From Arcobacter cloacae (lineage in GTDB: Bacteria; Campylobacterota; Campylobacteria; Campylobacterales; Arcobacteraceae), in the NCBI RefSeq assembly GCF_013201935.1, contig NZ_CP053833.1, positions 1,302,001 to 1,366,000 on the forward strand: a stretch of DNA of 64,000 nt, given 5' to 3'. Below are positions 1-64,000 of this stretch, piece by piece. The stretch's first letter is position 1. The number at the start of each line of letters is the position of its first letter. Both the position numbers and the translations under genes were made by a program. The notes below the pieces were generated by a model. The model saw only the letters and a list, made by a program, of their open reading frames with translations, was not told the DNA's origin and did not search any database.

Positions 1-813
1 CTCCTTTTTTGTATAAATTTATCAGGTGAAGAAAGAGTAGTTACTCTTTCTCCTTCTGTAAATGAGATTGTATTTGCTTTAGGTGTTGGAAATAGTGTAG
101 TTGCAAATACTAAACATTGTGATTTTCCAATAGAATCAAAAGATGTTCCAAAACTTGGTGGATATAACAATATTTCATTAGAAAAAGTCTTAAGTGTTAA
201 ACCTACTGTTGTTATAGGTCAAGATTATGATGAAAAATTAAATTCAAATCTAAAAGCTTTAGGAATAGAGACTTTGATTTATAAAACAAATACAATTTCA
301 TTGATTAAAAATACTATTTTTGAATTGGGAACTTTTTTCAAAAAAGAGGAAAATGCAAATATACTTATTTCAAATATAGACAATGCTTTGGCTTCTTTGG
401 ATAATATAGTAAAAAATAAAAGAATTTTGATAGTAATAAGCCCTAAAAAGTCATTGTCAAATGATATTTATGTAACTGGGAATTTTTTATATTTTGAAGA
501 TATTATAAAAGCAAGTGGAAATCAAAACGCATATTTTTCTACTTCGCAAGCACAACCTGTTGTAAATACAGAAAAAATTATAAATATGAATCCAGATATA
601 ATAGTTTTATTAGCACCATTTTTAGAAGCAAATATAAAAGAGCAAGAAAAAATTATAAACTCATGGAAAGAGTTACCTATAAATGCAAGTAAAGATGACA
701 ATATTTATGCAATTGACAAAGAATACGCAGGAATTCCAAGCCATAGAGTAGAGTTATTTATAAATGATTTTAGAAAGATATTAGAAAATGTTAGAGATAA
801 AAGATTACAATAG
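1..813 (+). CDS. ABC transporter substrate-binding protein, BtuF/FecB type (5' partial)
   Basis: The reading frame is open from base 1, so the start and signal peptide lie outside the window. The first residues include TLSPSVNEIVFALG, the opening motif of periplasmic helical-backbone binding proteins for cobalamin, haem or ferric siderophores. Further on are the typical KLGGYNNISLEKVLSVKPTVVIG segment positions and a C-terminal lobe with a NPDIIVLLAP-like strand. It should capture the ligand in the periplasm and deliver it to the permease encoded downstream. The 3' end overlaps the ATPase gene by 26 bp, so the three genes form one operon. The substrate cannot be read from the sequence: vitamin B12, haem or an iron chelate are all possible. 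Confidence 0.88.
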   Translation, partial: LLFCINLSGEERVVTLSPSVNEIVFALGVGNSVVANTKHCDFPIESKDVPKLGGYNNISLEKVLSVKPTVVIGQDYDEKLNSNLKALGIETLIYKTNTISLIKNTIFELGTFFKKEENANILISNIDNALASLDNIVKNKRILIVISPKKSLSNDIYVTGNFLYFEDIIKASGNQNAYFSTSQAQPVVNTEKIINMNPDIIVLLAPFLEANIKEQEKIINSWKELPINASKDDNIYAIDKEYAGIPSHRVELFINDFRKILENVRDKRLQ

Positions 814-1486
814 TTCAATTTTACATGAAATCTCATTTCATGTAAAGCAGAATGAAAACCTTATAATTTTAGGTGAAAATGGAGCAGGGAAATCTACCCT
901 TGCAAAAGTTTTATCAAACCTTATTTCAAATGAAAAAGTTAAATTATTTGGTGAAAATATCTCTAAAATTAGTGATTTTAAAAGAGCAAAACTTATAAAT
1001 TATATTCCTCCTAAACTCTCTATTTTTGATGAATATGTAACTTTAAGAGAGTTTTTAGAACTATCATTTATAAGTAGTGTAGATAATCAAAAAGTAGATG
1101 AAATCATAAAATTATTAAATCTAAAAAAATTAGAAGATAAATATTGTAAATCTTTTAGTTCTGGTGAAAAACAACTTTTACTTCTTGCAAGTGCGATTAT
1201 ACATGATGCCAAAATTACTATTTTTGATGAATTAACAGCAAATTTGGATATTAGTAGATTAAAAGAGGTTTATGATATTTTTAATTCTGATTTACTTCAA
1301 CAAAAAATTATTATTACTCATAACCTTGATTTAGCGTATGCTTTAAAATATAAAGTTCTATTTTTAAATGATGGAATTATTGAGTTTTTTGGAGAACATG
1401 AAGAGTTTTTTTCAAATGAAAATTTAAAGAGATTTTATAATAATACAATCATAAAACTAGATAAGCATTTGGTAGTTAATTTATGA
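788..1486 (+). CDS. ABC transporter ATP-binding protein, BtuD/FecE type
   Basis: This is a 232-residue cytoplasmic ATPase subunit of the importer begun by the preceding gene. Visible motifs are Walker A GENGAGKS near residue 30, the signature SFSSGEKQ around residue 125, Walker B ITIFDE followed by the D-loop region, and the switch histidine in IITHNLD. The size is slightly short for the family (about 250). Its start lies inside the end of the binding-protein gene and its stop overlaps the permease start, which suggests translational coupling. It powers uptake of cobalamin, haem or siderophore iron; the ligand is undetermined. Confidence 0.9.
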   Translation: MLEIKDYNSSILHEISFHVKQNENLIILGENGAGKSTLAKVLSNLISNEKVKLFGENISKISDFKRAKLINYIPPKLSIFDEYVTLREFLELSFISSVDNQKVDEIIKLLNLKKLEDKYCKSFSSGEKQLLLLASAIIHDAKITIFDELTANLDISRLKEVYDIFNSDLLQQKIIITHNLDLAYALKYKVLFLNDGIIEFFGEHEEFFSNENLKRFYNNTIIKLDKHLVVNL

Positions 1487-2442
1487 AAATAGTTTTATAT
1501 ATATTTAGTTTTATAATCATTTGTTTAGCTCCTTTTTTAGGAGAAATATCTCTAACTTTTAAAGATATTTTTGATTCAAGTTCAACAACACATACAATTT
1601 TTTGGGATTTAAGAGTTTCAAGGGTTGTTTTGGCATTTTTTGTTGGTGGAATATTAGCCTTAGGTGGTTTGATTTTTCAAATTATTTTTAAAAATGAACT
1701 AATAACTCCATATACTTTAGGAATTGCAAGTGGAACTACGCTTTTTACAGCTATTTCAATCGTATTTTTCCCAGCACTTTATTTGAGTATCTCTTCTGTT
1801 TTTGGCTCGATTATTACCATATTGATTCTATATTTTATTTCAAAACAGATAAATAAAAGCTCTATTTCAGTATCTACTAACTCTATTTTATTAATTGGAA
1901 TTGCTTTATCATATTTTTATAGTTCAGCTTTAATGTTGGTTTTTTATATGAGTAATTTACAAGAAAACTATTCAATTGTTAGATTTACCCTTGGAAGTTT
2001 AGACACAGTTGGTTTTACAAGTGGATTAGTTGTTATGCTTGTAAGTTTTGTTTTTTACTTAACTATACATTTAAATAAAGAGAAAATAAAACTTCTTTTG
2101 ATTTGTAATGATACAGCATTTTTAAAAGGATTAAATGTTCATAAGATAAATATTTTATTGTTAGTTGTTGTATCTTTAAGTGTTGGAATTTGTATTAGTT
2201 TTGTAGGACCAATTGGCTTTATAGGACTTGTAATTCCTCATATTATAAAACTTATTTATAAAAAAAGTGCAGATAAGCTATTTTTCCCTGTCTTTTTCTT
2301 TGGTGGGATATTTTTAGTATTTTCAGATTTAATCTCAAGAAATTTAAATACAGATTCAACTTTGCCAATTGGAGTGGTAACAGCTTTTATTGGAGCGCCG
2401 TTTTTTGTTTATTTATTGATTAGAAGAAGTAAAAAAGTATAA
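1483..2442 (+). CDS. FecCD-family ABC transporter permease
   Basis: A 319-residue, very hydrophobic inner-membrane protein with about nine or ten predicted helices. FecCD/BtuC features are visible: DLRVSRVVLAFFVGG early on, GGLIFQIIFKNELITPYTLGI after the second helix, and FVGPIGFIGLVIPHI in the C-terminal half, which is the loop that contacts the ATPase. It forms the transmembrane channel of the importer. The ATG overlaps the ATPase stop by four bases (ATGA). The gene ends in a shared bidirectional hairpin facing sixA. Confidence 0.92.
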   Translation: MKIVLYIFSFIIICLAPFLGEISLTFKDIFDSSSTTHTIFWDLRVSRVVLAFFVGGILALGGLIFQIIFKNELITPYTLGIASGTTLFTAISIVFFPALYLSISSVFGSIITILILYFISKQINKSSISVSTNSILLIGIALSYFYSSALMLVFYMSNLQENYSIVRFTLGSLDTVGFTSGLVVMLVSFVFYLTIHLNKEKIKLLLICNDTAFLKGLNVHKINILLLVVVSLSVGICISFVGPIGFIGLVIPHIIKLIYKKSADKLFFPVFFFGGIFLVFSDLISRNLNTDSTLPIGVVTAFIGAPFFVYLLIRRSKKV

Positions 2443-2458
2443 ATTATTTATACTTTTT
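2432..2458. terminator. Bidirectional terminator between permease and sixA
   Basis: A perfect 12-bp inverted repeat (2432-2443 and 2447-2458) with a 3-base loop has A-runs on its outer left and T-runs on its outer right. It covers the stop codons of both converging genes and reads as an intrinsic terminator in either direction. Confidence 0.75.
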
Positions 2459-2935
2459 AGGATATTCAAAACTGATTAGTTTTGAGTTCTTTTTTGATAT
2501 TTCATTCCAAGAGTTTGTATTAAAATCTATTTCTACTATTGCACAAGTTGGAATATTTTCAAAATACTCTTCGCATAAAAAATTCGTTAAATCACAAAGA
2601 CCAGGATTATGACCTATTAAAATTATAGTTTTGTATCTATCATCAATTTTTTGTAAAACCTCTAAAAGATTTTCGTAAGGTGCTTCATAAATAGCTTTTT
2701 CAAAAATTATTTCATTTTTAAAATTTAATTCTTTTATAAAAAACTCACTTGTTAGTTTTGTTCTAATAGAAGGCGAACATATAAGCAAATCAGCTTTTAT
2801 CTCTTTTTTCTTTAGAAGTTTTGCCATAAAAGGAGCATCTTTTAAACCTCTTTTATTTAAAGGTCTTAAAAAATCTTCTAAAGTTAAATCCTCCCAAGAA
2901 GATTTCGCATGTCTAATCAAAAGAAGTTTTTTCAT
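2444..2935 (-). CDS. sixA: SixA-type phosphohistidine phosphatase
   Basis: A 163-residue member of the histidine phosphatase (phosphoglycerate mutase-like) superfamily. The N-terminus LLIRHAKSSW carries the catalytic RH motif, and IGHNPGLCDL holds the second catalytic histidine. SixA enzymes remove phosphate from histidine on phosphorelay or PTS proteins; the target here is not known. A strong ribosome-binding site (GGAGGA) is built into the last codons of the upstream acpH gene, one base away, so the two are co-transcribed and probably co-translated. Confidence 0.85.
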   Translation of the reverse strand: MKKLLLIRHAKSSWEDLTLEDFLRPLNKRGLKDAPFMAKLLKKKEIKADLLICSPSIRTKLTSEFFIKELNFKNEIIFEKAIYEAPYENLLEVLQKIDDRYKTIILIGHNPGLCDLTNFLCEEYFENIPTCAIVEIDFNTNSWNEISKKNSKLISFEYPKKYK

Positions 2936-2936
2936 T

Positions 2937-3551
2937 TTATATCCTCCAATGTTTTAATTTTTCTTCATTTAAATCTTTTTTTACAGTTTTACAAAGTTCT
3001 GGGAAAAACTCTAAAAAATCTTTTTCCAAATAGTTTATATTATCAACAACAGCATTTGAGTAACCACTTGCTGTTTCTCTTTGTAAAAGTCTTGTTGATA
3101 ATCTTGCATCCATCCTAGAAAAAGAGCTTTTTAGTTGATTTATAGTGTGATATTTATTTAATAAATCCCTTTGTATCATATTTGCAATTTGTAAATTTGC
3201 ATTAGAAGGTAAAAAAAGAGTTCTTTGATATGCTTTTTCATAAAAAGTATTTGAAAATATTTTTAGAGGAATATTACAATACTTATCCCAATTTTTAGTA
3301 AGCAAATAATCATAAGTTAAATCAATAATAACAGGCTTTAACAAACCCTTTTCTCTTAATCTTTTTTTACTAACACAGATTATTTCATGGCTATCTGTAA
3401 AAGAATCTATTAGCTTATGGGTTTGCATTCCTTTTTTTATATCTTCACTTGCATCTTCCCAAACTCTGCCTTTTAACGGGTCTGCTAGAAAATTGCCTAT
3501 TTGAAAATCAACATTTAACTCTGACAAAAATATATGTGCTAACCAATTCAA
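2937..3551 (-). CDS. acpH: Acyl carrier protein phosphodiesterase (AcpH, DUF479)
   Basis: A 204-residue protein beginning MNWLAHIFLS, with GNFLADPLKGR and a THKLIDSFTDSH stretch, the metal-binding histidine/aspartate pattern of the ACP phosphodiesterase family. It would hydrolyse the 4'-phosphopantetheine group from holo-ACP. The start is a TTG with AAAAAGG a few bases upstream; there is no better ATG. It is followed directly by sixA. The C-terminal third is weakly conserved, so assignment rests on the N-terminal motifs. Confidence 0.82.
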   Translation of the reverse strand: MNWLAHIFLSELNVDFQIGNFLADPLKGRVWEDASEDIKKGMQTHKLIDSFTDSHEIICVSKKRLREKGLLKPVIIDLTYDYLLTKNWDKYCNIPLKIFSNTFYEKAYQRTLFLPSNANLQIANMIQRDLLNKYHTINQLKSSFSRMDARLSTRLLQRETASGYSNAVVDNINYLEKDFLEFFPELCKTVKKDLNEEKLKHWRI

Positions 3552-3659
3552 TATTTACCTTTTTAATTTTTTATATTTTATTATAATTTTTACTTATAAA
3601 AAATAAAACAAACTTTAAATTTTATAAGTTATAATTATAAATATATTTAGAAAAACATT

Positions 3660-3875
3660 TTATTTTACCCTTGGATTTAGTTTGGCTTTTAGTTTTTTAG
3701 GTAGATGAGCAAAGACCATTGTACTATTTTTGATAAATTTATCTTTTTCAAAAATTGCAATATCTAAACTCATAGTATTTGTTTTGAAATTTAGTAGTTT
3801 TATTGTTTGATTTCTCTCTTCAAAAGTGAGATTTTCTTCTTTTAAATCAATTACTAATTTTTTATTTTTAGCCAA
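3660..3875 (-). CDS. Hypothetical protein, about 71 aa
   Basis: A small basic protein with no recognised domain. It is rich in lysine, with a conserved-looking end LPKKLKAKLNPRVK. An ATG at 3881 sits immediately against the AAAGG motif, too close for use, whereas a TTG two codons later (giving MAKNKKLVIDL) has proper spacing, so I place the start at 3875. It is divergent from the TehA-like transporter gene, with about 50 bases between. Coding potential looks real from the ribosome-binding site and amino-acid composition, but the function is unknown. Confidence 0.6.
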   Translation of the reverse strand: MAKNKKLVIDLKEENLTFEERNQTIKLLNFKTNTMSLDIAIFEKDKFIKNSTMVFAHLPKKLKAKLNPRVK

Positions 3876-3929
3876 AATCATCCTTTAGTTTTTTCTAATT
3901 ATAATAAATTATTCTTAATAGGATTTATA

Positions 3930-4907
3930 ATGCAAGAACAAGAGAGTATAAAAGCAATTCCTTCAAATAGATTGCAATTTTTCCCTATCATGATGTTTGC
4001 TACAATCATGGGTTTAGGTGGTTTAACTTTGGTTTATGAAAGAATGAGTTCAGTTTTTTCTTTTCCAATATTTATTTCTTCAATAATGATAGCAATTTCT
4101 ACATTTTTATTTTTTGTAGTTCTGTTTTTTTATATTTTAAAACTTATAAAATATAAAGAGGAGGTGAAAAAAGAGTTTTCTCATCCAGTAAGGGTTAATT
4201 TTTTTGCAGCTTCTTCTATTTCAATGTTAATTTTATCTATTGATTTTAGAATTTTTAATATGCAAATAGCTGAAATATTTTTTCTTTTTGGAGCAGTTTT
4301 CCATATCTTTTTTACTTTTTATACAATAAAATTTTGGATAAACAATAACCTTGAAATGCAGCATTCAAATCCTGCGTGGTTTATTCCAATCGTTGGAAAT
4401 TTAATAGTTCCAATAGCAGGTGTTGGTTTTGTTGCAAATGAGATTTTATATTTTTATTTTTCAATTGGTATCTTTTTTTGGATTATTCTATTTGCGATTA
4501 TTTTAAATAGAATTATCTTTCATAATCAATTTGCTCCTAAATTTATGCCAACACTATTTATACTAATAGCTCCACCTGCTATTGGTTTTATTTCATATAT
4601 TAAATTGACTGAGAGTTTGGATTTTTTTGCACAAATACTATTTAATTTAGGGTTGTTTTTTACAGTTTTAGTTTTTGTTATGTATAAAAACTTTTTAAAA
4701 ATCAAATTTTTCATCTCATGGTGGGCGTTTACTTTTCCTATGGCTGCTGTTAGTTTAAGTTCTATTTTGATGTATGAATTGACTAATTATTGGATATATG
4801 AATTATTTGCTTATGTTTTATCAACTATTACAACTATTATTGTTTTATTGGTTGCTATTCAAACTATAAAACACATGAGAAAAAAAGAAATCTGCATTAT
4901 GGAATAG
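3930..4907 (+). CDS. TehA/SLAC1-family (TDT) membrane transporter
   Basis: A 325-residue inner-membrane protein with about ten hydrophobic helices. The start NRLQFFPIMMFATIMGLGGL and the central HSNPAWFIPIVGNLIVPIAG are characteristic of the tellurite-resistance/dicarboxylate transporter family, which includes the SLAC1 anion channels. It probably passes anions; whether it gives tellurite resistance cannot be told. The ATG has AGGATTT upstream. It stands alone between divergent and same-strand neighbours. Confidence 0.8.
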   Translation: MQEQESIKAIPSNRLQFFPIMMFATIMGLGGLTLVYERMSSVFSFPIFISSIMIAISTFLFFVVLFFYILKLIKYKEEVKKEFSHPVRVNFFAASSISMLILSIDFRIFNMQIAEIFFLFGAVFHIFFTFYTIKFWINNNLEMQHSNPAWFIPIVGNLIVPIAGVGFVANEILYFYFSIGIFFWIILFAIILNRIIFHNQFAPKFMPTLFILIAPPAIGFISYIKLTESLDFFAQILFNLGLFFTVLVFVMYKNFLKIKFFISWWAFTFPMAAVSLSSILMYELTNYWIYELFAYVLSTITTIIVLLVAIQTIKHMRKKEICIME

Positions 4908-4977
4908 GGCTTTTTAACCTAGATATTTTTTTTAAGTAGTTATAATAAATTCTATTAAAAATATGAAGGATTTATTT

Positions 4978-5997
4978 ATGGATTTTAGATATATAGGAAA
5001 AAGTGGTTTAAGAGTCTCTTCTATTTGTCTTGGAACTATGACTTTTGGTTCAAGCACTACAAAAGAAGAGGCTTTTAAAATTATGGATAAAGCTTATGAA
5101 AATGGAATAAATTTTTTTGATACAGCAGAACTTTATCCAGTTCCTCCAAAAGCAAATACTACAGGAATAACTGAACAAATTGTTGGGGAATGGCTTAAAA
5201 CAAAACCAAGAGATTCTATAATCCTTGCAACAAAGGTTGCAGGTGCTGCTTCTGGATGGTTTGTTCCACCAATTAGACATGGTCTTACTGCAATTGACTC
5301 TTTTCATATAAAAAGAGCAGTTGAAGGAAGTTTAAAAAAACTTCAAACTGATTATATCGACCTTTATCAAATGCATTGGCCAGATACCATTGTACCTATT
5401 GAAGAGAGTTTAAAAGCTTTTGATGAGTTAGTAAAGGAAGGAAAGGTTAGATATATTGGAACTTCAAATGATAGTGCTTATGGTTTAACAAAAGCAAATG
5501 AGATTTCAAAATATAAAAATCTTGCTAGATTTGAATCTATTCAAAATAATTTCTCACTTTTAAATCCAAGATTTCATGATGAATTAGCAAATGTTTGTAG
5601 ACGTGAAAATATTTCACTTCTTCCATATTCTCCAATAGCAGGAGGAGTTTTAAGTGGGAAATATAATGGTGGTTTTTATCCAACAGATGCAAGATTTACA
5701 GCTTACAAAAATAACCAAAGTAAAAGAGTTCAAGCTATGGCTAATAGATTTGTAAATGATAAAACTATAAATGCAACGGCAAAATATATGCAACTCGCAA
5801 ATGAATATGGGATTTCTAGTGTTACTTTAGCGGTTGCATACTCAAAACACTTCGATTTTGTAGCTTCTACAATTATTGGAGCAAGGATTTTAAATCAACT
5901 AGATGACTCTTTAAAAGCCTTTGATTTTAAAATAGATGATGAGCTTTTATCAAAAATAGAAGAGATTCAAAAAGAGATTTTTTACCCTATGGGTTAA
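4978..5997 (+). CDS. Aldo/keto reductase
   Basis: A 339-residue NADPH-dependent oxidoreductase of the aldo/keto reductase superfamily, Tas/YajO-like. It starts MDFRYIGKSGLRVSSICLG, has FDTAELYP with the catalytic Asp and Tyr, then a conserved Lys in LATKVAG, YQMHWPD with the His, and a C-terminal STIIGAR cofactor loop. An in-frame ATG lies at 4963, but AAGGA at 4966-4970 is inside that extension and seven bases before the ATG at 4978, so the latter is chosen. Substrate unknown. The gene ends in a hairpin shared with aroE. Confidence 0.88.
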   Translation: MDFRYIGKSGLRVSSICLGTMTFGSSTTKEEAFKIMDKAYENGINFFDTAELYPVPPKANTTGITEQIVGEWLKTKPRDSIILATKVAGAASGWFVPPIRHGLTAIDSFHIKRAVEGSLKKLQTDYIDLYQMHWPDTIVPIEESLKAFDELVKEGKVRYIGTSNDSAYGLTKANEISKYKNLARFESIQNNFSLLNPRFHDELANVCRRENISLLPYSPIAGGVLSGKYNGGFYPTDARFTAYKNNQSKRVQAMANRFVNDKTINATAKYMQLANEYGISSVTLAVAYSKHFDFVASTIIGARILNQLDDSLKAFDFKIDDELLSKIEEIQKEIFYPMG

Positions 5998-6001
5998 AGT
6001 A

Positions 6002-6031
6002 TTAAAAGAAGAGTATTTATTCTTCTTTTAA
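6002..6031. terminator. Bidirectional hairpin between aldo/keto reductase and aroE
   Basis: An 11-bp inverted repeat (6002-6012 and 6021-6031, loop of 8) lies between two converging genes and covers the end of aroE. The plus strand ends in CTTCTTTTA and the minus strand in a similar T-rich arm, so it can act in both directions. Confidence 0.6.
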
Positions 6032-6811
6032 ACCTTTTCTCATAGCTTCAATTAAACTTTCATCAGCTTTTGAGTTTGTAAAATACTCAAATGCCAAAAC
6101 GCCTTGAAAAAGTAACATATCCTCACCATCTTTTATTTCACAGTTATTTTCACGGGCAAGTGCTAAAAACGGTGTAATTTTCCCATAAATACAATCAAAA
6201 GCAAAAGAAGCATTTTTTAATATATTTTCAAGTATCTCTTTTGGGCAAGGAAGATATTCATCTTTTAATCCAGCACTTGTTGAATTTACTACTAAATCAT
6301 AAATTTCAGGTTTGAAATTTTCCCAAGAAAAATAATTTATTTCATTTTCTTTAAAAAAATCTAGTTTATTTTCACTTCTATTTAATACAGTTACATTTAT
6401 ATCTTTTGATTTTAAAGCCAAAGCAATTGCTTTTGCAGTTCCACCAGCACCAAGTAAAAGTACATTTTTAACTTCTCCAAAACTCTCTATTGCTTTTAAA
6501 AATCCTGGTGCATCAGTATTATAAGCTATTACTTTTCCATCTTCTAAAATATATGTATTTACAGCTTTTATCTCTTTTGCTAAACCTCTGATTTCATCAG
6601 CATTTTCATAAGCAAACTCTTTATGAGGAACTGTAATATTAGCACCTTTATAATTGTTTTTTAGAAAAACTTCTTTTATCTCATTTCCATTTTCTAAATG
6701 ATGTTTTTCATAAATTCCATCATAATTTATATGTTTTAATCCTGCATTTTGCATCTGTGGTGATTTTGAGTGGGCTACTGGATTTCCGAATATTGCAAAT
6801 TTTTGTGACAT
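6017..6811 (-). CDS. aroE: Shikimate dehydrogenase
   Basis: A 264-residue enzyme that reduces 3-dehydroshikimate to shikimate with NADPH in the chorismate pathway. It opens with FAIFGNPVAHSKSPQMQN, has ANITVPHKE with the catalytic lysine, the NADP loop LLLGAGGTAKAIALAL around residue 120, a NRSENK motif that prefers NADPH, and NTDAPGF. Length matches AroE. AAAGG precedes the ATG, and the gene starts three bases after the methyltransferase stop, forming a two-gene operon. Confidence 0.95.
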   Translation of the reverse strand: MSQKFAIFGNPVAHSKSPQMQNAGLKHINYDGIYEKHHLENGNEIKEVFLKNNYKGANITVPHKEFAYENADEIRGLAKEIKAVNTYILEDGKVIAYNTDAPGFLKAIESFGEVKNVLLLGAGGTAKAIALALKSKDINVTVLNRSENKLDFFKENEINYFSWENFKPEIYDLVVNSTSAGLKDEYLPCPKEILENILKNASFAFDCIYGKITPFLALARENNCEIKDGEDMLLFQGVLAFEYFTNSKADESLIEAMRKGLKEE

Positions 6812-6814
6812 TTT

Positions 6815-7429
6815 TTACCTTTGTTTTTGAGCTATTAAGTTGAAAATAGGAAAGCTTCTTTCTTCTCTAAAATCAGTATAAACTATTTTATAATCTATTA
6901 TTTTAAAACCTTTTTCTTTTAATTGTTCTATCAAATTCTCTTTTTCAAAACCAAAATGAAAAACCCCATCATTATTATGTTTTTTATGGAAAGTTCCATC
7001 CTCTTTATCCAAATCATTTATGCATAAAAAACCACTATTTTTCAAAGATTCGTAAGCCTTATTTATAAACATTTTTGTATCTTCTATATGATGTAAAGTC
7101 ATACTAATAGTTATTAAATCAAATTCATTTATAGGTAAATTCTCTTCATTTATATTGTGTTTTATAGATTTAATATTTGAAAAGTTCAATTGAGAAACTT
7201 TTTTATTAAACTCTTCAACCATTCCTTTAGAGTTATCCATTCCTACTACTTCATTTGTTTCATTACTTAAAGCAAAAGCAACAAGTCCCGTTCCACATCC
7301 ATAATCAAGAATTTTTGAATCTTTTTTTAACTCTATAATCTTATTTATATTATCAACACAAGCTTTTGCTATATTTAAACTAGAAGGTTTTGTATCCCAA
7401 TGTTTAGCAGCTTCATCAAATCTATTCAT
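6815..7429 (-). CDS. Class I SAM-dependent methyltransferase
   Basis: A 204-residue cytoplasmic methyltransferase. Motif I ILDYGCGTGLVAFAL binds S-adenosylmethionine; an acidic VVGMDNSKGM strand, ITISMTLHHIED and LCINDLDKED follow in the usual order. The longer reading frame would begin at 7453, but a TAAGGA motif lies six bases before the ATG at 7429 (MNRFDEAAKHWD), so that start is preferred. Family resembles UbiE/Methyltransf_11 types; the substrate is not evident. It heads a two-gene unit with aroE and is divergent from pgeF. Confidence 0.82.
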   Translation of the reverse strand: MNRFDEAAKHWDTKPSSLNIAKACVDNINKIIELKKDSKILDYGCGTGLVAFALSNETNEVVGMDNSKGMVEEFNKKVSQLNFSNIKSIKHNINEENLPINEFDLITISMTLHHIEDTKMFINKAYESLKNSGFLCINDLDKEDGTFHKKHNNDGVFHFGFEKENLIEQLKEKGFKIIDYKIVYTDFREERSFPIFNLIAQKQR

Positions 7430-7497
7430 ATATATCCTTAAACAATAAATCATTAATATTTCGCTAAATTATATCAAAACCTAATAAAGATGAAATT

Positions 7498-8175
7498 ATG
7501 AATCAAATTAAATATTACTTTACAAACATAGAAGATGGAAATTTAGCATATCATGTAAATGATATAAAAGAAAATGTAGATAAAAATAGAGAAGCTGTAG
7601 CTTTAAAAGTAGGATATGACAATAAAGATTTAGTTTATATGAATCAAGTTCATGGAAATAATGTTGAAATTGTAGATGAAAATAGTTCAAAACTTATAGA
7701 TAATTGTGATGGAATAATTACAAAATCAAAAAATCTACCTTTGATGGTGATGGTTGCTGATTGTATTCCAATTCTATTTTTTGATGAGATACAAGGTGTA
7801 ATAGCAGCTGTTCATGCAGGAAGAAATTCAACTTTTTTAAAAATAGCACAAATTACAGCAAATAAAATGATAAACGAATTTGCTTGTGATAAAAATAATA
7901 TAAAAGTAATTATGGGACCATCTATTCAAAAATGTTGTTATGAAGTAAATGATGAATTAGCTCAAATTGTAAAAACTTCATTTGGTGAAAATTTTTGTAA
8001 AGAAAATTATATAGATTTACAAGGAATAAATATAAAACTTTTAGAAGAAGTTGGAATTAAACATATAAGTGTTTCAAATATTTGTACAAAATGTTCAAAT
8101 GAGCCATTTTTTTCTTTTAGAAAAAATCCTAAAACAGGACGCTTTGCAGGAATTATAATTTTATCTAATAATTAA
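7498..8175 (+). CDS. pgeF: Polyphenol oxidase / peptidoglycan editing factor family protein
   Basis: A 225-residue protein of the YfiH/LACC1 family (purine nucleoside phosphorylase-like or peptidoglycan editing factor). Conserved blocks are VYMNQVHGN, VADCIPILF, AAVHAGR and GPSIQKCCYEV, which supply histidine and cysteine metal ligands, and a C-terminal SFRKNPKTGRFAGII. Other members have HAGWRG where this has HAGRNS. The start has little choice: the nearby upstream ATG runs into a stop. It is divergent from the methyltransferase gene. Its exact cellular reaction is debated in the family. Confidence 0.85.
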   Translation: MNQIKYYFTNIEDGNLAYHVNDIKENVDKNREAVALKVGYDNKDLVYMNQVHGNNVEIVDENSSKLIDNCDGIITKSKNLPLMVMVADCIPILFFDEIQGVIAAVHAGRNSTFLKIAQITANKMINEFACDKNNIKVIMGPSIQKCCYEVNDELAQIVKTSFGENFCKENYIDLQGINIKLLEEVGIKHISVSNICTKCSNEPFFSFRKNPKTGRFAGIIILSNN

Positions 8176-8216
8176 AGCTTAAAATATAATAATAAATTAT
8201 ACTTAGTTTAAAAAAC

Positions 8217-8238
8217 TTACATAACTTTTACATAACTT
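8217..8238 (+). promoter_or_regulatory. Tandem exact 11-bp repeat upstream of the malic enzyme gene
   Basis: The sequence TTACATAACTT occurs twice back to back (8217-8227 and 8228-8238), 110 bases before the malic enzyme start. An 11-bp direct repeat is the spacing used by dimers of OmpR/PhoB-type response regulators, so this may be an operator. A looser A/T-rich inverted repeat (AAACTTAAAT ... ATTTAAGTTT) follows it. The regulator is unknown. Confidence 0.45.
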
Positions 8239-8347
8239 GCTTTTTAAAAACTTAAATGAAAAAAAAATCTAAAATTCTTTTTATTTAAGTTTCTTTTGGT
8301 TACTATTTTTTGATTTCATTAGGAAATAGAAATAAAAAAGGATTAGA

Positions 8348-9607
8348 ATGAGCGTAAAAATTACAAAAAATGAAGCATTAGATTATCATAAATTTCCAAA
8401 TCCTGGAAAAGTATCAATTGCTACTACAACAAAATTAGAGTCTCAAAGAGATTTATCTTTGGCGTATTCACCAGGTGTTGCTTATCCTTGTGAGGAGATT
8501 GCATTAAATCCTGAATTAGCATTCGAATATACATCAAAAAGAAATCTTGTAGCTGTTATTTCAAATGGAACAGCTGTTTTAGGACTTGGAAATATTGGAG
8601 CAATCGCTTCAAAACCTGTTATGGAGGGGAAAGCTGTATTATTCAAAAAATTTGCAGCTGTTGATTCATTTGATATTGAAGTAGATGAAACAGATGTAGA
8701 TAAATTTTGTGAAATAGTAAAAGCTATCTCTCCAACTTTTGGAGGAATTAATCTTGAAGATATTAAAGCTCCTGAATGTTTTGAAATTGAAAGAAGACTT
8801 GTAGAAGAGCTTGAAATTCCAGTTATGCATGATGACCAACATGGAACAGCAATAATCACAAGTGCTGCTTTATTAAATGCTTCTGAAATGATGAATAAAA
8901 AAATAGAAGATATGAAAGTAGTGGTTGTAGGAGCAGGTGCTTCTGCAATTGCTTGTTCAACTATGTATAAAGAACTAGGTGTGAAAAATTTAATTATGTG
9001 TGATTCAAAAGGTGTAATTCATGCTGGAAGAACTGATTTGAATAAATATAAATTAGATTTTGTAAGTAATACTATTACTACTATGGAAGAAGCATTTAAA
9101 GATGCAGATATGGTTTTAGGTTTATCAAAACCAGGAACTTTTACAGTTGAACATATAGCTTTAATGACAGTAGAACCAATTGTATTTACTCTTGCTAATC
9201 CAACACCTGAGTTGTTTCCTGAAGAGATTAAATCTGTTCGTCCAAATGCAATAATTGGGACAGGACGTTCTGATTTTCCAAATCAAGTAAATAATGTTTT
9301 AGGTTTCCCTTTTATATTTAGAGGAGCTTTAGATGTTCAAGCAAGAAAAATAAATATGCATATGAAAAAAGCTGCTGCTATGGCAATTGCTTCTTTAGCA
9401 AAAGAACCATTAACAGCTGATTTAAAAGCTTCATTTGGTGATTTAAGTTATGGAAGGGAGTATATTATTCCAATTCCTTTTGATAAAAGATTAATGATTG
9501 AAGTATCAGCTGCTGTTGCTTTAGGTGCTGTTGAAACAGGAGTTGCTAGAGTTAAAGAGTTTGATTTAGAAAAATATAAAGAAAAATTAAGAACTTTAAT
9601 TAGCTAA
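8348..9607 (+). CDS. maeB: NAD(P)-dependent malic enzyme
   Basis: A 419-residue cytoplasmic enzyme that oxidatively decarboxylates malate to pyruvate and CO2. Motifs include LSLAYSPGVAYPCEEI, VISNGTAVLGLGNIGA, GINLEDIKAPECFEIE, MHDDQHGTAII, the dinucleotide loop VVVGAGASAIACSTM and FTLANPTPELFPE. It matches the short MaeB form without the phosphotransacetylase domain. AAGGATTAGA precedes the ATG. It stands alone behind 172 bases that carry a tandem repeat and is followed by a hairpin. With OAD and PEPCK nearby it offers a second route between C4 acids and pyruvate. Confidence 0.93.
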   Translation: MSVKITKNEALDYHKFPNPGKVSIATTTKLESQRDLSLAYSPGVAYPCEEIALNPELAFEYTSKRNLVAVISNGTAVLGLGNIGAIASKPVMEGKAVLFKKFAAVDSFDIEVDETDVDKFCEIVKAISPTFGGINLEDIKAPECFEIERRLVEELEIPVMHDDQHGTAIITSAALLNASEMMNKKIEDMKVVVVGAGASAIACSTMYKELGVKNLIMCDSKGVIHAGRTDLNKYKLDFVSNTITTMEEAFKDADMVLGLSKPGTFTVEHIALMTVEPIVFTLANPTPELFPEEIKSVRPNAIIGTGRSDFPNQVNNVLGFPFIFRGALDVQARKINMHMKKAAAMAIASLAKEPLTADLKASFGDLSYGREYIIPIPFDKRLMIEVSAAVALGAVETGVARVKEFDLEKYKEKLRTLIS

Positions 9608-9633
9608 AACTATCTATTAATTTATAAAATGTT

Positions 9634-9667
9634 ATTATTCGAGCTTAAAAAATTAAGCTTGAATAAT
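9634..9667 (+). terminator. Hairpin after malic enzyme gene
   Basis: A 15-bp stem (9634-9648 with 9653-9667, four-base loop) lies between the malic enzyme and purU. The single non-Watson-Crick position is G-U on the plus-strand RNA but C-A on the minus strand, so it works on the plus strand. There is no T-run, so it may attenuate rather than fully terminate. Confidence 0.6.
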
Positions 9668-9680
9668 ACATAGGATAAAA

Positions 9681-10514
9681 ATGGAAGAGTATATACTTTT
9701 AATTGATACAGAAGATGCGAAAGGACTTGTTTATAATATCTCAAAAGTTCTTTTTGCAAATAATTTAAACATAGAACAAAATGCTGAATATGTTGACCCA
9801 GATACTAAAAAATTCTTTATGAGAAGTATCATTTCAGGAAAAGTTTCAAAAAATATCTTACTTAAAGAACTAAAAGAAGTTTTACCAGAAGGTGCTTCAA
9901 TCAAATTAAATAAAAAAGAGAAAAAAGATGTTGTAATTCTTGCAACAAAAGAGTCTCATGTTTTAGGTGATTTACTTATTCGTTATATTGCTGGTGAATT
10001 AAATGCAAATATTAAAGCAGTTATTGCAAATCATGACCATTTAAAAGATTTAGTAGAGAAGTTTAATATTCCTTTTACTTGTATTAGCGCTGAAGGCTTA
10101 AGTAGGGATGAACACGAAGATAAAATGATAGAAAAAATAAATGAATATGAGCCTGAACTTATAGTTTTAGCCAAATATATGAGAATTTTAACTCCTAAAT
10201 TTGTAGAAACATTCCCTAAAAAAGTTTTAAATATTCATCACTCGTTTTTACCAGCATTCATAGGTGCAAATCCATATAAACAAGCCCATGAAAGAGGTGT
10301 TAAAATCATAGGAGCAACAGCTCATTATGTTACAAATGATTTAGATGAAGGTCCGATTATTTTTCAAGACGTAGTAAGAGTTGACCATAGTTATTCTTGG
10401 GAAGATATGAGAAATGCAGGACGAAATGTGGAAAAAATTGTATTATCAAATGCTTTTGAATTATTATTAAATGATAGGGTTTTTGTTCATGGTAACAAAA
10501 CGGTGATTTTATAA
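9681..10514 (+). CDS. purU: Formyltetrahydrofolate deformylase
   Basis: A 277-residue enzyme that hydrolyses 10-formyl-THF to THF and formate. An N-terminal ACT domain (EYILLIDTEDAKGLVYNI) occupies residues 1-80; the formyltransferase-like domain follows with NHDHLKDL, IHHSFLPAFIGANPY and the catalytic-region AHYVTNDLDEGPII. Length matches PurU. AGGAT precedes the ATG; its stop overlaps the trmL start (TAATG), so three genes form an operon. Confidence 0.93.
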   Translation: MEEYILLIDTEDAKGLVYNISKVLFANNLNIEQNAEYVDPDTKKFFMRSIISGKVSKNILLKELKEVLPEGASIKLNKKEKKDVVILATKESHVLGDLLIRYIAGELNANIKAVIANHDHLKDLVEKFNIPFTCISAEGLSRDEHEDKMIEKINEYEPELIVLAKYMRILTPKFVETFPKKVLNIHHSFLPAFIGANPYKQAHERGVKIIGATAHYVTNDLDEGPIIFQDVVRVDHSYSWEDMRNAGRNVEKIVLSNAFELLLNDRVFVHGNKTVIL

Positions 10515-10978
10515 TGTTTAATATAGTTTTACATGAACCAAGAATGCCTGGAAATGTTGGTACTATTGGAAGACTTGCCTTTGCTTTAAATTGTACTTTA
10601 CACTTAATCAAACCTTATGGTTTTGGAGATATTACTGAAAAAGAAGTTCGAAGAGCAGGGCTTGATTATTGGTTTGAACTTGATGTTAGAGAATATGAAA
10701 ATATTGAAGATTTTTGGGAGAAAAATCCTTTTAATAATAGACATTTTTTAGCAACTACAAAAACAAAACAAATTTACTTTGAATCAAAATTTGAAGTAGG
10801 GGATTATTTTTATTTTGGAAGAGAAGATGCAGGGCTTCCTCAAGCTATTTTAGATAAGAGTTTAGAAACATGTATAACAATTCCCATGACAAACAATGCT
10901 AGAAGTTTAAATTTAGCAAATTCAGTATCAATTGTATGTTATGAAGCTTTAAGACAAAACTTTAAGGATTTTAAATAA
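10514..10978 (+). CDS. trmL: tRNA (cytidine(34)-2'-O)-methyltransferase
   Basis: A 154-residue SPOUT-fold methyltransferase. The N-terminal HEPRMPGNVGTIGRLAFAL and the knot motifs YFYFGREDAGLP and NNARSLNLANSVSIV are those of TrmL, which methylates the wobble base of tRNA-Leu. It is the compact form without extra domains. Start and stop overlap the neighbouring genes by one base (TAATG at both ends), showing tight coupling. Confidence 0.92.
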   Translation: MFNIVLHEPRMPGNVGTIGRLAFALNCTLHLIKPYGFGDITEKEVRRAGLDYWFELDVREYENIEDFWEKNPFNNRHFLATTKTKQIYFESKFEVGDYFYFGREDAGLPQAILDKSLETCITIPMTNNARSLNLANSVSIVCYEALRQNFKDFK

Positions 10979-11238
10979 TGCCAAGAAAAAACATAGTTGT
11001 TGGTGGTTTTACAAAAGAACAAAGAGATTCTCAACTTGAAAAAATCAAAATTAAGTATGAAAAAAAAGGTTATAAATTTTTAGAGTATGTAGATAATGGC
11101 ACATTGAAATCTGTTGCTGTATTTGAAGTGAGTGATTATATTTTAAGAAAAGAGAAATCAGCGCAACTTATTGTTGCAGGAATAGGTTTTTTAATAATTG
11201 CTGCTATATTATACATAAAGTCAATGAATATAAATTGA
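10978..11238 (+). CDS. Small single-helix membrane protein, unknown function
   Basis: An 86-residue protein with a hydrophilic, lysine-rich N-terminal part (residues 1-60) and one C-terminal membrane helix (LIVAGIGFLIIAAILYI). It would lie with most of its mass in the cytoplasm. It is coupled to trmL by a TAATG overlap, so it is very likely expressed. No family recognised. It ends five bases before the convergent tRNA-fMet gene. Confidence 0.75.
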   Translation: MPRKNIVVGGFTKEQRDSQLEKIKIKYEKKGYKFLEYVDNGTLKSVAVFEVSDYILRKEKSAQLIVAGIGFLIIAAILYIKSMNIN

Positions 11239-11242
11239 TGAT

Positions 11243-11319
<77 letters not shown>

Positions 11320-11332
11320 TTAAGAAGTAAAG

Positions 11333-11407
11333 TGGATGGGGTAGAAGGATTCGAACCTTCGAATGACGGTACCAAAAACCGTTGCCTTACCACTTGGCGA
11401 TACCCCA
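11333..11407 (-). tRNA. tRNA-Gln (TTG)
   Basis: A 75-base cloverleaf: acceptor TGGGGTA pairs with TACCCCA, the anticodon loop reads TTTTGGT with anticodon TTG, and the T arm is GTTCGAATC. CCA is encoded. The discriminator base is U, whereas E. coli tRNA-Gln has G. This gene is promoter-proximal in a two-tRNA unit with initiator tRNA. Confidence 0.95.
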
Positions 11408-11424
11408 AGCTTTTAAGTGTCTGG

Positions 11425-11453
11425 ATTATAGTAGAATAATATTCTATTGTCAA
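11425..11453 (-). promoter_or_regulatory. Consensus sigma-70 promoter for the tRNA-Gln/tRNA-fMet unit
   Basis: On the minus strand TTGACA (11453-11448) and TATAAT (11430-11425) are separated by exactly 17 bases, the full consensus. This is unusually strong for a lineage whose promoters mostly lack a -35 box. The spacer is itself an inverted repeat (7+1+7 at 11432-11446). Confidence 0.9.
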
Positions 11454-11484
11454 GCTTCTTTAGATTATATTTTGGATTTTTTGA

Positions 11485-11490
11485 TATAAT
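11485..11490 (+). promoter_or_regulatory. Probable -10 box for ribBA
   Basis: TATAAT preceded by TTGA (extended -10 style), 38 bases before the ribBA ATG. There is no clear -35 box, but T-rich tracts lie upstream as is common in Campylobacterota promoters. No FMN riboswitch is visible. Confidence 0.55.
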
Positions 11491-11527
11491 CACGACTAAT
11501 ATATAAATAATAAAGAAAAGAAGAAAT

Positions 11528-12559
11528 ATGAATGCAATACTAAGAGTACAAGAAGCTATTAAAGAGATTCAAAAAGGTAATATGGTTATTATGTTAGATG
11601 ATGAAGATAGGGAAAATGAGGGAGATTTAGTTTATGCAGCACCATTAAGTAGTGCTGAAAAAGTAAATTTTATGGCTACTCATGCAAAAGGTTTAATTTG
11701 TGTTTCGGTTACAAAAGAAACAGCAAATAGATTACAATTAAATCCTATGGTTAGTTCTAATACATCTTCTTATGAAACGGCTTTTACGGTTTCTGTTGAT
11801 GCAGCTGATGCAAGTACAGGGATTAGTGCAAAAGAGAGAGATGATACAATCAAAATACTAGCAAATCCTATTTCAAATCCTCTTGAATTAGTTCGACCAG
11901 GACATATTTTCCCATTAATTGCAAAAGATGGAGGAGTTCTTGTTCGAACAGGACATACAGAAGGTAGTGTAGATTTATGTAAATTAGCTGGTTTAAATGG
12001 TGAAGCAGTTATTTGTGAAATCATGAAAGAAGATGGAACAATGGCAAGAAGAGATGATTTAGATATTTTTGCTGAAAAACATAATTTAAAACAAGTATAT
12101 ATCTCTGATTTAGTTGAATATAGACTATCTCATGAAAAATTAGTTGAAGAAGTTTCTAGTTATAATAAAATATTTTTTTCAAAAGAAGTTATTCAAAAAG
12201 AGTTTAAAGATCATTTAGGAAATATTCATACAGCTATTATATTTGGTCAGTTAGCACAGACAACACATATTAAATTTCATACTATCTTACCAGATATAGA
12301 TTTATTCTTAAATGATGAAAAACTAAACTCTATGATTAAAACCATAAATTTTTTACAATCAAAAGGTGGAGTTTTAATTTTCTTAAATGATGAAATGAAG
12401 AAAAAAGAGTCTCAAAAAGATTATGGAATAGGGGCTCAGATTTTAAATAGTTTAAACATAAAACAAATTAAGCTAATGACAAGTGGAGGAAAACACTCTT
12501 TTGTAGGATTACAAGGATTTGGATTAGAAATAGTAGAAGAGATTCAAATAGAGTGCTAA
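11528..12559 (+). CDS. ribBA: 3,4-dihydroxy-2-butanone 4-phosphate synthase with degenerate GTP cyclohydrolase II domain
   Basis: A 343-residue RibBA-type protein of riboflavin synthesis. Residues 1-205 form a complete DHBP synthase (RibB) with DDEDRENEGDLVYAA, THAKGLICV, RPGHIFPL and RTGHTEGSVDL, which converts ribulose 5-phosphate. Residues 210-343 align in position with GTP cyclohydrolase II but lack its zinc cysteine cluster and catalytic motif, so this half is probably inactive. I therefore expect RibB activity only, with a separate ribA elsewhere. It is monocistronic, ending in a hairpin. Confidence 0.88.
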   Translation: MNAILRVQEAIKEIQKGNMVIMLDDEDRENEGDLVYAAPLSSAEKVNFMATHAKGLICVSVTKETANRLQLNPMVSSNTSSYETAFTVSVDAADASTGISAKERDDTIKILANPISNPLELVRPGHIFPLIAKDGGVLVRTGHTEGSVDLCKLAGLNGEAVICEIMKEDGTMARRDDLDIFAEKHNLKQVYISDLVEYRLSHEKLVEEVSSYNKIFFSKEVIQKEFKDHLGNIHTAIIFGQLAQTTHIKFHTILPDIDLFLNDEKLNSMIKTINFLQSKGGVLIFLNDEMKKKESQKDYGIGAQILNSLNIKQIKLMTSGGKHSFVGLQGFGLEIVEEIQIEC

Positions 12560-12574
12560 TTAAATAGCACTCTA
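12549..12574. terminator. Hairpin at the ribBA end
   Basis: A perfect 10-bp inverted repeat (12549-12558, 12565-12574) with a six-base loop includes the ribBA stop and lies eight bases from the end of the convergent gene. It has no strong T-run on either strand, so it is a weaker bidirectional terminator candidate. Confidence 0.5.
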
Positions 12575-12581
12575 AAGAAAA

Positions 12582-13076
12582 TTAATAGTGTCTTACAGCA
12601 CTTTTTATTAATTCAAGAGTTCTTTGAGGAATAATTAAAGACTCTTCTAATTTATCTTTATTTTCTTTATAATATTTTGATTCTAAAATAGTGTTTATTT
12701 TATCTTCAAATTTCTGAATAACTGTTTCTTGAGTATCTTTATCTTCAATATCTAAAAACTGTTTTGGTTCTTGATTTTTAACTCTTGTTAATCTATAGTT
12801 AAAAACATAAGCATTATCAAAATCTTCATTAAATAAATTACAAATATTTTTATAAATATCATCTAATTCAGCTTCATATTTTTTATAAATAGTTCCAGCA
12901 CAATCATTTAAAGCTTTGTTGAAATTTTCGTAATTTACAAACATATCTTTTAAAACAATTTCTTCTACGTCATCGTTATTTATATCAAACTTTTTTGATA
13001 AAACATGATTACAACAGTAATAAACTACCTCATTTTGGTTATTTTTGATATTTTCTAAAAAAACAGATAAATTCAT
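12582..13076 (-). CDS. Hypothetical protein, 164 aa
   Basis: An acidic, asparagine- and lysine-rich soluble protein with a helical appearance and no signal peptide or membrane helix. It contains paired cysteines (YYCCNH) near residue 20. I do not recognise a family. It is preceded by GAGAG near its ATG and lies downstream of pckA on the same strand, but a 13-bp hairpin between them suggests separate transcription. It is convergent with ribBA. Confidence 0.65.
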   Translation of the reverse strand: MNLSVFLENIKNNQNEVVYYCCNHVLSKKFDINNDDVEEIVLKDMFVNYENFNKALNDCAGTIYKKYEAELDDIYKNICNLFNEDFDNAYVFNYRLTRVKNQEPKQFLDIEDKDTQETVIQKFEDKINTILESKYYKENKDKLEESLIIPQRTLELIKSAVRHY

Positions 13077-13103
13077 GACACTCTCCTATATTGAGTTGGA
13101 ATT

Positions 13104-13137
13104 AGAAGAAAAGAGATTAAATATTCTCTTTTCTTCT
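13104..13137 (-). terminator. Hairpin downstream of pckA
   Basis: A perfect 13-bp stem (13104-13116 and 13125-13137, eight-base loop) follows the pckA stop on the minus strand. The distal arm is T-rich. It probably ends the oadGAB-pckA transcript before the hypothetical gene. Confidence 0.6.
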
Positions 13138-13154
13138 TTTATTAGAATTATATC

Positions 13155-14735
13155 TTATAAAGAAGGTCCTGCAGCTGTGAAATCATATTCACTTTCTAAA
13201 GTTAAGTATTTTTTAAAGTTTTTAATATACATTGTTGCTAATTTTTTCTTAGTTTCATCATAAGCAACTTTATCTTGCCATGTATTTCTTGGATTTAAAA
13301 CTTCAGTATCTACACCTTTTAATGTTTTAGGAATTGCTAAATTAAATACAGGTAAAACTTCAAATTCTGAATTATTTATAGAACCATCTAGTATAGCATT
13401 TATACAAGCTCTAGTGTTTTTAATACTCATTCTTTTTCCAACACCATAAGGACCACCTGTCCATCCAGTATTTACTAAATAAACATTAACATTATGTTTA
13501 TCTATTTTTCTTCCTAATAATTCAGCATATACAGTAGGGTTTAATGGTAAAAATGCCTCTCCAAAGCAAGATGAAAAAGTTGCTATTGGTTCTGTAATTC
13601 CTCTTTCTGTTCCAGCAACTTTTGCTGTATAACCACTTAAGAAATAATACATTGCTTGTTGTTTATCAAGTTTTGCAACAGGAGGTAAAACTCCAAAAGC
13701 ATCTGCACATAAGAAAATAATATTTGTTGGATGATTTCCTCTCATATCAGGAGTATGATTTGGAATATGATCAAGAGGATAAGAAACTCTTGTATTTTCA
13801 GTTTTTGAACCATCTGTGTAATCAACTACTCCATTTTCATCAGCTACAACATTTTCTAATATTGCACCTTTTTTGATGGCATTAAAAATTTCTGGTTCAC
13901 TATCTTTATCTAAATTAATTACCTTAGCATAACAACCACCTTCAAAATTGAAGATTCCTTCATCATCCCAACCATGCTCATCATCGCCAATTAGTGCTCT
14001 ATTTGGATCTGTTGATAACGTTGTTTTTCCAGTACCTGATAAGCCAAAAAATAGTGCTGTATCTCCATCTTTACCAATATTTGCAGAACAGTGCATTGGT
14101 AATTTTCCTTCTAGTGGAAGCCAATAGTTCATCATAGAAAATACACCTTTTTTCATTTCACCAGCATACCATGTTCCACCTATAATAGCTGTATTTTCTT
14201 CTACATTAAATATTACATAAACTTCTGAATGTAAACCATGACTAACATAAGCCATATCAACTGTTTTACAAGCATTGTAAATAGTAAAATCAGGTTTGAA
14301 ATTGTCTAATTCTTCTTGAGTTTGAGGAACTATAAACATATTTCGAATAAAATGTGCTTGCCATGCAATTTCTGTTATAAATCTTACAGACTTTCTTGAA
14401 TCAAGAGATGCTCCACAGTACACATCAGTTACAAAAATATCTTTATTACTTAGTTGTTTTTTTGAATTTTTTAATAAATCTTCATAAACTTCTTTTGATA
14501 CTTTATGATTTATATCACCCCAAGCAATATATTTATTAGAAGGATCTTGATTAACAAAAAATTTATCTTTAGGACTTCTTCCTGTAAATATACCTGTATC
14601 AATCATCAATGCACCTGTTGAAGATACTTTTGCACCTTCTTTTTCTACTGCAAACTGAATTAATGTATCAACATCACAATTTCTTCTTACAATTCCAACG
14701 TTTTCTAAACCTAATGAGTCTTTAATTTCAGACAT
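13155..14735 (-). CDS. pckA: Phosphoenolpyruvate carboxykinase (ATP)
   Basis: A 526-residue cytoplasmic enzyme converting oxaloacetate and ATP to PEP and CO2, the entry step of gluconeogenesis. It has the family signatures [18 protein letters not shown], the P-loop [13 protein letters not shown] and [11 protein letters not shown], and [14 protein letters not shown]. Length is standard for the ATP-dependent form. AGGA precedes the ATG. It lies 30 bases beyond oadB, so it is probably expressed with the oxaloacetate decarboxylase genes; both act on oxaloacetate. Confidence 0.96.
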
Positions 14736-14764
14736 AATTTAACTTTCCTACTTGTTAATTTTAT

Positions 14765-16087
14765 TTATTTAAATATCGATAAAAGAACACCAGCAGCGAC
14801 TGCTGAACCAATAACACCAGCAACATTAGGACCCATCGCATGCATTAATAATACATTCGATTTATCATAAAGTTGACCTTCTTTACTAACAACCCTTGCT
14901 GCCATTGGTACAGCTGATACTCCGGCTGCTCCAATCAAAGGATTTATCTGATTATCTTTTGAACTAACTAAATTCATTAATTTAGCCATTATAACACCCA
15001 TAGCTGTTCCCGCTGCAAATGCTAAAAGACCTATTGCCATAATTCCCATTGTCTCTGCTACTAGGAACTCCTCTGCTGCTAGTTTTGAACCAACACCTAA
15101 TCCTAAGAAGATAGTCACAATATTAATTAATGCATTTTGCATTGTATCAGAAAGTCTATCAATAACTCCTGATTCTTTTGCAAAATTTCCAAAACAAAAT
15201 GCTCCAATTAATGGTGCAGCATCTGGTAAAATTAATAATGTTAAGCATAAAACAACTATTGGAAATACAATTTTCTCTATTTTTGACACTTTTCTTAATG
15301 TCGACATTTTTATTTTTCTCTCATTAACTGTTGTTAATGCTCTCATAATTGGAGGTTGAATTACAGGTACTAATGCCATATATGAATATGCAGCAACTGC
15401 TATTGCTCCAAGTAATTCAGGTGCTAATGCTGAAGCTATAAAAATAGATGTTGGTCCATCAGCTCCTCCAATAATAGAAATAGCTGCAGCTTGTTCTAGT
15501 GTAAAATTAATTCCTGGAACATATTGTGATAATACAACAGCACCTACAAGTGAACCAAAAATACCAAATTGTGCAGCTCCACCTAAAAGGGCTGTTTTTG
15601 GATTAGCCAATAATGGACCAAAGTCTGTCATAGCTCCAACACCCATAAATATTAGAAGTGGGAAAAATTGATTTGTAATACCCATATTATAAATAATTCC
15701 CAACATCCCATCAGGTCCTGCCATATTTGCTATTGGAATATTTGCTAATAATCCACCAAATCCAATTGGAATTAAAAGTAATGGTTCAAATCCTTTTTTA
15801 ATTGCTAAATAAAACAGTAAAAAACAGATTAAAATCATTATAATTCTTCCATAACCTTGAGCAAACAAACTCATATCTTTCCCATGAGCATCTTTTACTC
15901 CCTCTTTTGGTTCAAATAGTGCTTTTATACCTGTAGTTGCATAAAAAGTTTGAACTAACTCACCCATTGTTTTTGAGTGATATGGTTCTTTCTCTTGTTG
16001 TTCTACTACAACTGTATTTGAAGCTTGGCTATTTGAAGAAAAGATTGTAAAGCAAAGAAAAAAAGCTATAAAAATATTTTTTATCAT
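14765..16087 (-). CDS. oadB: Oxaloacetate decarboxylase beta subunit (sodium pump)
   Basis: A 440-residue integral membrane protein of the sodium-translocating decarboxylase family. After a signal-like hydrophobic start and a polar segment, about eleven hydrophobic helices follow. Signature blocks are [31 protein letters not shown]-type residues, the [11 protein letters not shown] ion-pathway motif and [13 protein letters not shown]. The subunit decarboxylates carboxybiotin and exports Na+. It is the third gene in oadG-oadA-oadB order, 20 bases after oadA, with AAAAGG before its ATG. Confidence 0.93.
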
Positions 16088-16107
16088 TTACGACCTTTTA
16101 ATAAACA

Positions 16108-17919
16108 TTAACCAATAATGGCTAATGTTTGTCCTTCATCTACTGCTTGTGCAGGATTTACTAATATTTTTGTAATAACACCTGAAACAGGAGCTGTTAT
16201 ATCAATTTCCATTTTCATAGCTTCAAGGATAATAATTTGTTGATCTTTCTCAACTCTATCACCTTCTTTTACAAGTATTTTCCAAACAGCACCATTTACA
16301 GCAGCTGGAACTTCAGTACCACCTGTTGAAATAGGTGCAGAAGTTGAAGTTGTTGTATTTGAGTTAGCAACAGGAGTTACTTGAATATCTGCGTTACCTT
16401 CTGCGATACTTACATTAAATCTTTGACCATCTACTACAACTGTATAGTTTCCACTTGCATTTGCCATTTTATTCTCTCCTAATTTACAATCTTTATCATT
16501 TTCACAAACAGAATCATTTTTTCTAACATTTAATGGTGATTCACCTTTTAAGAATGCTATTCCTTTTTCATCACAAGCAGCTGCAATAAAAATATTCTCT
16601 TCAGTTGTTTCTATACCTTCTATTTCTAATCTTTGTTTCCACACTGATACTCTTTTTTTCTCATCAGCATCAGCTATATCTAAAGGATTTAAAGTAGTTG
16701 GTTCTAGTTTTAGTTTTTCACTTGCTAGTTTTACAATTTCTGGATCTGCTGGAACTGGTGTTTTACCAAAGTAACCTAAAACCATTTTTCCATAACCAGG
16801 AGCTATTTGTTTCCAAGGACCAAACATTACATTTGCGTAAGCTTGTTGCCAATAAAATTGAGAAACTGGAGTTACAGATGTTCCATATCCACCACGTTCA
16901 ACTACTTCTTGCATAGCTTTTATAACTTCAGGAAATTTATCTAAAGTTCCATTATCTCTCATCATTTGAGTATTAGCAGTTAATGCACCACCTGGCATTG
17001 GAGAGAATGGAATTAAAGGCGATACTTGAGTAGCTTCTGGTGGAATAAAGTAATCTTTTAAGCAATCTTTTAAAACTTCTTCATATTTTAAAATTTTATC
17101 TATTTCTAAACCACCCAAATCAAAGTTTTTACCTTTTACAGCATGCAGCATTGTAAGAATATCAGGTTGAGAAGTTCCACCTGAAACTGGTGATGCAGCT
17201 AAATCAATACCATCAGCTCCTGCTTCTAAAGCAGCCAAGTAACATGATACAGAAACACCAGCAGTTTCATGGGTATGAAGACGAATGTGAGTATCATTAC
17301 CTACTAATCTTCTTGCCATTTGTATTGTTTCATAGATTTTTTGAGGAGATGAAGTCCCTGATGCATCTTTAAAGCAGATTGAGTCATAAGGCAATCCACT
17401 ATCAAGGATATTTCTTAATGTTTTTTCATAAAAAGCAACATCATGAGCTCCAAAACATCCTGGAGGTAAATCCATAAGTGTAACAACCACTTCATGGTTT
17501 AGACCATATTTTTTAATACATTCAGCACTATATTCAAGATTTTGAACATCATTTAATGCATCAAAGTTTCTAATTGTTGTTGTTCCATGTTTTGCAAAGA
17601 GTTTTGCATGTAAGTCGATTAATTCTCTTGAACCCGTATCAAGCATAACTGTATTTATACCACGAGCTAAGGTTTGTAAGTTTGCATCTGGACCTACGAT
17701 TTGTCTAAATCTATCCATCATATCAAATGCGTTTTCTTGTAGATAGAAGAACAATGATTGGAATCTTGCTCCTCCTCCAAATTCAAAGTGATTTATTCCA
17801 GCATCTTTTGCAGCTTCTACAGCTGGAAAAAAATCATTCATTAAAACTCTTCCTCCAAAGACAGATTGGAATCCATCTCTAAAGGTTGTATCCATAATAT
17901 CTATGTACTTTTTAGACAT
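16108..17919 (-). CDS. oadA: Oxaloacetate decarboxylase alpha subunit / PycB-like carboxyltransferase with biotin domain
   Basis: A 603-residue biotin enzyme. Residues 1-300 form the carboxyltransferase barrel (IMDTTFRDGFQS, FKDASGT with the catalytic lysine, LHTHETAG), a helical domain follows, and the last 75 residues are a biotinyl domain with EAMKMEI, lysine being biotinylated. A proline/serine/threonine linker joins them. FRDGFQS and FKDASGT differ from the usual LRDAHQS and LKDMAG, as in the Campylobacter protein named PycB, which also sits by pckA. The oadG and oadB neighbours favour decarboxylase function; pyruvate carboxylation with a separate biotin carboxylase is an alternative. 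Confidence 0.88.
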   Translation of the reverse strand: MSKKYIDIMDTTFRDGFQSVFGGRVLMNDFFPAVEAAKDAGINHFEFGGGARFQSLFFYLQENAFDMMDRFRQIVGPDANLQTLARGINTVMLDTGSRELIDLHAKLFAKHGTTTIRNFDALNDVQNLEYSAECIKKYGLNHEVVVTLMDLPPGCFGAHDVAFYEKTLRNILDSGLPYDSICFKDASGTSSPQKIYETIQMARRLVGNDTHIRLHTHETAGVSVSCYLAALEAGADGIDLAASPVSGGTSQPDILTMLHAVKGKNFDLGGLEIDKILKYEEVLKDCLKDYFIPPEATQVSPLIPFSPMPGGALTANTQMMRDNGTLDKFPEVIKAMQEVVERGGYGTSVTPVSQFYWQQAYANVMFGPWKQIAPGYGKMVLGYFGKTPVPADPEIVKLASEKLKLEPTTLNPLDIADADEKKRVSVWKQRLEIEGIETTEENIFIAAACDEKGIAFLKGESPLNVRKNDSVCENDKDCKLGENKMANASGNYTVVVDGQRFNVSIAEGNADIQVTPVANSNTTTSTSAPISTGGTEVPAAVNGAVWKILVKEGDRVEKDQQIIILEAMKMEIDITAPVSGVITKILVNPAQAVDEGQTLAIIG

Positions 17920-17920
17920 T

Positions 17921-18178
17921 TTAACCCTTTAGATTTTTATGATGTTGCACTGTGGCAACTATTGCAGCTATTTTTGCAGACTCTGATTTTACGTTATGGT
18001 TATGATTACTCATTGGAGGTACATTTACAACTTTTTTCTCTTCTTGTGGAAAAATCTTTGTTAATATTATCCCTTGAGCTTTTAGGATTAGTATCATTAT
18101 TGCTAAAAATGCAAATACTACTCCCATCCCCAAAAACATAAACTTTATTGACTCTTCTATTAAGTTTATCTCTTCCAT
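17921..18178 (-). CDS. oadG: Oxaloacetate decarboxylase gamma subunit
   Basis: An 85-residue protein with one N-terminal membrane helix (FMFLGMGVVFAFLAIMILIL) and a polar histidine-containing tail (SNHNHN) that could bind zinc, as in OadG. It anchors the alpha subunit to the membrane. A GTG at 18199 would add seven residues, but GGAG sits six bases before the ATG at 18178, so that start is preferred. Its stop codon overlaps the AAGGG ribosome-binding site of oadA, and it heads the oad-pckA operon. Confidence 0.85.
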   Translation of the reverse strand: MEEINLIEESIKFMFLGMGVVFAFLAIMILILKAQGIILTKIFPQEEKKVVNVPPMSNHNHNVKSESAKIAAIVATVQHHKNLKG

Positions 18179-18295
18179 ATCATTCTCCACGGTTACCACT
18201 TATAATTATCATCGTAATAATATATAAAAATTGCTTTAGTAATATTTATATTTATATAATAAACTTATTAAATTTTAAAATTTAAATTATAAAAT

Positions 18296-18391
18296 TTATA
18301 GTATTTTTTCACCCACTTCATAAAGGAAATCATCAAGTTTTTTTATTATTTTTAAAACATTATATTTTGTTTGTTTTATTTTTATTGACAT
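18296..18391 (-). CDS. Possible small protein, 31 aa
   Basis: An ATG-started ORF of 31 codons, preceded by AAAAGG at good spacing, encodes a basic N-terminus followed by an amphipathic stretch (LKIIKKLDDFLYEVGEKI). It lies alone upstream of oadG on the same strand. The ribosome-binding site is the main support; in such A/T-rich sequence an ORF this short can be chance. Confidence 0.3.
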   Translation of the reverse strand: MSIKIKQTKYNVLKIIKKLDDFLYEVGEKIL

Positions 18392-18431
18392 TTTTAGCCT
18401 TTTATTTAAATATTTTTAATTTTATAAAAAA

Positions 18432-18490
18432 ATGAAATAAAACTTGAAAAATATTTCATTTTGTAATATAATTACAAATAAATATTTCAT
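18432..18490 (+). promoter_or_regulatory. Promoter and operator of the S24 repressor gene
   Basis: TTGAAA (18444-18449) and TATAAT (18467-18472) are 17 bases apart. The -10 box lies inside a perfect inverted repeat, 8+3+8 bases at 18460-18478. Around it are three copies of an 8-base box: ATGAAATA at 18432-18439 and TATTTCAT at 18452-18459 and 18483-18490. The arrangement suggests a repressor that blocks its own promoter. Confidence 0.7.
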
Positions 18491-18503
18491 AAAGGGTGTT
18501 TTT

Positions 18504-19160
18504 ATGTTAATTGTTGATGAAATAATTGAAAAATTAAAAGATATTATAAGTGCAGATGGAAAGTATGGAAGAGTATTTGATAAAGATGTTGCAAAATCTC
18601 TAGAATTAAGTCAAGCAAATTTTGCAACAATGAAAAACAGAGGAAAAATTCCTTATTCAAATATTTTAAATTTTTGTGCAAAGAAAAAGATTTCTATAAA
18701 TTGGTTACTCTACAATCAAAACCCTGGTTCTTTAGTTGATACAACAGATAAATATTGGATTAAATATTACCCATCTGTTAGTGTAAGTGCAGGTGGAGGA
18801 GCTTATGAAAATGAAGACAAATATGAATCTTTAGAAATACCAGAATATTTTGTAGATATGTTAGGAGGAAAAGATAATTTAAAAAATATTGATGCTATAA
18901 ATGTAGTAGGGGATTCTATGGAACCAACTTTATGTAGTGATAATATAATTTTTGTTGATAAAACAAAAAAAGATGTTTCAAGAGATGGTATATATGCATT
19001 TACAACAACTCATGGATTATTTGTAAAAAGAATTCAAAGACGTGTTGATGGAAAACTAGATATTATTTCTGATAATAAAGATTATCCTGTTCAAATTTTA
19101 AGCAAAAAAGATTTGATTATTTTAGGAAAAGTTATAAGCTCTTTTGGACTAGTTTACTAG
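18504..19160 (+). CDS. S24/LexA-type CI-like repressor
   Basis: A 218-residue transcription regulator. Residues 10-75 form a phage CI-type helix-turn-helix (DVAKSLELSQANFATMKNRG). Residues 90-218 are an S24 peptidase domain with an Ala-Gly site at 96-97 (SVSAGGG), catalytic Ser138 (VVGDSMEP) and Lys175 (GLFVKRI), so self-cleavage after RecA activation is plausible. A TTG start at 18444 is possible on paper, but that TTG is the -35 box; AAAGGG lies before the ATG at 18504. No phage genes adjoin it, so it may be a domesticated or stress-response regulator. Confidence 0.88.
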   Translation: MLIVDEIIEKLKDIISADGKYGRVFDKDVAKSLELSQANFATMKNRGKIPYSNILNFCAKKKISINWLLYNQNPGSLVDTTDKYWIKYYPSVSVSAGGGAYENEDKYESLEIPEYFVDMLGGKDNLKNIDAINVVGDSMEPTLCSDNIIFVDKTKKDVSRDGIYAFTTTHGLFVKRIQRRVDGKLDIISDNKDYPVQILSKKDLIILGKVISSFGLVY

Positions 19161-20155
19161 TTAAAAAGAGTTAATACTTTTTCTGTTCTCATAAGATATT
19201 CTAATATATCTTTATAATTAAAACCTATTATATATACACCATTAAACTTGATGTTTTTTAATAAAGGTTTTAATTCCTCAAGATTTGAAATAATTAATGT
19301 ATCTTTATTTGATATATTTATATCTGAACTTGCAATAAAAATAGTTTTTGCATATTTAAACTTATTTTTAATATAAATTATTTCGTTTTCATATAAAACA
19401 TCATGATTTTGGCAAATTATAAATTTATCACTTTTACCAAATTCAACAATATTAATATTTCTATCTAAAAATATAGCTTTCATATTATTGAAAGATTTTA
19501 ATTTAGATAAATCTAAATTTTCATTTAAAAATGTAAAAACTCTTAAAAAATCTTCTAAATATAGACTTGAGATTTTTATTCTTGAATAATATATATTCTT
19601 ATATGAAAAAGTTGTCTCAAATAAAGAATGTTCTATCAAATTATTAATTTCTTCTAGTTGTATAGTTTCATCAAAATCTATGCTTTTGGGATAGATTTTA
19701 TTTAAAATTGTTTCATTATGAGAAATTAAAATATCATTATCTTCAATATTATCTAAATATTTAAAGAATCCGTCTAGAGAATTTGGAATTAATTTTATAT
19801 GTTTATAGAAACTATTCGTATAGATTTTTAATAAATCATAAGTTGATTTTTTACAATAATATGCTTTTAAATTTTTAGTAGAAAGTTTAAATCTAATTAA
19901 TTTTATAATTGTTAAATCTATATTATTTACCTTTATCCAAGCTATTTCATTATCTATTATTGGATAATTTTCTTCAATTATTATTGCAAAGGCTCCATTT
20001 TTTATTGCAAGTTCTATATCATCAAGATTCTTTGTGATAAATAAATCACCTTCTTTAACTCTATTTACTTTTGTTTTAATTGAATATATAAAAGAGATTG
20101 ATGGAGAGTTTAATAAACTTCCATCAACAATATCTAAAATAGATGAGATTTGCAC
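19157..20155 (-). CDS. MurF-like protein lacking the ATP-binding motif
   Basis: A 332-residue protein. The first 80 residues resemble the N-terminal domain of Mur ligases (VNRVKEGDLFI, then AIKNGAFAIIIEE). Where MurE/MurF have the GTNGKTT loop there is only YYCKKSTYDLL, so ligase activity is unlikely. The rest is rich in Ile, Leu, Asn and Lys with no recognised fold. It starts at a GTG overlapping the metG stop by one base. The gene next to metG in Campylobacter is, from memory, similar. Function unknown; it may regulate or bind a cell-wall precursor, but this is only a guess. Confidence 0.65.
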   Translation of the reverse strand: MQISSILDIVDGSLLNSPSISFIYSIKTKVNRVKEGDLFITKNLDDIELAIKNGAFAIIIEENYPIIDNEIAWIKVNNIDLTIIKLIRFKLSTKNLKAYYCKKSTYDLLKIYTNSFYKHIKLIPNSLDGFFKYLDNIEDNDILISHNETILNKIYPKSIDFDETIQLEEINNLIEHSLFETTFSYKNIYYSRIKISSLYLEDFLRVFTFLNENLDLSKLKSFNNMKAIFLDRNINIVEFGKSDKFIICQNHDVLYENEIIYIKNKFKYAKTIFIASSDINISNKDTLIISNLEELKPLLKNIKFNGVYIIGFNYKDILEYLMRTEKVLTLFN

Positions 20156-22104
20156 TAGCTTATTTTTGTCCCTGATTTTTTAGGAGCTTCTGGTCTTAAT
20201 AGTGATAAACCATTTTCATCACGAGCTGCCATCAACATACCTTCACTTAACATTCCCATTAGTTTTGCAGGTTTTAAATTTGCAACTACACAAGCTTGAG
20301 TTCCAACTAATTCTTCTGCAGAATAATACTCTTTAATTCCAGCAAGAATTTGTCTATTTCTTCCTTCTCCTAAATCAACTTGTAATTTTAGAAGTTTTGC
20401 AGATTTTGGAACTTCGACTGCTTCAACGATAGTTCCAATTTTTAATGTAGTTTGAAAGAATTGATCAATTGTAATTAAATTATCATCTTCAATCTTTTCT
20501 TCTTTTTGAGTTTTAACTTCACATTCCGTTTTTGTTTCATCCAAACTTGCAGGTTGAGCTAATAAAACTTCTTCAATTCTTGGAAATAGTTGTTCAACTT
20601 TTGTAATAATTGTATCTTTTAATAACTCTTTATTTTTTATTAATTTATTAAAAGTTTCAGTATTAATATTCATACCTAAAGATTGAGCAATTATTTTAAT
20701 TTTTTCAGGCATTACAGAATCTAAAAGTAGGGCAACTTTTGCCATAATATTTGTAATTAATGCTACTAAAGCCATAGCTTCAGAAGTTTTTCCATCTTTC
20801 ATTAAATTCCATGGTTCATAATCATTTATTGCTTTATTTGCGATTGTTAAAACTTTCCAAATCTCTTCAAGATATCTATTTATTTGCATATTATAAAGAT
20901 AGTTTTCTAATCCATCTAAAATAGTTTGAACTTCATCTAACTCTTTTTTGTGGAATTTTTCAACATCAACTGAACTTACTTTATAGTCAAAATATTTTCC
21001 ACTCATTCCAGAAATTCTATTTAATAAATTTCCTAAATCATTTCCTAAATCAGAATTAATTCTATCTATTAAAGCTTTTTGTGAAAAATCTCCATCTTGA
21101 CCAAAAGGAACTTCTCTTAACATAAAATATCTAAATGCATCTAAACCATAAGCATCTGCTACTTCTTTTGGATTAACAACATTTCCTTTTGATTTTGACA
21201 TTTTTTCACCATCCCTTGTCCACCATCCATGAGCAGCAATATGTTTTGGTAATGGTAAATCTAAAGACATTAAAAATGCAGGCCAATAAATGGCATGGAA
21301 TCTTAAAATATCTTTTCCAACCAATTGAACATTCGCTGGCCAAAAATTCATATTTTTGTCATCAGTACCGTACCCAAGAGCAGTTATATAGTTCATTAAA
21401 GCATCTAGCCAAACATACATAACATGTTTTGGTTCATTCATACTTTCAGGTAATTTAACACCCCAATCAAAAGAAGTTCTTGAAATTGATAAATCTTTTA
21501 ATCCACCTTTTACAAAATTTACTATTTCATTTTTTTTGCTTCTTGGTAATATACAATCTTCATTTTCTTCATACCACTTAAGGAGTTTTTCTTCATATTT
21601 AGATAATTTAAAGAAATAACTCTCTTCTTTTACAATATTAGTAGCTCTTCCACATTCAGGGCAAAATTGTTCATCTACAAGTTGTTTTTCAGTAAAAAAT
21701 GTCTCACATGGAACACAATAAAAACCTTCATATTCCCCTTTATAAATGTCACCTTTTTCATACATTGTTTCAAAAGCTTTTTGAACACCTGTTTTATGTT
21801 CTTCATCAGTAGTTCTTATAAATTTGTCATATGTTATATCAAAATCATCCCATAAAGTTCTAAATTTACCAGAAATTTCATCTGCATACTCTTTTGCTGT
21901 TTTACCTTTAGCTTCTGCACTTTGAGAAATTTTTTGACCATGCTCATCTGTTCCTGTCAAAAAATAAGTATTATGTCCCATAAGTCTAGAGTATCTTGCT
22001 AGCATATCTGCAATAATTGTGGTGTAAGCATGACCGATATGAGCTACATCATTTACATAATAAATTGGGGTTGTGATATAAACATTTTTACAAGATTCTT
22101 GCAT
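20155..22104 (-). CDS. metG: Methionyl-tRNA synthetase
   Basis: A 649-residue class I synthetase that charges tRNA-Met. It has the HIGH motif (AHIGHAYTT, residues near 22), a four-cysteine zinc knuckle (CVPC ... CPECG), the KMSKS loop (GEKMSKSKGN), an anticodon-binding helical domain, and a C-terminal tRNA-binding OB domain from about residue 545. A GAGG motif precedes the ATG. It is in a minus-strand run with fbp and mobB upstream. The substrate initiator tRNA is also in this window. Confidence 0.97.
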   Translation of the reverse strand: MQESCKNVYITTPIYYVNDVAHIGHAYTTIIADMLARYSRLMGHNTYFLTGTDEHGQKISQSAEAKGKTAKEYADEISGKFRTLWDDFDITYDKFIRTTDEEHKTGVQKAFETMYEKGDIYKGEYEGFYCVPCETFFTEKQLVDEQFCPECGRATNIVKEESYFFKLSKYEEKLLKWYEENEDCILPRSKKNEIVNFVKGGLKDLSISRTSFDWGVKLPESMNEPKHVMYVWLDALMNYITALGYGTDDKNMNFWPANVQLVGKDILRFHAIYWPAFLMSLDLPLPKHIAAHGWWTRDGEKMSKSKGNVVNPKEVADAYGLDAFRYFMLREVPFGQDGDFSQKALIDRINSDLGNDLGNLLNRISGMSGKYFDYKVSSVDVEKFHKKELDEVQTILDGLENYLYNMQINRYLEEIWKVLTIANKAINDYEPWNLMKDGKTSEAMALVALITNIMAKVALLLDSVMPEKIKIIAQSLGMNINTETFNKLIKNKELLKDTIITKVEQLFPRIEEVLLAQPASLDETKTECEVKTQKEEKIEDDNLITIDQFFQTTLKIGTIVEAVEVPKSAKLLKLQVDLGEGRNRQILAGIKEYYSAEELVGTQACVVANLKPAKLMGMLSEGMLMAARDENGLSLLRPEAPKKSGTKIS

Positions 22105-22118
22105 TTTTACCTCTTTTT

Positions 22119-22325
22119 TTAAAATTCAAATCCACCGCCAGAACCTTTATTCATAGATTCATATACGGCAATAACATATTTTTTTCTTAATTCACATTCA
22201 AAAAATACACTACAAGGAGTGCATGATTTTAAATTATTAGATTCTTGACAATTTTTCAATTCAACTAGCATTTTTTCTAGTTTTATATCCCATTCATCAA
22301 TAACTATATCTTCGTGATTAGCCAT
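22119..22325 (-). CDS. Small cysteine-containing protein, 68 aa
   Basis: A short soluble protein with four cysteines (CQES, SCTPC, FECEL) in its centre and a glycine-rich end (GSGGGFEF). The cysteine spacing could bind a metal, but I recognise no family. Its ATG overlaps the last eight bases of fbp and has no ribosome-binding site of its own, so it relies on coupling. A small gene at this place between fbp and metG is, from memory, also present in Campylobacter. Confidence 0.72.
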
Positions 22326-23160
22326 TTTTTTTGTAAACTTCTAAAACTCTTTTTATTTCACTATTTGAACCAAAAAAACATGGTGTTGTATCGTGAATAT
22401 GAGTAGTTGGAACTTCTAAAACTCTTTTAAATCCATCAACTGCACCACCACCAGCTTTTTCATAAGTTAAAGCAAAAGGGAAAACTTCAAATAGTTGTCT
22501 TAATTTTCCTTTTGGTTTATCACTAGTTCCAGGATATGAAAATAATCCTCCACCTTTTAGTAATATTTGATGAAGATCTGGAACCATACCACCTGAATAT
22601 CTTAATCTATAACCATCATTAAAAATATCATCAATTAATTGTTTATGAAAAGGAGCCCAACAGTTTTGTGTTGAACCAGGTGCATTTAATTTACCTTTTT
22701 CATTTAGTTTGATATTTTGAATAAATTTAAATTCATTATTTAAAAGTCTATACATTTTTACATCATCAGTTGTAACAACCATTTCAACTCTTGGACCAAA
22801 TACAACATAAACAGAAGCAACTATATTTTGTGCATTAAATTCATTTTCATAAATACCAAAAATAGAACCAACTGATAAGTTTACATCAACTAAAGATGAA
22901 CCATCAAGAGGGTCATAAGCTATCAAATATTTACCATTTTCATGTAAATTTATAATAGCTTCTTGCTCTTCACTAACAATTGCTTTGATTGTTGGAACTT
23001 TTTTGAAAATTTCTTCAATGATTTCGTCACTTGCAATATCAAGTTTTAACTGAGTATCACCAGTTGAATTTTCATGGTTACTTTTTCCTGTATCACCAGT
23101 TTGGATTAAATCTCTTATTTTAATTGCTGATTCTTCAATTGCTTTAATTATTTCTTGCAT
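22318..23160 (-). CDS. fbp: Fructose-1,6-bisphosphatase class I
   Basis: A 280-residue gluconeogenic enzyme that releases phosphate from fructose 1,6-bisphosphate. The metal site [13 protein letters not shown], an upstream [15 protein letters not shown] and the [14 protein letters not shown] segment are clear. An alternative ATG at 23178 adds six residues, but the 23160 start ([11 protein letters not shown]) matches relatives and lies two bases from the mobB stop. Shorter than the E. coli enzyme (332), as in Campylobacter. It works with pckA in this window. Confidence 0.93.
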
Positions 23161-23161
23161 T

Positions 23162-23659
23162 TTAAACTCTTTTTGCATTTTTATTTATCCATTGAATTAA
23201 TTCTTCTGGACTATTTAAATCTAACTTTTCAATATTATTTGGAATATCATTTTTATTAATAGTTTCATCACAAGCAATGGCATTTGTAACGCCAAAATAA
23301 CTCTCATCTAATCTATCTCTAAAAATAGAAATTCTAGGTAATTGTAATGTTTTTAATCCTTCAACTAATAAATAATCAAAATCTTCAAATAGATTTATTA
23401 ATTCATCTATTGTTGACGTACTTTTTTTAAATATTGTTGTTTTATTAGGACTTACTACTGCCACATTGGCACCTGTTTGAGAGAATTTAAAAGAGTCTTT
23501 TCCTTCTCTATCAAAATTAGCTTTATCTTTTGGGTCGTGTTTTACAATACATACTTTAAAACCTTGATCTTGTAAAATACTAGACACTTTAACAATAGCT
23601 GTTGTCTTACCACTATTTGATGGACCAGAGAAGGCCACTATTAATCTTTTTTTATTCAT
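23162..23659 (-). CDS. mobB: Molybdopterin-guanine dinucleotide biosynthesis protein MobB
   Basis: A 165-residue GTP-binding protein. The P-loop is [15 protein letters not shown], followed by VCIVKHDPK and a DYLLVEGLK strand, all typical of MobB, which assists attachment of GMP to molybdopterin. A TTG at 23677 gives six more residues, but the ATG at 23659 puts the P-loop at the normal distance from the start. It is the first gene of the mobB-fbp-metG run and goes with the mod operon at 42.8-46.3 kb in molybdenum cofactor supply. Confidence 0.9.
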
Positions 23660-23723
23660 AAGTCGGATTTTATCCAAATGATTGTTAAATTAAATTTAGT
23701 TTCTGTAAAGATATACTACTTAA

Positions 23724-24104
23724 TTAATTGTTAATTATTTGTGTTTTTTTAAAATCCGGATAAAAATATGCACTAAAAGGTATAAAAACGAGAAGAGTAA
23801 TCCAAAATAATTTATTATTTTTATTTTTAAAAGTATTTTTTAAAATAGATATAAAAGAGTAAATCCAGATTATTATATAATTTAATATAAATATAATCAT
23901 GAAAATAGATAGTTCAAAATAAAATAGAAGTGCTAATGAAACGAAACTTAATATTATTTGAAAAATTAAAAATTTTGGTTTATATTTTTCTCTAGTATCT
24001 ATGTATCCAGAATTTATAATATTAGAATAAGTAACATCTGCGGATTTCTTTCTTAAGCTACTTGTTAGTTTACCATTTATTTTTATTCTTTGTTTTTTAT
24101 TCAT
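23724..24104 (-). CDS. Hypothetical membrane protein, 126 aa
   Basis: A small inner-membrane protein with a basic cytoplasmic N-terminus (residues 1-45) and three hydrophobic helices in the remainder, among them LLFYFELSIFMIIFILNYIIIW-like residues and LFWITLLVFIPFSAYFY. It is very A/T rich. No family recognised. It is transcribed alone, divergent from the lipoprotein gene. Confidence 0.62.
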   Translation of the reverse strand: MNKKQRIKINGKLTSSLRKKSADVTYSNIINSGYIDTREKYKPKFLIFQIILSFVSLALLFYFELSIFMIIFILNYIIIWIYSFISILKNTFKNKNNKLFWITLLVFIPFSAYFYPDFKKTQIINN

Positions 24105-24221
24105 TACTTTTTCTTATTACTCTATGTTGTTATCTTAATGCTATCATTTTTTTAATAATTTTTTATTAAATTAATAATAAAAATAATAAAATTTTTTTAA
24201 AAGGGTAAAAACTGTACAATA

Positions 24222-24227
24222 TATAAT
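24222..24227 (+). promoter_or_regulatory. Probable -10 box for the lipoprotein gene
   Basis: TATAAT 18 bases before the GTG start, with AAAAGGG and T-tracts further up. No -35 box is evident. AGGAG lies seven bases before the GTG. Confidence 0.45.
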
Positions 24228-24245
24228 TAATTAATAGGAGAAATC

Positions 24246-24725
24246 GTGTTTAAAAATATATTTTTATTGTTATTATTATTTTTTTTTACTTCGTGTAGTG
24301 ATAAAAATAGTGCATTTAGGTATTTTGATAAAGAAGATATGGAAACAAATAGTGTTCAATTTACAAAAAAAAGCGATATATTAAAAAATAATGAAGTTGA
24401 AATTATATTTATTTCTACGTATTTAAATAGAGTTGATGATAAATTTATTGATAATGAAAATGAGATTTTTTTAGTTTCACTGTTTTTTACTAATGTTGAA
24501 GAACAAGATATAAGTAAAAATGGTTATAAATTTTTGCTTAATAAAAAAGAAGCTAACTTGGTAGAGAAAATTGAAAAAAATGATGAAAGATATAAAAATT
24601 TGATGATGAAGAACCATTGGGGAAATTATTATCTTGTAAAATTTGATGCTGTTAATGGGATAAAATTATCTTTAGAATTATTTGATTCAAAATCTAGTAA
24701 GGGTTTACTAAACTTTGAAAAATAG
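24246..24725 (+). CDS. Putative lipoprotein, 159 aa
   Basis: Starts with GTG after a clear AGGAG. A hydrophobic stretch (FLLLLLFFFTSC) ends in a lipobox with Cys17, so the protein should be lipidated and membrane-anchored. The mature part is acidic and lysine-rich with no known domain. Its last 32 bases overlap the 3' end of the convergent slt gene. A gene of similar kind occupies this place in Campylobacter, as far as I recall. Confidence 0.75.
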   Translation: MFKNIFLLLLLFFFTSCSDKNSAFRYFDKEDMETNSVQFTKKSDILKNNEVEIIFISTYLNRVDDKFIDNENEIFLVSLFFTNVEEQDISKNGYKFLLNKKEANLVEKIEKNDERYKNLMMKNHWGNYYLVKFDAVNGIKLSLELFDSKSSKGLLNFEK

Positions 24726-26349
24726 TTGATAGTGAAACTTTGTTTTCACTATTTAAATAATTATTATAAACATAATAGTTTGCTAAAACTTTTTTACCAT
24801 ATTCTCTAGTTTCACTATATGAGATCATTTCCATACTCAAAAATGGCTCAAATTTATTTTTTTCTTTAAATAGTCCCTTTTTTAATTGGCTTCTAGTATA
24901 TCCTGCTCCACCATTGTATGCGTAAGCAATAAATAAAGGATTATTATCAAATTGTTTCATCAAAGTATCTAAATGAAAACTTCCATATTTTATATTTTTA
25001 CTTGGAATAAATTGTTCATAAATATTATAATTTTCATTTAATTTTTTTGAAATATCAAGTGATAAGAATGGCATTATTTGCATAACCCCTTGTGCAGAAG
25101 AGAATGAAATAGAAGAGGGTATAAAATGGCTTTCTTGTCTTGCTATTGAATATATTAATATCTGTTTATAAATATCATATTTCCCTACAATATCCCTATA
25201 AGGAGTAATAAAATATTGAGTTCGGTATTTATTATATCTTTCTAATATATAAGCTAGATGTGGTTCTGTATTTTTATCAGAAAATATCTCTTCATATTTT
25301 TTCAGTTTATTTTCATCCAAATTTTTTTTAGTATCTGATACTACTTCCATCCATTTAAAAGCATCATGAACATCAAAATTACTTTTTTTATTTTTTAATT
25401 CAATATCATATACAATATTATTTGGTTCTAAATTTAACAACTCTTTTGCATATAAAGTATAAACACTATTATCCCAACTTTTTGATAATTCTTGTAAAAA
25501 TGACTGATCATTATTTACTAAATATAGCCAGAAAAGAGATTTGTCTTTATCACTTCTTGAAAAAGATTTTTTATAAGTATCTAAAAAGAAACTATTTGCA
25601 ACATCTAAATCATTATTATTTATTGCATTAACTCCTAACAAAAAACTTACATGTGGAGCCAAAGTTTTATTATCTTTTAAAACAAAAAGAGATTTTTGGA
25701 TATTTGTAAGTTTTTTATTATAAATAACCGTTCTTAAAAATTTTTCAAAATTTTTTTCTTGTGAAATTTTATTTATTAATTCAGCAGAAAAAGATTTATT
25801 AAAAAATTTAACTCGATAAGGCTCTCCTAAATCAAAAAACAATCTAAAAAATCTATTCATATCAGATTTAATCAAAGAAGAAAAAGGATCATTTGACGCA
25901 ATTATTTTCAAATCATTTTTCAAAGTAGGATAGGGGTCAAGTCTACTTATAAAATACTCTAAGTCAATTTTTGAGATTTGAGTTGCTTCTTGTAAGGATA
26001 ATCCTAAAGCAATACATTTTGAATCTTCACTTTTAAGTTGCTCTATTGTTGCTCTATAACATTTTAAATCAACAGGAGCTTTTTTATTATATTTTTCATT
26101 AAAAACTTTTTTTAATGTTGCATTTGTTCCATTTCCCATTTCATATGCAATTTTTGCTTTTTCAAATGGTAAATTTTCTTGATTTAAATATTGTAGAATA
26201 AAAAAATCTTTTGCATATGATTTTGGTTTTTGTTCTAACCATTCAAGAGTTACTTTAAAATCTTTTTGCAAAAATTCAGTAGTTGTTCCATTTGCATTTG
26301 AAAAACCAAATAATAAAATAGCACTTAATTTAAATATATTTTTTTTCAT
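24694..26349 (-). CDS. slt: Soluble lytic murein transglycosylase
   Basis: A 551-residue exported enzyme that cleaves peptidoglycan to 1,6-anhydromuropeptides. It has a signal peptide (ILLFGFSNANG), a long helical repeat region, and a C-terminal SLT catalytic domain with IARQESHFIPSSIS (catalytic Glu), SSAQGVMQIMP and AYNGGAGYTRS. Domain order matches Slt70. The ribosome-binding site is poor. The 3' end overlaps the convergent lipoprotein gene by 32 bases. Confidence 0.92.
   Translation of the reverse strand: MKKNIFKLSAILLFGFSNANGTTTEFLQKDFKVTLEWLEQKPKSYAKDFFILQYLNQENLPFEKAKIAYEMGNGTNATLKKVFNEKYNKKAPVDLKCYRATIEQLKSEDSKCIALGLSLQEATQISKIDLEYFISRLDPYPTLKNDLKIIASNDPFSSLIKSDMNRFFRLFFDLGEPYRVKFFNKSFSAELINKISQEKNFEKFLRTVIYNKKLTNIQKSLFVLKDNKTLAPHVSFLLGVNAINNNDLDVANSFFLDTYKKSFSRSDKDKSLFWLYLVNNDQSFLQELSKSWDNSVYTLYAKELLNLEPNNIVYDIELKNKKSNFDVHDAFKWMEVVSDTKKNLDENKLKKYEEIFSDKNTEPHLAYILERYNKYRTQYFITPYRDIVGKYDIYKQILIYSIARQESHFIPSSISFSSAQGVMQIMPFLSLDISKKLNENYNIYEQFIPSKNIKYGSFHLDTLMKQFDNNPLFIAYAYNGGAGYTRSQLKKGLFKEKNKFEPFLSMEMISYSETREYGKKVLANYYVYNNYLNSENKVSLSTIFQSLVNPY
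24729..24752. terminator. Hairpin after the lipoprotein gene
   Basis: A 9-bp stem (24729-24737, 24744-24752) four bases beyond the lipoprotein stop, within the slt coding end. It is followed by TTAAATAA, so termination would be modest. Confidence 0.45.
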
Positions 26350-26355
26350 AATAGA

Positions 26356-26628
26356 TTAAAATACCAAATTCTTGAGGAAAGTTTCTAAAAATATTAGTCC
26401 AAAAATTAAAATAATAGGAGCTAAATCCATTCCACCAACTACTGTTGGTATATATCTTCTTATAAATGCATATGCAGGTTCTGTTAATCTATAAAGCATT
26501 TGTACTATTGGATTATAAGGATCAGGTCTTACCCAAGTTAAAATAGCACTTATGATAACAACCCATTTATATAAAAATATGATACTTAAAATAACTGTAA
26601 ATAGTGAACTTAATAAGGCATCTATCAT
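26356..26628 (-). CDS. YggT-family membrane protein
   Basis: A 90-residue protein with two hydrophobic helices and the YggT motif [23 protein letters not shown] between them, then [16 protein letters not shown]. The family is of unclear function, with links to membrane turgor and division. Its ATG overlaps the gltX stop (ATGA) and AGGAG precedes it. It is followed by slt in the same order as in Campylobacter. Confidence 0.88.
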
Positions 26629-27926
26629 TTTATAATTTCTCCTAAATAATTTTTTATTAAAGGGTAAATATCTGAAATATTTGGACCATTATCAACACCT
26701 GTTAAAATATATCTTAATGGTTTAAATAGGTTCTTACCTTTTAATTCTGTTTGTTCCATTACATATTTTTTTAACTCTTCATAATCTTCAAAAAACGGTG
26801 CTTTTTGTAAACACTCTTTTAATTTTAAAAACTCTTCTTCAAAACCTTCACAAGAGTTTTTCGGTGTAAAAATTGGAGCAATTTTTTCTTTTATCTCTTT
26901 TATTGTACTTGCTTCTTCTAAGAAAATTTTTCCAAGTTTTCCAATATCAGCATCAGCAAAACCTAAAATTTTTGACAATCTCATCTCATCAAGCATTTCT
27001 ATATGTTTTCTATTTATAAATCTTAATTTATCAATATCAAATTTTGCAGCACTTTTTGAAACATTTTCAATTTTAAACCATTCGATAGCTTCTTCTAGGG
27101 TAAATATTTCAGTTGGAGTTTTATTCCCCATTAAAACTAAATAATTAGCAATTGCACTTGGTAAAAAACCTTGTTCAATTAACCACTTAACACTACTTGC
27201 ATCATCTCTCTTACTCATTTTTTTACCAGTAGCTGCATTTAAAATAATTGGCAAATGAACGTATTTTATCTCTTTATCATATCCTAAAGAGTTTCTAATA
27301 TGTATCTGTTTTGGTGTATTTGAAACATGGTCTTCACCACGAATAACTATAGAAATATCCATCAACATATCATCAATTGCACAAGCATAATTATATGTTG
27401 GTGTTTTATCTTGTCTTAAAATAATAAATGAATCCACATCAAAAGGAGCATATTCAAAACTACCTTTTAAAAGATCAGTAAATTTTATATTGTGTTCAGG
27501 TTTTTTAATTCTTACAGTAAATGGTGCATTTGTATTTAAAACAGTGTCATCACTTAGTGTTTCGCAAAATCCATCATATCTAAAAGGTTTTCCATTTTTA
27601 ATTGATTCTTCTCTTAATTCATCTAACTTATCATCACTACAAAAACAAGCAAAAGCTTTTTTTTGAGTCATTAATTGAAGAGCTATTTTTTGATGATATT
27701 TTAAAGCATCACTTTGATGAACAACACTTTTATATTCAATAGAAAAAAGATTTAATATCTCTAAAATCTCTTTATCTTTTCCTTCTATATTTCGTTCTTT
27801 ATCTGTATCTTCAATTCTAATTATTAAATCTTCTTTTAATTGCTTTGATACAATATAGTTAAAAATAGCAACTCTTAAATTTCCAATATGCATATCACCA
27901 GTTGGACTTGGGGCAAATCTTAACAA
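26625..27926 (-). CDS. gltX: Glutamate--tRNA ligase
   Basis: A 433-residue class I synthetase with [15 protein letters not shown] and the KMSKS-type loop [10 protein letters not shown]; the anticodon domain follows. It starts at TTG after AAGGAA, right after the M16 gene. Campylobacterota carry two such enzymes and lack GlnRS in the well-studied species: one charges tRNA-Glu, the other misacylates tRNA-Gln for GatCAB. I cannot tell from sequence alone which this is. Confidence 0.94.
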
Positions 27927-27928
27927 AA

Positions 27929-29221
27929 TTATTTCCTTACTATTGAGAATGTTAAATTATTTATTTCATTATGTGATTTAATATATTCATTTAAATCTTT
28001 AATCTCTAAATTTTGAATTTTATCTAACTCTTTTTTTGCATAATCAGGTTCTAAACCTCTGTAGTATAAAGTGAAAGCTCTATTTAATCTTTGAGATAGA
28101 GTTTCACTTCTTAATGGTTCACTTCCTGTTAAAAAGTTTTTAGCAGCATCTAGTTCTTCTTGTGTTACGCCATTTTTTACGAAATCTTCAATTATTTCTT
28201 CAACTAATTTAATAGCTTCATCTGAATTTTCATTTTTAGTTTGTAAATAACCACTAAAATAAGTGTGTGATTTATTAATAGAGATTGAACCATAAGCACT
28301 ATATGCTAATCCTCTTTTTACTCTAATCTCTTCCATTAATCTTGAACCAAAACCAGAGCCACCCAAAATAAATGAAGCAACTTTTGCTTTATAATTTTCT
28401 TCATCTTTTGAATCAATGTTAAAAGAACTTCCAAAATATATATAAGCTTGTTCCGTCTCTTTTAATAGTGTTTTTTTCTCTTTTTTAGAAGTGAATTCTA
28501 TTTTTTTATCTTCAATCTCTTTTGATGATTTTATATTTTCTAAAATAGGTCTTATTAAATTTTCAAACTCTTCTAAAGAAAAATCTCCACCTGCAACGAT
28601 AATTAAATTTTGTAAAGATAAAGTTTTATCTAAAAAAGTTTCAATATCATTTAGTTGAATTTTTGAAATAGTTTCAACCGTTCCAGAAGCTGGATTTTCT
28701 AAAGCAGTATTTTTAAATAAAATAGATTTTAATTGATTACTTGAAACATAATCAAAATCATTTTCTTTTCTTTTTAAAGCACCAATTTGTATTGTTTTTA
28801 GTTTATCTAAACTATTTTGTGTTAGATTTGGTGATTTTAATAAATCATTTAATAAATTTATAGCTTTTGAAGATTTGTCTTTTAAACTTGAAACTTCAAT
28901 TACAAAAGTTTCAAAACCATTTGAACTATTTATTGTAATTGCATTTTCATCAAGTTGTTCTGCAAATTTTGTTGCTCCTAACTCTTTTGTTCCTTCATTT
29001 AAAAGTTTTGAAGATAAACTTGCTAAACCACTTTTATCTTCATCTTGAATATAACCAGAATTTTTAAAAACTAATTGTAAATTCAAAATTGGTAAACTTC
29101 TTTGTTCTTCAAAAATTATAGGTATTGAAATACCTTTTACATCTACATGCTTTATTGTAGCACCCATTAAACTCCCTTGTAAAATTGCTATTATAAGTAA
29201 GAAAAAATATTTTATTTTCAT
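27929..29221 (-). CDS. M16-family peptidase-like protein without the zinc motif
   Basis: A 430-residue exported protein with a signal peptide ([16 protein letters not shown]). It has the M16 fold order: N-terminal [20 protein letters not shown], then LLNEGT, and a second half with [25 protein letters not shown]. The HxxEH zinc motif is missing (LASLSSKLL instead), while the Arg and Tyr of the R/Y pair remain. It is thus the substrate-binding type of partner in two-subunit M16B enzymes. The catalytic partner is not in this window. Confidence 0.85.
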
Positions 29222-29227
29222 TAGATT

Positions 29228-30301
29228 TTAAAACCTTTCTAAAATCTCATAAGCTGTGTTTCTTTTTGCTGGATATTCACCAATATCTTTTATTAATCTT
29301 ATCATTTCGTCTTGATTCATTCTATTAGCAGCGCCTGCTGCTTTTACTACATTTTCTTCCATCATAGTACTTCCTAAATCATTTGCACCAAATTTAAGGG
29401 CAAGTTGACCTATATAAGAGCCTTGCGTAACCCAAGAACTTTGCATATTTTGAAAATTATCTAAATATAATCTTGAAACAGCTAATAATCTTAAATATCT
29501 ATTTGATGATTGAGGTTTAATTTCAGGATGTTCTTCGAGTAGTTTTGTATTTTTACCTTGAAAAGACCACATTATAAAGGCTCTAAATCCAGCTGTTTCA
29601 TCTTGTAATTTTCTTAGGTGCTCCCAATGTTCAACTATCTCTTCATCTGTTTCAACTGTTCCAAACATCATAGTTGCAGTTGTTTTCATACCAATTGAAT
29701 GGGCAAGCCTATGAATTTCTAACCAATCTTTTGTATCCATTTTTTTAGGAGCAATTATATCTCTTACTCTATCAGATAAAATTTCAGCACCAGCTCCTGG
29801 AATTGAACTTAAACCTTTTGCTTGTAATCTTTTTAAAACTTCTAATTTTGAAATTTTTGAGATTCTAGCTATAAAATCTATTTCAATAGCAGAAAAGCCA
29901 TGAATAGTAATTTGTGGATATTTTGTATGAATATGATTGACTAACTCTTCATAATAATCAATTTTCAACTTTGGATGAACTCCACCTTGAAAAAGGATTT
30001 GTGTTCCACCAATTGCTAATAATTCTTCTATTTTTTCATCAATTTCATCAAATTTTAAAACATAAGAGTCTTCATCTTTTCCATGTCTAAAAAAAGCACA
30101 GAACTTACAATCAACCCAACAAACATTTGTATAATTAATATTTCTATCAACTATAAATGTAGTAATTTTTTCAGGATGTAGTTCAGCTTTTTTAGCACTT
30201 GCCATTTTACCTAACTCTAAAAGGGATGCATTTTTTATTAAATCTAATGCATCTTCATTGGTAAGTCGTTTTTTCAAATCAACTTCAATTCTTTTAACCA
30301 T
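29228..30301 (-). CDS. mqnC: Cyclic dehypoxanthine futalosine synthase (MqnC)
   Basis: A 357-residue radical SAM enzyme of the futalosine menaquinone pathway. The iron-sulfur motif is NVCWVDCKFCAFFR; GGTQILFQGGVHP and a PGAGAEIL segment are typical of MqnC rather than MqnE. It closes the ring of dehypoxanthine futalosine. The ATG overlaps the bamA stop (TAATG). Its presence shows that menaquinone is made by the Campylobacterota-type route rather than the Men pathway. Confidence 0.9.
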   Translation of the reverse strand: MVKRIEVDLKKRLTNEDALDLIKNASLLELGKMASAKKAELHPEKITTFIVDRNINYTNVCWVDCKFCAFFRHGKDEDSYVLKFDEIDEKIEELLAIGGTQILFQGGVHPKLKIDYYEELVNHIHTKYPQITIHGFSAIEIDFIARISKISKLEVLKRLQAKGLSSIPGAGAEILSDRVRDIIAPKKMDTKDWLEIHRLAHSIGMKTTATMMFGTVETDEEIVEHWEHLRKLQDETAGFRAFIMWSFQGKNTKLLEEHPEIKPQSSNRYLRLLAVSRLYLDNFQNMQSSWVTQGSYIGQLALKFGANDLGSTMMEENVVKAAGAANRMNQDEMIRLIKDIGEYPAKRNTAYEILERF

Positions 30302-32541
30302 TAAAAACTAGCTCCCAATGAGAATTCAAATGAAGATGTATCATCTGTTGATTCAGCATCTAATGCTCTTGAGAAGATTAATTGTAAAGGTCCCATAGGT
30401 GAAATCCACTCTAGTAATGCACCAGCTCCTGAACGTTCTATTTCATTAAATGAATTTTGTCCAATCATTCCATAATCATAGAATATTCCCCATCTCATTT
30501 TTGCACTTGGAATTAAAGGAAAACTCATCTCTGCTGAATTTGCCCACATTTTTGTATAAGGGTCATCTTTTTCTCCTGATGTATTTTGAGGGAAAGCATA
30601 AGATTTATATCCTCTTAAAGTTTTTGGTCCTCCAAGATATAAAGAGTCTCCTTGATTTATTTGTCCATTATCAATTAAAACTCTCATTTGTGATTTTAAT
30701 CTTAAAACCCAATCAAGTTCTGTTAAATCTTCTAAAGAGTAAAAATATTTTATATAAGCACTAGGTTTTACATATTTTGAATCTCCACCAACTCCTGCAT
30801 ATTCAGCTGAAATACCAGCTCTATAACCTTCTCTTGGAAAATAATAATCATCAGTGTTATCAAAGTTTAAATAAGGTGTTATTGAACTTGATACATAATC
30901 TTGTGATACATAAGGATTGGTAATTGTTGAAATATCTTGATAATCATAATTTTCACTTACAAAATCAAGTCTATATCTAGCACCTGCATATAAGTTTCTA
31001 TAGATTTGTTTTCCTAATGCCACAGAGAAACCTTGTGTTTCAATAGTTGAATCATATTTATCTCTATAAATTTCTGATTCTGTACTATGAACTTCAACTT
31101 CTCCATTATAATCACTATCATTAATCGCTGGATTTTTTAAGCTTAATTCAAATCTATTTGATCTAGCAGATAAATCAGCACTTAATCCAAGAGCTAAACC
31201 TGAACCAAAAATATTTACATCACTAATTGATCCATTAACCATAAATTTATCATAAGAACCATATCCCCCTCCTAGCATTAAAGAACCCGTTGGAGCTTCT
31301 GTTACTTTTACAACAATATCCATCTTATCATCACTAACTCTTTTCTCTTCAATTTGAACATCTTCAAAGAATCGTGATCTTTTTAATTTATTTGTTGAAT
31401 CTTTAAAATCTGTAAGATTATATAAATCTCCAGGAGCTAAATATACATCTCTTCTTATTACTCTATCTAAAGTTCTAGTATTACCTGAAATTTTTACATC
31501 ATTAATATAAACTTTTTTACCAGGTATTACATTATAAACAACATCAACTGTTTTGTTTTCTTCATTTTTGTTTAAATCAAATCTTACATCTGCAAATGCA
31601 TATCCTTGATTAGCAACTTGAGTCTTTATATAATCTTGGTCAGCTCTTAATTTTTTAATATTAAATGTATTTCCAATTATTAGTTTTAATTCAGGATAGA
31701 TTGTTTCAGGATCAACAATAGAAGAATCTAAATATATTTTAATTCCAGTTGTTGTATATTTTTCACCTTCAGAGATAAAAAAATCTAATTTTGCTTGATT
31801 AGAAGCAAAATCAATATCTAAAAAAGGTTCTTTAACTTGAGCATCTAAATAACCTTTTTCAAAATATAAATCATTAATTCTTCTTGCATCATATTTTAAT
31901 TGGTCAATTTTAACTTCTCCATCATTTTGTCCAAACCACCAAGAAGCAAACTCTTTTTCTTTATTTGCTGTTACTAAGTCAAAATCGTCTTGATCTAAAT
32001 TATTTGCACCATGATAATTTGCTTTTTTTATAACAATTTCATCACCTTTATTTACATTAAATGTAAGTTTTAATGATTGTTCATTAATTTTTTCAATTTC
32101 AGTTTCAACTACAGAATTTATATAACCTTCACTTTCAAGCATACTAAGAAGTTTATCTTTTGCTTCTTTTACTCTTTTTTCAGTATACATAGAACCTTTT
32201 TTTAGTTTTAGAACTGTTTTTATAGTTTCTATATCTTCTGCTCTTGATTTATAACCTTTTATATCAATATTTGCAATTGAAGGTTTTTCTTTAAATATTA
32301 ATTTTAAATTACCATCATTATTAACAACTTGAATATCTTCAAAATAACCATATTTATAAAAACTTAATACAGCATCATTTAATTTATTTTCATCAAGTTT
32401 ATCACCAACATTCATATTTAAAGTTTCATTTAGAATTTGAGGGGAAATTTTATTTACATCTTTATATTCTATAGATTTTATTGTATTTGCACTTAGTGCA
32501 GTAGCACAAGCCAAAGATAATAGTACGACTTTATTTTTCAC
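30301..32541 (-). CDS. bamA: Outer membrane protein assembly factor BamA
   Basis: A 746-residue outer-membrane protein that inserts beta-barrels. After a signal peptide (VVLLSLACATALSA) come about five POTRA domains to residue 410, then an Omp85 barrel with GGYGSYDKFM, FPREGYRAG, the LRGYKSY-containing loop motif and a C-terminal phenylalanine (FSLGASF). An ATG at 32559 would lengthen it by six residues, but AAGGA lies five bases before the GTG at 32541, so I use that start. It is coupled to mqnC. Confidence 0.94.
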   Translation of the reverse strand: MKNKVVLLSLACATALSANTIKSIEYKDVNKISPQILNETLNMNVGDKLDENKLNDAVLSFYKYGYFEDIQVVNNDGNLKLIFKEKPSIANIDIKGYKSRAEDIETIKTVLKLKKGSMYTEKRVKEAKDKLLSMLESEGYINSVVETEIEKINEQSLKLTFNVNKGDEIVIKKANYHGANNLDQDDFDLVTANKEKEFASWWFGQNDGEVKIDQLKYDARRINDLYFEKGYLDAQVKEPFLDIDFASNQAKLDFFISEGEKYTTTGIKIYLDSSIVDPETIYPELKLIIGNTFNIKKLRADQDYIKTQVANQGYAFADVRFDLNKNEENKTVDVVYNVIPGKKVYINDVKISGNTRTLDRVIRRDVYLAPGDLYNLTDFKDSTNKLKRSRFFEDVQIEEKRVSDDKMDIVVKVTEAPTGSLMLGGGYGSYDKFMVNGSISDVNIFGSGLALGLSADLSARSNRFELSLKNPAINDSDYNGEVEVHSTESEIYRDKYDSTIETQGFSVALGKQIYRNLYAGARYRLDFVSENYDYQDISTITNPYVSQDYVSSSITPYLNFDNTDDYYFPREGYRAGISAEYAGVGGDSKYVKPSAYIKYFYSLEDLTELDWVLRLKSQMRVLIDNGQINQGDSLYLGGPKTLRGYKSYAFPQNTSGEKDDPYTKMWANSAEMSFPLIPSAKMRWGIFYDYGMIGQNSFNEIERSGAGALLEWISPMGPLQLIFSRALDAESTDDTSSFEFSLGASF

Positions 32542-32609
32542 AACTATCCTTATTTTCATTATAGTGCATTAATATATCTAAATATAGTTTATATAAATAT
32601 AAAGTAAGA

Positions 32610-32615
32610 TATAAT
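32610..32615 (+). promoter_or_regulatory. Probable -10 box for tyrA
   Basis: TATAAT, 31 bases before the tyrA TTG start, in the 86-104 base gap between divergent bamA and tyrA. No clear -35 element. Confidence 0.5.
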
Positions 32616-32645
32616 CTGAATACTAATTTATTAAAAGGTTGTATT

Positions 32646-33476
32646 TTGAATATTGGAATTATTGGTTTAGGACTTATGGGAGGTTCTTTAGCAAAAGCTG
32701 TTAAAAGATATAGTATTGCAAAAAAAGTTTATGGTTTTACAAATAGTGAAAAAAATAAAAAAGATATTTTAGATTTAAATTTAGTAGATGAACTTGTAGA
32801 TTTAGAAACTTTAAAAAAAGTTTCAGATGTTATTATTTTAGCTATTCCTGTTGATGCAATAATTGGTATGTTTCCAAATTTTTTGGATATTGATGAAAAT
32901 ACTACAATTATTGATATGGGCTCAACAAAAGAGTATATAGTAAAAAGTATTCCAACTAAAATAAGAAAAAATTTTATAGCTGCTCATCCAATGACTGGAA
33001 CAGAAAAATCAGGACCCAAAGCTGCTATTGATGATTTATATGAAGGTAAAACTGTAGTTTTTTGTGACTTAGAAGATAATGGAAATGTACATGTAAATAG
33101 AGCATTTAGGATTTTTCAAGAAATAGGGATGCGAATAGTAGTGATGGATAGTGATCAACACGATATTCATGCATGTTATATTTCACATCTACCGCATATT
33201 ATCTCTTTTTCATTAGCAAATACGGTAATGGGGCATGAAGATCCAAAATCAATTATTGCACTAGCAGCTGGTGGATTTAAAGATATGAGTAGAATTGCAA
33301 AATCAAGTCCTAGAATGTGGAGTGATATTTTTAAACAAAATAGAAAAAATCTTTTAGCTTCTATTGATTTATTTGAAGAACATCTTCAAACTGCAAGAAA
33401 AATGGTAGAAGAAGAAAATTATGAAGCCCTAGAAGAGTGGATGAAAAAAGCAAATACTTTACATGAGATACTATAA
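32646..33476 (+). CDS. tyrA: Prephenate dehydrogenase
   Basis: A 276-residue enzyme of tyrosine synthesis. The Rossmann loop GIIGLGLMGGSLA is at residue 3, followed by DMGSTKEYIV, AHPMTGTEKSGP with catalytic histidine and the GGFKDMSRIAKS block. No ACT or chorismate-mutase domain is fused. The start is TTG with AAAAGG eight bases upstream; the loop position leaves no room for a later start. A strong terminator follows. Confidence 0.93.
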   Translation: MNIGIIGLGLMGGSLAKAVKRYSIAKKVYGFTNSEKNKKDILDLNLVDELVDLETLKKVSDVIILAIPVDAIIGMFPNFLDIDENTTIIDMGSTKEYIVKSIPTKIRKNFIAAHPMTGTEKSGPKAAIDDLYEGKTVVFCDLEDNGNVHVNRAFRIFQEIGMRIVVMDSDQHDIHACYISHLPHIISFSLANTVMGHEDPKSIIALAAGGFKDMSRIAKSSPRMWSDIFKQNRKNLLASIDLFEEHLQTARKMVEEENYEALEEWMKKANTLHEIL

Positions 33477-33493
33477 AATAGTATCTCTTTTTT
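33465..33493 (+). terminator. Intrinsic terminator of tyrA
   Basis: A perfect 10-bp stem (33465-33474, 33478-33487) with a 3-base loop followed by six T residues. It lies at the tyrA stop and reaches the convergent folP end. Confidence 0.85.
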
Positions 33494-34631
33494 AATTTAT
33501 ATTATTTATTGCTTCAAAAACTTTAATTGCTTGATAGTGTTCTTTTACATCATGACATCTAATAATTGAAGCTCCATTTTTTATTGATTCTAAATGAATA
33601 GCTAAAGTTCCAGCAAGTCTATCTTCAATTGAAGACTCTACGATTTGATTTATCATAGATTTTCTACTAGCACCAATTAGAAGTTCATATCCAAAATGTT
33701 TAAAATGCTCAAGATTTTTTAGTAAATTTAGATTGTGTTCTAAATCTTTTCCAAATCCAATTCCAACATCTAAAATCAAATTTTCTATTCCAAAACTTTT
33801 TGCTTTTTCAATTCTTTGTTTGAAAAAATCATCGATTTCTAAAATTACATTTTCATAATTTGGATTTTCTTGCATGTTTTGAGGGTTGTTTTGCATATGC
33901 ATAATAACAGCACTTGCATTATATTTTGCAGTCAATCTACAAACTTCATCATTTTGCAAACCTGTAATATCATTTACAATTTTAAAACCATGATTTAAAA
34001 CATAATCAATTACCAAAGGTTCATAAGAGTCTATTGAAAAATCAACTTTTTCATAATATTTGTTTGAATAGATAGTATCAACAATACCTTTCAATCGCTC
34101 AAGTTCTATTTTTGGTTCAACTGCAATACTTCCAGGTCGAGAAGAGACTGCACCAATGTCAATAATATCTGCACCATCTTTTATCATTTTTTCTATTTTT
34201 TGACAAGCTTGTGAGTTATCAAATCTACTATTTTTAAAAAATGAGTCTTCATTTGCATTCAAAACACCCATTATTTTTGTGGGATAATTCTGTTCTTTTA
34301 CATAATCTTTTAATGATTTTGCTAACTCTTTTAAACCAAAAGGCTGTGCTAACTCTTTTCTTGAAAGAGTTTCAAAATGTTTAGTAGTACCTATTAAAAC
34401 AGCATCTACATATTTATCTTTTGCAATTATCACACCACTTGGAACTGCTAAATCAGCACCAATAGATAAGGCATCTTGCTTTAATATATTTGCAGCTCCC
34501 ACATGTAAATCTTTTATATACAAAGTGTGAGTCTTTGATTTTTTAGAAAGAATCGAAATTCCACCATCATCACAACCTAAATTTTTATAAAATTTCTTTG
34601 TATCATTTAATGATATTTTATATGTTTTCAT
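33492..34631 (-). CDS. folP: Dihydropteroate synthase
   Basis: A 379-residue folate enzyme joining p-aminobenzoate to the pterin. The TIM-barrel domain begins near residue 120 with IMGVLNANEDSFF (usual NVTPDSF) and continues with GADIIDIGAVSSRPG, VNDITGL, MHMQ and GIGFGKDLEHNL. The 110-residue N-terminal extension is typical for Campylobacterota FolP. AAAAGG precedes the ATG. It ends the rppH-lysC-hobA-holB-folP run. Confidence 0.92.
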   Translation of the reverse strand: MKTYKISLNDTKKFYKNLGCDDGGISILSKKSKTHTLYIKDLHVGAANILKQDALSIGADLAVPSGVIIAKDKYVDAVLIGTTKHFETLSRKELAQPFGLKELAKSLKDYVKEQNYPTKIMGVLNANEDSFFKNSRFDNSQACQKIEKMIKDGADIIDIGAVSSRPGSIAVEPKIELERLKGIVDTIYSNKYYEKVDFSIDSYEPLVIDYVLNHGFKIVNDITGLQNDEVCRLTAKYNASAVIMHMQNNPQNMQENPNYENVILEIDDFFKQRIEKAKSFGIENLILDVGIGFGKDLEHNLNLLKNLEHFKHFGYELLIGASRKSMINQIVESSIEDRLAGTLAIHLESIKNGASIIRCHDVKEHYQAIKVFEAINNIN

Positions 34632-34642
34632 ATAAAAACCTT

Positions 34643-35272
34643 TTAGTGTTTATTTTTTTGATTAGCTATTGATAAAAGTAGGGTAGTTAGTACATTTATT
34701 GGTCTTGAATTTAATTCCAATAATTTTATAGATTTTGAGAAAAAATCAAGTTCTTTTTGAGATAATTTAATTTTTTGTGAATTAACTTTCAATAAAATAG
34801 CTTCAACTATATCTTTAGCTTCATTCTTAGAAATTTTTTGATTATCTTTTAAAAAATTATAAATATCTTTTAAATCTAATTTACTTATATTTAATGGAAT
34901 TTCATTTTTTACAACAGATTTTTTTAGATATTTATATGGTAATCTAGAATAAATAGTTGGTAAAATTGCTGTTTTTGAATTGGTAATAATTATAAAAACT
35001 ATATTTCTTGGAGGTTCTTCTAACACTTTTAATAAAGAGTTTTGAGCCTCTTTTCTAAAAGTTGTTCCACATAAAAAAAGATATTTTTTTGAATTTGTAG
35101 CAATATATGCCTCTTTTATTGCTTGTGTTGCCTGAGCTATTAAAAACTCATCTTTTTCTTCATTTTTAATAATTCTCGTTGAATGAAGTGGATATTTAGG
35201 AAGCAACTCTTCAAGAGTCGATTCAATATCGTTTACTATTAAAATAGAAGAATTTTCAATTAAATCTAACAT
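34643..35272 (-). CDS. holB: DNA polymerase III delta-prime subunit (HolB)
   Basis: A 209-residue clamp-loader subunit, shorter than E. coli HolB (334). Conserved parts are YLFLCGTTFRKEAQNSLLK, KVLEEPPRNIVFIIIT and the TIYSRL arginine-finger-like region. There is no P-loop, consistent with delta-prime. The ATG overlaps the hobA stop (TGATG). The short form between hobA and folP matches the Campylobacterota arrangement. Confidence 0.85.
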   Translation of the reverse strand: MLDLIENSSILIVNDIESTLEELLPKYPLHSTRIIKNEEKDEFLIAQATQAIKEAYIATNSKKYLFLCGTTFRKEAQNSLLKVLEEPPRNIVFIIITNSKTAILPTIYSRLPYKYLKKSVVKNEIPLNISKLDLKDIYNFLKDNQKISKNEAKDIVEAILLKVNSQKIKLSQKELDFFSKSIKLLELNSRPINVLTTLLLSIANQKNKH

Positions 35273-35823
35273 CAGTTTTCCACATTTATTTCAGCAAATA
35301 AAGAAGCACTCACAGATTTATTATAAAGTCTAAACATTTGTAAAAGCTTCATATCTAAAGCTTCATCATTAGATTTTAGATTAAAAGCATCTTGTTTTTC
35401 TTCATCAAATAACCATAAAAAAGAGTGTTTAGATACTTTTGGAATAGTTGCTCTTACATCTTGACTTCTTCCAATATACCAAAAACAGTAACCATTTGGA
35501 AAAGATATACTTAACATATCTTTTATATAAGAGATATCTTCATCAGATTTTACATTGTCAATATATCTATAAAATGATTTAAAATCATAATATGGTAAAA
35601 ATGGTCTATTTAATTTTGTAGAATTTATATTTGATAAAATATACTCTAAAAACCACTCCCTTTCTTTATCTGTAATAACTATTATAGAAAATCCTCTTTC
35701 TAATAAGTTATTTATATTTTTTGATACAAGTGGAGTCCATTCATATTTTTTTTCTTCCAACCAAGGAGATATTAATCTATCTTCCCTGATTGTATCAACA
35801 GTCCAATTTAAAAACTCTTGCAC
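35272..35823 (-). CDS. hobA: DnaA-binding initiation protein HobA
   Basis: A 183-residue protein aligning through its length with the Helicobacter DnaA partner HobA: EWFLEYILSNIN, a YDFKSFYRY stretch, FWYIGRSQDV, KHSFLWLFDEEKQD and KLLQMFRLYNKS. HobA tetramers bind DnaA domain I and help build the orisome, as DiaA does in E. coli. The start is GTG, three bases from the lysC stop. The gene is specific to Campylobacterota, so it helps place the organism. Confidence 0.9.
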   Translation of the reverse strand: MQEFLNWTVDTIREDRLISPWLEEKKYEWTPLVSKNINNLLERGFSIIVITDKEREWFLEYILSNINSTKLNRPFLPYYDFKSFYRYIDNVKSDEDISYIKDMLSISFPNGYCFWYIGRSQDVRATIPKVSKHSFLWLFDEEKQDAFNLKSNDEALDMKLLQMFRLYNKSVSASLFAEINVEN

Positions 35824-35825
35824 TA

Positions 35826-37037
35826 TTATTTATCCAAATCGTAAGCTTCATGTAATGCTCTAACTGCAAGTTCAGCATATTTTTCATCAATAATCATAGA
35901 GATTTTTATTTCACTTGTAGAAATAATTCTAATATTGATATTTTCATTTGCAAGTGCTGTAAATGCTTTTGAAGCAACACCTGTATGAGATTTCATACCA
36001 ACACCAACAATTGAAACTTTACAAATTTTTTCATTGTAATCAATATTTTCTGTTTCAGGTCTAAATTTTTCCATTACAGTTTTACAAATTTCCCAATCTG
36101 TTTTTGGAATAGTAAAATCTAAATCTGTTTTACCATCAACACCAACTGTTTGAACGATCATATCAACATTTATGTTTGCATCTGCAAGGGCTGTGAAAAT
36201 AGCTGAAGCAATACCTGGTCTATCAGTAACTCCATACATTCCCACTCTTACTTGATTTTTATCTAAAGCAATTCCACTTACAACTGGTTTTTCCATAATA
36301 TTTTCTTCCTTTGTTATTAATGTACCTTCAACTTCTGGCGTAAAGCTGCTTCTTGATACTAAATTTACATTTAATTTTTTCGCCATTTCTACAGATCTAT
36401 TTTGTAAAACTTTTGCACCTAATGATGCTAATTCTAACATTTCATCATAAGAGATTTTTTCAAGTTTTTTTGCTTTTGGTTCAATTCGTGGGTCTGTTGT
36501 ATAAATACCATCAACATCTGTATAAATTTCACAAACATCAGCTTCAATTGCCCCAGCAATCGCAACAGCTGTTAAGTCACTACCACCTCTACCAAGAGTT
36601 GAAACTCTTAAACTATCTTGAACAACACCTTGAAAACCTGCAACTATAATGATGTTTCCTTCTTTTATAGCTTTTTTCATTCCTGTTGTATCAATATGCT
36701 CAATTCTAGCTTTTGTATGAGCATTATCTGTTACAATTCCAGCTTCTCTTCCACTCATTGAAGTAGCTTTTAATCCCATTTCATTTAATGCAATTGACAA
36801 AAGAGCTGATGTAACTCTTTCTCCTGAACTTAAAAGCATATCTATTTCATCTAATTTTGGAGTTTTTGAATAATACTCTGCATATTCAATTAACTTATTT
36901 GTTTCTCCACTCATAGCTGAAACAACAGCAATAACATCATGACCTTCATCTCTTATTTTTTTTATGATATTTGCAACATTTTGAATTCTATCAAGTGTAC
37001 CAACACTTGTTCCACCAAATTTAAGTACTTTTAACAT
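35826..37037 (-). CDS. lysC: Aspartate kinase
   Basis: A 403-residue enzyme phosphorylating aspartate at the start of the lysine, threonine and methionine pathways. It begins VLKFGGTSVGTLDRI, has SSGERVTSALLS, TLGRGGSDLTAVA and EIYTDVDGIYTTDPR, then two ACT domains from residue 260 (GVTDRPGIASAIF and GVGMKSHTGVASK). The ACT pair makes feedback inhibition likely. AAGGAT lies upstream of the ATG. Confidence 0.95.
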   Translation of the reverse strand: MLKVLKFGGTSVGTLDRIQNVANIIKKIRDEGHDVIAVVSAMSGETNKLIEYAEYYSKTPKLDEIDMLLSSGERVTSALLSIALNEMGLKATSMSGREAGIVTDNAHTKARIEHIDTTGMKKAIKEGNIIIVAGFQGVVQDSLRVSTLGRGGSDLTAVAIAGAIEADVCEIYTDVDGIYTTDPRIEPKAKKLEKISYDEMLELASLGAKVLQNRSVEMAKKLNVNLVSRSSFTPEVEGTLITKEENIMEKPVVSGIALDKNQVRVGMYGVTDRPGIASAIFTALADANINVDMIVQTVGVDGKTDLDFTIPKTDWEICKTVMEKFRPETENIDYNEKICKVSIVGVGMKSHTGVASKAFTALANENINIRIISTSEIKISMIIDEKYAELAVRALHEAYDLDK

Positions 37038-37054
37038 CTAATTTTTTATCCTTT

Positions 37055-37552
37055 TTAAATATAACCTTCATTTTTAAAATATTTTAAAACCTGCTTGTAA
37101 ACAGTCCTTTTAAAAAAAGTTATATATTCATAAATATTTTTAGTAGGCACAAACTTATACTCGCTAAATTCAGGAATCTCTGTATTTATATTTATTTTAG
37201 CGCCTTTTTTTAATTTTACTAGATAATATTTTTGTCTTTGCCCATCATAAGGATACATCCTTTTTGCAATTGCAGGAGGAAATTCATATGAAACCCAACT
37301 TGGGTATTCGGCAATTATTTCCACATCTCTAGTTCCAATTTCCTCTTCTAATTCTCTAAATAATGCTTCTTTTGAAGACTCTCCATCGTCAATTCCACCT
37401 TGAGGGAATTGCCAAGCATTTTCAACATCAGTTCTTGAGGCAATAAATATTTCGCACTTATGAGGATATTTTGCTGATAGTACAATTGCGGCAACATTAG
37501 GTCTAAATTTTTTCTTTACGTTATTAATTGTATTTTGTTTTTTATCAGTCAT
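37055..37552 (-). CDS. rppH: RNA pyrophosphohydrolase (Nudix)
   Basis: A 165-residue Nudix hydrolase. The Nudix box GGIDDGESSKEALFRELEEE is complete, and the framing WQFPQGG and PSWVSYEFP are typical of RppH, which removes pyrophosphate from the 5' end of mRNA to trigger decay. A basic N-terminal extension of about 15 residues is present. It is the first gene of the rppH-lysC-hobA-holB-folP group and divergent from hemW. Confidence 0.92.
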   Translation of the reverse strand: MTDKKQNTINNVKKKFRPNVAAIVLSAKYPHKCEIFIASRTDVENAWQFPQGGIDDGESSKEALFRELEEEIGTRDVEIIAEYPSWVSYEFPPAIAKRMYPYDGQRQKYYLVKLKKGAKININTEIPEFSEYKFVPTKNIYEYITFFKRTVYKQVLKYFKNEGYI

Positions 37553-37607
37553 AAATATATTTTCCCTTATAATTAGCCAGAGATTTTACAAAAACTAGGA
37601 TTAAAAA

Positions 37608-38699
37608 TTGCTTTTATATATACACATACCCTTTTGCGACAGTAAATGTTTTTACTGCGCTTTTAACTCATATACCGACAAATTTCAACTCAAATATGAA
37701 TATATGAAGGCCTTAAAAAAACAACTAAAACATAATTTAGATAATTATGTTTTAAAAAGAGATAAAAAAATTGAAACAGTTTTTATAGGTGGAGGAACAC
37801 CTTCTACTATAAAAGCTAGTGAATATGAAGAAATTTTTGAAATAATTAAACCACATCTAAAAAATGATGTTGAGATTACAACGGAAGCAAATCCTAATTC
37901 TGCTTCTTATGAATGGCTTCAAAGTATGAAAAATTTAGGAGTGAATCGTGTTAGTTTTGGAGTACAAAGTTTTGATAATGATAAACTAAAATTCTTAGGT
38001 CGGTCACATAATAGTAATAGTGCTATAAAAGCTATACAAAATGCCAAAGAAATAGGATTTAAAGGGATTAATTGCGATATTATTTATGGTGTACAAAATG
38101 ATACAATGGAAAGTATGAAAAAGGATTTTAATATGGCTTTTTCTCTTCCTATCACACATTTAAGTGCATACTCTTTAACAATAGAAGAAGGAACAAAATT
38201 CTTTCTCCAAGAGAGTGCAAAGCACAAGGATAGAAGTAGTGTAAAAATTGATGATGAAGAGTTATCTTATGAAATTTTTGATTATATAAATAACAATGGT
38301 TTTCATCAATATGAGATTTCAAATTTTGCAAGAAATAAAGAATCTGAATCGAAACACAACTATGGATATTGGCAACATAAAGAGTATTTAGGAGTTGGAG
38401 CTGGAGCTGTTGGATATATAAATAAACAAAGGGAATATCCACACAAAAATTTGGAAGAGTATATAAAAAATCCTTTATTTACTCAAATTGAGAAGATTGA
38501 TGATGAAGATATTAAAACAGAAAAAGTTTTATTAGGGCTTCGATGTTCAAATGGTGTAGATTTAGAACTTTTTGATGAAAAAGAGATGCAAAAAATTAAT
38601 GAACTGATAAAATATAACAAAGTCTATTTAGAAAATAAAAAACTTTACAATACAAATTTTTTATTAGCAGATGAATTAGCTTTATATATTTTGGATTAA
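37608..38699 (+). CDS. hemW: Radical SAM haem chaperone HemW
   Basis: A 363-residue radical SAM protein of the HemN-like family. The N-terminal LYIHIPFCDSKCFYCAFNSY holds the Cx3Cx2C cluster, followed by TVFIGGGTPS, GVNRVSFGVQSF, DIIYGVQ and LSAYSLTIEEGT. The extra cysteine of true HemN is absent (CAF), as in HemW, which handles haem for respiratory proteins. The start is TTG with AGGA upstream. Confidence 0.9.
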   Translation: MLLYIHIPFCDSKCFYCAFNSYTDKFQLKYEYMKALKKQLKHNLDNYVLKRDKKIETVFIGGGTPSTIKASEYEEIFEIIKPHLKNDVEITTEANPNSASYEWLQSMKNLGVNRVSFGVQSFDNDKLKFLGRSHNSNSAIKAIQNAKEIGFKGINCDIIYGVQNDTMESMKKDFNMAFSLPITHLSAYSLTIEEGTKFFLQESAKHKDRSSVKIDDEELSYEIFDYINNNGFHQYEISNFARNKESESKHNYGYWQHKEYLGVGAGAVGYINKQREYPHKNLEEYIKNPLFTQIEKIDDEDIKTEKVLLGLRCSNGVDLELFDEKEMQKINELIKYNKVYLENKKLYNTNFLLADELALYILD

Positions 38700-38739
38700 A
38701 CTTATAATATAATCCAAACTTTTAAAAGGTAAAAAACAT

Positions 38740-39567
38740 ATGACAATAAAAGAAACAGTAAAAAAGTATTCAAATGAACTTAGGTTTGTAACTCATATTC
38801 CAGCAAAGGAAGTGGAAATTTTGATGATGTTTTTGTTGGATAAAAACACCATTTGGCTTCATTTGAATTATGAAAAAGAGTTTGAAAAAGAGAAAGAACT
38901 AGCAACATTAGTAAAAAAAAGAGCTACAAATTATCCTTTGGAATATATTATAGAAAAAGCTTCATTTTATGGAGAAATGTTCATAGTAAAACCAGGTGTT
39001 TTGATTCCAAGACCTGAAACTGAAATTCTAGTTGAAAATGCAGTTGAAATTTTAAAAGATAAAAAAGAAGAGATAAAAGTTTTAGAAATAGGAACTGGAA
39101 GTGGAATAATCTCTGTGATGTTAGCTTTATTAATACCAAATATAAAAATAATTGCAGTTGATATAAATGAAAAAGCTTTAGAGTTAGCAAAACAAAATGC
39201 CATAAAACATGGTGTTGAAAACAGAATTGATTTTAGATTAAGTAATTTATATGAAAATGTAAATGAGAATGATATTTTTCTCTGTATTTCGAATCCACCA
39301 TATATAGCAAATGATTACAAATTGCCACCAAATGTAAAATATGAACCATCAAATGCACTTTTTGGAGGAGTAATTGGTGATGAACTTTTAAAAGATATTA
39401 TAAAACAAACTAATGAGAAAAAAATCCCATATTTACTTTGCGAAATGGGATATGACCAAAAAGCTCCTTTAGAAAACTATTTTAAAGAGTTTAATGTTGA
39501 GTTTTATAGTTTTTATAAAGATTATGAAAGTTTTGATAGAGGATTTACTCTAAAATTTAAAAAATGA
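38740..39567 (+). CDS. prmC: Peptide chain release factor methyltransferase
   Basis: A 275-residue enzyme methylating the glutamine of the GGQ motif in release factors. It has an N-terminal helical domain, YPLEYIIEKASFYGEMF, the SAM loop VLEIGTGSGIISVML and the SNPPYIAND catalytic motif. AAAAGG lies ten bases before the ATG. It is in a plus-strand run after hemW. Confidence 0.93.
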   Translation: MTIKETVKKYSNELRFVTHIPAKEVEILMMFLLDKNTIWLHLNYEKEFEKEKELATLVKKRATNYPLEYIIEKASFYGEMFIVKPGVLIPRPETEILVENAVEILKDKKEEIKVLEIGTGSGIISVMLALLIPNIKIIAVDINEKALELAKQNAIKHGVENRIDFRLSNLYENVNENDIFLCISNPPYIANDYKLPPNVKYEPSNALFGGVIGDELLKDIIKQTNEKKIPYLLCEMGYDQKAPLENYFKEFNVEFYSFYKDYESFDRGFTLKFKK

Positions 39568-39581
39568 AAAAGGAATGAAAA

Positions 39582-41549
39582 ATGTTTAAAGAGTTTGATT
39601 TAAGTAATTTAGAAAACAGTAAAGAGTTATTAGAAAAATTTTTAGATGAAAATAGAAAAAAAATTGATGAATTATTAAGAATAGAAAATAAAACTTATAA
39701 AAATTTTGTTTTACCATTTCAAGAAATAGGGGAGAGTATTAATGATTTTTTAACTCCAATCTTTCATATTGACTCTGTTAAAAATTCTGAAATCACTACA
39801 AAAGTTTACGAAGAGTGTATTCCAGTTATCTCAAAATATGAAACAGATATTTCTCAAAATGAAAATATATATAGTGCTTTAGTAGATATACAGTCTAAAG
39901 AAAAAAGTACTTTAAATAATATACAAAATAAAGTTTTAGAAAATGAAATAAGAGACTTTAAACTTTCAGGTTGCCATCTTGAAAATGATAAAAAGAAAAG
40001 ATTAGAGGAGATAAGTTTAAGACTTAGTGAGCTTTCACATAAGTTTTCTCAAAACCTTTTAAATGCTACAAATGCTTTTGAAATGATAATTGATAATTTT
40101 GAAGATGTAAAAGAGATTCCTGCTTCTGATTTAGAATTAGCAAAATTTGAAGAAGAGGGAGTTACAAAATATAAATTTACACTTCAAATGCCATCTTATT
40201 TAGCATATATTACATATGGAACATCTAGAGAAAAAAGAGAAGAGATTTATAAAGCTTACTGTACAAGAGCACCCCAAAATGGAAAAATAATAGAAGAACT
40301 TTTATCTTTAAAAGATGAAAAGGTAAAAATCTTAGGATTTGATTCTTATGCCCAATATTCACTTGCTACGAAAATGGCTTCAAAAGAAGAAGATGTTATT
40401 AAATTCTTAGAAGAATTAGGACATAAAGCTAAAAATAGGGCAAAAGAAGAACTTGAAGAGATAAAAGAAATAGCTTTAAAAGATGGAATTACAGATTTTA
40501 AATCTTTTGACATGTCATATTATTCTGAAAAACTTAAAATGGCTCAATATGATTTTGATGAAGAGTATTTTAGACCATATTTTGAACAACAATCAGTTTT
40601 AGATGGTTTCTTTGACTTTTTACATCAAATGTTCAATGTAAAATTCACAAAAGTAAATACACCTGCTTGGGATGAAAAAGTAAAAGTTTATGATTTAAGT
40701 GAAGATGGAAAAACAATTGCTAGAATTTATATAGATTTAGAAGCAAGAAAAGATAAACGAGGTGGAGCTTGGATGAATAACTGGCATTCACACTATAAAA
40801 CTTCTAATGGAGAGATAAAACTTCCAACAGCTTATATTGTGTGTAATTTCCCACAATCAACAAATGAAACACCATCTTTATTAAGACACTCTGATGTTGT
40901 AACTTTATTTCATGAAATGGGTCATGCACTACATCATTTATTAAGTAAAATAGAAGAACCATTTGTAAGTGGAATTTCTGGAGTTGCTTGGGATACGGTT
41001 GAATTCCCATCACAATTTTTAGAGTATTTTTCTTATGATAAAGATGTGTTAAAACTATTTGCAAAACACTATATCACAAAAGAAGTTTTAGATGATGAAT
41101 CTATTGATAAAATCATAAAAGCTAAGAATTTCCAATCTTCTTTAGCAACATTAAGACAAGTTGAATTTGCTTTGTTTGATTTTAAACTATATCAAAAGTT
41201 ATACAAAACTGAAGAAGAGATACAAGATTTATTGGATTCAATTAGAAATGAATTTGCTGTAATGATTCCACCAAAATATAATAAATTCCAAAATGGTTTT
41301 TCTCATATATTTAGTGGTGGTTATGCAGCTGGATACTACTCATATAAATGGGCTGAAGTTTTAAGTGCTGATGCTTTTTATATGTTTATTGATTCAGGAA
41401 ATATTTTCAATAAAGAACTGGGAATAAAGTATAAAGAGACGATTTTAAGCCAAGGTGGTTCTTATGATATGGACAAATTATTTTTTAATTTTGCACAAAG
41501 AGAACCAAGTGTTGATTCTTTATTGAAAATTGATGGAATTATTAGCTAA
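39582..41549 (+). CDS. M3-family oligopeptidase (PrlC/OpdA type)
   Basis: A 655-residue zinc metallopeptidase with HEMGHALHH at residue 444, the TLRQVEFALFD strand after it and FSHIFSGGYAAGYYSYKWAE near the C-terminus. The length and motifs match oligopeptidase A, which degrades short peptides in the cytoplasm, including signal-peptide fragments. AAGGAATG precedes the start. It is 15 bases after prmC. Confidence 0.93.
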   Translation: MFKEFDLSNLENSKELLEKFLDENRKKIDELLRIENKTYKNFVLPFQEIGESINDFLTPIFHIDSVKNSEITTKVYEECIPVISKYETDISQNENIYSALVDIQSKEKSTLNNIQNKVLENEIRDFKLSGCHLENDKKKRLEEISLRLSELSHKFSQNLLNATNAFEMIIDNFEDVKEIPASDLELAKFEEEGVTKYKFTLQMPSYLAYITYGTSREKREEIYKAYCTRAPQNGKIIEELLSLKDEKVKILGFDSYAQYSLATKMASKEEDVIKFLEELGHKAKNRAKEELEEIKEIALKDGITDFKSFDMSYYSEKLKMAQYDFDEEYFRPYFEQQSVLDGFFDFLHQMFNVKFTKVNTPAWDEKVKVYDLSEDGKTIARIYIDLEARKDKRGGAWMNNWHSHYKTSNGEIKLPTAYIVCNFPQSTNETPSLLRHSDVVTLFHEMGHALHHLLSKIEEPFVSGISGVAWDTVEFPSQFLEYFSYDKDVLKLFAKHYITKEVLDDESIDKIIKAKNFQSSLATLRQVEFALFDFKLYQKLYKTEEEIQDLLDSIRNEFAVMIPPKYNKFQNGFSHIFSGGYAAGYYSYKWAEVLSADAFYMFIDSGNIFNKELGIKYKETILSQGGSYDMDKLFFNFAQREPSVDSLLKIDGIIS

Positions 41550-41604
41550 ATTTTGCAATAATAACACCCTTAATAATTATATATGCCAACAAGGATTTAA
41601 TAAC

Positions 41605-42075
41605 ATGACAAATGCAGAAACAATTTCAAAACTAAACGAAGCTTTAAGTACTTTAATCAAAGCATATGAAGAACTTCAAGAAGAAAATACAGGTTTAAAA
41701 AATAGAATTAATGAATTAGAAGATGAAGTTTTAGAACTAGAAGCTACAAAAGAAGATTTAGAGAAAAATGTTGATGAATTAAAAAATCATACTCAAGAAG
41801 ATAGATCAAATATTAGTTCTATGTTAGGTAAAATTGAAAGTATCTTAAATAGAAAAGTTGGTGATAACAATAATGCTATTGCAAAAAATGAATCATTAAC
41901 TATAAAAGAAGAAGAAAAAAAAGATGATGATAAAAAAGAAGAACCAAATATTTTAAATAGTAACTCTTTTGAAAATGTTTTACAACAAAAAGAAGAAGAG
42001 AAAAAAGAAGAGTCTTCAAGTAATAAAATAGATTTAAATAGAATGGCTTCTTTGTTAAATGGATTTAATCATTAA
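41605..42075 (+). CDS. Coiled-coil protein, unknown function
   Basis: A 156-residue hydrophilic protein. Residues 5-75 form a strong heptad coiled coil (KAYEELQEENTGLKNRINEL and on), and the second half is a charged, lysine/glutamate-rich tail ending DLNRMASLLNGFNH. A longer frame opens at 41530 within the M3 gene, but AAGGAT lies nine bases before the ATG at 41605. It resembles division-associated coiled coils such as ZapB only in general form. Confidence 0.72.
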   Translation: MTNAETISKLNEALSTLIKAYEELQEENTGLKNRINELEDEVLELEATKEDLEKNVDELKNHTQEDRSNISSMLGKIESILNRKVGDNNNAIAKNESLTIKEEEKKDDDKKEEPNILNSNSFENVLQQKEEEKKEESSSNKIDLNRMASLLNGFNH

Positions 42076-42090
42076 AAGATATACAAGTAT

Positions 42091-42363
42091 ATGATTACTC
42101 TTATAAACAAAGAATCATTATATAATTTATTTGGTATTAATAATTTCAGTTCATTAGAAGGAGCTATTGATTCAATAGCTCCTTCTTTAGTTGAGTATCA
42201 TCTCTCTTCATTTTGTAAGTATGCAGATGAAGTCTATTTTAATAAAAGAGATGCAGAACAAAAAGTTTCTATAGGAGACTATAATTTATATTTTGATTAC
42301 AACGAAAATATCTATTTAGAGTTAGAATCATCAAATGATGAATTAACTCAAAGTTTTTGGTAA
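42091..42363 (+). CDS. Hypothetical protein, 90 aa
   Basis: A small acidic soluble protein (LYNLFGINNFSSLEGAID start, ending ELESSNDELTQSFW). No domain recognised. It follows the coiled-coil gene by 15 bases on the same strand and may be a functional partner. The ribosome-binding site is weak. Confidence 0.6.
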   Translation: MITLINKESLYNLFGINNFSSLEGAIDSIAPSLVEYHLSSFCKYADEVYFNKRDAEQKVSIGDYNLYFDYNENIYLELESSNDELTQSFW

Positions 42364-42370
42364 TTAAAAG

Positions 42371-42727
42371 TTATAAATTAGAAATAATCAAATTTTCTAT
42401 TCCATTACATTGTCCAATATGAGGTAATAGTTTAAATTCTATTTGAGGATATAGTTTTTTAAACTTTTTTATTTCATTTGGAATATCTTGTGTTACATGT
42501 TTTCCTGCTGCTAAAAAATATGGAAATATTTTTATTTTAGTGCAGTTTTTTCCTATTGCGCTGTTTAATGCCATATAAAATGATGGTTCTGTTAATTCTA
42601 AAAATCCCACAAAAACTAAAATATCACTTTTTAACAGCTCTTGTTTTGTTTTTTCCATAAGAGTTATTATTTCATTATTAGAACTTTCTAGTTTACTACC
42701 ATGGGCAACTATTATTAAAGCTTCCAT
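42371..42727 (-). CDS. CbiX/SirB-type sirohydrochlorin chelatase, short form
   Basis: A 118-residue protein opening LIIVAHGSKLESSNNEI, with VGFLELTEPSF and KIFPYFLAAGKHVTQDIP, the histidine-bearing motifs of small CbiX chelatases that insert Co2+ or Fe2+ into sirohydrochlorin. Which metal it uses is not visible. AAGGAA precedes the ATG. It is divergent from the mod operon and shares its control region. Confidence 0.8.
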   Translation of the reverse strand: MEALIIVAHGSKLESSNNEIITLMEKTKQELLKSDILVFVGFLELTEPSFYMALNSAIGKNCTKIKIFPYFLAAGKHVTQDIPNEIKKFKKLYPQIEFKLLPHIGQCNGIENLIISNL

Positions 42728-42790
42728 TTTTTATTCCTTTTTTTTAATTTTTGATTATATCTTGGAAAAGTTTAATTAAAAATTGTAGTT

Positions 42791-42816
42791 CATTATATAT
42801 TAAGTTTTATAACGAT
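42791..42816 (+). promoter_or_regulatory. Candidate ModE operator
   Basis: CATTATA and TATAACG (42791-42797, 42808-42814) form an imperfect inverted repeat followed by AT, close to the ModE half-site form ATCGnTATA...TATAACGAT. It lies about 50 bases before modE in the divergent cbiX-mod region, so ModE may control its own operon. Confidence 0.55.
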
Positions 42817-42862
42817 ATTGTTTCAAGTCAGTAGTTATATAGTTATGTATATAAGGAGAAAA

Positions 42863-43642
42863 ATGAGATTTATTTCAGATTTAACTTTAATTGATGGTGA
42901 GAACTCTTTTTTATTAAAGAAAAGAATAGCTTTATTAAAAGCAATAGATGAAGTTGGTAGTTTAAATCTAGCAGCTAAAATGGTTCCTTTAAGCTATAAA
43001 GGTGCTTGGGATATGATTGATACTATGAATAATTTATGTCCTATGGCTGTGGTTGAAAAAAACACAGGTGGAGTAGGTGGTGGCGGAACTAAACTTACAG
43101 AATATGGAAAGAATCTAGTTAAGACATATGATGTTATTGAAAAAGAACATCAAAAATTTTTGGAATCAATATCTTCATTAACAGACTTTGATAGTGGAAA
43201 TCTTAAATTTTTTAGGAGATTTAGTATGCAAATAAGTGCAAGAAATCAACTTGTTGGTATTATTGAAAAAATTGAATCAACAAAAATCAACTCTACAGTT
43301 CAAGTTAGATTAAAAAGTAATTATTTAATAACAAGTGTTATAACAACAGGTGCTGTTGAAAATCTTAATTTAAAAGAAAATGATGAAGTTGTAGTTTTAA
43401 TAAAATCAAATTCTGTTCTTTTAAGTTTAGATGAAAATATAAATATTAGTGCTAGAAATAAACTAAATGGGGTGATTGAAACTATACATTTAGGTGAAGT
43501 AAATGCAGAAATTATTGTAAATATAGGTGGCGATTTAATAGCAAGTATTATTACAAAAAATGCAATTGAAGAGCTAAATATAAAAGTAGGTGATAAAGCA
43601 ACTGCAATTATCAAATCAAGCGATGTGATGATAGGAAAATAA
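42863..43642 (+). CDS. modE: Molybdate-responsive regulator ModE
   Basis: A 259-residue regulator. Residues 10-90 are the winged helix (LKAIDEVGSLNLAAKMVPLS, then GGVGGGGTKLTEYG). The C-terminal half has two Mop/TOBE domains, each starting ISARN, which bind molybdate or tungstate. A longer frame opens at 42818, but AAGGAG stands before the ATG at 42863. It heads the operon modE-modA-mop-modB-modC. Confidence 0.93.
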   Translation: MRFISDLTLIDGENSFLLKKRIALLKAIDEVGSLNLAAKMVPLSYKGAWDMIDTMNNLCPMAVVEKNTGGVGGGGTKLTEYGKNLVKTYDVIEKEHQKFLESISSLTDFDSGNLKFFRRFSMQISARNQLVGIIEKIESTKINSTVQVRLKSNYLITSVITTGAVENLNLKENDEVVVLIKSNSVLLSLDENINISARNKLNGVIETIHLGEVNAEIIVNIGGDLIASIITKNAIEELNIKVGDKATAIIKSSDVMIGK

Positions 43643-43653
43643 AAGGAGTTTAT

Positions 43654-44397
43654 ATGAAAAAATTAATAGGTACAATAGTTTTAAGTTTAAGTTTAAGTAC
43701 AGCTTCATTTGCTGATAAAATAAATGTTTTTGCAGCAAGTAGTACAAAATTAGCAATGCAAGAGATAATTGAAAATTTTAAATCGAAAAATCCAAATGAT
43801 GAAATAATTGCTAGTTATTCAGCTACAGGAAAAGCATATGCACAATTTACAAATGGTTTTCAATATGATATTTTTATGGCTGCTGATACCACTTATCCAA
43901 ATAAAATAGTTAGTGATAAAAATGCAATAGCTGAACCTGTAGTTTATGCAATGGGAGTTGTTGCATTATATAGTAATGATAAAGAATTAATAAAAAAAGG
44001 AATAGAGGCTTTAAAAGATGATAAGATTAAACATATTTCTATTGCTAATCCCAAATTAGCTCCTTATGGCGTTGCTGCTACTGAAATCTTAGAAAATTAT
44101 GATTTATTAGATATTGTAAAAAATAAAATAGTGTTAGGAGACAATATAGCACAAAGTGTTCAATTTGTAGATAGTGGTGCAGCTGAAATTGGTCTTGTAG
44201 CTTTTTCTTTAATTAAAACTATTAAAAAAGAAGAAGAATATGTATTAGTAGATCCTTCTAAATATAAACCAATGGAACAATCATTTGTTCTTACAAAATA
44301 TGCAAAAGAAAAACCATTGGCTACAAAATTTGCTTCTTTTATAACATCTGAAGAATCAAAAAAAATATTTGAGAAATATGGATTTGGAATAAAATGA
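43654..44397 (+). CDS. modA: Molybdate ABC transporter substrate-binding protein
   Basis: A 247-residue periplasmic protein with signal peptide (IVLSLSLSTASFA) and the ModA pattern INVFAASSTKLAMQEI, GKAYAQFTNGFQYDIFMAAD and an NPKLAPYGVAATE anion-site loop. It binds molybdate or tungstate. AAGGAG precedes the ATG, and its stop overlaps the mop ATG (ATGA). Confidence 0.94.
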   Translation: MKKLIGTIVLSLSLSTASFADKINVFAASSTKLAMQEIIENFKSKNPNDEIIASYSATGKAYAQFTNGFQYDIFMAADTTYPNKIVSDKNAIAEPVVYAMGVVALYSNDKELIKKGIEALKDDKIKHISIANPKLAPYGVAATEILENYDLLDIVKNKIVLGDNIAQSVQFVDSGAAEIGLVAFSLIKTIKKEEEYVLVDPSKYKPMEQSFVLTKYAKEKPLATKFASFITSEESKKIFEKYGFGIK

Positions 44398-44783
44398 ATA
44401 AACTAACTGGTTTTATACAAGAGATTAAAAGCTGTGATGATATAGTACAAATTTCTATAGATATCAAAGGTGAAATTTTTACCTCTTTAATTTTGTCTTC
44501 AAATGAAGTTTATAAAATAGGTCAAAAAATAAATATTTTATTTAAAGAAACAGAAGTTATGATAGCTTCTGTTTCTTCAAAAATAAGTGCTAGAAATGCC
44601 TTTATTTGTAAAATTACTGAAATTAAAAATGGAGAAATTTTATCTTCTATCTCTTTTGATTTTTATGGAGATAAAATAGTTTCAATTATTACTAAAAATG
44701 CCTTATTAGATTTGAATTGTAAAGAAAATGAAGAGTTTATGTGGTTTGTAAAATCAAATGAAATAAGTATACAAAAGGTTTAA
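44394..44783 (+). CDS. Molbindin-like protein with two Mop/TOBE domains
   Basis: A 129-residue soluble protein built of two Mop/TOBE domains (residues 1-60 and 64-129); the second begins ISARNAF, the first is more divergent. Such molbindins store or buffer oxyanions. It is placed between modA and modB in the operon, by overlap with modA, and duplicates the domain pair found in ModE. Confidence 0.85.
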   Translation: MNKLTGFIQEIKSCDDIVQISIDIKGEIFTSLILSSNEVYKIGQKINILFKETEVMIASVSSKISARNAFICKITEIKNGEILSSISFDFYGDKIVSIITKNALLDLNCKENEEFMWFVKSNEISIQKV

Positions 44784-44784
44784 A

Positions 44785-45468
44785 ATGGAAGATTCATTTT
44801 TTCAAACTATGAAACTAACTTTTGAATTAGCAGGAATTACAACTTTAATTCTTTTATTTATAGGTATTCCTTTAGGGTATTTCTTATCCCAAACAAAATC
44901 AAAATTAAAGCCAGTTATTGAAACTTTAGTTTCAATGCCTTTGGTTTTGCCACCTTCTGTTTTAGGTTTTTATCTACTTTTAGCATTTAGTCCAAAAAAT
45001 AGTTTTGGTTCTTGGCTTGATGAAACTTTTGATTTAAGACTTGTTTTTAGTTTTGAAGGATTAGTTATTGCTTCTGTTATTTTTAGTTTGCCTTTTATGG
45101 TTCATCCTATTCAAAGTGGATTTTCAAGTTTAAGTAAATCTTTAAAAGAAGCTTCTTTTATTTTAGGTAAAAGTAAATTGGAAACTTTATGGTATGTTTT
45201 ATTACCAAATATAAAACCCTCTTTATTAACAGGAATAGTTATTAGTTTTGCACATACCGTTGGTGAATTTGGCGTTGTTTTAATGATAGGTGGAAATATT
45301 GTAGGTGAGACAAAAGTTGCTAGTATTGCAATATATGATGAAGTTGAAGCTTTAAATTATGATCTAGCAAATCAATATGCTTTTACTTTATTTATTATCT
45401 CTTTTGTTATTTTACTTTTTGTTTATATGATAAATAAAAAAATGTTAAAAAGTGAGTTTACAAAATGA
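44785..45468 (+). CDS. modB: Molybdate ABC transporter permease
   Basis: A 227-residue inner-membrane permease with about five or six helices. Conserved residues include PLVLPPSVLGFYLL, and the ATPase-contact loop EASFILGKSKLETLWYVLLP, followed by HTVGEFGVVLMIGGN. It lies one base from the mop stop, and its own stop overlaps modC (ATGA). Confidence 0.93.
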   Translation: MEDSFFQTMKLTFELAGITTLILLFIGIPLGYFLSQTKSKLKPVIETLVSMPLVLPPSVLGFYLLLAFSPKNSFGSWLDETFDLRLVFSFEGLVIASVIFSLPFMVHPIQSGFSSLSKSLKEASFILGKSKLETLWYVLLPNIKPSLLTGIVISFAHTVGEFGVVLMIGGNIVGETKVASIAIYDEVEALNYDLANQYAFTLFIISFVILLFVYMINKKMLKSEFTK

Positions 45469-46337
45469 TAGAAATAGATATTATAAAACCCCTTTATACA
45501 GCTGATGGAATAATTGATTTAAAAGTAAATAAACAGATAAATAAAGGTGATTTTTTAACACTTTTTGGAAAGAGTGGAAGTGGAAAAACTACACTTTTAA
45601 GGATTTTAGCTGGTTTAGAAACTCCAAAGAGTGGAAAAATAGTTGTAGATAAAGAGATTTGGTTTGATAGCTCTAAAAAAATCAATCTTTCACCACAAAA
45701 ACGAAATGTAGGATTTGTATTTCAAGACTATGCACTTTTTCCAAATATGAGTGTTAGAAAAAATTTAGAATTTGCATTAAAAAACAAAAATGAAATAAAA
45801 AAAGTTGATGAAATTTTAGAGATTATGGAAATAGAAAATCTTTCAAATATGAAACCAGAATTCTTAAGTGGAGGTCAAAAACAACGAGTTGCACTTGCAA
45901 GAACACTTATGACAAATCCTAAAATGTTACTTCTTGATGAACCTCTTTCAGCCTTAGATACAACTATGAGATTAAAACTTCAAGATGAACTATCTTTAAT
46001 TCATCAAAAATTTAATATAACTTCTATTTTAGTAAGCCATGATATAAGTGAAGTTTTCAAATTATCAAATAGGGTTTTTAAAATTAATTTAGGTGAAATA
46101 CAACAAGATGGAACACCAAATGAAGTATTTTCAAATCAAAATATAAGTGGTAAATTTAAAATAATAGGAGAGGTTTTAAGTATTAAAAAAAGTGATATTT
46201 TATATATAGTAGAAGTTTTGACAAATAATGAAATAGTTAAAGTAACAGCAGTGGAAGATGAAATTAAAGAGCTGAAAATAGGGGATAAACTACTTTTATC
46301 AAGTAAGGCATTTAATCCAATACTAATGAAGATTTAA
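45465..46337 (+). CDS. modC: Molybdate ABC transporter ATP-binding protein
   Basis: A 290-residue ATPase: Walker A FGKSGSGKTTL, signature LSGGQKQRVALARTL, Walker B MLLLDEPLSALD and the switch His in ILVSHD. A TOBE-like region of about 60 residues ends the protein, shorter than in E. coli ModC (352). It closes the mod operon, followed by a strong terminator. Confidence 0.93.
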   Translation: MIEIDIIKPLYTADGIIDLKVNKQINKGDFLTLFGKSGSGKTTLLRILAGLETPKSGKIVVDKEIWFDSSKKINLSPQKRNVGFVFQDYALFPNMSVRKNLEFALKNKNEIKKVDEILEIMEIENLSNMKPEFLSGGQKQRVALARTLMTNPKMLLLDEPLSALDTTMRLKLQDELSLIHQKFNITSILVSHDISEVFKLSNRVFKINLGEIQQDGTPNEVFSNQNISGKFKIIGEVLSIKKSDILYIVEVLTNNEIVKVTAVEDEIKELKIGDKLLLSSKAFNPILMKI

Positions 46338-46369
46338 ACAGAAATATCAAAATATTTCTGTTGTTTTTC
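46337..46369 (+). terminator. Intrinsic terminator of the mod operon
   Basis: A perfect 11-bp stem (46337-46347 and 46352-46362, loop of 4) followed by GTTTTTC. It lies at the modC stop and covers the 3' end of the convergent xerH. Confidence 0.85.
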
Positions 46370-47399
46370 TAAGCCTTTCTTTATCAAAGTGAGTATAGAT
46401 TCTACTTGTATTTATATCAGAATGTCCTAAAGCTTCTTGAACAAGTATTAGATCATGGTGTTTTTGGTATAAAAGTGTGGCAAAGCTATGTCTTAACATA
46501 TGAGCACCATTTTTCTCTTTTCTAATTCCTGCACTAATTAATATATTTTCAACAATTCGGCTTACATAAGCTTGAGTTAATCTTTCACCTTTTTGGTTAC
46601 AAACAAGTAAATCACTATTGCAAATTCTCATATCTAACCAGTTATTTAATTCATTTTCAATAATTGTTTTTTTTATCATAACTACTCTTGGTTTATTACC
46701 TTTTCCTCTTATTTGAAGCATATAAACATCATTTTCATTGAAAATATCTTTTATTTTTAGATTTAAAATCTCACTAACCCTAATACCTGTATATATTATT
46801 ATTTTTATAATTAGTCTATTTCTATAACCTGTATTATCTGAAAAATCAAAAGAATCAATGGCACTTAAAAATCTATCTATTTCATCTTTGTTCATAAAAG
46901 ATGGGAGTTTTGTACCACTTTTGCCACTTAAACCTCCCCAATTTTTTAACTCAATTTTAAATAAATATGAACTTCCATCCTCATTTTGATTTTGCTTATC
47001 TATATAAGAAAATAAAGATAATAGGGCAATTCTATGATTCTTTTTTGTCGCATCAGATAAAGAGCTAGTCTGGCTAGCTAAAAAATCACTAAGTAATTCT
47101 TCATCTATCTCTTTCATAGATGCAAGTCCCAAATTAAGTGTAAAATTGTATAGTTTAAATAGGGGGTTGAAATAAGTATTTATTCCTACCAAACCAATAT
47201 TTCTAGCCTCTTTTACAATAATTGACAATTCATCTATTGTTTTAGTTCCTTTTACTAATTGTTGTATTATTAAAGCTAGTTTTTGTTTATCATTTACCTG
47301 TCTATTTGAAAGAGTTGTTAATTTATTTCTTATAAATCTTTCTATCCAAAATAAAAAGGTAGTTTCAAAACTATTTTTAAAATCCAATTCATATCTCAT
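46347..47399 (-). CDS. xerH: Tyrosine recombinase XerH
   Basis: A 350-residue site-specific recombinase. The N-terminal SAM-like core-binding domain covers roughly residues 90-150 and the catalytic domain follows with IYTGIRVSEILNLK (Arg), GKGNKPRVV (Lys), HMLRHSFATLL (His-x-x-Arg), EALGHSDI (His) and the nucleophile in RIYTHF (Tyr). Campylobacterota use this single enzyme to resolve chromosome dimers at difH. The gene is separate from the mod operon and has a dif-like repeat immediately upstream. Confidence 0.9.
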   Translation of the reverse strand: MRYELDFKNSFETTFLFWIERFIRNKLTTLSNRQVNDKQKLALIIQQLVKGTKTIDELSIIVKEARNIGLVGINTYFNPLFKLYNFTLNLGLASMKEIDEELLSDFLASQTSSLSDATKKNHRIALLSLFSYIDKQNQNEDGSSYLFKIELKNWGGLSGKSGTKLPSFMNKDEIDRFLSAIDSFDFSDNTGYRNRLIIKIIIYTGIRVSEILNLKIKDIFNENDVYMLQIRGKGNKPRVVMIKKTIIENELNNWLDMRICNSDLLVCNQKGERLTQAYVSRIVENILISAGIRKEKNGAHMLRHSFATLLYQKHHDLILVQEALGHSDINTSRIYTHFDKERLRKTTEIF

Positions 47400-47457
47400 A
47401 TTATTAATCCAATAGCTAAAATTTCTAAAAGTATTGTATCAAATCTTTTATAAATAT

Positions 47458-47485
47458 TTGTTTGAAAATTAAAGTTTTCAATACT
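47458..47485. other. Candidate chromosome dimer resolution site (difH)
   Basis: Two 11-base arms (47458-47468 and 47475-47485) flank a six-base centre (TTAAAG). The inner seven bases of each arm, TTGAAAA and TTTTCAA, are perfectly inverted, as in Xer dif sites, and the outer bases diverge. It is 58 bases upstream of xerH. In Helicobacter and Campylobacter difH also lies beside xerH. Confidence 0.65.
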
Positions 47486-47499
47486 AAAATAAAAACAAA

Positions 47500-47530
47500 A
47501 AAAGGAAGAAGCTATTTTCTTCTTCCTTTT
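47500..47530 (-). terminator. Intrinsic terminator of the chemotaxis operon
   Basis: A perfect 12-bp G/A-rich stem (47500-47511, 47519-47530) with a seven-base loop; on the minus strand it is followed by a run of T. It overlaps the last codons of cheB and separates that operon from xerH. Confidence 0.85.
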
Positions 47531-48585
47531 GAAAACTCAATTATATAATCAGCTATTTCATCTAAATGAACTATGTCTTTAACTGCTCCTGCTTGAATGG
47601 CTTTCATAGGCATTCCAAAAACTACGCAACTCTCTTCATTTTGAGCAATAGTATATGCACCATTATCATGAAGCTCTTTCATAGCAATTGTTCCATCGTC
47701 ACCCATTCCTGTCATCATGATAGCCATAGCACTGCCACCAACTGCATTATTAACTGACCTAAACAAAACATCAACACTTGGCTTATGTTGACTTACTTTT
47801 TTTGTATCTAAGAGTTTTGTTCTATACTCATTTCCATATTTTTCAATCGTTAAATGCATATTTCCAGGTGCTAAATAACCGTGACCTTTTTCTAAAATCA
47901 TTCCATCTTTTGCTTCACAAACTACAACCTCTGAGTGATCATTTAGTCTGTGAGCAAAAGAGTTAGAAAAACCATAAGGAATATGCTGTGTTATTAAAAT
48001 AGGTGGTAAACCAGATGGAAGTTTTCTAAAAACCTTTAATAAAGACTCCACTCCTCCTGTCGAAGAACCAATAGCTATTAATTTCATACCAGGAAATATT
48101 GCAGCTTTTAGTGGTATAACTTCATCAGGATGAACTTTAAATTCAATATTTGATGAAGATTTAGAACTTTTTTTAAGAGCGGGAGGCTTCTTTAATGTAT
48201 ACCTCTTTAAAAGAAAAGTTAAATTTAAAAGTGTGTCTTTAATTCTATCTTGAAATGAATTCATTGATTCACCTGTCTCAGGTTTAGGAATAAAACCTAC
48301 AGCACCATCATCAAAAATATCATTTCCTCTAACACTTTCTCCTGAAATAACAACAGCTGGCATTGGATGAAGTCTCATTAAGTTTCTTAAAAAAGTAACT
48401 CCATCCATTTTAGGCATATTTATATCTATTGTAACTAAGTCAGGTTCATATTCTTTAATTTTTTCTCTTGCATCATAAGCATCTGTTGCAACACAAACAA
48501 CTTCAAATTCATCAATAGAGTTAATCATATCTTTTATAATTCTTCTCATTGAAGGAGAATCATCTATTACTAAAACTGTATACAA
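47512..48585 (-). CDS. cheB: Protein-glutamate methylesterase CheB
   Basis: A 357-residue protein. Residues 1-120 are a receiver domain (VLVIDDSPSMRR, phosphoacceptor in LVTIDINMP, VISG, FIPKP); residues 165-357 are the methylesterase with AIGSSTGGVESL (Ser), ITQHIPYGF (His) and MMTGMGDDG (Asp). It demethylates chemoreceptors and may deamidate them. C. jejuni CheB lacks the receiver, so this is the fuller form. Start is TTG with GAGG upstream. Confidence 0.94.
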   Translation of the reverse strand: MYTVLVIDDSPSMRRIIKDMINSIDEFEVVCVATDAYDAREKIKEYEPDLVTIDINMPKMDGVTFLRNLMRLHPMPAVVISGESVRGNDIFDDGAVGFIPKPETGESMNSFQDRIKDTLLNLTFLLKRYTLKKPPALKKSSKSSSNIEFKVHPDEVIPLKAAIFPGMKLIAIGSSTGGVESLLKVFRKLPSGLPPILITQHIPYGFSNSFAHRLNDHSEVVVCEAKDGMILEKGHGYLAPGNMHLTIEKYGNEYRTKLLDTKKVSQHKPSVDVLFRSVNNAVGGSAMAIMMTGMGDDGTIAMKELHDNGAYTIAQNEESCVVFGMPMKAIQAGAVKDIVHLDEIADYIIEFSKGRRK

Positions 48586-48616
48586 ACTATTTTACCTCTA
48601 CCCTACTTTTTTTATT

Positions 48617-49294
48617 TTAGAAAAGTTCAATTTCCATTTGAGGCTCAACTTCTTTAGTATCAATACCAAATAAGTCCACTCCACCAATATATTCTTTGAT
48701 AACTGGTGCTTTTGTAATCTCTTGTTGTAACGTTTTCTCTTCAGATAGAATTTTACTATCAGTTTCAGATTTTTGTGTAACTTTAATAAAAGTTTCAAAA
48801 TCATTCGCTAATAGAATTAATCTTCCATGTTCACCACGTGTGTGCTCACTTATTAATTTAAATCCTTCTGATTTACAAAAATCTTTTGCAAATTCAACAT
48901 TTCTAAATCCAATAGATTGACTAGACATATTTATTTGCATAATATCAGCACCACCCGATATTTTAGCTAACATATTAGCTTTACTACATCCTAGTTTATA
49001 CATCTCATTTAGCATGGCCTCAACTGAATATAAACCATACTTCATATCATCATTAGTATTATTCGTTTTAGGAAGTAAAAAATGATTCATTCCTTTTATT
49101 TTTTTAACTTTATCATAGAACATAATAGCAACACAAGAACCAAGTAAAGTTTTAAAAGCTATCTCTTCAGCGTCACTACCAACAGCAAATTCTCCACCAA
49201 TTACAGTATGAGTTGGATATCCTTTAGTTTTTTGTGTAAATCTAACAGCTGAAGCTTTTTCTATGCTCCCATCTTTATGCCCAATTACTATCAA
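48617..49294 (-). CDS. cheD: Chemoreceptor glutamine deamidase CheD
   Basis: A 225-residue protein with a CheD domain in residues 30-165: the catalytic cysteine in LLGSCVAIMFYD, the histidine in GMNHFLLPK and a KISGGADIM segment. A 55-residue lysine/glutamate-rich tail follows, ending in an acidic aromatic motif (VDLFGIDTKEVEPQMEIELF). The start is TTG overlapping the cheR stop. Catalytic residues are intact. Confidence 0.9.
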   Translation of the reverse strand: MIVIGHKDGSIEKASAVRFTQKTKGYPTHTVIGGEFAVGSDAEEIAFKTLLGSCVAIMFYDKVKKIKGMNHFLLPKTNNTNDDMKYGLYSVEAMLNEMYKLGCSKANMLAKISGGADIMQINMSSQSIGFRNVEFAKDFCKSEGFKLISEHTRGEHGRLILLANDFETFIKVTQKSETDSKILSEEKTLQQEITKAPVIKEYIGGVDLFGIDTKEVEPQMEIELF

Positions 49295-50136
49295 TTTATT
49301 TCCTTTTCCTTTACGAAAATATTTTGCCCAACTCTTCTTACATAATGAACTAGATCTTGAGGATTTTCCGAGTGTCCTAAATATAAAGTTCCACCTATTT
49401 TTAGATGTTTAAATAGTTTTTTAAGTATTTTATTTTGATCTTCAGCAGAAAAATAAATCAACACATTTCTACAAAAAATAACATCAAATTGATTTTGAGA
49501 AAAGGGATATGAAGAATCATTTAAATTCATTACATGAAATGTAATCATTCTTTTTAACTCATCATTCACTTTTATTAAAACTTCCTCACCAGCAAGGTTT
49601 TTTTGAACTCTTCTTTTAAAATATTTTTGAGGTTTTATCCATTCAGGAAACTCTTTTGAAGATTTTGAGTATCTATATATACCATCAGCAGCATATTGTA
49701 AAACATTAGTATCTATATCTGTTGCAATTATTGATGCATTAATGTTTTTTCCTAAATCTTCCATAGCTTTTAAAACAGTCATTGCCATAGAATATGGTTC
49801 TTCACCTGTAGAAGAAGCAGAACAATACATATTTATTTTTGTTCCACTATTCGCAAAAGAAGGTAAAACTCTATCTTTTAAATCAACAAAATGAAAATCT
49901 TCTCTAAAAAAATGGGTTTTATTTGTGGTAAAAGAATTAATAAATTCTGTTACATAACTTCCTTGTTCTACAGAAGATAGTAAATCCATAATATCGCCTG
50001 AATACCTGCAATTTCTCTTTAATTTGTCAATTCTATTTGAAATCATAATATCTTTATTATCAGATAATGTAATTCCTGTTAAAGAGTAAAGAAGTTTTTT
50101 TACTTTATTATGAACATCTTGAGTTGTATATCCCAT
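49291..50136 (-). CDS. cheR: Chemotaxis protein methyltransferase CheR
   Basis: A 281-residue enzyme that methylates receptor glutamates with SAM. It has the N-terminal helical domain with NSFTTNKTHFFRE, the SAM motif YCSASSTGEEPYSMAM, IIATDIDTNVL and FDVIFCRNVLIYF. Its stop overlaps cheD. The order cheA-cheR-cheD-cheB gives a full adaptation module. Confidence 0.94.
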   Translation of the reverse strand: MGYTTQDVHNKVKKLLYSLTGITLSDNKDIMISNRIDKLKRNCRYSGDIMDLLSSVEQGSYVTEFINSFTTNKTHFFREDFHFVDLKDRVLPSFANSGTKINMYCSASSTGEEPYSMAMTVLKAMEDLGKNINASIIATDIDTNVLQYAADGIYRYSKSSKEFPEWIKPQKYFKRRVQKNLAGEEVLIKVNDELKRMITFHVMNLNDSSYPFSQNQFDVIFCRNVLIYFSAEDQNKILKKLFKHLKIGGTLYLGHSENPQDLVHYVRRVGQNIFVKEKEIN

Positions 50137-50141
50137 TTGTT

Positions 50142-52241
50142 TTAAGACGCCCTTCTTGCCGCATTCATATCTTTTTCAATTTTAATTTGTGCGTTTATTA
50201 TTCCAACCACATCTAAAATCAAACCTATACTTCCATCTCCTCTTACTGTTGCAGCACCAATTCCTTGAACACTTCTAAAGTTTTTATCTAAAGGTTTTAC
50301 TACAACTTGATGTTGATTTAAAAATTCATCTATAGAAAGAGCTACTTTTGTATTTCCTGATTTTACAACTATTAACATTCCATCTTCTAATTTTTCAAAA
50401 CTTTTTTCTAAACCAAATAATTGATGTAATTTAACAACAGGAATAAACTCTTCTCTAAGCATTAATAAGTCTTGTGTTCCATCTCCAATTTTTTTAATCA
50501 TTTCTGATGTTGGTTGTAGAGATTCAACAATTGAACTTAAAGGTAAAATATATTTTTGATTTCCAACTCTAATATCTAAACCATCCAAAATAGCAAGCGT
50601 TAAAGGTAACATAATAGTTATTGTTGTACCCTCACCTACATGAGTATCAAGTTTAATTGCACCACCAAGCTTGTGAATATTTGTCTTAACAACATCCATT
50701 CCAACACCACGACCTGAAATATCAGTAATTTGATCAGCAGTTGAAACTCCTGCTCCAAAAATTAACATTGCTTTTTCATTTTCTGTCATAGTATTATATT
50801 GATTTTCATCAATTTGACCTTGTTCTAAAGCTTTTTGTGCAACTTTTTCAGAATTAATTCCCTTTCCATCATCTTCAATAGTAATAATCATTTGACCATT
50901 AGCTTGTTCTGCTGAAATACTAATAGAACCAACTTCAGGTTTACCTGTTAATTCTCTTTCTGCTGGTGTTTCTATTCCATGGTCTAAAGAATTTCTGATA
51001 ATATGCATTAAAGGATCTGTTAATCCTTCAATCATCGCCTTATCAATTTCAACATTATCTCCATAATGTTTAAATTCTACTTTTTTACCTAATTTTTTAG
51101 AAATATCCCTAACAACTTTTGGGAATTTTGAATAAATAGAATCCATAGGAACCATTCTAATACTCATAATAGAATCTTGCATATCTCTGATATGTCTTTC
51201 AAGTAATTCTAACCTTTCTAAAACAGAGTTTCTTGTTTTTGATTCTTCTATAGTTGATGAAAATTGAGTTAACATAGCATTAGTTATAACTAAATCTCCA
51301 ACATTATTCATTAATAAGTCAATTTTATCTAAGTTAACTCTAATACTATTATTATTGTTTGAAACCGATTTTTTTGCACCATCTTCTTCATTATTAGGTA
51401 TTTCTCTAGGCTTTCTTGAAGGAGTTTTTTCTGTAGTTACTACTTGTTTAACTTCATTTTTTTCTTCGTTTTTGATACTTTCTTCTTCTACATCATTTGT
51501 TTGCATTACAGATGTTGGAGTAATTTCTGGTACATCGTCAAAGAAACCAAAGTTTTCTTTATCTTCAGATGATATTTTAAAATCACTATCTTTTGTATTT
51601 TTAGAAATTGTTTCTAAATCATCATCATAAAAACCTATATTTTCATGTGCTTCATCAATATCATCATCAGCAAAAATCCCATAAGGTTTATTTTTATTAT
51701 CTCTTTGCTCATTTAAATCATCATCAAAAAATCCAAAGTTATCACTATCTAAAATCTCTTTTTCTACTTTTTTAACTTCTTCAAGAACTTTTACTTCTTC
51801 CTTCTTAGTTTCAACTTTCACTTCTTCTTTTTTAACTACATTTCCACTTGAATAAGCTCTAATTTCTTCTAATAATGCACTTGTCATGCCAGTAAATGTT
51901 TCTCTATCAAGTTTGTTTGACACTTCCAATTCTAGGATCTCTTTCATTACATCAAGACCATCAATTAGTGTTTCAGCCATTTCAGGGATAAACTCAATTT
52001 TGTGATTTCTTAATTTATCCATTAAGTTTTCAACATCATGTGTAAATTCAGCAAAAAAAGCCAATTCAACAGAAGCACCACTTCCTTTTAAAGTATGGAC
52101 ATCTCTAAAAAGTTGTCCCATCTCTTCATCAGTTAGAGTACCATTATTTTCAGCTTCTAAAAGAACATTATCAGCTGACTCAAAAAGTTCTGCAGCTTCT
52201 TCAAGAAACATTTCCCTATATTTAGAAATATCAAACGACAT
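50142..52241 (-). CDS. cheA: Chemotaxis histidine kinase CheA
   Basis: A 699-residue kinase. The HPt domain has the phospho-site His49 (LFRDVHTLKGSGA). Residues 135-295 are a charged linker with four FGFFDDD-like repeats, in place of a clear P2 domain. The dimerisation helices, then the ATPase (LMHIIRNSLDHGIE, EDDGKGI, GRGVGMDVV) and a C-terminal CheW-like domain (residues 560-690) follow. No receiver is fused at the end, unlike Helicobacter and Campylobacter CheA. AAAAGGATC precedes the ATG. Confidence 0.95.
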   Translation of the reverse strand: MSFDISKYREMFLEEAAELFESADNVLLEAENNGTLTDEEMGQLFRDVHTLKGSGASVELAFFAEFTHDVENLMDKLRNHKIEFIPEMAETLIDGLDVMKEILELEVSNKLDRETFTGMTSALLEEIRAYSSGNVVKKEEVKVETKKEEVKVLEEVKKVEKEILDSDNFGFFDDDLNEQRDNKNKPYGIFADDDIDEAHENIGFYDDDLETISKNTKDSDFKISSEDKENFGFFDDVPEITPTSVMQTNDVEEESIKNEEKNEVKQVVTTEKTPSRKPREIPNNEEDGAKKSVSNNNNSIRVNLDKIDLLMNNVGDLVITNAMLTQFSSTIEESKTRNSVLERLELLERHIRDMQDSIMSIRMVPMDSIYSKFPKVVRDISKKLGKKVEFKHYGDNVEIDKAMIEGLTDPLMHIIRNSLDHGIETPAERELTGKPEVGSISISAEQANGQMIITIEDDGKGINSEKVAQKALEQGQIDENQYNTMTENEKAMLIFGAGVSTADQITDISGRGVGMDVVKTNIHKLGGAIKLDTHVGEGTTITIMLPLTLAILDGLDIRVGNQKYILPLSSIVESLQPTSEMIKKIGDGTQDLLMLREEFIPVVKLHQLFGLEKSFEKLEDGMLIVVKSGNTKVALSIDEFLNQHQVVVKPLDKNFRSVQGIGAATVRGDGSIGLILDVVGIINAQIKIEKDMNAARRAS

Positions 52242-52255
52242 TAAAGATCCTTTTA

Positions 52256-52624
52256 TTATCTACTTAAAACTATATTAACTGCTTTTAACAACTGGTCTGG
52301 AACAAACGGTTTTACAATCCATCCTGTAGCACCAGCAGCTTTACCTTTCGCTTTCATTTCATCACTTCTTTCTGTTGTAAGTACAAGAATTGGTTTTTTT
52401 GAATATTGAGGTATCTTTCTTAATTCGCCTATTAATGTTAATCCGTCCATATTTGGCATATTCACATCTGTTATTATTAAATCAAAATCAGCAGCCTTTG
52501 CTTTTGCTAAACCATCTACACCATCTACAGCTTCAGTAACATCAGTATATCCGCCTTCATTCAATGCATAGTTCAGCATATCTCTTAGCATTGTAGAATC
52601 ATCTACGATTAAAAGCTTAGCCAT
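52256..52624 (-). CDS. cheY: Chemotaxis response regulator CheY
   Basis: A 122-residue single receiver domain: KLLIVDDSTMLRDML, the phospho-Asp in LIITDVNMPNMDGL, VLTTERSDEMK (Thr) and IVKPFVPDQ (Lys). It is the first gene of the operon, 15 bases before cheA. It may act as motor regulator or as a phosphate sink for CheA. AAGGGG precedes the ATG. Confidence 0.93.
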   Translation of the reverse strand: MAKLLIVDDSTMLRDMLNYALNEGGYTDVTEAVDGVDGLAKAKAADFDLIITDVNMPNMDGLTLIGELRKIPQYSKKPILVLTTERSDEMKAKGKAAGATGWIVKPFVPDQLLKAVNIVLSR

Positions 52625-52744
52625 ATTAAAACCCCTTAAGTTTACTTATAAAAAATTATTTTACTTATACTAACGTAAGAAATATTAATTTAGGATTAGA
52701 ATTTATTATAAATCTTTAAGATTGGGAAATTAATTATTAAATGG

Positions 52745-52761
52745 AACCCTTTTAAAGGGTT
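52745..52761. repeat. Short palindrome between pnp and cheY
   Basis: AACCCTTT and AAAGGGTT are inverted around one base, 11 bases outside the pnp terminator. It could be a secondary terminator or a site for a dimeric regulator in the cheY upstream region. No other signal is seen in the 167-base gap. Confidence 0.4.
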
Positions 52762-52771
52762 TAAGAGAGTT

Positions 52772-52798
52772 AAATTAATCCTTTATAAGGATTAATTT
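52772..52798 (-). terminator. Hairpin at the end of pnp
   Basis: A perfect 12-bp inverted repeat (52772-52783, 52787-52798, three-base loop) covers the pnp stop. The minus strand continues with ATTTAACTC, so the T-run is short. Confidence 0.65.
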
Positions 52799-54969
52799 GA
52801 AGATAATTCGATTCTGTCTTTTTTAACTTTTAAAACTTTTACTTCTATATCTTGACCAACAGATAAAATATCTGATACATTATTTACTCTTTCTTTAGAA
52901 ATTTTTGAAATATGTAACAATCCTTCACCACCTTTTGGTAAAAGTATAAATGCTCCAAAGTCAACAACTCTTTCTACTTTACCAGTAACTACTTCATCAA
53001 TTTGATAAAGTTTTTCAAAATCTATATTTTTTATCTCTTTTCTAGGTGATGCATTATTTGATATAGTTTTTATATGTTCACAAGCATCAATAATATTTTG
53101 CTTATTATCTCCACTTACTTTAACTATTCCATTATCTCTATCAAGATCAATAGAAACAGTGAATTTTTCTATAATTTCTTTTATTGTAGCTCCTGCTTTT
53201 CCTATAATAACCATAAATTTACTTGGATCTATTATAAATTGTTCAACCAATGGTAAAGCACCACTTGGTACGATCTCTTTAGATGCTTCTTCCATTAAGT
53301 CTAAGATATGGTCTCTACCCTCTTTTGCTTGAAGTAATGCTTCTTTTAAAACTGATAATTCAATTCCACCAAGTTTTATGTCCATTTGTAATGCTGTAAT
53401 TCCTTTATTAGTTCCGGCAACTTTAAAATCCATATCTCCATCGTGGTCTTCTAATCCCATGATATCAGTTAATATAGAATATTTATCATTTTCAACAACC
53501 ATTCCCATTGCAACACCAGCAACTAAATTAGATATAGGAACACCTGCTGCTTTAAGTGCTAAAGAACCTCCACAAACAGTTGCCATAGAAGAAGAACCAT
53601 TTGATTCTAAAATTTCAGAAACTAATCTTACAGTTTCATTGTAATCATCATCTATTGTTGCTTCAAGTGCTTTTTTAGCCAAATTACCATGACCTAGTTC
53701 TCTTCTTCCTACACCAAACATAGGTTTTGCTTCACCAACTGAAAAACCTGGAAAGTTATAATGTACCATAAACTTTTCCATTGAAGTAGATTTATCTGTT
53801 AAAACTTCATACATTTGTCCATCTTTAGGACCAGCTATTGTACCAATAACTAAAGCTTGTGTTTCACCTCTTGTAAATAAACAAGAAGAGTGAGTCGAAG
53901 GTAAAATATTTGTTTCAATAGAAATTGGTCTTACATCTTTTAAACCCCTTCCATCAGCTCTTACTTTATCATTTACTATCATTGCTCTTACAATTTCTCT
54001 TTTAACAATTGAAACTGCTTCATAAATAGTGTTAAATTCCAATTCATTTACTGTGCAATATTCATTTTTAGAAATCATTTTAGCAACATCTTTTAATTGA
54101 GTTGCTCTTTCACTTTTAGCAAGTTTTTTTATGGCTTCTCTTATTTCATTTGAAAAATTGTCTCTTACATAATTTATAACTGTTTCTTCAATAGTAAATT
54201 TTACTAATTCAACTTCAACTTTTTCTTTTGAAACTTCTTCAAAAGCTTTTTCATAAGTTAAATTTGCCTCTTTTAATGCGTTTTGAGCAAATGCAATTGC
54301 TTCTACTAAAGCATCTTCATTCATTTCATTTGCATTATGAATTTTTGTAAATGCTTCAATATCAACTTCAACCATTTCACTAGAAGATATAGTTTTCATT
54401 TCAATCATTAACAATTCATCTTTAGATCCAGCTACATATAAATCTAAAGTAGAACTAGCTATTTGCTCAGGTGTTGGATTAATAATATAATTGTTTTCAA
54501 TTTTTCCAACTCTTACACCACAAACAGACTTTTTAATAGGTAAATTTGATGTATATAAAGCAGCATTTGCAGCATTTAAAGATAAAGTTTGTAAATCTAC
54601 ATCTTTATCTGCACTTAAAACCATAACTGTAATAGTTGTAGGATAAACATAACCTTTTGGAAAAAGAGGTCTTAAACTTCTATCAATTACTCTTGAAGTT
54701 AAAGTTTCAAAATCACTTGGTTTTCCTTCTCTTTTTATAAATCCACCAGGTAATTTTGCAGCTGCATAAGTTTTTTCTATATATTGCACAGTTAAAGGTG
54801 TAAAATCTTCACTAACAGGATTATCAAATTCACTAACAACCGTAGCCAAAACTACAGCATTTCCTATTTTTGCTAAAACAGCACCATTTGCTTGTTTAGC
54901 AACTTTATTAAATTCAAAAATTTCTTGTTTTCCATTTAAATCAAATTCACAAACTATTGACATTATCAT
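52792..54969 (-). CDS. pnp: Polyribonucleotide nucleotidyltransferase
   Basis: A 725-residue exoribonuclease (PNPase) of RNA decay. Two RNase PH domains (KLPGGFIKREGKPSDFETL; later LFTRGETQALV and FSVGEAKPMFG), a KH domain (KFMVIIGKAGATIKEI) and an S1 domain (GKVERVVDFGAFILLPKGG) follow in order. Two starts are possible: ATG at 54969, overlapping the upstream stop, or ATG at 54963 with better spacing to AAGGA. It follows the phosphoribosyltransferase gene by direct coupling. Confidence 0.95.
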   Translation of the reverse strand: MIMSIVCEFDLNGKQEIFEFNKVAKQANGAVLAKIGNAVVLATVVSEFDNPVSEDFTPLTVQYIEKTYAAAKLPGGFIKREGKPSDFETLTSRVIDRSLRPLFPKGYVYPTTITVMVLSADKDVDLQTLSLNAANAALYTSNLPIKKSVCGVRVGKIENNYIINPTPEQIASSTLDLYVAGSKDELLMIEMKTISSSEMVEVDIEAFTKIHNANEMNEDALVEAIAFAQNALKEANLTYEKAFEEVSKEKVEVELVKFTIEETVINYVRDNFSNEIREAIKKLAKSERATQLKDVAKMISKNEYCTVNELEFNTIYEAVSIVKREIVRAMIVNDKVRADGRGLKDVRPISIETNILPSTHSSCLFTRGETQALVIGTIAGPKDGQMYEVLTDKSTSMEKFMVHYNFPGFSVGEAKPMFGVGRRELGHGNLAKKALEATIDDDYNETVRLVSEILESNGSSSMATVCGGSLALKAAGVPISNLVAGVAMGMVVENDKYSILTDIMGLEDHDGDMDFKVAGTNKGITALQMDIKLGGIELSVLKEALLQAKEGRDHILDLMEEASKEIVPSGALPLVEQFIIDPSKFMVIIGKAGATIKEIIEKFTVSIDLDRDNGIVKVSGDNKQNIIDACEHIKTISNNASPRKEIKNIDFEKLYQIDEVVTGKVERVVDFGAFILLPKGGEGLLHISKISKERVNNVSDILSVGQDIEVKVLKVKKDRIELSSN

Positions 54970-55619
54970 AATCCTTTTTTTATTTTTTCTATATCTTCAA
55001 AGCTAAGTTCTTCTAAACTATCGTAATAAAAATCAATTTCTACAAAATGTTCTAATTTCTTTACAAAATATAAATCATCTGCAATTGATTCTATGGTTGG
55101 AATACTTGCTGTTGGTAAAATTGGAGTTGCTACTGAAATAGATTTTGCTTTTAAGTTAATAGCAGTTTTAATACAAGCCATCATTGTAAGACCTGTATTA
55201 ATACCCTCATCAACTATCAAAACATTTTTATCTTCTAATTTTTCAATTTTCTCACCTTGCCTAAATCTATTAACTTGTTTAAGTATAGACTCTTCTAAAA
55301 CTTGCTTAGATTTTGAGTAAACATAATCTAAACTAATATCAAATGATTTTACTAACTCCTCATGTATTAAAACTTCTTCTCTTTCTGTAACAACTGCAAT
55401 TTCACAATCTTCATTATTTGGTGCATAAATTTTTCCTGAAAACATAATATCATATTTGCCATTTAATGCTTTTGCAACAATTTTTGCTATTTCAAAACCA
55501 CCATAAGAACTTGCAATTACAATCCACTCTTCAAGCTTCATATTATCTATTGGTAAAGCATCAATTAATCTATACGCAGCAACTTCTCTATTTTTAAAAT
55601 ATATACTATCTGGATTCAT
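54966..55619 (-). CDS. Phosphoribosyltransferase-domain protein
   Basis: A 217-residue protein of the type I PRTase fold. The PRPP loop is NVLIVDEGINTGLTMMACI, and a FEIAKIVAKAL region lies nearer the start. The substrate base is unknown; many such proteins next to pnp or lptD are annotated only as phosphoribosyltransferase. It is coupled to lptD (TAATG) and to pnp. Confidence 0.85.
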   Translation of the reverse strand: MNPDSIYFKNREVAAYRLIDALPIDNMKLEEWIVIASSYGGFEIAKIVAKALNGKYDIMFSGKIYAPNNEDCEIAVVTEREEVLIHEELVKSFDISLDYVYSKSKQVLEESILKQVNRFRQGEKIEKLEDKNVLIVDEGINTGLTMMACIKTAINLKAKSISVATPILPTASIPTIESIADDLYFVKKLEHFVEIDFYYDSLEELSFEDIEKIKKGL

Positions 55620-57793
55620 TATTTATCATCATTTTCAATTTTATATTTATATTTAACTCCACCTATTGGTTTTAATGTTAAATTTACAAATACAATATCT
55701 TGTTCAATAGATTTATAAGTATCATTAGAAGAATTTCTTGAAGTTGGTTCTATTTCTCTTTCTATACTAAGATCCAAATTCCAACAACTATCATCTATAT
55801 TAAAACCTACTCCTTGCTTATTTCTAATTTTTTCTTTAAGATTATAATTTTCATAATATCTAATAGAGTAATCTTTTGCTATTTTGTATGAAGTACTAAA
55901 TCTATATGATTCTAAATCCTCTTTATTTGAATTTTCTGTTTCTTTAGACTCATAATATCCAGCACTAAAAGATAATTTTTCATAAGTTAATGTATTATTT
56001 ACACTGCTTTCGATAAATTCATCATCTTGTACATTGTAAACTGCTCTTCCTGAAATAGAACCATAATTATGATTTATTTTTACATAATTTTCATAATTTT
56101 GTAACTCTGGATTATCTAATTCATCATATAAAATAGATTGTGACATTTTATGATTTATTATCTGCTTTAAACTATCTTTATTATACAAAGATTGATTTAA
56201 TGACAACACTATATTCTTATCTTCTTCAATTGTGGGAAAAGGTTTTAATGGATCCCATTTATCATTATTCTCTTTTTCTGCTACAGTAGGTTTTCTTCCT
56301 TTTACAACAATACTTTTACCAGTTGCACCATATAAATCACCATCTTCTTTTAGGTTTTTAGGAATTATATATTCACTTGTTAAGTTCATAGTATGTAAGT
56401 AATCTTCGTAGGGTTTTATTAAATCACTTCCAACTAAAAAAGAAGTTCTGTTTTGAATTAAATTACCATCTTCATACTTTACTCTATCCGTATTTCCATA
56501 TTCATATTTACTTAACAAAGTTTTATTTTCAACTGTAAAATATAAATAATCATCTAAAAAATATTTACTATAGCTAATAGGAACACTTATTTCATAAATA
56601 TTAGCAGTTAATCCTTCTGGTCTTGTATAATTCATAAATTTAGTATCTACAGAATATAATAATCCATCAAGAAACAACTCTTTATTATATGAATGAAAGT
56701 GTAATTGAGGTAACTCTTGTAAAGTTTGATTATTTGATTTTTTTGACGTATCTATATAATATCTAGCATATGCTCCTGTATAATAATCAGGTGTGTTGTA
56801 AAAATAGTTGATTTTAGATTCAACTTTTTTATCTGTTGATATAGTAGCATCTTCATCTTCTAAAGTTATATATTCAACAGCATTCAAATATCTTAACGAC
56901 GAATATAATCCATCATCACTTATATCAGAATTTGAAAAAATATTTCTTCTTGTATAGTTAATATCCACACCAAAATATTCACTATTTTCTAAATTATTCT
57001 CTTCTTTATAGTCTTTATATTCTTTAAATATTCCTGTTTTTACTCTTAGTATAGAATCAGGGGAATCAGCATATCTATAATGTGCATAAATACCATTTCC
57101 TCTAAATGTTCTAATTTGAGGAATTAATTCTAAGTCATAATTATCAGCAGGAGCAATAAATATTGGCTGAGAATAATAAATTCCATCATCACCCGAATAA
57201 CCTAATGTTGGTAATAATAAACCTGTTCTTCTAGTAGTATCAGTTGGAAAACCTAAATATGGACTATAAAGAACAGGTACATTTTTAACATATAACCTTG
57301 GATTATAAGCATCAACCCATTTATTTTCAGTATCATAATCAATAGAGCTAGCTCTAATACTCCAATCAGGATTTATACAATCGCAAGAAGAAATAATAGA
57401 ACTATTAAGTTCTACTAATTCATTGTTTTTTGAAGATTCTTTTGAATTAACCCAAAGTTTACTACTATTTTCATATAGAAAAGTTGGTTCTTGATTTAAT
57501 GAATCAGTTTTTAAGTCTACAAAAGCATAATTACTTTGAGTTTGAATGTTATTGTCTTTTATAATTAAAACATTATCAAACAACTCAAAAATCTCACTCT
57601 CTTGATGATATATAACTTTATCTGCACTCAAATAATAAGTTGGAGAAAATATAACAACATTTCCGGTTGCTGTTAAAACATTCTCTTTAGATTTTAAATC
57701 TTCAGCAACTAATTGAAATTTTTCATTTTTCATTTCTTGAGCTTGTAATAAAGCAGATGTTATTACTAAAGTGCTAATTATTCTTTTATACAT
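55619..57793 (-). CDS. lptD: LPS-assembly protein LptD
   Basis: A 724-residue outer-membrane protein. A signal peptide (ISTLVITSALLQAQ) is followed by an OstA/LptA-like domain (VLTATGNVVIFSPTYYLSADK) and a long beta-barrel rich in Tyr and Asn, with VPVLYSPYLGFPTDTTRRTG and the two-cysteine CDC motif near residue 138. It places lipopolysaccharide in the outer leaflet. It overlaps the RDD gene by eight bases. Confidence 0.9.
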   Translation of the reverse strand: MYKRIISTLVITSALLQAQEMKNEKFQLVAEDLKSKENVLTATGNVVIFSPTYYLSADKVIYHQESEIFELFDNVLIIKDNNIQTQSNYAFVDLKTDSLNQEPTFLYENSSKLWVNSKESSKNNELVELNSSIISSCDCINPDWSIRASSIDYDTENKWVDAYNPRLYVKNVPVLYSPYLGFPTDTTRRTGLLLPTLGYSGDDGIYYSQPIFIAPADNYDLELIPQIRTFRGNGIYAHYRYADSPDSILRVKTGIFKEYKDYKEENNLENSEYFGVDINYTRRNIFSNSDISDDGLYSSLRYLNAVEYITLEDEDATISTDKKVESKINYFYNTPDYYTGAYARYYIDTSKKSNNQTLQELPQLHFHSYNKELFLDGLLYSVDTKFMNYTRPEGLTANIYEISVPISYSKYFLDDYLYFTVENKTLLSKYEYGNTDRVKYEDGNLIQNRTSFLVGSDLIKPYEDYLHTMNLTSEYIIPKNLKEDGDLYGATGKSIVVKGRKPTVAEKENNDKWDPLKPFPTIEEDKNIVLSLNQSLYNKDSLKQIINHKMSQSILYDELDNPELQNYENYVKINHNYGSISGRAVYNVQDDEFIESSVNNTLTYEKLSFSAGYYESKETENSNKEDLESYRFSTSYKIAKDYSIRYYENYNLKEKIRNKQGVGFNIDDSCWNLDLSIEREIEPTSRNSSNDTYKSIEQDIVFVNLTLKPIGGVKYKYKIENDDK

Positions 57794-58223
57794 TAACTAC
57801 CAACGTTTTACCTGTAATGTCATGAAATGTTTTTCTACCTTCATTAAAGAATCCAATTAAAAAACCTACATAAAAAAACATTTCTGAAAAAATTCTTCCA
57901 ACAGCTCTTAAAAATGCTGAAAAGATAGAAACCCTACCCCAATGATTTGCATCAATAACTCTAATTTTCGCAACAATTTTTCCTATAGTTGCCCCATAAT
58001 ACCAAACAAAAAAAGTGTGATATAAAACTTTTAAAGTAATCAAAGGCATAACTAAATCAGTTTTTAAAAGAAACATTAAAGCTTCCATATCATGACTAAC
58101 AGCTGATATATTTCCCCAAAATATAAAAATTACTATAACAGTTAATATTAAATCATCAATTACATAAGCAAAAGCTCTTGAACGCATTGATGCTAATTGA
58201 AGATTATTTGTATTATCTTGCAT
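57786..58223 (-). CDS. RDD-family membrane protein
   Basis: A 145-residue inner-membrane protein with about three helices. The RDD motif is in RAFAYVIDDLILTVIVIF, and YYGATIGKIVAKIRVID is the usual second block. Function unknown; some members are ion antiporters. It lies between purD and lptD in one transcript. Confidence 0.88.
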   Translation of the reverse strand: MQDNTNNLQLASMRSRAFAYVIDDLILTVIVIFIFWGNISAVSHDMEALMFLLKTDLVMPLITLKVLYHTFFVWYYGATIGKIVAKIRVIDANHWGRVSIFSAFLRAVGRIFSEMFFYVGFLIGFFNEGRKTFHDITGKTLVVNV

Positions 58224-58230
58224 TTGATAT

Positions 58231-59496
58231 TTACTTTAAAGCTTGATATGCAATATCTGATCTGCATTTTTTGCCAGCAAAATGAACTTGTCCACATAGA
58301 GCATAAGCTCTATCTCTTGCTTCTTTTATGCTTTTCCCAAATCCAACACAAACTAAAACTCTTCCACCTGTAGCCATTAATTTACCATCAATTTTTTCAA
58401 CACCAGCATAAGAAATATGTGAATTTTGAAGTAAATCATTATCTACTATTTTATCAACTATAATTTCAGCAGGAGTACTTGAACTATAAGGATAATTTCC
58501 ACTAGCCATTACAACACCTACACCAAATTCATCTTTGATTTTAATATCAAGTTTATCAAGTTGTTTTGTAGCACCTTTATAAAATAGTTCAGATACAGGA
58601 GTTTCAAGTAATGGCATTAAAATTTCACACTCAGGATCACCAAATCTAACATTATATTCTAAAATTATTGGTTCACCACGTACCACCATAACTCCAATAA
58701 ACAATACGCCTTCAAAAGGTGCACCTTCTTGTTGCATACCTTTTAAAGTCGGTTTAATAACTCTTTCTTCAATTTTTTTATAAATTTCATCATTTACTAA
58801 AGGAGTTGGAGCATAAGCACCCATTCCTCCAGTATTAGGACCTGTATCTCCATCTCCTACTCTTTTATGGTCTTGAGCAGCTGGTAATACTTTGTAGTTT
58901 TCTCCATCACAAATAGCAAAAACTGATAATTCATAACCATCTAAATACTCTTCAACAACAATTGAAGTTCCCGCATCACCAAAAGCTGCCCCGCTCAACA
59001 TTTCAGAAGCAGCTTTTTTTGCTTCATCTTTAGATTGAGCTATAATTACACCTTTCCCTGCACATAAACCATCAGCTTTTACAACAATTGGTTCAGTCAT
59101 TGTGTCAATAAAATCATAAGCTTCTTTTTCATTTGAAGTTTCTATAAACGCTGCTGTTGGTATGTTATACTTTTTAAGAATATTTTTCATATATACTTTT
59201 GAACCTTCAAGTTGAGCAGCTGCTGCACTTGGTCCAAAAATAGTTAAGCCATTTTCTTTAAATATATCAACAACACCATCTACTAAAGGAGCTTCAGGTC
59301 CTACAATAGTTAAATCAATAGAATTATCTTTCGCCCAAACTGCTAATTCATTATAATCTTTAATATTTATATTTATACCTAATGTATCAGTTGCACCATT
59401 TCCTGGCATAAAATACAAGTTGTGAGCATTTTCTTTGTATATTGCTAATCCAATAGAGTATTCTCTACCACCACTTCCTAGTATCAATATATTCAC
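58231..59496 (-). CDS. purD: Phosphoribosylamine--glycine ligase
   Basis: A 421-residue ATP-grasp enzyme for the second step of purine synthesis. Motifs are [62 protein letters not shown] and VRFGDPECE. The start is GTG with AAGGA six bases before. A probable 6S RNA gene lies directly upstream on the same strand, so purD may be transcribed in part by read-through from it. Confidence 0.96.
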
Positions 59497-59525
59497 AATA
59501 ATTCCTTAATAATAATTTTGAAAAT

Positions 59526-59697
59526 ATCCAAGTAGCCGTTAACCATCAAAATGGCCCTAAAAGCCACAAATTGTACACAAGAGCATAACTTCAGGAGCAA
59601 AAACACAATGAATTGCTACACACAGTATTGACTACAAAATTGCATACACAAACACATTATCGGACCCACAACAATGGAAATCCCGAACTACTTAGAT
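59526..59697 (-). ncRNA. ssrS: Probable 6S RNA
   Basis: A 172-base, non-coding, less A/T-rich segment. Its ends form a 10-bp helix (59688-59697 with 59526-59535), and inner helices are CCAU with AUGG and GGUCC with GGGCC, around a large central region. The odd positions are G-U on the minus strand and C-A mismatches on the plus strand, at two separate sites, which fixes the strand. A -10 box TAAAAT (59708-59703) lies six bases before the inferred 5' end. Size, long closed rod shape and position before purD fit the epsilon-type 6S RNA as I recall it. The apical part was not resolved, so other structured RNAs are possible. Confidence 0.6.
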
Positions 59698-59731
59698 TAT
59701 TTATTTTATCTAAATATGATTAAATTTGAGT

Positions 59732-60364
59732 TTAAAGAAATCTTTGCTTTGCTAGTTTTATGCACTCTTCAATTGAAGTTAAAGAACTAACTTTATATTT
59801 TATCTCTTTTGGAAGAAACTTTGCTGTTGTCTGTCCTATAACTATAGCTTCATATGAATTATCCCAATTATATTGTTTAAAAAAACACTCTACACTTGAA
59901 GGTGAAGTAAAAATAAATGTGGAATTTTTTTCTAAATTAGTATAAGTTTTTTTACAAGATGTCTTATACGCAATTAATTCATCTAAAAAAATACCATTTT
60001 TTCTCAGTATATTAGGCAAATCAGATACAGTTTTTAAAGCCTTTACATATAAAACCTTTTTATCTTTTAACACCTCTATTAATTCATTTGCAAATTCATT
60101 TCCATGACCTGAATTTCCAGTAAAAACAACTTTTCCTTCTAATTCTTTTATAATGTCTGCTGTTTTTTGAGCGATGGCATATGAATCTAACTTTCTCCAA
60201 TCTTTATTAAAAGAATCAAGGGAATAAACTGCATTTTTTGATGTAAAAACTAAAGAATCATATTTAGATAAATCAATATTCGATAGAATGTATTCTATTC
60301 CAAAAACTTCTAAATTTTCGATATCAGGATATTTTTGATTATTTAACAAATATATTTTAGCCAT
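59732..60364 (-). CDS. hemD: Uroporphyrinogen-III synthase
   Basis: A 210-residue haem-pathway enzyme cyclising hydroxymethylbilane. The family is poorly conserved; supporting features are YDSLVFTSKNAVYSL, KVLYVKALKTVSDLP, STFIFTSPSSVECFFKQ and AIVIGQTTAKFL. The ATG lies inside the end of the SulP gene (eight-base overlap). Its 3' end faces the 6S RNA promoter. Confidence 0.85.
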   Translation of the reverse strand: MAKIYLLNNQKYPDIENLEVFGIEYILSNIDLSKYDSLVFTSKNAVYSLDSFNKDWRKLDSYAIAQKTADIIKELEGKVVFTGNSGHGNEFANELIEVLKDKKVLYVKALKTVSDLPNILRKNGIFLDELIAYKTSCKKTYTNLEKNSTFIFTSPSSVECFFKQYNWDNSYEAIVIGQTTAKFLPKEIKYKVSSLTSIEECIKLAKQRFL

Positions 60365-61928
60365 GTATTAACTCATATTTTTGTGTATAATTTATTGCAT
60401 CATCTAAATTATGATAAATTCTAATCTTTTTAAATAAATTTGCCGTATCTACAGATAAAATTTTCTTTTTATGTCTATAATTCAATACTAATATTATTTC
60501 TAAATCCTTACTTTTAAATTTTTCTATTATCTCTTCGAGGGTAAAAATTGCAGAGATATCTAAAAATGATACATTTTTACAATCAATTATAATTTTTTTA
60601 CTATCTTTTATTTTTTCTAATCTTAACTCTAATGCTGATGCTGTTCCAAAAAATAAAGAACCATTTACCTTTAAAATTTCTATTTCATGATTTTCTATAT
60701 CTATATCAAAAGAGACTCTTGAACGACTGGTTTTCATTTGAGTATTTTTTGAAACTTGATAAACAGCAATTATTGATGAAATTGTTATTCCAACACCAAC
60801 AGCCATAATTAAATCAACAAATACTGTTAATAAAAAAACTGTTATCATAATAATCAAATCTTGTCTTGATACTTTATTTATAACTTTTAAAAATTTATAA
60901 TCTAAAATATCAAAACCTACTTTAATCAAAATACCAGATAAAACAGCAAGTGGTATTTCTGATGCAAGAGGAGCTAAAATCAAAACAATTAATAAAAGTG
61001 TAATAGAGTGAACCATCCCTGATAATTTAGTTGTTGCACCGCTATTGATATTTACGACTGTTCTCATAGTTGCACCTGCTCCTGGAATTGCACCAAAAAA
61101 AGAACAAATAGTATTTCCTATCCCTTGTCCAATTAACTCTTTTTTTGAATCATGTTTAGTTTTTGTTTTAGAATCAGCAACAACTGAAGTCAATAAAGAA
61201 TCAATAGAACCTAAAAGAGCTAATGTAATCGCAAAAGTTAAAATAGTACTTAGCTTTAAAATATCAAATGAAATTGGTAAAACAAAATTAGGAAATCCCA
61301 TAGGAATTTCACCAATAGTTGTAATTTCAAAATCCATAAAAATTGAAAACAGAGTTACAAAAACAAGTGCGATTAATGCAGAAGGAATAATATTTGATAT
61401 CTTTTTAGGAGTAAAAAACATTATCAATAAAGTAATAGTTGCAAGTATAATAGCTTGTATATTAGCTTTTTCAAAAGTTTCTAAAAGATGTGTTACTGTG
61501 TAAATAATCGAACTATATGACTCAACACCTACAAAAGGATTTATTTGTAAAATAATTATAATAACACCTATTCCACACATAAATCCTGAAATAACAGGAT
61601 ATGGAATATATTTAACCCATTTACCAATTCCTATTATACCAAAAGAGATTTGCATAAGACCAGCTAAAAATACAACTGTCATAACTGTAGAAATATCATT
61701 TGGGAAAGTTGCAATTGTAGCAGCTACAATAACCGTCATAGGACCTGTTGGTCCTGAAATTTGAGTAGGTGTTCCACCAAAAAAAGCTGCAAAAAAACCT
61801 AATATAATTGCACCATACAAACCAGCAATAGCTCCCGCCCCACTTGCAACTCCAAAAGCTAAAGCTAAAGGAAGAGCTACAACAGCAACTGTAATTCCAG
61901 CAAAAATATCATTTTTTATTTTGTTCAA
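60357..61928 (-). CDS. SulP-family anion transporter with STAS domain
   Basis: A 523-residue membrane protein with about twelve helices, opening NDIFAGITVAVVALPLALAFG, then GPTGPMTVIVAAT and SIDSLLTSVVADSKT, typical of SulP. The last 110 residues form a STAS domain (KIIIDCKNVSFLDISAIFTL). Members carry sulfate, bicarbonate or carboxylates. The start is TTG with AGGTG upstream; der lies 20 bases before it. Confidence 0.9.
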   Translation of the reverse strand: MNKIKNDIFAGITVAVVALPLALAFGVASGAGAIAGLYGAIILGFFAAFFGGTPTQISGPTGPMTVIVAATIATFPNDISTVMTVVFLAGLMQISFGIIGIGKWVKYIPYPVISGFMCGIGVIIIILQINPFVGVESYSSIIYTVTHLLETFEKANIQAIILATITLLIMFFTPKKISNIIPSALIALVFVTLFSIFMDFEITTIGEIPMGFPNFVLPISFDILKLSTILTFAITLALLGSIDSLLTSVVADSKTKTKHDSKKELIGQGIGNTICSFFGAIPGAGATMRTVVNINSGATTKLSGMVHSITLLLIVLILAPLASEIPLAVLSGILIKVGFDILDYKFLKVINKVSRQDLIIMITVFLLTVFVDLIMAVGVGITISSIIAVYQVSKNTQMKTSRSRVSFDIDIENHEIEILKVNGSLFFGTASALELRLEKIKDSKKIIIDCKNVSFLDISAIFTLEEIIEKFKSKDLEIILVLNYRHKKKILSVDTANLFKKIRIYHNLDDAINYTQKYELIHG

Positions 61929-61948
61929 GAAAACACCTAAAATTAAGT

Positions 61949-63415
61949 TTATCTATCTCTTTCTAAATACTCTTCATCACCCATTTTATCATTTTTACCA
62001 CGTGCTATTACATGAATAGGTGTTCCTTCAAAATTAAAGTTATCTCTTAAATAATTTATCAAATACCTTTTATATGTAAAATGTAAAAGATTTGGTTTAT
62101 TCATAACAAGAGCAATTCGTGGAGGTCTTGTGTCAAACTGAGTTGTATAATAAATTCTTAAATAAACACCATTTGGACTAGGAAGAGAATGTCTAGTAAC
62201 TGCTTCTTCAATAACTTTATTTAATTGAGAAGTAGGAATTCTTTGAATGTAATTATTATGAATCTCTATTATTTTTTCTTTTAGTCGCTCAATACTTCTT
62301 CCTGTTTTTGCAGAAACAGCAATAATAGGTGCATAAGATAAAAATCTAAATCTTCTTCTTATCTCTTCTTCCATCTTTTGGAAAGTATCCATATTTTCAT
62401 CCCATTTATTTAAAACGATAATAGTACCTAATCCATATTCATCAACAAGACCAGCAATTTTTTCATCTAAATCTGTAAGTTCTCTTGATGCATCTAAAAC
62501 AACTAAAGCCATATTTGCTTTATCTAACATCTCTTTAGTTCTCATTAAAGCATATTTTTCAATTCCTTCAATACTTCCTCTACGTCTAAGACCTGCTGTA
62601 TCGACAAATGTAATTTGCTTCTCTTTATACTCAAAAGATTCATCAACTGGATCAATAGTTGTTCCTGCTATTGGAGATACAACTGATCTTTCTTCTCCTA
62701 ATATAGCATTTAAAATTGAAGATTTACCTACATTTACTCTTCCTATAATTGCAACATTAATTTTATTTTCATCAACTTCTTTATTATTTTCTTCTGTAAT
62801 ATTTTCTATTTCTTCACTTGAATAATCTTCTTCATCATCAAAATCAAAATCTTCTTCTCTTTGTTTTTTTAAAGCTTCAGCTTCTTCACGTGCTACAGTT
62901 TCAAGATTAACAGGAAGATGTTGATAAATCCATTCAAATAGATTTTTAGTACCTCTATTATGTGAAACTGAAATTCCAAAAAGATTCTCATCACCAATAC
63001 CAAATTCAAAAAATTCCCAAAGCCTTTCTAACTCTTTATCATTATCAATCTTATTTACAACTAAGGCTAACTCTTTCCCTAATCTTTGAAGCTCATAAAA
63101 TAATTCTTTATCCTTATCATCAGGTATATTTTTACCATCCACCATAAAAAGTATTATATCAGCCTCTTTTGCCGTTTCTATAGCTTTTCTTTTTACATTT
63201 GAAAATATAGCATCATTAGTTTCATCAATACCACCTGTATCTAACATCAATGCTTTTCTATCTAATATTTCAATTTCGTGTTTTCTAATATCTCTTGTTG
63301 TTCCAGCCATATCTGATACAATAGCAATTCTTTTATTTGCTATTCTATTAAATAGTGAAGATTTACCAACATTTGGTTGCCCAATAAGTGCAATTTTTTT
63401 TAGTGTCTTATCCAT
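61949..63415 (-). CDS. der: Ribosome assembly GTPase Der
   Basis: A 488-residue protein with two GTPase domains, ALIGQPNVGKSSLFN at residue 10 and AIIGRVNVGKSSILN near 224; each has DTGG or DTAG and NKxD motifs. An acidic linker (EEDFDFDDEEDYSSEEIE) joins them, and the C-terminal KH-like domain ends in HVIARGKNDKMG. It acts in 50S subunit assembly. AGGATT lies upstream of the ATG. Confidence 0.95.
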   Translation of the reverse strand: MDKTLKKIALIGQPNVGKSSLFNRIANKRIAIVSDMAGTTRDIRKHEIEILDRKALMLDTGGIDETNDAIFSNVKRKAIETAKEADIILFMVDGKNIPDDKDKELFYELQRLGKELALVVNKIDNDKELERLWEFFEFGIGDENLFGISVSHNRGTKNLFEWIYQHLPVNLETVAREEAEALKKQREEDFDFDDEEDYSSEEIENITEENNKEVDENKINVAIIGRVNVGKSSILNAILGEERSVVSPIAGTTIDPVDESFEYKEKQITFVDTAGLRRRGSIEGIEKYALMRTKEMLDKANMALVVLDASRELTDLDEKIAGLVDEYGLGTIIVLNKWDENMDTFQKMEEEIRRRFRFLSYAPIIAVSAKTGRSIERLKEKIIEIHNNYIQRIPTSQLNKVIEEAVTRHSLPSPNGVYLRIYYTTQFDTRPPRIALVMNKPNLLHFTYKRYLINYLRDNFNFEGTPIHVIARGKNDKMGDEEYLERDR

Positions 63416-63450
63416 AAATTTTTTAATCCTAATTTTTTTATCATAAATTA

Positions 63451-63485
63451 AAAAAGGTATTAGCCTTTTATGCTAATACCTTTTT
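63451..63485 (-). terminator. Intrinsic terminator of hpf
   Basis: A perfect 14-bp stem (63451-63464, 63472-63485, seven-base loop), followed on the minus strand by TTAATTTAT after a T-run in the arm. It separates hpf from der. Confidence 0.85.
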
Positions 63486-63502
63486 CATTACAAAAGCTCT
63501 TC

Positions 63503-64000
63503 TTAATATAATCCAAACTTACCTGGAGTTGAACTTTTATATAGAACTCTCATAACATCATCCTTATCATAGAATACTTTAAATAAAGCATCTGAAGCTT
63601 TTAATTCCTCTAAAGCTTCTTCAATATCCATTGGTTTATATGAAGTCAATCTAACAGGTGTAATTTCATCTTCAAACTTTTCTAATTCTAAAGCTATTTT
63701 ATCTTGAATCTCTGAAGCTACAACCTCAGTTAATTTTGTCGCTTTGTGAGCAGCAACTTTATCATGATGTCTTCTTAACACTTTAGATACTCTATCAACA
63801 GCAATATCAATCGCTGCATATAAATCTTTATCTTTTTGTTTAACTACAATTGTATCTAAATGAGCTATATTTAAAGTAAATTCAAATGTGAAACCTTTTT
63901 TCCCATGTTTTTCATCTTGGTCAATTATTGAGTTTACAGATATTATATCCAAATTATATTTTTTAAATACCTCTATTGAACTATTAATGTAATTTTTAAT
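63503..64000 (-). CDS. hpf: Ribosome hibernation promoting factor, long form (5' partial)
   Basis: The frame stays open to the window edge and reads IKNYINSSIEVFKKYNLDII before the first internal start-like codon, so the true start is outside. The N-terminal RaiA/HPF domain (DKDLYAAIDIAVDRVSKVLRRH) is followed by a linker and the C-terminal dimerisation domain (DIEEALEELKASDALFKVFYD), the mark of long HPF. It forms 100S ribosome dimers in slow growth. Confidence 0.9.
   Translation of the reverse strand: MKNYINSSIEVFKKYNLDIISVNSIIDQDEKHGKKGFTFEFTLNIAHLDTIVVKQKDKDLYAAIDIAVDRVSKVLRRHHDKVAAHKATKLTEVVASEIQDKIALELEKFEDEITPVRLTSYKPMDIEEALEELKASDALFKVFYDKDDVMRVLYKSSTPGKFGLY

What the first reader, a model, noticed from the sequence alone, without database searches (positions are those of the whole stretch)
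59526..59697. Strand-resolved structured RNA upstream of purD, probable 6S RNA
A non-coding segment stands out by base composition. Its ends pair over 10 bp. Two independent positions are G-U pairs on the minus-strand RNA but mismatches if read as plus, which is evidence for a minus-strand RNA of about 172 bases. A -10 box sits at the right distance. A large central unpaired region is the hallmark of 6S RNA, which mimics an open promoter. No transcript has been observed here; the purD linkage in related species is from memory.
Basis: partly seen in the sequence, partly recalled or inferred. Interest (0 to 1): 0.62.

Follow-up and report, generated by a model that had tools for sequence, protein, structure and literature searches.

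The report
6S RNA gene upstream of purD
This stretch most probably encodes the bacterium's 6S RNA, a known RNA that imitates an open promoter to hold RNA polymerase in reserve; public databases list only part of it, under the misleading name 'purD motif', and its centre has a conserved extra helix worth testing.

Summary
On the minus strand, 59697-59526, lies a structured RNA whose ends pair over 11 bp. Rfam's 6S model (RF00013) gives no hit here or in 150 Campylobacterota genomes. Instead Rfam reports RF01069 'purD motif', filed as cis-regulatory, which covers only the 3' two thirds. A full-length model built here from order-wide relatives finds the RNA in 192 of 200 Campylobacterota genomes (47 of 47 genera), one place each. 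RF01069 recovers 7 of the 8 missed. Pairing is backed by covariation (94.7% of cells paired, 513 cells changed on both sides). The model's best match in an E. coli ssrS region is the 6S RNA end to end (12.5 bits, E = 0.0012). RF00013 weakly hits one relative over the same span. The orthologous RNA was shown to be 6S RNA, with pRNA, in C. jejuni and H. pylori (PMC3847290). RNA and purD are separated in several lineages and the RNA survives, which argues against a purD leader. New here: a conserved 5-bp helix across the central bubble (GGUCC:GGGCC), sharing a strand with the local 3' hairpin, hence a candidate switch. Transcript, polymerase binding and pRNA are not shown in this species.

The parts
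59526..59697 (-). 6S RNA gene, about 172 nt (model match runs 59526-59702)
   Evidence: R1 match 94 bits, full model 1-198; Rfam RF01069 over 59526-59635, 44.1 bits
59703..59708 (-). -10 box TAAAAT (context gaTAAAAT)
   Evidence: sequence; fits gnTAnaAT of epsilonproteobacterial sigma70 promoters (PMC3847290); position conserved in 83/90 homologues
59687..59697 (-). closing stem, 5' arm
   Evidence: pairs with 59526-59536; helix 1 of A4: 9 of 13 pairs with double changes, 95.3% of cells paired
59526..59536 (-). closing stem, 3' arm
   Evidence: as above
59662..59666 (-). GGUCC, 5' side of central region; cross-bubble helix 5' strand and, by analogy with E. coli, part of the putative pRNA template
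   Evidence: pairs with 59553-59557, 99.1% of cells paired, 21 cells changed on both sides; template role inferred
59553..59557 (-). GGGCC, 3' side of central region; shared strand of cross-bubble helix and local hairpin
59551..59567 (-). 3' central-bubble hairpin GUGGCUUUUAGGGCCAU
   Evidence: found in most homologues, lost in a clade with GGUUC/GAACC
59573..59649 (-). internal (apical) stem region
   Evidence: GUGUAUG/UGUGUAC arms with compensatory changes in Arcobacteraceae (cols 64-69/137-142) and further inner pairs
58231..59496 (-). purD (phosphoribosylamine-glycine ligase), 29 nt downstream of the RNA end
   Evidence: PF01071, PF02844, PF02843; linkage 20-319 nt in 86 of 90 homologues

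Best explanation
The minus strand of 59526-59697 encodes the 6S RNA of this Arcobacter-group bacterium. It is transcribed from its own sigma70-type promoter (-10 at 59708-59703) starting near 59697. It folds into a rod with a closing stem, a central region and an internal stem that imitates an open promoter, and binds the housekeeping RNA polymerase holoenzyme. On nutrient upshift, polymerase would use the 5' central strand (around GUGGGUCCGAU) as template for a short pRNA and be released. Shown here: gene, strand, structure conservation, promoter conservation, near-universal single copy, weak but end-to-end homology to E. coli 6S RNA. Inferred from orthologues: transcription, polymerase binding, pRNA. 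A conserved GGUCC:GGGCC helix across the centre may hold the resting form, and loss of GGUCC into the pRNA hybrid would free GGGCC to form the 3' hairpin (inference).
For: Published: the RNA upstream of purD in C. jejuni is a 185-nt 6S RNA with a 13-nt antisense pRNA, as in H. pylori, and the earlier 'purine riboswitch' is a shorter version of it (PMC3847290). Here: RF01069 over the 3' two thirds; full-length model R1 in 192/200 Campylobacterota genomes, 47/47 genera, one match each, and 7 of the 8 misses have RF01069 above cut-off. Covariation: 94.7% of cells paired against 37-45% when slid, 513 double-change cells against 149 in shuffles. E. coli ssrS (184-366) is hit end to end at 183-362 by R1, next best 3.0 bits. 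RF00013 matches L006 1438-1636 over 1-187/187, 19.8 bits, coinciding with the RNA. Promoter box in 83/90. RNA kept where purD is elsewhere.
Against: RF00013 itself does not reach threshold anywhere in the phylum sample; the L006 match is E = 3.2 across all families. The E. coli match is only 12.5 bits, rests visibly on the closing stem, comes from a briefly calibrated model and was tested on 1.1 kb. No transcript, polymerase binding or pRNA is known for this species. purD linkage in 86/90 leaves room for an additional role as purD leader.
Confidence: 0.93

Rival explanations
1. It is a cis-regulatory leader (purine riboswitch-like) of purD, as Rfam RF01069 files it.
For: RF01069 match; purD follows within 20-319 nt in 86 of 90 homologues; in the window only 29 nt separate the RNA end from the purD GTG, without room for a separate promoter.
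Against: The closing stem starts upstream of the Rfam model and includes its 3' end, making a closed rod. The full RNA is kept where purD lies elsewhere: G034, G038, G050, G061, G090, and in G018 behind a roughly 15-kb insertion. In G034 the resident purD is only 41% identical and the RNA is now followed by the RDD gene that normally follows purD. Published data show an independent abundant 6S RNA in C. jejuni.
Confidence: 0.04
2. Dual-function transcript: 6S RNA that is also the 5' leader of purD, with purD made by read-through or processing. This adds to, rather than replaces, the 6S reading.
For: 29-nt gap with a ribosome-binding-like AAGGAA and no evident second promoter. E. coli ssrS is likewise followed, 75 nt on, by a folate gene, fau. 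Many relatives have a T run right after the closing stem, the window less so.
Against: Not tested here; separation from purD in several lineages shows that the coupling is not required.
Confidence: 0.4
3. A chance structured spacer or a small coding gene.
For: Only a modest single-sequence folding signal (z -2.0).
Against: Covariation and phylum-wide conservation; no ORF of at least 40 aa lies within it.
Confidence: 0.01

Closest known systems
6S RNA of Campylobacter jejuni / Helicobacter pylori (upstream of purD)
   Same: Position upstream of purD, strand, length class (185 nt in C. jejuni), closing stem and central region; sigma70-type promoter (PMC3847290)
   Different: Sequence diverged; transcript and pRNA not yet shown here; cross-bubble helix not compared, as the published structure figure is not held
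Rfam RF01069 purD RNA motif
   Same: Identical locus; the hit covers 59526-59635
   Different: Rfam's model lacks the 5' 62 nt (5' closing-stem arm and 5' central strand) and calls it cis-regulatory
6S RNA of Escherichia coli (ssrS, RF00013)
   Same: End-to-end model match; closing-stem sequence CUGAG..GU.CG / CGGC..CUCGG shared; followed by a one-carbon metabolism gene
   Different: Window RNA is below RF00013's cut-off; different central sequence
Aquifex 6S RNA 'central bulge collapse' helix
   Same: Idea of alternative pairing in the central bulge linked to pRNA synthesis (PMC4227106)
   Different: There the helix is proposed to form after pRNA synthesis; here the cross-bubble helix would use the presumed template strand itself

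Membership tests
6S RNA | Length about 160-200 nt with terminal closing stem | tested here: met
   172 nt, 11-bp closing stem, covarying
6S RNA | Internal (apical) stem beyond a central region | tested here: met
   helices 2-4 in A4 with double changes
6S RNA | Large, mostly unpaired central bubble | tested here: inconclusive
   Central region present, but it holds a conserved 5-bp cross helix and a competing hairpin; single-sequence fold differs
6S RNA | Covariance-model membership (RF00013) | tested here: inconclusive
   No hit in own genome or 150 relatives; sub-threshold full-length hit on L006; reverse test hits E. coli 6S
6S RNA | Near-universal single-copy housekeeping gene | tested here: met
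   192/200 genomes with R1, one match each; 7 more by RF01069
6S RNA | Own sigma70 promoter | tested here: met
   -10 box conserved in 83/90, by sequence only
6S RNA | Abundant transcript, binds sigma70-RNA polymerase, templates pRNA | not testable with these tools
   Transcript and pRNA shown for orthologues only
RF01069 purD motif | Covariance-model score above 41 bits | tested here: met
   44.1 bits
RF01069 purD motif as cis-regulator | Obligate position in the purD 5' leader | tested here: not met
   RNA retained apart from purD in G034, G038, G050, G061, G090 and G018

The most novel reading that the evidence does not exclude
Campylobacterota 6S RNA carries a built-in switch. A conserved GGUCC:GGGCC helix closes the central bubble at the presumed pRNA template, mutually exclusive with the 3' hairpin, so pRNA synthesis flips the RNA between a polymerase-holding and a releasing form.
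Probability: 0.3. Interest if true: 0.5.

Novelty: new member of a known kind. Interest (0 to 1): 0.33.

Why it matters
A global regulator of transcription goes unannotated in a whole phylum (which includes major pathogens) because the 6S model misses it and its own entry is truncated and named as a purD regulator. A full-length model fixes this. The central helix gives a directly testable hypothesis on how this branch of 6S RNA is opened and released.

Tried and rejected
RF00013 scans of window, genome and phylum: silent. R1 on the whole E. coli genome and on another phylum was not possible, so specificity rests on E-values and on purD loci of Neomarinimicrobiota and Pelagibacteraceae without matches. 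Thermodynamic test of the switch: mean probability of the cross helix 0.24 and of the hairpin 0.44 in free RNA, hairpin 0.69 with the template blocked; in the window itself both are low (0.01 and 0.04), so energies do not prove it. Literature searches for 'purD RNA' with 6S RNA, and for ssrS, 6S RNA, integrase and attachment site together, found nothing; the 104-motif paper does not mention purD in its main text.

Full report
Observation. The minus strand of 59526-59697 is an intergenic segment between a HemD-type gene and purD. Its composition is unusual, its ends pair over 11 bp with two G-U pairs specific to the minus strand, and a TAAAAT -10 box lies just upstream, at 59708-59703. End pairing alone is not rare enough (17 of 127,656 windows of that size in the 64 kb), so I turned to homologues.

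What databases say. Rfam reports RF01069 'purD RNA motif' (cis-reg) at 59526-59635, 44.1 bits, and no 6S. RF00013 is silent in this genome and in 150 of 150 sampled Campylobacterota genomes, although it finds E. coli, B. subtilis, Caulobacter and Synechococcus. Absence of an RF00013 hit is therefore uninformative here.

What is known. PMC3847290 reports that the most highly transcribed non-coding RNA of C. jejuni after rRNA and tRNA lies upstream of purD, is 185 nt, starts further upstream than the proposed 'purine riboswitch', folds like 6S RNA, and has a 13-nt antisense pRNA, as in H. pylori. So the kind is known and the Rfam entry is a truncated 6S RNA.

Relatives. RF01069 is in 55 of 60 near relatives. 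Adding the 5' part restores a closing stem with many compensatory changes. A covariance model R1 was built from 21 order-wide sequences, window included, with the central pairs left out. It finds the window at 94 bits and the RNA in 192 of 200 genomes and 47 of 47 genera, one match each; seven of the eight misses, all one genus, carry RF01069 above cut-off. On 90 distinct sequences (A4, which contains the 21 the model was built from and is fitted to the model, so it leans towards the structure) 94.7% of cells pair, with 513 double changes against a shuffled mean of 149 and 35-127 in slid controls. A-C cells number 39 against 523 G-U cells, fixing the strand.

6S homology test. Searching R1 without filters against 1.1 kb of E. 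coli around ssrS, the best of 26 matches is 183-362, plus strand, full model, 12.5 bits, E 0.0012; annotated ssrS is 184-366; the next best is 3.0 bits. Conversely RF00013 matches relative L006 at 1438-1636, model 1-187/187, 19.8 bits, below cut-off, where R1 places the RNA at 1437-1631. Both are weak, but their ends coincide.

Leader or trans-acting RNA? purD follows within 20-319 nt in 86 of 90 (part of the set was fetched through purD, which inflates this). Yet in G034, G038, G050, G061 and G090 the only full RNA and the only purD found lie apart, and in G018 a roughly 15-kb element separates them. In G034 the RNA is now followed by a gene like the RDD gene that follows purD in the window, and the resident purD is only 41% identical. 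A purD leader would not be expected to be kept this way. Read-through into purD remains plausible, as only 29 nt separate them.

Central region. In 91 of 94 sequences all five pairs GGUCC:GGGCC (or GGACC, GGUUC:GAACC, AGUCC:GGGCU and so on) form; mismatched combinations are confined to two odd sequences, plus one with a gap. These columns were left unpaired in R1. 99.1% of cells pair, 21 cells changed on both sides against 3.0 in shuffles; other measures (number of pairs with double changes, pair types) do not exceed shuffles. On a PurD tree column 44 changes at least 5 times and column 47 twice, their partners mostly following and none going the other way; too few for significance. The same 3' strand forms a local hairpin in most sequences, lost in the GGUUC/GAACC clade. 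The two helices exclude each other, so a switch is possible; folding energies neither establish nor exclude it.

Verdict. It is a new member of a known RNA class at a known locus, badly labelled in databases, with one structural feature that deserves testing.

Noticed in passing
L137 1435-17133 (G018:C1): A roughly 15-kb element with a tyrosine integrase (1720-2952, PF00589), a type I restriction-modification system, an IS21-like pair, a resolvase and a Rha-type phage protein sits between a complete 6S RNA gene and a second copy of its last ~105 nt followed by purD: the 3' part of the 6S gene looks like the element's attachment site, with the intact gene restored on the integrase side.
   Followed up: partly
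Campylobacterota genomes: Rfam RF00013 misses 6S RNA in all 150 genomes sampled; RF01069 should be extended by about 62 nt at its 5' end and refiled as 6S RNA.
   Followed up: yes
L019 / G034: purD has gone from behind the RNA and the genome's purD is only 41% identical to the window's: a probable replacement of purD by a distant copy.
   Followed up: partly
L058, L059 / G011: A metagenome bin holds two near-identical RNA-purD loci on separate contigs; with 4% contamination this may be two strains binned together.
   Followed up: no
L188 (E. coli MG1655): E. coli 6S RNA is followed by fau (folate) as Campylobacterota 6S is by purD (purines): both neighbours belong to one-carbon/purine metabolism.
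   Followed up: no
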